NCBI GenBank assembly: GCA_003552885.1
Contig: PUPA01000043.1
Coordinates: 1 to 34,102, forward strand
Origin: Natrialbaceae archaeon
GTDB taxonomy: Archaea > Halobacteriota > Halobacteria > Halobacteriales > Natrialbaceae
Direction: 5' to 3'
DNA: 34,102 nt
Below are positions 1 to 34,102 of this stretch, in pieces; position 1 is the first letter of the stretch; each line of letters starts with the position of its first letter. Under the pieces are notes generated by a model. That model ran no database searches, was not told the DNA's origin, and worked only from the letters and a program-made list of their open reading frames with translations. Both the position numbers and the translations under genes were made by a program.

Positions 1-98
1 ACGGACTCGTCGGGGTTCGCGTGGCCCCCGGCGTGGCGCTCCAGCAGCTCCTCGCGTTTCCGTTCGCGGATCCGCTCGCGTTCCTCGTCTGCGGTCAT
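1..98 (-). CDS. N-terminal fragment of a CDS leaving the window; possibly a haloarchaeal thioredoxin (charged N-terminal leader)
   Basis: Reverse strand reads MTADEERERIRERKREELLERHAGGHANPDES... from ATG at 98. The leader resembles haloarchaeal thioredoxin-like proteins, but the domain itself is outside the window. Confidence 0.45.
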   Translation of the reverse strand, partial: MTADEERERIRERKREELLERHAGGHANPDES

Positions 99-332
99 GC
101 TCGTGAGTGAGGGTGGCGTCGCCCTTAAGTCTTGTGCGATATACACCAGATACCGAACGCGAATCCGGACGAGATTCTGACGACCACCGGGGAAACGGGA
201 GCCGAAATTCGCCCGGGAACGTACGAACGGCCGTCTAAGTGCCGGAAGATATCCACGTACGGATCCAGCGAAGTGCCGTATCGGAGGTCTATATTGTAAA
301 AAGTAGACAATAGCAACTCCGGGGCGGACGGC

Positions 333-932
333 TCACAGGTAGACGCGGTCGTGGATGTAGCGCTCGAACTCCGCCCGAACGCCCGGGAGCCACGTCTCCT
401 CGTCGTGGGTCGACCGCCGGAGCATCACCCCCGACAGCAGGGTCACGACCGTGGTGGCGACGGCCGCGGGGTCACACTCCTGGAACTCCCCTCGGTCGAT
501 TCCCGCCTCGATCACGTTCTCGAGGTGGCGCTCGAAGACCCCGTCGCTGCGGGTGAAGTGTCGTCGGTAGGCCGCGTCGTGGGTCGCCTGTGAGCGCAAC
601 TCGGTCAGAAGCGAGACGAACTCCAGTCGTTCGGTGCTCCCCCGGTCGTCTAGCACCCAGCCGACGAACTCCGCTACGTGCTCGCGGGGTTCGTCGATCT
701 CCTCTTCGAGGACCGACTCCTCGAAGGCGTCGAGCATGAACTCCAGACAGGCCAACACGAGGTCGTCTTTGCCCTCGTAGTGGTGGTAGACGAGCGAGGG
801 GCTCTTCCCGAAGCTCTCGCCGATGCGCTGGATCGTCAACTCCGCGTAGCCGTACTCGACGAGCGTCCGGTAGGTCGCCGCGAGGATCTCCTCTTCGGTC
901 CCCTCGGGATCGGAGAAGACGTCCTTGGCCAC
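333..932 (-). CDS. TetR/AcrR family transcriptional regulator
   Basis: C-terminal part of ORF 333..2429. Typical TetR HTH: EEEILAATYRTLVEYGYAELTIQRIGESFGKSPSLVYHHYEGKDDLVLACLEFML. GTG start at 932 assumed. Confidence 0.9.
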   Translation of the reverse strand: MAKDVFSDPEGTEEEILAATYRTLVEYGYAELTIQRIGESFGKSPSLVYHHYEGKDDLVLACLEFMLDAFEESVLEEEIDEPREHVAEFVGWVLDDRGSTERLEFVSLLTELRSQATHDAAYRRHFTRSDGVFERHLENVIEAGIDRGEFQECDPAAVATTVVTLLSGVMLRRSTHDEETWLPGVRAEFERYIHDRVYL

Positions 933-1037
933 GGTATCACTCGCGTGCCGGCCGACGAACCGGCGCTCGGCCCGGACGTGGGGTCGTGTGTGGGTTGGAC
1001 ATACCCCAATTGGCGTCCACCCACGCATAAGCCGATC

Positions 1038-1053
1038 GATTGAACGTTCAATC
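1038..1053. promoter_or_regulatory. 16-bp perfect palindrome, candidate TetR operator
   Basis: GATTGAACGTTCAATC equals its own reverse complement; lies between the divergent TetR and CARDB/RND genes. Confidence 0.7.
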
Positions 1054-1142
1054 AAAACGGTTAATAGCCGTCGGGGCCCGGTACCGATCAATGAGTGGAC
1101 TGGTTCCCGCGGGAGGTCGGCCCGAGCGGGTCGGAGGCAGGA

Positions 1143-3440
1143 GTGGCAGTTGATCGGGCCAGCACGGTGGTTCTCGCCGTGCTCGTGCTCTCGGTCGTCG
1201 GGATGCTCGTCCCGCCGGTCGCCGCCGGCCAGGGGAGTCCCGCGGACGCCGACCTCACCAGGGGGGAGCCCGGCATCGACGTCTTCCTCCCGGACGACGA
1301 GGTCACCCCCGGCCAGGAGACCGCACTGGAACTCGAGATCGGCAACGACGGTGAGATCACCGACCGCGGCCCGAACGCCGATCGGGTGCTCACTGCCCGC
1401 GGAGTCACCGTCGAGATCGTCGACGGCGGCCCGTTCGAGGTGAAATCCGGAGAGACGCCGATCGGGCAGATCCCCGACGGCGAGGCGGTGCCGGTCGCCC
1501 AGCGGATCGTCGTCCCCGAGGACGTCGAACCCGGCGAGTACGACGTCGACGTCGAGGTGAGCTACTCCTACCTCGCGGCGACCGGCGGCCCCGTCGGCGA
1601 CCGCAAGGAGAGCGAAACCGAGACGCTCGAGGTCACCGTCGTCGTCCCCGACGAGCCCCGGTTTGCGATCGTCGACACGGACACCGACCTCGAACCCGGC
1701 GCGAGCGGCGAGGCCGTGATCGAAGTCGAGAACGTCGGGACCGAGACCGCGACGGCGATCGAGGGAACGTTCACCGGGGAGAGCGAGGTCGTCTTCGGCA
1801 CCGAGGGAGCGGTCACCGAGAGCCTCGGCGAGCTCGCTCCCGGCGAGTCGACGACCGTCACCGCCGACGCCTCGCTCGGGGCGGGCGCCAGCGACGGCGA
1901 GAAACCGTTCGAGGCCGTCTTCACCTACGACGACCGCAACGAGGTCGAGCGGACCGCCGAGCCGATCCGGGGCTCGCTCGCCCCCCTCGAAGGGGTCGAC
2001 TTCTCCGTCGACGAGCTGGAGACCACCCTCGCGGTGGGCTACGACGGGGAGGTGACCGCGACGGTGAGAAACGACGGCCCACGGACCGTCGAGGGCGCCG
2101 TCGTCCGCGCCGAACCCGGCACCGAGAGCCTCGGCTTCCGGGAGACCGGCTACGCCCTGCCGACCCTCGAACCCGGCGAGAGCGCCGACGTCCGTTACCG
2201 GGTCGACGTCCCCGACGAGGCGGACGAGGGGCCCAGACAGCTCCGCTTTACCGTCGAGTACCCCGACGCCGACGGCGGGACCATCGCGAGCGATCCCGTC
2301 GACGAACGCGTCGTCGTCGACGACCGCGTAGACGAGTTCGAGATCGTGTCGACGACCACCGACGTCGAGCCCGGCGCGAGCGGCGAGGCCGAAGTCGAGA
2401 TCGAAAACCGCGGCCCGGAGGCGGTCCACCAGCTCCGGACCACCCTCTCGGGGAGCGGCGGGCTCACGATCGGCGACGGGGCGAGCGAGGAGCTACTCGG
2501 CAGCCTCGCCCCCGGCGAGTCGACGACGATGACCGTCGACGTCGCGGTCGCAGACAGCGTCGGCGGCGGCGAGAAGCCGATCGAGGCCGCGTTCACCTAC
2601 CGCGACGAGCGCGGGATCGAACAGACCGGCGAGACGGTCACCGGCGGGCTCACGCCGGCGGCCCAACAGGAGTTCGCCGTCGAGAACGTCGCAGACACCC
2701 TCGCCGTGGGCTACGACGGGGAGATCACGGGCGAGTTACGAAACGACGGCCCCCGGGCGGTCGACGACGCGGTGTTGATCGTCGAACCGATGAGCGACTC
2801 GCTGTTCGTCGAGGACACCCGGTATGCGCTCCCCGAACTCGAACCCGGCGAGAGCGCCGACTTCCGGTATCCGACCGACGTCAGCGGTCAGGCCGACGAG
2901 GGGCCACGGCAGGTCCGCTTTACCGTCGAGTACACCGGTGGCGACCGGACGACGCTGACGAGCGACCCGATCTCGGAACGCGTCGTCGTCGATCCGCGGG
3001 CCGACGAGTTCTCCCTCGAGGGGGTACAGACGAGCGTCGCCGCGGGCGACGCGGACGAGCTCGTGATCGAGATCACGAACGAGCGCCCGGAGACGCTCTC
3101 GAACGTCGACGCCATGCTCTACACCGACAGCCCGCTGAGCAGCGACGCCAACGAGCAGTTCGTCCCCGAGCTCGCACCCGGCGAGAGCGCCGAGATCAGC
3201 TTCGAGATCGCCGCCGACGACGGCGCCCGCGAGACGACCTACCCCGTCGAGCTCGACTTCGAGTACCGGACCGAACGCGGCTCGACGGAGCTCTCTGACA
3301 CCTACCAGTTCCCCGTCGAGGTCGTCGCGAACGAGGACTCCGGTGGCGGCATCTTCGGCTCGGTCGGCGTCCCCCTCGCCGTCTTGCTCGTGCTCACGAC
3401 TCTCGGCGCCGGCGTCGCCGTCTGGAGCCGGCGGCGCTGA
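1143..3440 (+). CDS. Exported/membrane-anchored COG1361-like protein with CARDB/NEW3-type repeats
   Basis: Signal-like N-terminus AVDRASTVVLAVLVLSVVGMLVPPVAAG, repeated LEPGESADVRY/LAPGESTTV Ig-like blocks, C-terminal TM segment FGSVGVPLAVLLVLTTLGAGVAVWSRRR. The ORF track start is 1095; GTG at 1143 gives a cleaner signal peptide. Confidence 0.8.
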   Translation: MAVDRASTVVLAVLVLSVVGMLVPPVAAGQGSPADADLTRGEPGIDVFLPDDEVTPGQETALELEIGNDGEITDRGPNADRVLTARGVTVEIVDGGPFEVKSGETPIGQIPDGEAVPVAQRIVVPEDVEPGEYDVDVEVSYSYLAATGGPVGDRKESETETLEVTVVVPDEPRFAIVDTDTDLEPGASGEAVIEVENVGTETATAIEGTFTGESEVVFGTEGAVTESLGELAPGESTTVTADASLGAGASDGEKPFEAVFTYDDRNEVERTAEPIRGSLAPLEGVDFSVDELETTLAVGYDGEVTATVRNDGPRTVEGAVVRAEPGTESLGFRETGYALPTLEPGESADVRYRVDVPDEADEGPRQLRFTVEYPDADGGTIASDPVDERVVVDDRVDEFEIVSTTTDVEPGASGEAEVEIENRGPEAVHQLRTTLSGSGGLTIGDGASEELLGSLAPGESTTMTVDVAVADSVGGGEKPIEAAFTYRDERGIEQTGETVTGGLTPAAQQEFAVENVADTLAVGYDGEITGELRNDGPRAVDDAVLIVEPMSDSLFVEDTRYALPELEPGESADFRYPTDVSGQADEGPRQVRFTVEYTGGDRTTLTSDPISERVVVDPRADEFSLEGVQTSVAAGDADELVIEITNERPETLSNVDAMLYTDSPLSSDANEQFVPELAPGESAEISFEIAADDGARETTYPVELDFEYRTERGSTELSDTYQFPVEVVANEDSGGGIFGSVGVPLAVLLVLTTLGAGVAVWSRRR

Positions 3441-3443
3441 TCG

Positions 3444-6083
3444 ATGGCCGATCCGACCGACGACGGACGCGGGGACGGCACGGCCGGCGGGAACGCGTCG
3501 GATCGGGGACGTCGGCCGCCCGGGCCGGGGAAGCCGCAGTCGGCTTCCGAGGCGGGTGCCGACCGCCCGGACCGCGGGGAGGGGCGGCTGAGTCGGCTGA
3601 CAAACTCGCTCATCGTCGACCGGCCGTGGATCGTCGTCGCCGCCTTCCTCGTGCTCACCGTCTTCTTCGCTATCGGCGCACCCGGCGCGTTCGGCGAGCA
3701 GGAAGCCGGCGCCGGCCAGTTCGAGGAGGACGTCGAGGAGTTCGACGCCCTCGAGGCGATGGAGGAGAACTTCGAACGCGGCGGCCGCGCGAGCGGCGGC
3801 ACCTCCGCCCAGCTGATCGTCGAGGACGAGCGGAACGTGCTCTCGGAGTCGAGCCTGTTGCGGATGCTCGAGGTCCAAGATCGCCTCGAGAACGAGGATC
3901 GCCTGCGGGTCTCCTCGACGACGAGTCCCGCCTCGCTGATCGCCCAGCAGCTCGATCCGACCGTCGAGACGCCCGAAGAGGGCTATCGCGCGGTCGACCG
4001 CGCCTCCCAGCGCCAGCTCGACGCGGCGATCGCCGACGCCGGTAGCTCCCTGCCGGTCAGTACGGACTTCTCGCCCTCGTCCGGGAGAGCCTCCGTCGCC
4101 CAGATCGCGGTCAGCTACGACACCCCACCGCGGGCGGGCACGGACGACTACGCCTCCCTCCAGTACCGGACGATCGAGATCGTCGACGAGTACGACGGCT
4201 ACGAGTACGGCGAGAACCTCTTCGTCTTCGCCGACGCCGTCTTCGAGGACGAGGTCGTCCAGCTGCTCGGGGACACGGCGATCGTCGTCTTCCCCGCGGC
4301 GATCCTCCTGATCCTGTTTTTCCTCCTCGTCGCCTACCGCGACCCGATCGACCTCGGGCTCGGGCTGGCGGCGCTGGTAATGACTCTCGTCTGGACGTTC
4401 GGTTTCATGGGGTACGCCGGCATCCCCTTCTCGGACTCGCTCATCACCGTCTTCCCGCTGTTGCTCGCGGTCGGCATCGACTTCGGCATCCACATCATCA
4501 ACCGCTACCGCGAAGAGCGGATCGACGGGGCGGGGATCGGACCCGCGATGTTGCTCACCGGCCGACAGCTCCAGACGGCGTTTCTGATCGTCACCGTCAC
4601 GACCGTCTTCAGCTTCGCGGCGAACCTCACCGCACCGCTCCAGGGGCTGCGGAACTTCGGGATCGTCGCCGCGTTCGGGATGATCTTTACGTTCCTCATC
4701 TTCGGGGTGTTCCTGCCGGCCGGCAAGGTCGCGTTCGACCGGCTACGGGAGGGAACGCGGTTCCCGCAGTTCGGCAACACCCCGCTGGGCAGGGAGGGGT
4801 CGGTCCTCGGACGGGCCCTCGAGGTCGGCACCGTGCTGGCCCGGGTCGCGCCGGCGGTCGTGCTCGTGAGCGCGCTCGTGATCGGCGCCGGCGCCGGCGC
4901 CTACGGCACGGGCGTCGACGTCGAGTTCAACCAGGAGGTCTTCTTCCCCGACGAGGAGCGAATCGAGATCTACCAGTCGCTCCCGGGGCCGCTCGCGGCC
5001 GGCCAGTACAACTTCGTCCCCGTCTTGAGCTACCTCGAGGACGACTTCGAGATCCCGTTCGTCCAGACCGTGACGGTGTACGCGGAGGACCGGGCGGTCC
5101 GTTCGGACGCCGCGCTGACCGACGTCGACCGGGCGATCCGGAACCCACCGGACGCCTTCCAGAGCGACGAGCGGCGAGCCAACGCCGACAGCATCCTCGA
5201 CTCGATCGATCGCGAGGCCGACCGCGATCCCGAGTTCGACCGGCTCGTCACCCGCTACGACACGACCGGGGACGGCGTCCCCGACCGCGAGGTCGACCGC
5301 CTCTACGACGGGCTGTTCGACAGCCCCACCGGGGACGCCGCCCGCGACTACCTGACCACGGACCGGAGCGCGACCCGGATCGAGTTCGAGCCGGAGGTCG
5401 ACGCCGAGGACGACGAGGTCGTCGCCGCCGCCAAGGCGGTCGCCGACGGGATGGCCCTCGAGGCGGTGCCCACCGGCGACTACATCGTCTTCCAGGCGGT
5501 CACCGACCGGATCTCCGAGTCGGCGGTCAACAGCCTCCTCGTGGCGTTCGTGCTCACCGCGATCTTCCTCGTGATCACCTACTGGTTCCTCGAGGGGCGG
5601 GCCGTCTACGGCGTGATCAACCTCGTTCCCGTGTTGCTCACCGTCGCCTTGCTCGCGGGCTCGATGCGGTACTTCGGGATCGCACTCTCGCCGTTTAACG
5701 CCCCGATACTGGGGGTCTCGATCGGCCTCGGCGTCGATTACACCGTCCACTTCATGCACCGGTTCGTCGACGAGTTCGAGGACGGCCCGGACGTCGACGC
5801 CGCCCTCCTGACGACCATCCGGGGGACCGGCGGCGCGCTCACCGGCAGCATGCTCACCACGGTAAGCGGGCTCGGGGTGCTGTACGTCGCCTTGATCCCA
5901 CTCATCGTCGAGTACGGGCTGTTGCTCGCACTCGGGGTGTTTTACGCCTGGGCGACGGCGATCCTGGCCCTGCCGTCGACGATCGTCGTCTGGGATCGCC
6001 TCGAGCGTCGGTACGGGGCTGCCGGCCGGGCACGGCTCCGTCGGCGGCTCCCGGACGCCGTGGCGCCCGAAGCCGACGACTGA
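3444..6083 (+). CDS. RND superfamily (MMPL/HAE3-like) transporter
   Basis: 879 aa with two MMPL-type membrane bundles (FPLLLAVGIDFGIHIINRYREE and APILGVSIGLGVDYTVHFMHRFVDE); immediately downstream of the CARDB-like gene. Confidence 0.93.
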   Translation: MADPTDDGRGDGTAGGNASDRGRRPPGPGKPQSASEAGADRPDRGEGRLSRLTNSLIVDRPWIVVAAFLVLTVFFAIGAPGAFGEQEAGAGQFEEDVEEFDALEAMEENFERGGRASGGTSAQLIVEDERNVLSESSLLRMLEVQDRLENEDRLRVSSTTSPASLIAQQLDPTVETPEEGYRAVDRASQRQLDAAIADAGSSLPVSTDFSPSSGRASVAQIAVSYDTPPRAGTDDYASLQYRTIEIVDEYDGYEYGENLFVFADAVFEDEVVQLLGDTAIVVFPAAILLILFFLLVAYRDPIDLGLGLAALVMTLVWTFGFMGYAGIPFSDSLITVFPLLLAVGIDFGIHIINRYREERIDGAGIGPAMLLTGRQLQTAFLIVTVTTVFSFAANLTAPLQGLRNFGIVAAFGMIFTFLIFGVFLPAGKVAFDRLREGTRFPQFGNTPLGREGSVLGRALEVGTVLARVAPAVVLVSALVIGAGAGAYGTGVDVEFNQEVFFPDEERIEIYQSLPGPLAAGQYNFVPVLSYLEDDFEIPFVQTVTVYAEDRAVRSDAALTDVDRAIRNPPDAFQSDERRANADSILDSIDREADRDPEFDRLVTRYDTTGDGVPDREVDRLYDGLFDSPTGDAARDYLTTDRSATRIEFEPEVDAEDDEVVAAAKAVADGMALEAVPTGDYIVFQAVTDRISESAVNSLLVAFVLTAIFLVITYWFLEGRAVYGVINLVPVLLTVALLAGSMRYFGIALSPFNAPILGVSIGLGVDYTVHFMHRFVDEFEDGPDVDAALLTTIRGTGGALTGSMLTTVSGLGVLYVALIPLIVEYGLLLALGVFYAWATAILALPSTIVVWDRLERRYGAAGRARLRRRLPDAVAPEADD

Positions 6084-6115
6084 CCTGAACCGGACGGCCG
6101 ATCGCGTGACGGGGG

Positions 6116-7342
6116 CTAGTCGTCCGCGGGGGCCGACGGGGCGTCGATCGCTTCGAGGCCGCGCTCGAGGTCCGCGAGCAGGTCCTCCGTCCCCTCGACG
6201 CCCGCCGAGAGGCGAACCAGCGTGTCGGTGATCCCCAGGGCCTCCCGTTCGGCTCTGGGGAGTGGCTCGTGGGTCATCGCCGCCGGCAGCTCGATCAGGC
6301 TCTCGACGCCGCCGACCGACACCGCGAGCGTGAACTCCTCGAGTGACTCCAGGAAGCGTTTGGCGTCGGCGAGCTCCCCTTCGAGCTCGAACGAGAGGAT
6401 CCCCCCGAAGCCGTCCATCTGCTCGCGGGCGAGCCCGTGTTGGGGGTGACTCTCGAGACCGGGGTAGTGGACCGCCCGGACCTCCTCGCGCCCTTCGAGG
6501 AACTCGGCGATGGCCGTCGCGTTCTCCTCGTGGCGTGCCATCCGGGTCGGGAGCGTCTTCAGCCCGCGGAGGGTGAGGTAGCTGTCGAACGGCGAGAGCA
6601 CGCCGCCGACGCCGACCTGTTGTTGGAACCGAAGCTCCTCGGCGAGCCCGTCGTCGTCGGTGATCACGGCGCCGCCGACGGAGTCGGAGTGGCCGTTCAG
6701 GAACTTGGTCGTGCTGTGGGCGACCACGTCGGCGCCCAGCTCGAGCGGGCGCTGGAAACACGGGCTCGCGAACGTGTTGTCGACGCCGAAGGTGACTCCC
6801 TCCGGGAGGCGCTCGGCGATTCCCGCGACGTCACAGAGGTCGAACCGGGGGTTCGTCGGCGACTCCATCCAGACGAGCGCGGTTCGGTCGGTCACCGCGG
6901 CCGCGACCGCCTCGACGTCGGTGGCGTCGACGTAGCTCACCGCGACGTCGAGGCGGGAGTCGAAGACGTCCGTGAGCATCCGTTTGGTCCCCGCATAGAG
7001 GTCCTCGAACGCGACGACGTGGTCCCCCGGCTCGACTGACGAGAGGATCGTGGTGAAGATCGCCGCCGTCCCCGAGGAGAAGGCCATCGCGTGCTCGCCA
7101 CCCTCCAGGGCAGCGATCCGCCTTTCGAGGGCGTGGCGGGTCGGGTTCGACAGCCGCGAGTAGACGAACTCCCCGGCGTCGGGATCGACCTCCTCGAGGC
7201 TCATCTCGGCGTCGAGACCCGGAAGGGCGAACGTCGAAGCGAGGTGGATCGGGGAGACCACGTCCCCGCTTTCGCTGCCGACCCTGAACGGCTCCTCGCC
7301 TTCGGTTACGGCCACCGTCTCGATCGATCGTTCGCGGTCCAT
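6116..7342 (-). CDS. Cystathionine gamma-synthase/lyase-type PLP-dependent enzyme
   Basis: MDRERSIETVAVTEGEEP...VSPIHLASTFALP...YSRLSNPTRHALERRIAALEGGEHAMAFSSGTAAIF...HSTTKFLNGHSDSVGG (PLP lysine motif)...SVGGVESLIELPAAMTH. Confidence 0.95.
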   Translation of the reverse strand: MDRERSIETVAVTEGEEPFRVGSESGDVVSPIHLASTFALPGLDAEMSLEEVDPDAGEFVYSRLSNPTRHALERRIAALEGGEHAMAFSSGTAAIFTTILSSVEPGDHVVAFEDLYAGTKRMLTDVFDSRLDVAVSYVDATDVEAVAAAVTDRTALVWMESPTNPRFDLCDVAGIAERLPEGVTFGVDNTFASPCFQRPLELGADVVAHSTTKFLNGHSDSVGGAVITDDDGLAEELRFQQQVGVGGVLSPFDSYLTLRGLKTLPTRMARHEENATAIAEFLEGREEVRAVHYPGLESHPQHGLAREQMDGFGGILSFELEGELADAKRFLESLEEFTLAVSVGGVESLIELPAAMTHEPLPRAEREALGITDTLVRLSAGVEGTEDLLADLERGLEAIDAPSAPADD

Positions 7343-7601
7343 GACCGCCCCGACGGCCGACGACGAGTAATAACTTTTCATACAGCAGTAATAATTGCCG
7401 CCCGTTCGGATAACTGTCGGCTATCGTTCCGGCCGCAGCAGAACCGACGAGCCCACCGGGGACCGTTCGTTCCACCGGTTCGTATCCAGACACTCGCCTG
7501 CTCCAGGTGGTGAAACGCCGGTTCGAGCGCGAGTGGCTCGTAGCTACAAGAGGCCTTTCAGCTCGAGCCGATTTTATCTGCCAACTCGACGAGCACGGCG
7601 T

Positions 7602-8927
7602 ATGGCCGCGAATCGGCGCAAGCTCCTGGCACTCTCGGGTGTCGTACTTGCCAGCCTGTCGGGTTGTCTCGCGGATCTCCCACCCGGTTCGGAGACCGGG
7701 AGTGAGAACGAACCAAACCCCGCTTCGTCTGAAAACCGAGTTGATCCGGACGTCGATGCTGATACCATCGACACGCTCGTTGCGGGGAACACCCGGTTCG
7801 CGTTCGACCTGTACGACCGGCTTCTCGAAGACGAGTCAGAGACGGATCACTTCCTTTCGCCGTTCAGCATTTCGATGGCGCTGGCGATGACGTGGGCAGG
7901 TGCTCGCGGTGATACCGAGGAGGCGATGGCTGACGCACTCAACTTCTCCCTCGACAGAGACGACCTCCACCCCGCATTTAACGCCTTGGACCTGGAACTC
8001 GACGAACGAGGCGATAGCGGGGGCAACGAAGACGACGAGGGGGGCGATCCGTTCGCACTCAACGTCGCCAACGCGTTGTGGCCACGCGAAGGGCTGGAGC
8101 TCCGTGAGGGATACGTCGACACGATGGAAGCACAGTATGGTGCCCTCCCAGTCGAGGTGGACTACAGTGATCCCGAGCTGGCCAGCGATGTGATCAACGA
8201 CTGGGTGGCTGACGAAACCGAAGCGCGGATCGATGATCTCGTTTCGGAAGGAGATCTCGACGAGAATCCACCGCTGGTGTTGACGAACGCGATCTACTTC
8301 CTCGCTGGTTGGCTCGAGGAATTTGACGAGGAGGACACCTACAACGCCGATTTCACCACGCTCGACGGATCGACAGGTGAGGTGTCCATGATGTCTCAGA
8401 CCGAGTCGTTTCCGTACGCCGCTGTCGACGGTCATCAGCTCATCGAACTTCCGTACATCGGAGCGGAGACGAGCATGGTCGTGTTCCTCCCGGCTGACGA
8501 GGAGTTCGAAACGTTTGAAACTGAGCTGGACGCCGATCGCCTCGACACGCTGCTCGCTCGACTCGACACGGAGTACGGGACGATCGAACTCCCTCGATTC
8601 GAACTCGAGACGTCGTACGGACTCTCCGAGGTGCTCGAAGATACGAGCGTGGAGGTCGCGTTCACACCCGATGCGAATTTCAGCGGAATGGTAGACGGCG
8701 GCGGGTTGTGGATTGACGATGTCCTTCACGATGCGTCTGTCTCCGTGGATGAAGAAGGAACAGAAGCGGCAGCCGCAACTGCCGTCATCATGGGAGATTC
8801 CGGGCCACCACCGGGGGAGTTTGAAATGGTCGTCGATCGCCCCTTCTTATTGCTAATCCGTGACCGACCGACCGGTGCGGTACTCTTCTTTGGCCGCGTG
8901 GTTGATACCCCCGACGATCCCAACTGA
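7602..8927 (+). CDS. Serpin (serine protease inhibitor family), predicted Tat-exported lipoprotein
   Basis: NRRKLLALSGVVLASLSGC (Tat-like RR plus LSGC lipobox). Serpin core FLSPFSISMALAMTWAGARGDTEEAM, LVLTNAIYFLAGW; hinge EEGTEAAAATAV and C-terminal VVDRPFLLLIRDRPTGAVLFFGRVVDT. Confidence 0.93.
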   Translation: MAANRRKLLALSGVVLASLSGCLADLPPGSETGSENEPNPASSENRVDPDVDADTIDTLVAGNTRFAFDLYDRLLEDESETDHFLSPFSISMALAMTWAGARGDTEEAMADALNFSLDRDDLHPAFNALDLELDERGDSGGNEDDEGGDPFALNVANALWPREGLELREGYVDTMEAQYGALPVEVDYSDPELASDVINDWVADETEARIDDLVSEGDLDENPPLVLTNAIYFLAGWLEEFDEEDTYNADFTTLDGSTGEVSMMSQTESFPYAAVDGHQLIELPYIGAETSMVVFLPADEEFETFETELDADRLDTLLARLDTEYGTIELPRFELETSYGLSEVLEDTSVEVAFTPDANFSGMVDGGGLWIDDVLHDASVSVDEEGTEAAAATAVIMGDSGPPPGEFEMVVDRPFLLLIRDRPTGAVLFFGRVVDTPDDPN

Positions 8928-9221
8928 TCGCTCACACTTCGCAGTCCGAGTGCCCGGAGGTGTTATCGAATCCGTGGCGGTGACGTGCGTTCGGGAGGGC
9001 TGAAAACAGGCGGTAGATGAGAACGAGAAATCCCGTTCGAGAGCACCCCGACATTCGCAACTACAGATACCTCATTTCATATCGCGTTATGTGGTTTATT
9101 GTTTTGTGACGAGGGTATCGCGCTCGCCGATTGCGAGGGCGACACGGATAACCGAAGCTGGTCGAATCGGCGCCGTAGAGCGCCCGCGCGTGGTCGATCC
9201 CTGCCGCCGATCGTCGTCGGC

Positions 9222-10115
9222 TCAGAGCCCCTCGAACGTTCCTTCGGCGATCGCGTCGGCGAGTTCGGCGGCGTCGACCGCCGGGAGGTTCCGGGGGTAC
9301 TTCCGGTCGAAGTAGTTGACGAGATTTGTCACGTCGCGTTCGAGGAACTCCCGGGCGTTCTCGTGGTCGGTCGGGACCGCCTGTGGCCAGTCGAAGACCG
9401 TCACGCCACCCTCCCCGACGAACACGTTGTACTCGCTCACGTCGGCGTGGACGTAGCCGCGCTCGTAGGCACTCGCGAGTTCGGCCACCAGGAGTTCGAG
9501 GACGCCACCGACCTGTCGGTCGTCGAGTTTCGCCCGTGAGAGCTCGACGCCGTCCATCTTCTCCATCACGATGGCGTGGCGGTTCTGATCGATCGGTCGG
9601 GGGACGGCCACCTCCGGGTACAGCGCCTCGAGAATCCCGTGCTCGCGTTCGGCGGCCTTCCGGGCCGTGTACAGCCAGGAGACGTGACGGTTCTCGGAGG
9701 CGTAATCGCGTTCGCGGTGGACCTCCCGGAAGTTCGTGTACCCCTCGCGGTGGTACTTCAGCGCGAGGGGTTTGTACGATCGGACCTCGTAGACGTCGCT
9801 CTCTTTCCCCACACCGAGGGGAGCCCCGAACTCGGCGACCGTCTCGCGCTCGACGAGCGCCCGGAGGGCCAGGGCGTCGTACCCTTCGAACTGGAGGGAG
9901 TACCCCTCGTACTGGATGGTCTTTTTCTCGATCAGGCCGCGTTTGAGACACCGCTCGAGACGGTAGTCGACCTCCTCGGGAGTCAACCCCGAAAAGGAGG
10001 GGAGCTTCCCGCGTTTGACCCACTGGGAGAAGCGCATCCCCTGTTCGACCCCGGAGAGCAGATAGAAGTCCTCCGGCTCGAGTTCGGGTAGGAGCTCGGC
10101 GACGTTCCGCACCAT
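9222..10115 (-). CDS. rio2: RIO2-type serine/threonine protein kinase
   Basis: N-terminal winged-helix region, then GAPLGVGKESDVYEV, HREGYTNFREVHRERDY, YVHADVSEYNVFV and VFDWPQAVPTDHENA, all characteristic of RIO2. Confidence 0.95.
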   Translation of the reverse strand: MVRNVAELLPELEPEDFYLLSGVEQGMRFSQWVKRGKLPSFSGLTPEEVDYRLERCLKRGLIEKKTIQYEGYSLQFEGYDALALRALVERETVAEFGAPLGVGKESDVYEVRSYKPLALKYHREGYTNFREVHRERDYASENRHVSWLYTARKAAEREHGILEALYPEVAVPRPIDQNRHAIVMEKMDGVELSRAKLDDRQVGGVLELLVAELASAYERGYVHADVSEYNVFVGEGGVTVFDWPQAVPTDHENAREFLERDVTNLVNYFDRKYPRNLPAVDAAELADAIAEGTFEGL

Positions 10116-10374
10116 GGCCGGGGTAGCAATCGCGCACGTAAAAGGGGCGTGACGCCCGCCCGCCGGATCCGGCCAATAAATCACATGTAGCTATACGCAA
10201 CTGTCGGCTCGCGGCCGTCCCGACCGTGGGCCCCGCCAGCCCCGCCCGTCGCCCCCACGCCGTGTGCCCCCGGCGAGGGGGGACCCACCGCGGTCCCGTC
10301 CGGAGCGACCCCGCCGAACGACCCTCCACCGTCTGCCCCTCCACTGATGTAGCTGGAGCCACGAGGGACGGGGC

Positions 10375-11115
10375 ATGTACGTCGGCGTCGACGGATGTCC
10401 GGCGGGATGGATCGCCGTGCTGTTCGACGAGGACGGCTACCGAGGCTCCGGTCTGTACGGAGACGTCGAAGAGCTGTGGACGGCCCACGGTGACGTGGCA
10501 GACGTGATCCTGATCGACGTGCCGATCGGGCTCCGGGAGCGCTCGAACGCGAAACGCCCGTGTGACGACGCCGCCCGCGAAAGGCTGAGTCCGGAGCGCC
10601 ACTCCAGTGTGTTCTCCGTCCCCGTGCGGGCGGCCGTCCACGAGGAGTGTTACGAGAGCGCAAAACGAACACAGGAAGAACGCACAGACGGCAGTCTCGG
10701 CGTCCAGTCGTGGGGCATCGCCGACAAGATCGCCGAACTCGACACCTTCCTCCGCGGGACGGCGCCGGAGGCCGTCGGCACGATCCGCGAGGCCCACCCC
10801 GAACTCTGCTTCTGGGCGTTGAACGGCGAATCAGCCACGACGTACTCGAAGACGGGCCAGCCGGCCGCCGCGTTCTGGGAACGGATCGGGATACTCGAGG
10901 CCACAGACGGTACGGTCGTCGACGACGTCCGCGACGCTGCAACCGGCCTCGACACCGCGGTCGGCAACGACGATGTCGTCGACGCGTTCACACTGGCGCT
11001 CACCGCCAGTCCGAAGACCCGGCCGTTACGAACGCTCCCCGACGGATGGCCCGACGGCGATCCGGGGGATCCGACCGGTGCCCTGCCGATGGAGGTGGTG
11101 TACGCCTATCCGTGA
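10375..11115 (+). CDS. DUF429 family protein
   Basis: MYVGVDGCPAGWIAVLFDEDG...VILIDVPIGLRE...REAHPELCFWALNG...DDVVDAFTLALTA, the DUF429 pattern. Confidence 0.85.
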   Translation: MYVGVDGCPAGWIAVLFDEDGYRGSGLYGDVEELWTAHGDVADVILIDVPIGLRERSNAKRPCDDAARERLSPERHSSVFSVPVRAAVHEECYESAKRTQEERTDGSLGVQSWGIADKIAELDTFLRGTAPEAVGTIREAHPELCFWALNGESATTYSKTGQPAAAFWERIGILEATDGTVVDDVRDAATGLDTAVGNDDVVDAFTLALTASPKTRPLRTLPDGWPDGDPGDPTGALPMEVVYAYP

Positions 11116-11541
11116 TCGAACGCGCTCACCGGGGTGGTCGGTCACGAAAGAGCGGTTTGACGATTCCCGATCCACGCTCCCGGCGAGCGATCCGTAACAG
11201 ACGGCGATGGCCGCGGTGGGAACGGATAGCTCAGTAGGGTCGGTCAGTCGACGTCGTCACCGCTGGCTCGCCGACCGTCTCCGGTGGGTCGGCGGGTTCG
11301 AGGAGCCAGTCGTCGCATCCAGAACGCCTCCCGATCCGTCGAAACGCCGGCTCTTTCGTCTTACACCGATCTCACGTCGTAGGTGAAACCCAGCACACCC
11401 CTTTATTTAGCGCACTGCCGTGGATGAACCCATGTGCTCTACGCCCGGTCGGAGCTCCAATCGAATCCACCGCCCCGGACCGTCTCGAAACCGTGTCGGT
11501 ACGGACGATCGGTGTCGTTCCACCGGTCCGGGGCAACGGCC

Positions 11542-13395
11542 ATGAGGATCCTGGTCTTCGGCGCAGGACCGCTGGGAAGCCTGAAAGCGACACGACTCCA
11601 CGAAGCGGGACACGACGTCTCTCTTCTGGCCAGAGGGCAGCGGTTGGCGGACCTGAGAGAACACGGGGTCGTCGTCCACGAGCAGGGTGCTGACAGGGTG
11701 GACGTCGCTCACGTTCCCGTAGTAGAGACGTTCGAGGCCGACGACGACTACGATCTCGTCCTGATCGTTATGGGCGAGCACCAGTTCACCGGGATTCTGG
11801 ATACGTTGGCGGAAAACGAACACGTCCAGACGGTCTGCTTCATGGGAAACGCCGTAAACGGACCCGAGGAGATGGTCCGGGTGCTCGGCAACGAGCGCGT
11901 GATGTTGGGATTCCCGTACCCCGGTGGCAAACGAGACGGACACGTCGTGTGCGTGCTCCCGATCGACGAACAGAACGAGTACACCATCCCGATCGGGGAG
12001 GCCGACGGAACGATCCGTCCCAGAACCCGAGAGGTGGCGGCAGTGCTCTCGGACATGCGAGGATACGACGTCGAGATCAGGACGGATATGGACGAGTGGC
12101 TGAAGTACCACGTCGCGCTGCTCATCTCCGGACTGGCCCCTGCGCTGTATGCCGCTGACACCGAAATGAGACGACTCGGTGAGACGAGGGACTTGCTGGT
12201 GCTCTCCGTTCGCGCGACGAAAGAAGCGTTGCGGGGATTACGTGAGGCCGGCTATTCGCCGAGCCCCCGGGTTGTGCGGGGGTTCGAGTACGTTCCGGAA
12301 CCCGTCTGCGTGTGGGCCATCGGGTGGCTGATGCGCACCGAGTACGCGAAGATCTCGATCGAGGGCCACACCCGTGCCGGTCGAGAGGAGATGACGCACC
12401 TCTTCGATGGGTTGGTGTCGATCGTCGAAGGCGGCGGTGGAACGACCGACGCGATGGATCGGCTGGCGCCGTACTTCGACCCCGACACATCACCCTACCC
12501 CGAAGGGAGACGGGACATCCCGATGAAGTGGGGTGGCGTGATCGCTCCCGCGCTCGGGGTCGGGGCGCTCGCAGTCGCCCTCCGCCGTTTGCGTTCGAAG
12601 CCCACGGCAACACCTCCAGTCGAAGGTGAGTACGGGACCGTCCAGTACGAAGTGGTCGGGCCCGAAGACGCGACTCCGGTGGTGTTCACCCACGGGTTCG
12701 CCCTCGACCGCGGGACGTGGCGGGAACAGGTCGCCACGCTGTCGGAGTCCTATCGAGTCCTCTCGTGGGACCTCCCCGGGTGTGGTGACTCCGCCGAGTC
12801 GAGCGATCCAGCGCGATTCGACGTCGCCTCCCAGAGTTTGCTCGACGTACTGGACGAGCAAGGGGTGGACCGGGCCGTTCTGGTCGGCCAGTCGATGGGG
12901 AGCCTGTTGAGCCAGTACGTCGCGTACCACCACCCCGACCGCGTTCGTGCCCTCGTTCACGTCGGTGGCTTCCCGCTGTACGGGGGGGTTTCCGACCACA
13001 CGATCAAACTGATGGGGTTGCACGTGTGGGCATTGAAGCGGATGCCCGAACGACTGCTGTGTGACCTGTTTGGTCGGTTCGTCGCTCGAAGCCCCGAGGC
13101 CCGAGCGTACGCGAGACGGGCGAGTGCACGGACCGGGAAGGAGAACATGGTGTCTCTCGAACGAGCACTCCTCGGCGACCTCGGAGACGGGATTCCCGAA
13201 CCAACCGAGCACCCACAGCTGGTCGTGGTCGGTGAAGAGGAGCACTTCTGGCTCCGGAAGAAGGCGAGAGAGTGGGACGAAACCCTCCTCGACAGCGAGT
13301 ACGAGACCGTGCCGGATGCGGGACACCTGGTGAACCACGACAATCCGACGGTCTTCAACGAAATCCTGTCTTCGTTTCTGGAATCGCTGGACTAG
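11542..13395 (+). CDS. Two-domain protein: ketopantoate reductase (ApbA/PanE)-like N-terminus fused to an alpha/beta hydrolase C-terminus
   Basis: N-terminus MRILVFGAGPLGSLKATRLHEAGHDVSLLARG (Rossmann GxGxxG) with KPR-like C-domain DEWLKYHVALLISGLAPALYA. C-terminus PVVFTHGFALDRGTWREQV...VGQSMGSLLSQYVAYHHPDRVRALVHVGG...PDAGHLVNHDNP (GxSxG and His). Confidence 0.88.
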   Translation: MRILVFGAGPLGSLKATRLHEAGHDVSLLARGQRLADLREHGVVVHEQGADRVDVAHVPVVETFEADDDYDLVLIVMGEHQFTGILDTLAENEHVQTVCFMGNAVNGPEEMVRVLGNERVMLGFPYPGGKRDGHVVCVLPIDEQNEYTIPIGEADGTIRPRTREVAAVLSDMRGYDVEIRTDMDEWLKYHVALLISGLAPALYAADTEMRRLGETRDLLVLSVRATKEALRGLREAGYSPSPRVVRGFEYVPEPVCVWAIGWLMRTEYAKISIEGHTRAGREEMTHLFDGLVSIVEGGGGTTDAMDRLAPYFDPDTSPYPEGRRDIPMKWGGVIAPALGVGALAVALRRLRSKPTATPPVEGEYGTVQYEVVGPEDATPVVFTHGFALDRGTWREQVATLSESYRVLSWDLPGCGDSAESSDPARFDVASQSLLDVLDEQGVDRAVLVGQSMGSLLSQYVAYHHPDRVRALVHVGGFPLYGGVSDHTIKLMGLHVWALKRMPERLLCDLFGRFVARSPEARAYARRASARTGKENMVSLERALLGDLGDGIPEPTEHPQLVVVGEEEHFWLRKKAREWDETLLDSEYETVPDAGHLVNHDNPTVFNEILSSFLESLD

Positions 13396-13589
13396 TCGAC
13401 AGCCGTGCGATGATCTCTCCGATCGAAAAGCCAACCAATCCTCGAAATCGCGTGGAGCCGTTCTTCCGAGCCCTCCACTCACGCGGACTGTGCCGGCCTC
13501 ACCCGAACACTCGTCGACGACGCGCTTTGAAGATACGGACGTATCCACAGGGAGCGCAGTCTCCACAGGCGCGATAGTAAATTTCGGAT

Positions 13590-13663
13590 GGGCGCTGCAG
13601 GATTTGAACCCGCGACAACTTGGTCCGAAGCCAAGCACTCTGTCCAGACTGAGCTAAGCGCCC
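13590..13663 (-). tRNA. tRNA-Arg (anticodon TCG)
   Basis: Reverse strand GGGCGCTTAGCTCAGTCTGGACAGAGTGCTTGGCTTCGGACCAAGTTGTCGCGGGTTCAAATCCTGCAGCGCCC folds as a cloverleaf; anticodon stem CTTGG/CCAAG, loop CTTCGGA; T-arm GTTCAAATC. No intron, CCA not encoded. Confidence 0.95.
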
Positions 13664-13802
13664 AGCGGCCGTCAGTTTCACTCGGCTCCGTATAAGTCGC
13701 TCGGTTCGGTGCGGTCTCGGCCGACCGTCCCGTCGACGGTTCCCGCGGTTTGGAACCCACCAGGGTCGTTATATCCGAGGTGGTCGTCCCTCGAACCGAG
13801 CC

Positions 13803-13979
13803 ATGACTCTGGACGACCCAGCCGTCGGTCGGTCGGACGATGAGGGTGAGCCACTCGAGTTGCTCGTAGATGGGGAGTGGTGGACGTTCGTTCCGGCCGA
13901 GGCCACCGGCGACGAACGGCTCACCCGGTGGATCTCGGTCCCCCGCAGGGACCTCCGTGATCTCGAGGAGTGGCGCTGA
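13803..13979 (+). CDS. Short haloarchaeal protein, DUF7511-like (missed by the ORF track because of length)
   Basis: 58 aa MTLDDPAVGRSDDEGEPLELLVDGEWWTFVPAEATGDERLTRWISVPRRDLRDLEEWR; resembles small haloarchaeal proteins ending in a TxWIS...DLxxxR pattern. Confidence 0.6.
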   Translation: MTLDDPAVGRSDDEGEPLELLVDGEWWTFVPAEATGDERLTRWISVPRRDLRDLEEWR

Positions 13980-14027
13980 CGGAGGCGGACCGGATCGTTT
14001 ATTTGCCGGCGTTTTCCACACCGGACA

Positions 14028-14888
14028 ATGGACGCCCGGGAGACTGCTGTCGGCCTGTTCGAGCTGACGCGGCCGGCGAACTCGGTCGCCGCCGGCGTGT
14101 TGACGTTCGTCGGCGCCTACGTCGCCGGCGGGCTCGGCGACCACCCGGCGGCGGTGGCGGCGGCGGTCGGCGCGACGGTGCTCGCGACCGGTGCCGGGAA
14201 CGCGATAAACGACTACTTCGACCGGGAGATCGACCGGATCAATCGGCCCGATCGGGCGATTCCGCGCGGGGCGGTTAGCCCGCGTGGCGCCGTGGCTCTC
14301 GGCGTCGTTCTCTTCGCGGTCGCCATCGCTCTGGCGCTCACGTTGCCGGCGCTCGCGGTCGCCATCGCGGTGGTGAACCTGCTGGCGCTGGTGGCGTACA
14401 CGGAGCTGTTCAAGGGCACTCCCGGGGCCGGAAACGCGCTCGTGGCGTATCTGGTCGGCAGCACGTTCCTGTTCGGGGCGGCCGCGGTGGGCGACGTCCG
14501 GACTGCGGCCGTCCTCTTCGTCCTCGCCGGGTTGGCGACGTTCAGCCGCGAGGTCATAAAAGACGTCGAGGACGTGGCGGGCGACCGCGAGGAGGGGCTG
14601 AACACGCTGCCGATCGCCGTCGGCAGGCGGCGTGCGCTCGCCGTCGGCCTGGCTGCGCTGGTCGCGTCGGTACTGGCGATCCCGCTTCCGTACCTCTATG
14701 GCCCGTTCGGTGGCGCCTACCTGGCGCTCGTGGTACCTGCGGCGGCGGTCATGCTCGCCGGCGCAGTTCGGAGCTTCGCGGATCCCGCGGTCGGCCAACG
14801 GCGGGTCAAGTACGGGATGTTCCTCGCGACGCTGGCGTTCGTCGCGGGTCGCGGCGCGGCCGACCTGGCCTGGCTGGCTCCGAGCTGA
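14028..14888 (+). CDS. ubiA: UbiA-family prenyltransferase, probably geranylgeranylglycerol-phosphate geranylgeranyltransferase (archaeal ether-lipid synthesis)
   Basis: FELTRPANSVAAGVLTFVGAYVAGG, NAINDYFDREIDRINRPDRAIPRGAVSPRGA, SREVIKDVEDVAGDREEGLNTLPI motifs. Confidence 0.93.
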   Translation: MDARETAVGLFELTRPANSVAAGVLTFVGAYVAGGLGDHPAAVAAAVGATVLATGAGNAINDYFDREIDRINRPDRAIPRGAVSPRGAVALGVVLFAVAIALALTLPALAVAIAVVNLLALVAYTELFKGTPGAGNALVAYLVGSTFLFGAAAVGDVRTAAVLFVLAGLATFSREVIKDVEDVAGDREEGLNTLPIAVGRRRALAVGLAALVASVLAIPLPYLYGPFGGAYLALVVPAAAVMLAGAVRSFADPAVGQRRVKYGMFLATLAFVAGRGAADLAWLAPS

Positions 14889-14951
14889 CGCGGTCGCCCG
14901 TCCGTCTGATCAAAAGGAATATAACCTGGATCCTCACACCTTCACACAGTA

Positions 14952-15587
14952 GTGCCGACGCCGTCGGCCGCCCAACCCATGTACGAGCTCCCAGACGTCC
15001 TCCCGGACACCGAACTTCGCCCGGGAACGAACGTGCTCATCTCGGCCGCTTCACCGAGTGGCAAACGCGAGCTGGCCTACGAGCTCCTCGCGGTCGGTGC
15101 GAACGGCGGCGAGGGATCGATCGTCGTCACGACGGAAGACGGCGCCGAGGAGGTGCTCTCGGCGTTCGCCGACCTCGTCGAGGGGGAGCCGCCGATCGGC
15201 GTCGTCGACTGTGTGACCAAACAGCGCGGGATCGGCGCGGTCGAGGACGACTCGACGGTCAAGTACGCCTCCTCGCCGGTAGACATGACCGGCATCGGCA
15301 TCAAACTCTCGGAGTTCTTAGAGGAGTTTCGCGGCGGGCGTGGTCTGACCGAAAACCGGATTCTGCTGCACTCGGTGTCGACGCTGCTCACGCACTCGAA
15401 CCTCCAGACGGTGTTTCGATTCCTCCACGTGTTCACCGGCCGAATCCGGAGCGCCGACGCCGTGGGCATCTACGTCATCGACTCGACGGCCCACGACGAG
15501 CAGACTATGAACACCCTCAAACAGCTGTTCGACGCCGTCGTCGAGCTCGACGACGGGGAGCCGACGGTCCGGACCAGCGGGCTGTAA
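14952..15587 (+). CDS. RecA/KaiC-like (RAD55-type, DUF7504-like) haloarchaeal protein
   Basis: GTNVLISAASPSGKRELAYELLAVGANGGEGSIVVTTEDGAEEVL...ENRILLHSVSTLLTHSNLQTVFRFLHVFTGRIRSADAVGIYVIDSTAHDEQTMNTLKQLFD. The start may be ATG 14979 (MYELPDVLP). Confidence 0.8.
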   Translation: MPTPSAAQPMYELPDVLPDTELRPGTNVLISAASPSGKRELAYELLAVGANGGEGSIVVTTEDGAEEVLSAFADLVEGEPPIGVVDCVTKQRGIGAVEDDSTVKYASSPVDMTGIGIKLSEFLEEFRGGRGLTENRILLHSVSTLLTHSNLQTVFRFLHVFTGRIRSADAVGIYVIDSTAHDEQTMNTLKQLFDAVVELDDGEPTVRTSGL

Positions 15588-15643
15588 CCCGGGGCGACAC
15601 GCGGGCTCCGACTCAACCCGGGGCGACACGCGGGCTCCGACCC
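15586..15643. repeat. 29-bp tandem repeat x2 plus a degenerate third copy, starting within the upstream stop codon
   Basis: AACCCGGGGCGACACGCGGGCTCCGACTC / AACCCGGGGCGACACGCGGGCTCCGACCC, then AGCCCGAGCCGACACGGG. Confidence 0.9.
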
Positions 15644-15660
15644 AGCCCGAGCCGACACGG

Positions 15661-15672
15661 GAGTTATAACTC
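15661..15672. promoter_or_regulatory. Palindromic TATA-box-like element
   Basis: GAGTTATAACTC, perfect 12-bp palindrome containing TTATAA, about 20-30 bp upstream of ATG 15693; fits an archaeal promoter of a leaderless gene. Confidence 0.5.
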
Positions 15673-15692
15673 CGACGCCCCTCGGCTCGACC

Positions 15693-16103
15693 ATGTCAGT
15701 CGAGAGTGACGCGGAGTTACGGGAGATCCTCGGGCTCGAGACGGTCGCGGTGGTCGGCTGTTCGTCGACCCCGGGGAAAGCCGCTCACGACGTCCCGGCG
15801 TACCTGCGCGAACGGGGATACGAGGTGGTGCCGGTCAACCCGTTCGCCGAGACGATCTTCGACCGTCGCGCGTACGACTCCCTCGGAGACGTAGAGGGGG
15901 ACGTCGAGGTCGTCTGTGTCTTCCGGCCGAGCGAAGAGGTCGCGGGGATCGTCGAGGAGGCGATCGAGCGCGGGGACGTTCGCGTCGTCTGGACCCAGCT
16001 CGGGATCGACGATCCGGTGGCCACCGAGCGAGCGGCGGATGCCGGGCTCTCGGTCGTCTCCGACCGGTGTATGAAGGTCCAACACCGCCGGCTCTACGGC
16101 TGA
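15693..16103 (+). CDS. CoA-binding protein (COG1832-like)
   Basis: ILGLETVAVVGCSSTPGKAAHDVPAYLRERGYEVVPVNPFAETIFDRRAYDSLGDV...VWTQLGIDDPVATERAADAGLSVVSDRCMKVQHRRL. Confidence 0.93.
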   Translation: MSVESDAELREILGLETVAVVGCSSTPGKAAHDVPAYLRERGYEVVPVNPFAETIFDRRAYDSLGDVEGDVEVVCVFRPSEEVAGIVEEAIERGDVRVVWTQLGIDDPVATERAADAGLSVVSDRCMKVQHRRLYG

Positions 16104-16238
16104 CCGACGGACGGCCGATCGACGGGACTCGGACGAACGACCGATCACTGGACGGGCTCGGACGAGCGATCGGTCGTCTGCGGGCACCGCACCGTTCGGC
16201 GTCCGTTCGGTCCACCACCTGGCCGTGCTCGCGGGCCT

Positions 16239-16292
16239 CCCGTACGTCGGGGGTGTCGGGGATGCCCCGTACGCCGGGGGTGTCGGGGATTC
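16239..16292. repeat. 27-bp tandem repeat x2
   Basis: CCCGTACGTCGGGGGTGTCGGGGATGC / CCCGTACGCCGGGGGTGTCGGGGATTC. Confidence 0.9.
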
Positions 16293-16426
16293 CCCGCCCG
16301 TCGAGCGTGCTGGTCGCACGCGTCACTTCCGCTTTTGAGCGCCTTAGGGCCACTGACACGCCGAGATCCGGCGCGTGGCTCTGGTCCCGAACTCTCAAGC
16401 TACGGCCGTACAAACGTGTGTGCAAG

Positions 16427-16810
16427 ATGGACCGTCGCAGCTTCTTCGTCGTCGGCGTCGGCGCGCTCGCGGGCTGTCTCTCGCCGTTCGAGGGCAACGG
16501 CGACGGGATCACCGACCCCCCGGACCTCGAGGTGGTCCACGACGAGCTCGGCCGGGAGAACGTCGGCACCGAGGAAGAACGCGTGTTCGTCGTCGGCGTC
16601 CTCGAGAACGTCGGCGACCGTGAGCTCAGCTACGTCGAGATCAGCGCGGCCTTCCTCGATGCTGACGGTGAGGAGCTGGAGACGGTGATCGAGAACGTCG
16701 AGGACGTCACCTCCGGCGAACAGTGGCACTTCGAGATCGAGTATCCACACTTCGGCGAGCGGGCAGCCGAGGTCGACGACTACGAGCTGGAGCCGACGAT
16801 GGGGCTGTAG
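16427..16810 (+). CDS. Lipoprotein with FxLYD-like domain
   Basis: MDRRSFFVVGVGALAGCLSPF (Tat RR plus LAGC lipobox), then VFVVGVLENVGDRELSYVEISAAFLDADGEELETVIENVEDVTSGEQWHFEI. Confidence 0.85.
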   Translation: MDRRSFFVVGVGALAGCLSPFEGNGDGITDPPDLEVVHDELGRENVGTEEERVFVVGVLENVGDRELSYVEISAAFLDADGEELETVIENVEDVTSGEQWHFEIEYPHFGERAAEVDDYELEPTMGL

Positions 16811-16878
16811 TGTCGATGTACGCCGACTCCCCCCCGACCGACTCTCGAACGGACGCGAGCCACGTCTCCGGGGTACCA

Positions 16879-17040
16879 CCACCGATCGCGACGAGGGAGT
16901 CACGACCGCTCCCGACGAGGGGGTTATGACCGATCCTGATCCTGACGAAGGGGTTACGACCGATCGCGATCCTGACGAAGGGGTTACGACCGATCCCGAT
17001 CCTGACGAGGGGGTCACGACCGATCCCGATCGCGACGACG
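16879..17040. repeat. Minisatellite straddling the flippase start: two 24-bp units upstream of the ATG, then 30-bp units inside the ORF
   Basis: GATCGCGACGAGGGAGTCACGACC, GCTCCCGACGAGGGGGTTATGACC, GATCCTGATCCTGACGAAGGGGTTACGACC, GATCGCGATCCTGACGAAGGGGTTACGACC, GATCCCGATCCTGACGAGGGGGTCACGACC, partial GATCCCGATCGCGACGACGGCGT. Confidence 0.88.
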
Positions 17041-18533
17041 GCGTGTCGGTGCTGGCTCGCCAGGGCTCGATCACGTTCGTCGGCAACGTCGTCAACGGGG
17101 TGCTCGGCTTCGCGATCGTGATGTTGATGACCCGCTTCGTGAGCCCGTCGATATACGGCCTGTTCGTCCTCGCGACGTCGGTCATCCTCTTCGCGCAGGT
17201 GTTCGCGAACCTCGGCTTGCCGCTGGCGATCGACTACTTCGTCCCCCAGTACCTCGCCGACGACGAGTACGGGAAGGCGAAGGGGGTGATCTTCCAGGTC
17301 ACGATAACGGTGATCGCCACCGCGACGGCCGTCGCGATCGCACTGGCGGTGGCCGCGTCGACGGTCGGGCGGTTCTTCGGGGAGCCCTCCCTGGCGGTCG
17401 CACTCGTCGTGCTCAGTTTCACCGTTCCGATGCTGGCGATCTACAACGTCCTGTTGACCTCCTACTACAGCATCAAGAAACTCCAGTACCGCGTGATCAT
17501 GCGTGATCTCGTCAGGCCGATCGTCCGTTTTCTCGCCACTGCGGTGTTCCTGTTCGCCGGGCTCGGGTTGTTCGCGCTCATCGGCGGCTACGTCGTCGGC
17601 CTGCTCGTGGCGATCACCGTCGGTGCGATCCTCTTCACTTACCGGGCCTGGCGGATCGTCGCCGCCGAGACCGAGCTGGTGGCGGCCGGCCCGCTGGTTC
17701 GATACTCGGTTCCCCTGGCGATGACCAGCGTCGTCTACGTCCTGATGGGCCACGTCGACTACTTCGTGCTCGGTTTCTTCCTCGACGCCGACGACGTCGG
17801 GATCTACCGGGTCGGCTACATGCTCGGCTCGGCGCTTTTGATCATCTTCAACTCGCTCGCTCCGGTCTTCAAGCCCCTGATCGCCGAGCGAAAGGAAGAC
17901 ACCGATCTGGTCGAACAGCGGTTCCGGATCGCCGCCCGCTGGATCGCCGGCTTCACGCTCCCGATCGCGATCGTCCTCTCGCTCGGGGCGAGCTCGTTTC
18001 TCGCGGTGTTGTACACGCCACAGTACGCCGCTGCCAACGCCGTCGTCGCCACCCTCTGTGTCGCCTTCCTGTTCAACGTGACGTTCGGCGGACCCGACGG
18101 GACGCTGTTACAGGGGATGGGCTACCCGCGGCTCGTCTTTCTCAACACGTCCGTGCTGTTCGGCGCGAACTTCCTCGTCTCGATCGCGCTCGTGCCGACG
18201 TTCGGCATCGAGGGCGCGGCGATCGGCTCGGCGACCGCACTCGTCCTCGTGGGGGCGATGACGATCGTCGAACTCTACCACTACGACCGGATCCACCCGT
18301 TCACCAGCGAGTTCGGGAAGGTGTTTCTCGCGGGGGTTCCGGCCACCCTCGCGGGGTTACCACTCGTCCTCTTTTCGCTGCCGAACGTCTTGGTGGTCGC
18401 GACCCTCCCGGTCGTCGTCGGCGGCGTCTACGTCTCGTCGCTCGTCGCGCTCGACGCGTTCACCGAGGCGGACGCGCGGATGGCCGCCGAGTTCGGCCCC
18501 GGGGTCGACCGGTGGCTCCCGCTCGGACGGTGA
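16926..18533 (+). CDS. Polysaccharide/oligosaccharide flippase (MATE/Wzx-like)
   Basis: QGSITFVGNVVNGVLGFAIVMLMTRFVSPSIYGLFVLATSVILF, many TM segments. N-terminal DPDPDEGVTT repeats; alternative in-frame GTG start at 17043. Confidence 0.9.
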   Translation: MTDPDPDEGVTTDRDPDEGVTTDPDPDEGVTTDPDRDDGVSVLARQGSITFVGNVVNGVLGFAIVMLMTRFVSPSIYGLFVLATSVILFAQVFANLGLPLAIDYFVPQYLADDEYGKAKGVIFQVTITVIATATAVAIALAVAASTVGRFFGEPSLAVALVVLSFTVPMLAIYNVLLTSYYSIKKLQYRVIMRDLVRPIVRFLATAVFLFAGLGLFALIGGYVVGLLVAITVGAILFTYRAWRIVAAETELVAAGPLVRYSVPLAMTSVVYVLMGHVDYFVLGFFLDADDVGIYRVGYMLGSALLIIFNSLAPVFKPLIAERKEDTDLVEQRFRIAARWIAGFTLPIAIVLSLGASSFLAVLYTPQYAAANAVVATLCVAFLFNVTFGGPDGTLLQGMGYPRLVFLNTSVLFGANFLVSIALVPTFGIEGAAIGSATALVLVGAMTIVELYHYDRIHPFTSEFGKVFLAGVPATLAGLPLVLFSLPNVLVVATLPVVVGGVYVSSLVALDAFTEADARMAAEFGPGVDRWLPLGR

Positions 18534-18569
18534 TCGATCGGACGGTGATCGATCGGACGGTGATCGATC
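18525..18569. repeat. 15-bp tandem repeat x3 spanning the flippase stop codon
   Basis: GGACGGTGATCGATC repeated three times exactly; the first copy contains the TGA stop. Confidence 0.93.
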
Positions 18570-18605
18570 GGAAAGAGTCAACTGTGCCGGGTCCAACGGG
18601 CGATC

Positions 18606-19016
18606 ATGGGACGCCCGACGCTGCTCACCTCCGTCGACCGGGTCCGCGAGGAGGGCTCCTGGCTGTTTACAGTCCGGGACCGACACGACGCCACAGAGGA
18701 GGCGATCCTCGTTCCGTGTGCCGAGGGCGTCGAGGGGTGGATCAACCGCTGTACCCACGAGCCACAGCGTCTCGACACGGGGCGTGGGGTCACGATCCGT
18801 GACGGCGAGGTCGTCTGTCCGCGACACGGCTCGCACTTCGACGCCTGTTCGGGGGCCTGTGCGGACGGCCCGGCGAGGGACACCGAACTCGTCGGCGTCG
18901 AGCTCGCCGTCCGTCACGGGGACGTCTTCCTGATCGACGACGGGCTCACGTTCGAACACGAGGGCGGGATCGACGACGGTGAGAGCCCGTCCTCGAGCTC
19001 CCACATCTCGTTTTGA
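18606..19016 (+). CDS. Rieske-type 2Fe-2S protein
   Basis: INRCTHEPQRLDTGRG (CxH) and GEVVCPRHGSHFDACSGACADGPA (CxxH), a complete Rieske ligand set. Confidence 0.92.
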   Translation: MGRPTLLTSVDRVREEGSWLFTVRDRHDATEEAILVPCAEGVEGWINRCTHEPQRLDTGRGVTIRDGEVVCPRHGSHFDACSGACADGPARDTELVGVELAVRHGDVFLIDDGLTFEHEGGIDDGESPSSSSHISF

Positions 19017-19429
19017 CGGGTCCTCCGTAGGATCGCTAGACGACACCGCCTCGATCGAGAGGTCTCCGCGGAAGGCAGAGTGCTGTGGCCTCGGCATTCC
19101 GCCTCTTCCCCCGAGGATCGGTCCCAGAAGGTGAACGACCCTACCCTGCTCGCGCTGACGCTCTCGCTGAGGGTGGGGCCGTCCGAGAGACGGACTCTCT
19201 CGTGATGGCGAGATTTATCCTGGCCGCCTTTTTCTCGGACTCCAGGCCGAGACGATGGGTAGCTACCATCACACCCCCGGTCTTCGACCGGCAGTGTTGT
19301 ACATACCCGGCACGGAGACAGTGAAACGAAGACGGCGTTGACGAACCGTGGGGCGATTCGTTCGCATACCAGAAATATACGATGTCTGCTGGGCTGTCCG
19401 AGAACTCCGTTCTCATGAACGCTCCTTGA

Positions 19430-19963
19430 GGAAGGGGGCGTAGCGCCTGCAATCAGCTAAAAGGGAACGTCGTCGAGAGCACGGACGAACCCGCCGACCC
19501 CGAGGGGGGTGGCGGGTTCGCCGAGTGGGCGATTCCCGCAGACACCCCGAATCGGACTCGAAAAGTCCTACTGCCGGACGATAGACCAGCTCTGTCCGGC
19601 ATCCTCGAAGAAATCGGGCTCACACGCCTTCCTCAGTTCACCGTTCTCCGTGAGTGGTTCGAACGGATCCCGATGAAGACGTGCCGTGCGTTTCTGGACG
19701 GATCGGCCGAGAAACGCAGTGGCCACGCCGTCATCGATTCGACGGGATTCGACCGTGACCAGCCCTCAAGCCACTACGCCCGGCGGGCCCGCTCTCACCT
19801 GTTGGATCCGGTCACTCCCCGCCACCGGTGTTGGGACGGTCGATCGACGACGCTCGGAGGATACACTAACCGCGACCGACACGCCAAGGGGGGCTCGCTA
19901 CCGCTACCCAACCGAGGGTCAAGGCGTAGACCAGTAACTCAGAGCGTTTGTCGTACGAACTGA
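19430..19963 (+). pseudogene. Degenerate, truncated IS5-family (ISH-type) transposase
   Basis: One frame reads ...NVVESTDEPADPEGGGGFAEWAIPA...GILEEIGLTRLPQFTVLREWFERIPMKTCRAFLDGSAEKRSGHAVIDSTGFDRDQPSSHYARRA, typical of haloarchaeal IS5 transposases. The middle block LEKSYCRTIDQL is in another frame, and sequence after HYARRA is lost. Confidence 0.85.
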
Positions 19964-20688
19964 GAGACGATACGGTCCTCAGCGGTCCGGAGACGGTACT
20001 GCACAGTTGACCGAGGTTCGTCCAATGCTGATGCCAGATCGGAAACGGAAACCTCCCGTGGTCGTTCGTAGTAGCCGTGGGAGACGGCAGCCTGCAATAC
20101 CTGCCAGTGCTCCGGTGAGAAGTCCGAGATGATCCTCTCGGTTGCGTTCCAGTTACCGGCGCTGGTAATGTGGGATAACGAGAGCGACACTCCATCGCGG
20201 AGGTGCGATTCTATCGAGTCGTAGATCTCACCGACAGGATGGCTGCCAGGGAAAAGAACACGCCAGCGGTACTCGTTGCCAACTCGCCGGGATTCGAACA
20301 CGACCCCTCTCCGGACGTGGTTGAGGATAAAGTAGGGTACTGAGCGACACGCTTCGATTTCGTGACGGAGAGTGTAAACAGTCCGACTGGTCTTTCGACG
20401 GTCAAGAACGTGATACGTACGCCCGGTGTCACACTGATCGACATCAAAACACTCGTTGCAACGAGTATCGTCCAGGAACACCTCGTCGAAATCGCTCAAC
20501 GCCTCACGTAGCCCTTTAGCGTGGTCGAGCCGCCACATGTGATCGTTGCCCACGAAGATCGCGGACGACCACAACGAAAGGGAGTCGTGCCGTCTGAAAA
20601 CGTCCATCAACTCGTCGGCCCCTGATTCGAACTGAAGAACGAACTCGAACTCACGTGTCTCCTCGACCGTCGTAGATTCGGAGTTCAT
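19939..20688 (-). CDS. Bacterio-opsin activator-like HTH_10 transcriptional regulator with Cys cluster
   Basis: MNSESTTVEETREFEFVLQFESG...LDDTRCNECFDVDQCDTGRTYH...ISDFSPEHWQVLQAAVSHGYYERPREVSVSDLASALDEPRSTVQYRLRTAEDRIV. Start ATG at 20688. Confidence 0.88.
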   Translation of the reverse strand: MNSESTTVEETREFEFVLQFESGADELMDVFRRHDSLSLWSSAIFVGNDHMWRLDHAKGLREALSDFDEVFLDDTRCNECFDVDQCDTGRTYHVLDRRKTSRTVYTLRHEIEACRSVPYFILNHVRRGVVFESRRVGNEYRWRVLFPGSHPVGEIYDSIESHLRDGVSLSLSHITSAGNWNATERIISDFSPEHWQVLQAAVSHGYYERPREVSVSDLASALDEPRSTVQYRLRTAEDRIVSQFVRQTL

Positions 20689-20917
20689 GTTGGTTTTTGC
20701 TAAAACCTGTGCTGGTAAATCGCTGTCGCAAGAGGGGGTTCTCCGCTCGTCCTGAACGACCACTGATCCCGACAGAGAGCCCGGAACTGTGTGGTTTTCA
20801 CTACCTACTGAGGAAAAGCCGGCTATAATTTGTGGTTTGGTGACAAAGGCGACGGACCGGGAACACGGACGATCGTAGCTCCGATTCGACGCTGTGACTC
20901 GTGCGGAGCGCTATTAG

Positions 20918-23131
<2,214 letters not shown>

Positions 23132-24033
23132 CCGAAACGAAATACCGGCTGTAGAGTGCGCTATCTTTCGAGAACGACGCGATGTCACGGCACATCCGAT
23201 ACTGCGTGTTCGACTGCACGCCGATATCCCCGCAGACGCCGCCGACCGTACGGAGACGCTCCAGGGGAGAGCTCAACGCTCGAGGCTCCTCGGCCGTACC
23301 GAACGGCGGGGATCGACCCCCGTTACGGTCGCCCAGGGGTGACCAAGTCGAACGGGTCGAGGAGGCGGACGCATCAAGATCGTGTTGAGCCGATCCTAGG
23401 CCACAGCGTAGTGGTGGATTCGAGCCAGCCGGCGTTCGGGAAGCGACTGCTTTCAGAACTCGGAACGCTCTGTCGTTTCGCTTTCTACAGAGGTACAGCG
23501 GGAGTGTCTCGGGGTCGTTCGGAAGATTGCGTCTTCAGTGATGACGAGCGACTCCGTCTCCCGAACCAGTTGACCCCGAGGGTGAATCGGGCGTCAATTC
23601 CAGCCGACCCATTTCGGGGAGCTCGAGGGGGATTAAATTCGCCTGCGTCCATCCGTCCGTTTCCGGACGGCGTGGACAAAACGGTGGAGCACGGGGCTTG
23701 TCCCCGAGATACTTCACGGAGGTCATCGCTCTCCAGTTTGACGATCCTACAGAGCAGACGGGTCACGACGGTCGGGGGCCACACGACCTCTACGACGGTC
23801 GAGCCACGCGATCCCTGGTGGTCGACCGTCGTCCCCGTCGAGCCGGTAGGGATCGGCTGTCCGCGGTCCGCTCGCGTGCCGACCGAGGCGCCGTGGGGGC
23901 CGTCCCGTCGGCCCGTAGTACGACGCTACGGGAACACAAGACGGGCATAACAAAGGCGTGCGTCCCGGTCGATGGCGGTGAATGAGCGACAACTGTTCCG
24001 CAGGCCGACCGCCGACCGACCGGACCTGAACCG

Positions 24034-25137
24034 ATGTACGAGGGACACACCGTCGGGGTCGTCGTACCGGCGTACAACGAGGAGGGGTTCGTCGGCGAAG
24101 TCATCGACACCGTCCCCGGGTACGTCGATCGGATCTACGCGATCGACGACCGCTCTACCGACGGCACCTGGGCGGAGATCCGCCGTCACGCCGATCGGCG
24201 GAATCGGGGAGGGTCACCGGGATCACGGGACGGTGAAGGCGGAGTGCAGGAGGACGGCGAGAGCGGAGCACGGGAAGACGGAGAGAGCGGAGCGCGGGAC
24301 GGCTCGGGCGACCGCGACGCCGACGAACGGCCCGTGACCGAGGAAGGCGCCGTCACGGACGGGGGGGACTCCCCGACGGTGGTTGCGCTCCGGAACGAGG
24401 AGAACCGCGGCGTCGGCGGAACGATCGTCCGGGGCTACCGCCACGCCCGCGAGGACGGGATCGACGTCACCGCGGTGATGGCCGGCGACGGCCAGATGGA
24501 TCCGGATCGCCTGGCGTCGGTGCTCGATCCGGTCGTCGACGGGGAGGCGGCCTACGCCAAGGGCAACCGGCTCTACGGCGCCGACCGCTCGTCGATGTCC
24601 CGCTGGCGGCTCTTTGGCAACCTCCTGCTGTCGTACCTGACGAAAGTCGCCAGCGGCTACTGGCGGCTGATGGATCCCCAGAACGGCTACACCGCGATCT
24701 CGCTCACGGCGCTCGAACGGCTCGACCTCGAGGCGTTGTACCCCCGGTATGGATTCTCGAACGACATGCTTGTGGCGCTCAACGCCCACGGCTTTCGGGT
24801 CGCCGACGTCTCGATGTCCGCGGTCTACGGCGACGAGCGAAGCCACATCAGCTACCGGTCGTTCGTGCCTGCGCTCTCCTGGCTGTTGCTCCGGCGGTTT
24901 CTCCGGCGCCTCGCCGTGCGATACCTGCTCAGGGACTTTCATCCCCTGGTGTTCGTCTACGCGCTCGGGGTCGCCGGCCTCGCCGTCGCCCTCGGAGTGC
25001 TCGTTCGGGCCGTCGGCTCCCGGGATCGGTCGGTCGCGGCCCCGCTCGCGTTCCTCTGGCTGTCGGCGCTCGCGACGCTGGCCGCGATGAGCGTAGATCG
25101 GGCCGAGAACGAGGAGCTGGTGGTGAGCGTCGAATGA
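24034..25137 (+). CDS. Glycosyltransferase family 2 (AglD/dolichol-phosphate-mannose-synthase-like), with a repeat-containing insertion
   Basis: TVGVVVPAYNEEGFVGEVIDTVPGYVDRIYAIDDRSTDGTW...VVALRNEENRGVGGTIVRGYRHA...VMAGDGQMDPDRLASVLDPV...DPQNGYTAISLTALERL; C-terminal TM segments. Confidence 0.93.
   Translation: MYEGHTVGVVVPAYNEEGFVGEVIDTVPGYVDRIYAIDDRSTDGTWAEIRRHADRRNRGGSPGSRDGEGGVQEDGESGAREDGESGARDGSGDRDADERPVTEEGAVTDGGDSPTVVALRNEENRGVGGTIVRGYRHAREDGIDVTAVMAGDGQMDPDRLASVLDPVVDGEAAYAKGNRLYGADRSSMSRWRLFGNLLLSYLTKVASGYWRLMDPQNGYTAISLTALERLDLEALYPRYGFSNDMLVALNAHGFRVADVSMSAVYGDERSHISYRSFVPALSWLLLRRFLRRLAVRYLLRDFHPLVFVYALGVAGLAVALGVLVRAVGSRDRSVAAPLAFLWLSALATLAAMSVDRAENEELVVSVE
24229..24300. repeat. 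24-bp in-frame imperfect tandem repeat x3 in the GT2 gene
   Basis: GACGGTGAAGGCGGAGTGCAGGAG / GACGGCGAGAGCGGAGCACGGGAA / GACGGAGAGAGCGGAGCGCGGGAC, encoding DGEGGVQE/DGESGARE/DGESGARD. Confidence 0.85.
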
Positions 25138-26201
25138 GGGTCATAATCACGATCCAACACCCCGCACACGTCCACTTCTACCGCAACGTCATCGGCCTGT
25201 TGACCGATCGGGGCCACGAGGTGTTCGTCTTCGCCCGCGAGAACGACCTCGCGGTGCCGCTGCTCGAGCGGTACGGCGTTCCCCACGAGGTGCTGGCCGG
25301 CCCCCAGGCCTCACTCGCCGGGCTGGCACGGGCCCAGCTGACCTACGAGTGGCGTCTGCTCCGACGCGCACGCGCGATCGAGCCCGACGTGATGACCGCG
25401 ATCGGCGGCGTCGCCGTCTCCCACGTCGCCAGGTTGGTCGGCGCCAGGAGCGTCGTCTTCCTCGACAACGAGGGGATCGCCTCCCACCGGATCACCGTCC
25501 CCTTCGCTGACGTCGTCGCCACTCCACGGCAGTTCGGGGAGGACCTCGGCGACGGCCACCGCCGGTACGACGGCTACCACGAGCTCGCGTACCTCCACCC
25601 CGAACGCTTCGAGCCCTCGCCGGATCGGCTGCGCGCACACGGCGTCGAGCCGGAGGCGCCGTACGCGGTTCTCCGGTTCAAGCGGTGGGACGCGCTCCAC
25701 GACGTCGGCGAGGCCGGCCTCTCGCCGGCGGGTAAAGGGCGACTCGTCTCGACGTTCGCCGACGCCGGCGACGTGTTCGTCACGAGCACCGACCCGCTCC
25801 CGCCGGCGCTCGCGTCCTGCCAGCTGCCGGTGCCTCCGGAGCTGATCCACGATCTGCTCTACTTCGCCGACTGGTACGCCGGGGACTCCGCGACGATGGC
25901 GACCGAGGCCGCGCTCTTGGCCACCCCGTCGTTGCGCGTCCAGTCGTTCGCCGACCACGAGGCGGATCTCAGCAACTTCCTCGAGCTCGCCGAGTACGGG
26001 CTGGTTCGTTCGACCGCCGACGAGGAAGAGGGGCTCTCGATCGCCCGCGAGTGGGTCGCCGATTCGGAGCTGGCGGCGACGTGGCGCCACAGACGACGCA
26101 GGCTGCTCGAGGAGAAAATCGACGTCGTCCCGTTCGTCGCCGACCTCCTCGTCGAGCCGGAGGCTGCGACGGGTCGGGCGCAGCCGACCGCGACGGGGTG
26201 A
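25134..26201 (+). CDS. DUF354 family protein (COG1817-like, predicted glycosyltransferase fold)
   Basis: MRVIITIQHPAHVHFYRNVIGLLTDRGHEVFVFARENDLAVPLLERYG...LLYFADWYAGDSATMATEAALLATPSLRVQSF. ATGA overlap with the upstream GT2. Confidence 0.92.
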   Translation: MRVIITIQHPAHVHFYRNVIGLLTDRGHEVFVFARENDLAVPLLERYGVPHEVLAGPQASLAGLARAQLTYEWRLLRRARAIEPDVMTAIGGVAVSHVARLVGARSVVFLDNEGIASHRITVPFADVVATPRQFGEDLGDGHRRYDGYHELAYLHPERFEPSPDRLRAHGVEPEAPYAVLRFKRWDALHDVGEAGLSPAGKGRLVSTFADAGDVFVTSTDPLPPALASCQLPVPPELIHDLLYFADWYAGDSATMATEAALLATPSLRVQSFADHEADLSNFLELAEYGLVRSTADEEEGLSIAREWVADSELAATWRHRRRRLLEEKIDVVPFVADLLVEPEAATGRAQPTATG

Positions 26202-26262
26202 ACGGATCGACCAGGTGTGCCGGCGGTGGATGACCGACCTGGCGCGACGGCGGTTCACGACG

Positions 26263-27339
26263 TCACACCTCGTCCTCGTCGGACTCGACGACCGCGATCG
26301 ACCGCTCGCGGAAGTCCTCACGGGGCGGGCTCCGGGAGGGGCTCGCCTCCCGGCGCCGGGGGTGGTCACCGAGCCCGCGTCGTGCCCCCCTGGGTTTCAG
26401 GTAGTCGCCGTCGACGTCGACGCCAGCGTCCCCACAGAGGCGTCTGAGGATCGATCGAGCGCCCTCGGTCGTGATCGCCGGCGGCGCGATCGCCCGCTCT
26501 CTGGCGAGCTCGATCGCCGTCCGTGAGGCGAGCAGGGACTCCACTTCTGCCCCGTCGAGGCCACGCTCCTCCAGGCTCTCTCTGACCCGGGCGGCGATCG
26601 ACGGCGCGTGGCGGGTCGGAAACAGCGGCCAGTCGGGGGTCGGCGGATCGAGGGCGATCCAGTAGCGACGAAGCGGCGTCCGGGCCGGCGCCGGCAGGAC
26701 GACGTCCTCGTGGCGGCCCGCCTTTCCGAGCACGCAGACAGTGCCGGCGTAGAAGTCGACGTCCTTCCAGCGAGCGCCCTGGCGGCGGTCGTCTTCTGGC
26801 ACCCGGAACAGCTCGGCGCCGCGGATCCCGGTGTGTGCGAGCGTCGCCACCATGGCGTACTCGCGCAGCCGGCCCAGCCGCTCGCGGCGGTCGTCGTCGG
26901 GGGCGTCGAGCGCGCGCCGCTCGACGTGTGCCTCGAGCGCCCGGCGGGCCTCCGGGGACCAGGCCTGGCCGCCGTCGCCGTCCTCCTCGGCGGGCAACGC
27001 CTCGGCCACCCCGTCGACCCGCGCCGGGTTCTCCTCGATGATACCGCCGCTCTCACACCACGAGAGGAACGCGCGCACGACCGCGAAGTACGTGCCCGAC
27101 GTCGAGGCGGCGTACTCCCCACGCTCGGTCCGCGCCGCGAGCTCGGTGACGTACGCCCCGAGGTCGTCCTCCCCGAGGGCGAAAATCGAGGTGACGCCGC
27201 GTTCGTCCTCGAGCCAGTCGGCCCACCGCCGGAGGATCGATCCGGCGTTCGAGGCGTACGCGCCCGACTCCGCTGAGCCCCCGGTGGCTATCCGGCCGAG
27301 GTAGGCGTCGACGGCGTCGGCGACACTGACCTCCGACAT
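26263..27339 (-). CDS. Tyrosine recombinase/integrase-like protein, apparently lacking catalytic His/Tyr residues
   Basis: SAM-like N-terminal core-binding domain, then EYAMVATLAHTGIRGAELFRV (Arg I), VCVLGKAGRHEDVVLP (Lys), YLKPRGARRGLGD (usual HxxR box with Arg for His); C-terminus has no Tyr. Confidence 0.78.
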   Translation of the reverse strand: MSEVSVADAVDAYLGRIATGGSAESGAYASNAGSILRRWADWLEDERGVTSIFALGEDDLGAYVTELAARTERGEYAASTSGTYFAVVRAFLSWCESGGIIEENPARVDGVAEALPAEEDGDGGQAWSPEARRALEAHVERRALDAPDDDRRERLGRLREYAMVATLAHTGIRGAELFRVPEDDRRQGARWKDVDFYAGTVCVLGKAGRHEDVVLPAPARTPLRRYWIALDPPTPDWPLFPTRHAPSIAARVRESLEERGLDGAEVESLLASRTAIELARERAIAPPAITTEGARSILRRLCGDAGVDVDGDYLKPRGARRGLGDHPRRREASPSRSPPREDFRERSIAVVESDEDEV

Positions 27340-27379
27340 CTAGCCGCCCCGAAGGAGCGCTGCTCCGTAAAACCCCACG

Positions 27380-28486
27380 TCAGCCGTCGGCCGGCGGGGG
27401 CGACTCCTCCTCGAGGGATCCACGCCGTAGAGCGACCTTCCGACGGTTCTCCTCGCCGATCCGGTCGGCGATCGCCTCGATCAGCTCGAGGACCTCTCCC
27501 TGGATCTCGCTCCCTGCGTCTTTGACGACCGTACCCCCGATGTCCTCGCCGCCGAAGTCGGGGTGAAGTGGAAGCGAGTCGAGTCTGGGGACGTCGTAAT
27601 CTTCGCTTATTTTCACCGCGCCGTCGCGGCCGAACAGCTCGTGGCTGTCCCCACAGCTCGGACACCGGAACGAACTCATGTTCTCGACGACCCCGAGTAC
27701 GGGCGCGTCGTGCTGTTGGAACATCTGGACGGCCTTGCGGGTGTCGTCGACGGACATCTGCTGGGGGGTGGTCACGAGCACCGCGCCGGCGACGGGCATC
27801 GCCTGCAACAGGTTCAACGAGGCGTCGCCGGTTCCCGGCGGGAGGTCGACGACGAGGTAGTCGAGGTGGCCCCACTCGACGCCGTCGACGAACTTCATCA
27901 TGAACTTGTTGACCATCGGCCCCCGGAGGATCGCGGGGTCGTCCTGGTCTTTGAGCAGAAAGCCCATGCTCATCACGCGAACCCCCTCCGAGACCGGGGG
28001 AACCAGCTTGTCCTCCTGGGTGACCGCGGGCTCACCCTCGAGGGGGAGCAGTCGGGGGACGTTCGGGCCGTGGATGTCGGCGTCGAGCACGCCGACGCGG
28101 GCGCCCAGCTCGTCGAGTCCGGCCGCGAGGTTCGTCGCGACGGTCGTCTTGCCGACGCCGCCCTTTCCGCTCGCGACGGCGATCACGTTCCGGACCGTCG
28201 GAAGCACCTCCTCGTCGAAGCCGTGTTCGGAGCCGGCATGAGCGCGCAGGTCGGCCTCGAGGCCGGTCTCGGCGACGACCTCGCGGATCCGGTCGCCGAG
28301 TTCCATCTCCGCCGGTGCGAACGGCGAGTTGAACGCGAGCGAGATCGACGCCGTCCCGTCCTCGACTGCCACGTCGTTCACCAGCCCCATCGAGACGATG
28401 TCCGTGCCGACGATCGGGTCCTCGATCGACGACAGCCGTTCTCGTAGCTCCGCCGCCGAGGCGGCGTCCGTTTCGGATTCGCTCAT
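27380..28486 (-). CDS. Mrp/ApbC (Nbp35-like) iron-sulfur carrier P-loop ATPase
   Basis: VRNVIAVASGKGGVGKTTVATNLAAGLDELGARVGVLDADIHGPNVPRLL...DYLVVDLPPGTGDASLNLLQAMPVAGAVLVTTPQ...SSFRCPSCGDSHELFG (CxxC). Confidence 0.95.
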   Translation of the reverse strand: MSESETDAASAAELRERLSSIEDPIVGTDIVSMGLVNDVAVEDGTASISLAFNSPFAPAEMELGDRIREVVAETGLEADLRAHAGSEHGFDEEVLPTVRNVIAVASGKGGVGKTTVATNLAAGLDELGARVGVLDADIHGPNVPRLLPLEGEPAVTQEDKLVPPVSEGVRVMSMGFLLKDQDDPAILRGPMVNKFMMKFVDGVEWGHLDYLVVDLPPGTGDASLNLLQAMPVAGAVLVTTPQQMSVDDTRKAVQMFQQHDAPVLGVVENMSSFRCPSCGDSHELFGRDGAVKISEDYDVPRLDSLPLHPDFGGEDIGGTVVKDAGSEIQGEVLELIEAIADRIGEENRRKVALRRGSLEEESPPPADG

Positions 28487-28576
28487 CGCTGAATAACGGT
28501 GCTCTGGAGGTTTGTGTGTTTCGTCGTCGGCCGGGGGAATCGACGGATGAAAGCCCCCGGGGCCCCGACCGCGGAC

Positions 28577-29818
28577 ATGGAACTCGAGTTTCTCGGCGGG
28601 GCCGGGGAGGTCGGCCGGAGCGCCCTGCTCGTCGACGACCGGCTGCTGGTCGACTACGGCGTCGAATCGGGGAACCCGCCGCGGTACCCGATCCGGGAAC
28701 CCGAGCCGACGGCCGTGATCGCCAGCCACGGCCACCTCGACCACGTCGGGGCGATCCCCGCCCTGCTCTCGGGGGACGCCCGCCCGGCAGTTCACTGGAC
28801 CCCTCCGACCCGGGACCTCGCGAGGCTGCTCGCCGAGGACACGCTGAAACTCCACGGGGGGACCTACGACTGTCCGTTCACCCGGGCCGAGCTGGCCCGG
28901 CTCGGGCAGGTCTCCGTGACCCACGGCTACGGCGAGCCCTTCGAGGTCGCCGGCTACGAGGTCACCTTCTTCGATGCGGGTCACATCGTCGGCAGCGCCC
29001 ACGTCCTGATCGACGACGGCGAGACGCGGCTGCTCTACACCGGCGACTACCACACCGAAGACCAGGCGCTCGTCGCCGGGACGACCGCCCGGCCGGAAGC
29101 CGACGTCGTGATCACCGAGAGCACGTACGCCGACACGAGCCGACGGCCCCGTCCGGAGATCGAAGCCGCGTTCGCCGAGAGCCTCCGGACGACGGTTCGG
29201 GAGGGGGGCACCGTCGTCGTCCCCGCGTTCGCCGTCGGCCGCACCCAGGAGGTGCTCTGTCTCTGCCAGCGACACGGGATCGACTGCTACGTAGACGGGA
29301 TGGGGACGCGCGTGCTCGACTTATTCCTCCGGGAGTGGAACCGGCCGTTCCTGCGCGATCCGGAGCTGTTGGGTCGGGCGAGGGCCAACGCCCGGATCGT
29401 CGACGGCCGGGACGGCCAGCGCCGGCGGATCGCCGAGGAGAACACCGTCATCGTCACCACGAGTGGGATGCTCCACGGCGGCCCCGCGATGACCTACGTC
29501 CCCGCGATCCGCACTCACCCGACCAACAAGGTCGCACTGACGGGATACCAGGTCGAAGGGACCCCCGGCCGGGAGCTGCTCGAGACCGGGCGCGCCGAAC
29601 TCGACGGCCGGGTGATGCCCGTCAGCGCCCGGGTCGAGGCCTACGACTTCTCGGCCCACGCCGACCGCGAGGGCCTCCGATCGTTTCTCGAGAGCTACGG
29701 GACCGACGAGGTCCTGGTCGTCCACGGCGACCGTCCCGGGGCGTTCGCCGAGGAGCTGCGTGCCGACGGCGTCGAGGCACGCGCGCCGGCGCTCGGCGAA
29801 CGGCTCGTCGTCGGGTGA
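28577..29818 (+). CDS. MBL-fold beta-CASP ribonuclease/CPSF-like protein
   Basis: MELEFLGGAGEVGRSALLVDDRLLVDYG...IASHGHLDHVGAIPALL...LLYTGDYHTEDQALV...STYADT...VVPAFAVGRTQEVL...VTTSGMLHGGPAMTYV...SARVEAYDFSAHADREGL. ATG at 28547 also possible. Confidence 0.93.
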   Translation: MELEFLGGAGEVGRSALLVDDRLLVDYGVESGNPPRYPIREPEPTAVIASHGHLDHVGAIPALLSGDARPAVHWTPPTRDLARLLAEDTLKLHGGTYDCPFTRAELARLGQVSVTHGYGEPFEVAGYEVTFFDAGHIVGSAHVLIDDGETRLLYTGDYHTEDQALVAGTTARPEADVVITESTYADTSRRPRPEIEAAFAESLRTTVREGGTVVVPAFAVGRTQEVLCLCQRHGIDCYVDGMGTRVLDLFLREWNRPFLRDPELLGRARANARIVDGRDGQRRRIAEENTVIVTTSGMLHGGPAMTYVPAIRTHPTNKVALTGYQVEGTPGRELLETGRAELDGRVMPVSARVEAYDFSAHADREGLRSFLESYGTDEVLVVHGDRPGAFAEELRADGVEARAPALGERLVVG

Positions 29819-29898
29819 GGGCGGTCGGTCGTCGTCGGCGGGTGATAGCGAAGCGGCTCGTCCTCGTTGGATGGGGGCGATCGCTCGTCGGCGGGTGA
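29796..29898. repeat. Imperfect ~50-bp tandem duplication spanning the beta-CASP stop codon
   Basis: 29796-29845 GCGAACGGCTCGTCGTCGGGTGAGGGCGGTCGGTCGTCGTCGGCGGGTGA versus 29848-29898 GCGAAGCGGCTCGTCCTCGTTGGATGGGGGCGATCGCTCGTCGGCGGGTGA. Confidence 0.7.
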
Positions 29899-29908
29899 GT
29901 CGAGAGCC

Positions 29909-29968
29909 GACGCGATCGGGGGTTCAGCGACGCGATCGGGGGTTCAGCGACTCGATCAGCGGTTCAGG
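29909..29968. repeat. 20-bp tandem repeat x3 (two exact copies, one diverged) running into the 3' end of the winged-helix gene
   Basis: GACGCGATCGGGGGTTCAGC x2, then GACTCGATCAGCGGTTCAGG; the third copy contains the last codons and stop of the minus-strand ORF. Confidence 0.9.
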
Positions 29969-30249
29969 TAGTACACCTGCTTGCGGGCGTCACGGAAGCT
30001 GTACCGGGAGCCGACGAGGTCGACCTCGTCGAGGCGGTTCAGCGCGTACCGGACGGTGCGATCCGGCAACAGCGACTCCTCGGCGAGCTGGCCCTGTGAG
30101 AGCGGGGCGTCGGACTCCAGGACCTTCGCGACGAGCTTCGCGCTCGGTGGGAGCTCCCGGAGTCGTTCGCGGTACTCGGTCTCGGGAAGCCCCTCCTCGA
30201 CGGCTGCCGGGTCGTCGGTGGTACTCATGCTCATGATACTCTTAGACAC
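29956..30249 (-). CDS. Winged-helix (MarR/HTH-type) DNA-binding protein
   Basis: LRELPPSAKLVAKVLESDAPLSQGQLAEESLLPDRTVRYALNRLDEVDLVGSRYSFRDARKQVYYLNR. The start may be an internal Met (MSMSTTDD at about 30234). Confidence 0.85.
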   Translation of the reverse strand: MSKSIMSMSTTDDPAAVEEGLPETEYRERLRELPPSAKLVAKVLESDAPLSQGQLAEESLLPDRTVRYALNRLDEVDLVGSRYSFRDARKQVYYLNR

Positions 30250-30364
30250 CCCACCGGGCGTAAACGTTCGCTATATGTTGGTATGAACAGTACAACTTGT
30301 ATTAGGTGTATTATCGCGTACGTATTCCCGCCAGCGCTTTGACGCCCGCGACAGAGGGTCGTCT

Positions 30365-30763
30365 ATGGAGGAGATCCCGTCCGCGTTCGCGGACCTGTTC
30401 GAACGACCGACGATCGCCCACTTCGCGACCGTGATGCCGGACGGCACGCCCCAGGTAACCCCGGTCTGGATCGACCGCGAGGGCGATCGCCTCCTCGTGA
30501 ACACCGCCCGCGGCCGTCGCAAGGAGCGAAACGTCCGCGCGAACCCGAGGGTGGGGCTCTCGCTCGTCGACCCCGACGATCCCTACCGGTACCTCTCGGT
30601 CCGTGGCGAAGTCGAGGACGTGACCACGGAGGGGGCGATAGAGCACATCGACGCGCTCGCCGGACGGTACATGGGGCTCGAGGAGTACCCACACCACGAC
30701 GAGGAGAGCGGCGAACGGGTGATCGTCCGGATCCGCCCCGACCGGGTCGTCACGGGCGGCTGA
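30365..30763 (+). CDS. PPOX-class (pyridoxamine 5'-phosphate oxidase-like, probable F420-dependent) protein
   Basis: IPSAFADLFERPTIAHFATVMPDGTPQVTPVWIDREGDRLLVNTARGRRKERNVRANPRVGLSLVDPDDPYRYLSVRGEVE, a diagnostic PPOX pattern. Confidence 0.93.
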   Translation: MEEIPSAFADLFERPTIAHFATVMPDGTPQVTPVWIDREGDRLLVNTARGRRKERNVRANPRVGLSLVDPDDPYRYLSVRGEVEDVTTEGAIEHIDALAGRYMGLEEYPHHDEESGERVIVRIRPDRVVTGG

Positions 30764-30862
30764 TCGGCCGCGCCCCGTGGTCGACCGGCGACCCGTCACG
30801 CGGTCGACCGGTCGACGGACTTCAGTACCGTTTTATTCCATCGGCCGAGTAGCCTATTCAGT

Positions 30863-31570
30863 GTGAAAGGACAGGAGTGGTACCAGGCCGACGACGTCGC
30901 CGAGGAGTACGACACGAAACGGTTCTCCCGCGGCGGCCAACTCATCGACCGCCGGGAGAAGGAGGCGGTGCTGTCGGCCATCGAGCCGGTCGAGGACCGG
31001 CGGATCCTCGAGATCGCCTGTGGCACCGGTCGGTTCACCGCAATGCTCGCCGACCGCGGCGCGGACGTCGTCGGGCTCGACATCTCCGCGCCGATGTTGC
31101 GGCGTGGACGGAGTCGAGCGCACTCCGCTGGCGTCACAGAGCGGATCGAGTTCCTCCGGGGGGACGCGGGGCGGTTGCCGTTCCCCGACGACCACTTCGA
31201 TACGGTCGTCGCGATGCGGTTTTTCCACCTCGCGGACGATCCCGCCGCCTTCCTCCACGAGATGTGCCGGGTCGCGAGCGAACGGATCGTCTTCGACACG
31301 TTCAACCGCTTTTCGGCCCGTAGCGTCTACAACTGGGCGTTGCCGATGGGCTCGCGGCTCTACTCGAAGAGCGAGGTGGCCGTCCTGCTGGCGAAGACGG
31401 GGCTGACCCTCGAGAGCGTCGAGGACGACTTCCTGTTGCCGTACGGCCTCTACCGGTCGCTCCCGAACGCGGTCGCCGCGGGGCTCCGGTCGGTCGACCG
31501 TGCCGTCGGCCGGCTGTCGGTCACCGACCACGCCGCGTCGGTCTCCTACTGGAACGTCCGGGTCCGCTGA
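30863..31570 (+). CDS. Class I SAM-dependent methyltransferase
   Basis: GTG start; RRILEIACGTGRFTAMLADRGADVVGLDISAPMLRRGR...FLRGDAGRLPFPDDHFDTVVAMRFFHLADDP. Confidence 0.92.
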   Translation: MKGQEWYQADDVAEEYDTKRFSRGGQLIDRREKEAVLSAIEPVEDRRILEIACGTGRFTAMLADRGADVVGLDISAPMLRRGRSRAHSAGVTERIEFLRGDAGRLPFPDDHFDTVVAMRFFHLADDPAAFLHEMCRVASERIVFDTFNRFSARSVYNWALPMGSRLYSKSEVAVLLAKTGLTLESVEDDFLLPYGLYRSLPNAVAAGLRSVDRAVGRLSVTDHAASVSYWNVRVR

Positions 31571-31623
31571 CCGGCGACGCTAAAACCCATCGTATTTAGC
31601 GTTCGGTCGACGTACGTACCCGC

Positions 31624-32517
31624 ATGGAGCTCTCGGTAGTGGTGGTGACGCTCAACGACCGGGAGCGACTCTGCCGGTGTCTCGACGCCCTCGCGGCCCG
31701 GCTCCCACGGGACGTCGAGATCGTGGTGGTCAACGGCCCCTCCTCGGACGGGACGACCGGCACGGTCAGAGAGCGCCCGGAGGTCGACGTCCTCGTGGAG
31801 ATCGCAGAGCGCAGCCACGGCGTCGCACACAACGCGGGGATCGAACACGCGAGCGGCGAGACGATCGCCTTCGTCGGCGACAGTTACCGGATCGCAGACG
31901 CCTGGTACGACGCCGTCCGGACGGCCGTCGGCGCCGGCGCAGAGATCGTCACCGGCCCCGGCGCGGGGACCGCCGGCGACGACCGGACGGTCGACGGTCG
32001 CCCCGTTACGCCGTTTGCCGCCCCGAACGTCGCCTTCGACCGCGGCACCCTCGAATCCCTCGACGGCTTCGACGAGTACCTCTCGGTCGACGGCGCCGTC
32101 GACTGTGCCCACCGGGCGGCCGCACTCGACCACACCGTCACCTGGCGTCCCGAGATGGCCGTCCGCCCCGTTCGCGAGGCCGACGGCGGCCGCCCGATGG
32201 CCGACCGCGACGGCCCAGCCGACCGCTACCGCGAACTCGCCTACCGGCTCGGAAAGAACTACGGCCTCCGCCCACACGTGCTCGCCCGCCCGCTCGGCAG
32301 CGCGGTACGGGACGGCGTCGCCAACGCCAGGGCCGTCCTCGGCGGGCAACAAAAACCAACCGGATGGTTCAGAGACGGACGGCGGGTGGCGGTGGCGACG
32401 GTCCGGGGCCTCCGTGACGGGCTCCGTGCGCGGTACGCCGACCGGAGCCCCCGTCGAAACCCCGCGGGACTCTCGACGCGCCGGGACCGCGCGGTACGAG
32501 TGTACGACGGCCGGTGA
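31624..32517 (+). CDS. Family 2 glycosyltransferase
   Basis: MELSVVVVTLNDRERLCRCLDALAARLPRDVEIVVVNGPSSDGTTG...HGVAHNAGIEHASGETIAFVGDSYRIADAWYDAV. Confidence 0.85.
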   Translation: MELSVVVVTLNDRERLCRCLDALAARLPRDVEIVVVNGPSSDGTTGTVRERPEVDVLVEIAERSHGVAHNAGIEHASGETIAFVGDSYRIADAWYDAVRTAVGAGAEIVTGPGAGTAGDDRTVDGRPVTPFAAPNVAFDRGTLESLDGFDEYLSVDGAVDCAHRAAALDHTVTWRPEMAVRPVREADGGRPMADRDGPADRYRELAYRLGKNYGLRPHVLARPLGSAVRDGVANARAVLGGQQKPTGWFRDGRRVAVATVRGLRDGLRARYADRSPRRNPAGLSTRRDRAVRVYDGR

Positions 32518-32592
32518 GCGGCCGGCCGTTCCCGGGTGGGCTACGTTCCGGAGGTACCGTGGTTTATACAGGATCGGGCGGCCACCGTCGGC

Positions 32593-33648
32593 ATGGATCT
32601 GGAAGCACCCGTCGACGCGTGGTACGTCTACGCCGCGGTGGCGCTCGTCGCCGCCACACTCGTGGGGCTCGTGGCCGCGGTCCCGACGACGCCGCCGCCG
32701 GACGCCGAGCGCGCGGCGGGCGCGGTCGAGGGGGTGACCGCGAGTGAGTACCCCGCGAGCGCGAGCTACGACCACGACGCCGACGTCGTGACCATCGATC
32801 GGCGGACGATCACCATGGAGAACGCCGGCGGCCGGTCACACGCGGCGTTCGCCTACGGCGTCGTCGTCCCGGTCTCCGGCGAGGAGCGTCTCGAGAACCT
32901 CACCCACGGCGCCAGCTTCGAGGAGGAGTACGCCACGGAGCTGGCCGACGGCGACGAACACGCGGTCGCGGCGTTCGAACGGGAGCTCGCCGAGGCGTTC
33001 GAGGACAATACCGGAGAGGAGCTGCGCGCAGACGGCGAGCTCCACGCCCGCCAGCTCGCCGTCGACACCGGGGCCGACGGGCTCGACCCTCTGGAGGAAC
33101 GGCTCACCGTCCGGGTCAGCGACGACTGGGGGCCGATCGTCGACGAACTCCCCGACGAGCTCTGGGAGCCGGAGCCCTACGTCGGCGAACTCTCCGTCTC
33201 GTACGTCGGTGTCGGGCACAGACACGTCGAGATCCGGATGGACGGGGAGTACCGGCTCGCCGACCTGCTCCCCGGGATCGTTCCGGAGGAGATCGCTCCC
33301 GACCCAGAACCCCTGGCGGAGACCGAGCGGCTGACGGCCACCGCCGATGGCGTCGGCGGCACCGTCGTCGAGCCGAGATCCGACGGCCGGATCGACCACG
33401 AGATCCCCGGCACCGACTACCGGCTGGAGTCCTCCCAGCCCCCCAGGGATCCGATCGAGTTCACCGTCGAACTGACCGATCCGGCCGGCGAGTTACCGAC
33501 CGAGCGCTGGGAGTTCGAGCTCGAACACGCCGACGGCGAGCACAGCTGGGAGAACGAGATCGACCGTGAGGTCGAGTTCGAGGGCGACGTTCCGGCGATA
33601 GAGCTCGACGAACGGGGGTACTACCGTGTCACGCTCGTGGCCGTGTAG
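32593..33648 (+). CDS. Haloarchaeal DUF7283-like membrane-anchored protein
   Basis: MDLEAPVDAWYVYAAVALVAATLVGLVAAVPTTPPPDAERAAGAVEGVTASEYPASASYDHDADVVTIDRRTITMENAGGRSHAAFAYG; one N-terminal TM helix followed by a large extracytoplasmic part. Confidence 0.7.
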   Translation: MDLEAPVDAWYVYAAVALVAATLVGLVAAVPTTPPPDAERAAGAVEGVTASEYPASASYDHDADVVTIDRRTITMENAGGRSHAAFAYGVVVPVSGEERLENLTHGASFEEEYATELADGDEHAVAAFERELAEAFEDNTGEELRADGELHARQLAVDTGADGLDPLEERLTVRVSDDWGPIVDELPDELWEPEPYVGELSVSYVGVGHRHVEIRMDGEYRLADLLPGIVPEEIAPDPEPLAETERLTATADGVGGTVVEPRSDGRIDHEIPGTDYRLESSQPPRDPIEFTVELTDPAGELPTERWEFELEHADGEHSWENEIDREVEFEGDVPAIELDERGYYRVTLVAV

Positions 33649-34102
33649 GGCCCAGACCGAGCCGGTCGCGGCGCTCGTCGCCGTCTCGGCGTTCGCCCTC
33701 GGGATCGGCCTCTACGCCGTCGTCCTCGGGGGAGCCCTCTCCGACACGACCGACCCGACGACGGCCGACCGGACGATCGATCGGATCTGGGACGACCTGG
33801 AAACAGAGGGTGCGTTTCACGCCCACGACGATCGGCTCGTAGACCGGGTGACCGGGGACGCCGTTCCCGCCGGGGCGACGGTCTACGTCCGCGTGACCGC
33901 CATCGAGGGTGGCGAGGAGCGAACGGTCGCCGAGGCCGCCTTCCCGCCGGGATACCCCCACGGGACGACCCGGACCGAGGGACGTGCGATCGTCGACGAC
34001 GTCGACGCACACGGCCCGCCGGAGGGGGCGTCGGTCGCGACGCGGCCGATCCCGATCGCCCTCGAGAACCGCGCGGACGTCCGCTCGGGCACGCTTCGGG
34101 TG
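33626..34102 (+). CDS. DUF7285-like haloarchaeal protein (pilin/TadE-like N-terminus), truncated at the window end
   Basis: GTG start overlapping the upstream gene: MSRSWPCRAQTEPVAALVAVSAFALGIGLYAVVLGGALSDTTDPTTADRTIDRIWDDLETEGAFHAHDDRLVDRV...; open to the last base, not in the ORF track. Confidence 0.72.
   Translation, partial: MSRSWPCRAQTEPVAALVAVSAFALGIGLYAVVLGGALSDTTDPTTADRTIDRIWDDLETEGAFHAHDDRLVDRVTGDAVPAGATVYVRVTAIEGGEERTVAEAAFPPGYPHGTTRTEGRAIVDDVDAHGPPEGASVATRPIPIALENRADVRSGTLRV

Follow-up and report, generated by a model that had tools for sequence, protein, structure and literature searches.

The locus examined here raises the question whether a single gene of a Natrialbaceae archaeon truly joins a reductase to a hydrolase, and what such a protein would do. 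For the window, that is the whole stretch of 34,102 nucleotides that was analysed, the original prediction described one uninterrupted open reading frame in which a Rossmann domain resembling ketopantoate reductase (KPR) is joined to an alpha/beta hydrolase. This was borne out: the frame runs on the forward strand from an ATG at 11542 to a stop ending at 13395 and encodes 617 amino acids, and both Pfam matches lie over their curated cut-offs (ApbA, residues 3-134, E 7e-17; Abhydrolase_1, residues 379-478, E 2.5e-24, 86.7 bits vs a cut-off of 25.8). The homologues share the same initial methionine, and the homologue of Natronorubrum bangense is annotated from that start. The motifs GAGPLGS, EWLKYHVALL, GQSMGS and AGHLVNH as well as a hydrophobic stretch (residues 329-352) were all found in the frame. 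The HMM search that had been proposed for the two halves thus returned ApbA and Abhydrolase_1, while ApbA_C gave no match in the fusion protein. Profile-profile alignment (hhalign) with canonical PanE extended over about 290 columns with a probability of 99.6-99.9 and covered both domains, so that homology to the KPR superfamily was found along the N-terminal ApbA domain (PF02558) and the helical C-terminal domain. An AlphaFold model, computed from an alignment of only 8 similar sequences, reached a mean pLDDT of 44.5, with the KPR half mostly below 50, and was set aside as unusable. The features are as follows.

11542-13395, + strand: KPR-like/alpha-beta hydrolase fusion gene, 617 aa plus stop (Pfam; collinear homologues)
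11542-12051, + strand: KPR-like Rossmann domain, about residues 1-170, with the GAGPLG loop, Arg31 and Asn103 (Pfam ApbA; conserved columns)
11848-11850, + strand: Asn103, equivalent of PanE Asn98, 29/30 in the clade (alignment column)
12052-12477, + strand: KPR-like C-terminal helical domain, about residues 171-312 (hhalign)
12109-12111, + strand: His190, on the PanE catalytic Lys column, 30/30 (hhalign, alignments)
12388-12390, + strand: Glu283, equivalent of PanE Glu256, 30/30 (alignments)
12526-12597, + strand: hydrophobic, acid-free KPR C-tail, residues 329-352, the inter-domain segment (tail of standalone Myxococcota KPRs)
12640-13392, + strand: alpha/beta hydrolase domain, residues 367-617 (Pfam Abhydrolase_1/6)
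12892-12894, + strand: Ser451, nucleophile of GQSMG (14/14 fusions, 11/11 standalone homologues)
13240-13242, + strand: Glu567, triad acid position (Asp in one fusion and 5 standalone homologues)
13324-13326, + strand: His595, triad histidine (14/14 fusions)
13586-13664, - strand: tRNA-Arg(TCG) adjoining the fusion gene

The window's assembly is fragmented (1.7 Mb in 259 contigs, 54% complete), and an artefact therefore had to be excluded. At least 13 further haloarchaeal records contain the fusion, collinear over residues 1-617 and 73-76% identical. These include isolate genomes of Natronosalvus, Natronococcus, Natronolimnohabitans and Natronorubrum as well as MAGs placed in Natronomonas and Halococcaceae; in N. 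bangense the fusion is annotated on a complete 828-kb plasmid. A class-wide scan detected it in 8 of 394 haloarchaeal genomes, the window's own included, and none of the 394 yielded a close standalone KPR half. Median dN/dS was 0.13 for the KPR half, 0.22 for the hydrolase and 0.29 for the tail, with synonymous change dominant in both halves, and judging by these ratios both halves are under purifying selection. Together with the collinear recurrence, this selection argues that the gene is a true fusion, as had been predicted. An assembly or sequencing artefact, in favour of which the fragmented genome and a frameshift near residue 240 in one other MAG copy (L012, 4029-5443) could be cited, was rejected as a practically negligible possibility, since independent records, among them isolate genomes and the complete N. 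bangense plasmid, carry the fusion intact. Separate halves in relatives, combined with a sequencing error here, had been named as the observation that would speak for an artefact; separate halves do exist, in bacteria only, and an error is at odds with the intact fusions elsewhere.

Split forms were searched in Myxococcota whole genomes and in plasmid records of other bacteria. A Myxococcales MAG from a soda lake (L013) yielded one relative of the hydrolase half, and its genome holds relatives of each half as separate genes (44% and 40% identity). A scan of 284 Myxococcota genomes detected a tail-bearing KPR in 5 and a closely related hydrolase in 4. One order, represented by 26 genomes, contains most of these: the KPR occurs in 4 of its genomes, the hydrolase likewise in 4, and both together in 3 (hypergeometric P 0.006). 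The two genes are adjacent in one of the three Myxococcota genomes having both: in G602 they share a strand, and 19 nt separate the KPR stop (8352-8354) from the hydrolase ATG (8374); G418 and G491 have them on separate contigs. All 14 fusions grouped into a single clade in the KPR tree (100/100), and the tail-type KPRs of Myxococcota were its sister group (100/99); the hydrolase tree likewise united the fusions in one clade, with moderate support (86/96).

The components are thus separate in bacteria and fused in haloarchaea. Since the best relatives of the halves are separate, co-occurring Myxococcota genes that are adjacent in one genome, the fusion probably joined a bacterial gene pair. 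Before the fusion, the halves would have been two bacterial genes with linked functions that lay next to each other at least in some genomes, with soda-lake Myxococcota as the nearest found. As the simplest history, we infer that this pair entered haloarchaea by lateral transfer, a direction likewise deduced, was joined end to end in a single fusion and then spread among haloarchaea. The co-occurrence of the separate bacterial genes and their adjacency in G602 also support the functional link between the halves that had been proposed. Composite genes that haloarchaea assembled from bacterial parts are a known class, and the present gene is likewise a haloarchaeal fusion of parts that are separate in bacteria (Meheust et al., 2018; PMC5992828); ketopantoate is not mentioned in the main text of that paper. 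The hydrolase half alone, 57% identical, was observed in G080 (L024/L077), a genome without KPR, where it adjoins an HMG-CoA-reductase-like gene. It is frame-disrupted, with its N-terminal part in another frame, and may be a disrupted standalone gene, a fusion relic or a separate lineage. G491 carries a second KPR copy (L083, 1000-1647) in which an in-frame internal deletion removes the catalytic helix and which is a probable pseudogene.

The hydrophobic stretch had been predicted to join the halves and possibly to anchor the protein in the membrane. It is indeed present between the halves, but it did not arise as a linker when the halves were fused. Among standalone KPRs, the five from Myxococcota that are nearest to the fusion end in a hydrophobic tail resembling fusion residues 320-352, and four of these tails share a GRxxVPMxWxG motif with the fusion, e.g. 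PVGRRQVPMRWKGVVALGVGLTSASALIAWRNWKK near the C-terminus; other standalone KPR-like proteins (310-320 aa) are without the tail. Because the same tail ends the standalone Myxococcota proteins, the segment is, by this comparison, an old KPR C-terminal tail that predates the fusion, and the C-tail of the reductase would have become the inter-domain connection. Kyte-Doolittle maxima over 19 residues range from 1.3 to 2.3, residues 326-355 contain no Asp or Glu (0% D+E), and basic residues follow rather than precede the tail. As a membrane helix the tail is marginal; its hydropathy and lack of acidic residues fit either membrane contact or a buried helix. A full span would place the hydrolase on the other side of the membrane and leave the tail's basic residues outside, against the usual topology rule for such residues, and for this reason peripheral or in-plane membrane contact is favoured. 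In the working model, the tail would keep the protein in contact with the membrane or with a lipid-like substrate.

The catalytic set of E. coli PanE comprises Lys176, the proton donor, together with Asn98 and Glu256 (PMC3478992; PMC10127515). Two MAFFT modes were used to align 30 sequences of the KPR-like clade with 17 PanE-type sequences, taken from haloarchaea that carry the fusion and from others. At the position of the catalytic lysine of PanE, all 17 PanE-type sequences had Lys and all 30 clade proteins had His190. The original prediction took the lysine of EWLKYHVALL for the retained catalytic residue, which was not borne out: this residue, K188, falls on the Trp column of PanE and is replaced by Val, Thr, Arg, Ile or Trp in 8 of the 30 sequences, among them a full-length fusion (L075) and the four closest standalone KPRs. 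The Asn expected four residues after the lysine had been read as Ala; in the MAFFT register its position corresponds to Leu194 and not to Ala192. Arg31 (30/30), Asn103 (29/30) and Glu283 (30/30) lie on the invariant Arg, Asn and Glu columns of PanE and were taken as equivalents of PanE Arg31, Asn98 and Glu256; Arg31 of PanE binds the NADPH phosphate.

In a second alignment of 15 sequences, His190, Asn103, Glu283 and Arg31 were among only 23 invariant columns, and the hhalign profile-profile register agreed in placing His190 on the Lys column. A low-scoring pairwise HMMER alignment with 3ghy, containing a 2-residue gap, paired K188 with Lys instead. No gap precedes the helix in the stretch on which the Lys-to-His register depends, and this register, though well supported, falls short of proof. 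Read as the catalytic Lys, K188 is probably shifted by two residues, and the Glu-Asn-Lys set has probably become Glu283-Asn103-His190, with His190 as the proposed proton donor. Even in the 3ghy register His190 would be a better candidate than K188 for an essential residue, because it is conserved and Lys188 is not, whichever register is used. A distant KPR-like protein on a viral contig also shows a WLKSH motif; no relative of the whole fusion was found among viral contigs.

In the hydrolase half, the intact-looking nucleophile elbow and histidine that had been noted were confirmed, as every fusion has Ser451 and His595. Glu567 occupies the acid position in 13 of the 14 fusions, and the remaining one has Asp, the usual acid member of the alpha/beta hydrolase triad; standalone homologues have Glu or Asp (five with Asp). 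The nearest curated models include 3-oxoadipate enol-lactonases, all far below their cut-offs (TIGR02427, PcaD: 83.1 bits vs 255.85). The C-terminal half is thus a predicted serine hydrolase of the esterase/enol-lactonase type with the putative triad Ser451-His595-Glu567. Like PcaD enzymes, it aligns over nearly the full length and has the HG oxyanion motif, GxSxG and a C-terminal His; it differs in its score and in the Glu at the acid position, and no protocatechuate-pathway genes were seen adjoining the fusion.

All 12 fusion-bearing genomes tested encode a separate canonical PanE-type protein that scores over the TIGR00745 cut-off (141.35 bits), whereas the fusions reach only 66-82 bits and the window's protein 72-74. 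The separate PanE-type protein and the low score of the fusion argue against a role in pantothenate synthesis and support the prediction that the substrate is probably not ketopantoate. The explanation we prefer, with a confidence slightly above even, is a genuine bifunctional enzyme, in which a KPR-type carbonyl reductase with a Glu-Asn-His set and a serine hydrolase, acquired laterally as a pair and fused once, share a hydrophobic substrate. The N-terminal half is probably an NADPH-dependent carbonyl reductase of the KPR superfamily, an activity and a cofactor deduced from sequence. In the likeliest working model, the two sites would work one after the other on a single hydrophobic acyl or keto compound; for example, the hydrolase could open an ester or lactone and the reductase could reduce the keto group. 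We have moderate confidence in the two activities and low confidence in the substrate class. No metabolic gene consistently adjoins the fusion in the haloarchaeal neighbourhoods. In bacteria, the KPR gene of G491 lies 12 nt upstream of an acyl-CoA synthetase gene and the hydrolase gene of G481 adjoins a cytochrome P450 gene, neighbours that point weakly to hydrophobic acyl compounds.

Tentatively, with a confidence somewhat short of even, the KPR half may represent a widespread class of uncharacterised reductases in haloarchaea, Myxococcota, Actinomycetota and Bacillota that have the Glu-Asn-His set and a substrate unlike those of known KPRs; the fused hydrolase would be its pathway partner, and the fusion would record a pathway of two steps whose genes are still separate in bacteria. 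Standalone KPR-like genes of Streptomyces, Embleya and Paenibacillus ('2-dehydropantoate 2-reductase N-terminal domain-containing protein') retain the Glu and His columns and, in all but one, the Asn, but are without the hydrophobic tail and without a fused or adjacent hydrolase. They are divergent from a TetR-type regulator gene.

The missing canonical lysine and a score far below the PanE cut-off could also mean that only the hydrolase is catalytic, with the KPR half kept as an NADPH-binding sensor or scaffold. We consider this unlikely, given that the KPR half is the more conserved one (dN/dS 0.13 vs 0.22), that the Asn, Glu and His columns, not all of which a pure sensor needs, are kept across bacteria and archaea, and that WLKSH recurs in the distant viral-contig homologue. 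It is decidedly unlikely that the reductase half acts on C=N bonds (imine or iminium) rather than C=O while the hydrolase releases or removes an acyl group of the same molecule. In beta-hydroxyacid dehydrogenases, which are related enzymes, exchange of the catalytic Lys lowers keto-acid and raises imine reduction, and imine reductases use non-Lys donors with nonpolar flanks, one of them with a His near the donor position (PMC7540600); the fusion has Lys replaced by His and the K+4 Asn by Leu. The argument is analogy only, however, as the published exchanges are to Asp or Phe and not to His, and no conserved amine-related gene lies nearby. A variant of the pantoate pathway, with the hydrolase acting on ketopantoyl lactone as a ring-opening enzyme and the KPR half acting as ketopantoate reductase, could draw on the KPR homology, the enol-lactonase models and the varied 2-oxoacid aldol adducts reduced by E. 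coli KPR (PMC10127515), but is very improbable with both the catalytic Lys and the K+4 Asn replaced and the fusion detected in only 8 of 394 haloarchaeal genomes, and was rejected as the main role because every fusion genome tested has its own PanE-type gene.

Returning to the bifunctional enzyme, the KPR half shares with PanE/ApbA (TIGR00745, PF02558) the GxGxxG Rossmann motif, Arg31, the Asn98 and Glu256 equivalents and the homology of the C-terminal helical domain. It differs in having His in the Lys column and Leu at the K+4 Asn, in scoring about half the curated cut-off without an ApbA_C match, and in its extra hydrophobic C-tail and fused hydrolase. Among PDB entries, the KPR half matched canonical KPRs only, with a low score, and the hydrolase half generic hydrolases only. 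No description of a KPR-hydrolase fusion was found in the literature searched, which covered few subscription journals. By this search the domain combination is new, and the reductase half is a probable catalytic variant of the KPR superfamily. The fusion ties two generically annotated enzymes to one function and offers a testable entry into a family named after ketopantoate reductase. If confirmed, the Lys-to-His exchange would add a catalytic variant to a superfamily that has been studied well and would caution against transferring the PanE name. The gene is also a clear added case of haloarchaeal lateral transfer followed by gene fusion, for which the unfused bacterial pair has been identified.

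The setting of the fusion varies: it lies beside a tRNA-Arg(TCG) gene in the window, N. bangense carries it on a plasmid, and other genomes have it in still other places. In G085 (L075) the same tRNA gene (13006-13080, - strand) lies 3' of the fusion, further away than in the window, and in both cases it is followed by a UbiA-family gene and its neighbour; the tRNA gene is a possible integration site. A serpin gene (7395-8927, + strand; Pfam E 4.7e-101) lies about 2.6 kb upstream of the window's fusion and has no match near the other fusions. A serpin was also seen about 600 bp upstream of the standalone hydrolase homologue on contig C164 of G491 (Myxococcota; L082, 499-1887), and the shared proximity is perhaps a coincidence. 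Genes for CPBP (CAAX-type, PF02517) intramembrane proteases were absent near the window's fusion and numbered 2-5 within about 9 kb of the fusion in 5 of 11 genomes (L066, L072, L073, L075 and L076, also L008 and L012). This amounts to 16 genes vs 0.5 expected (P about 5e-5 under the assumption of independent loci, which does not entirely hold). A downstream trio of genes recurs as well (L041, 12070-13402; equivalents in L066, L067, L069 and L074) and encodes a 61-aa protein with a single transmembrane segment, a YgaP-like transmembrane protein and a 299-aa protein that has no Pfam match and, with its GISLGG, resembles another alpha/beta hydrolase.
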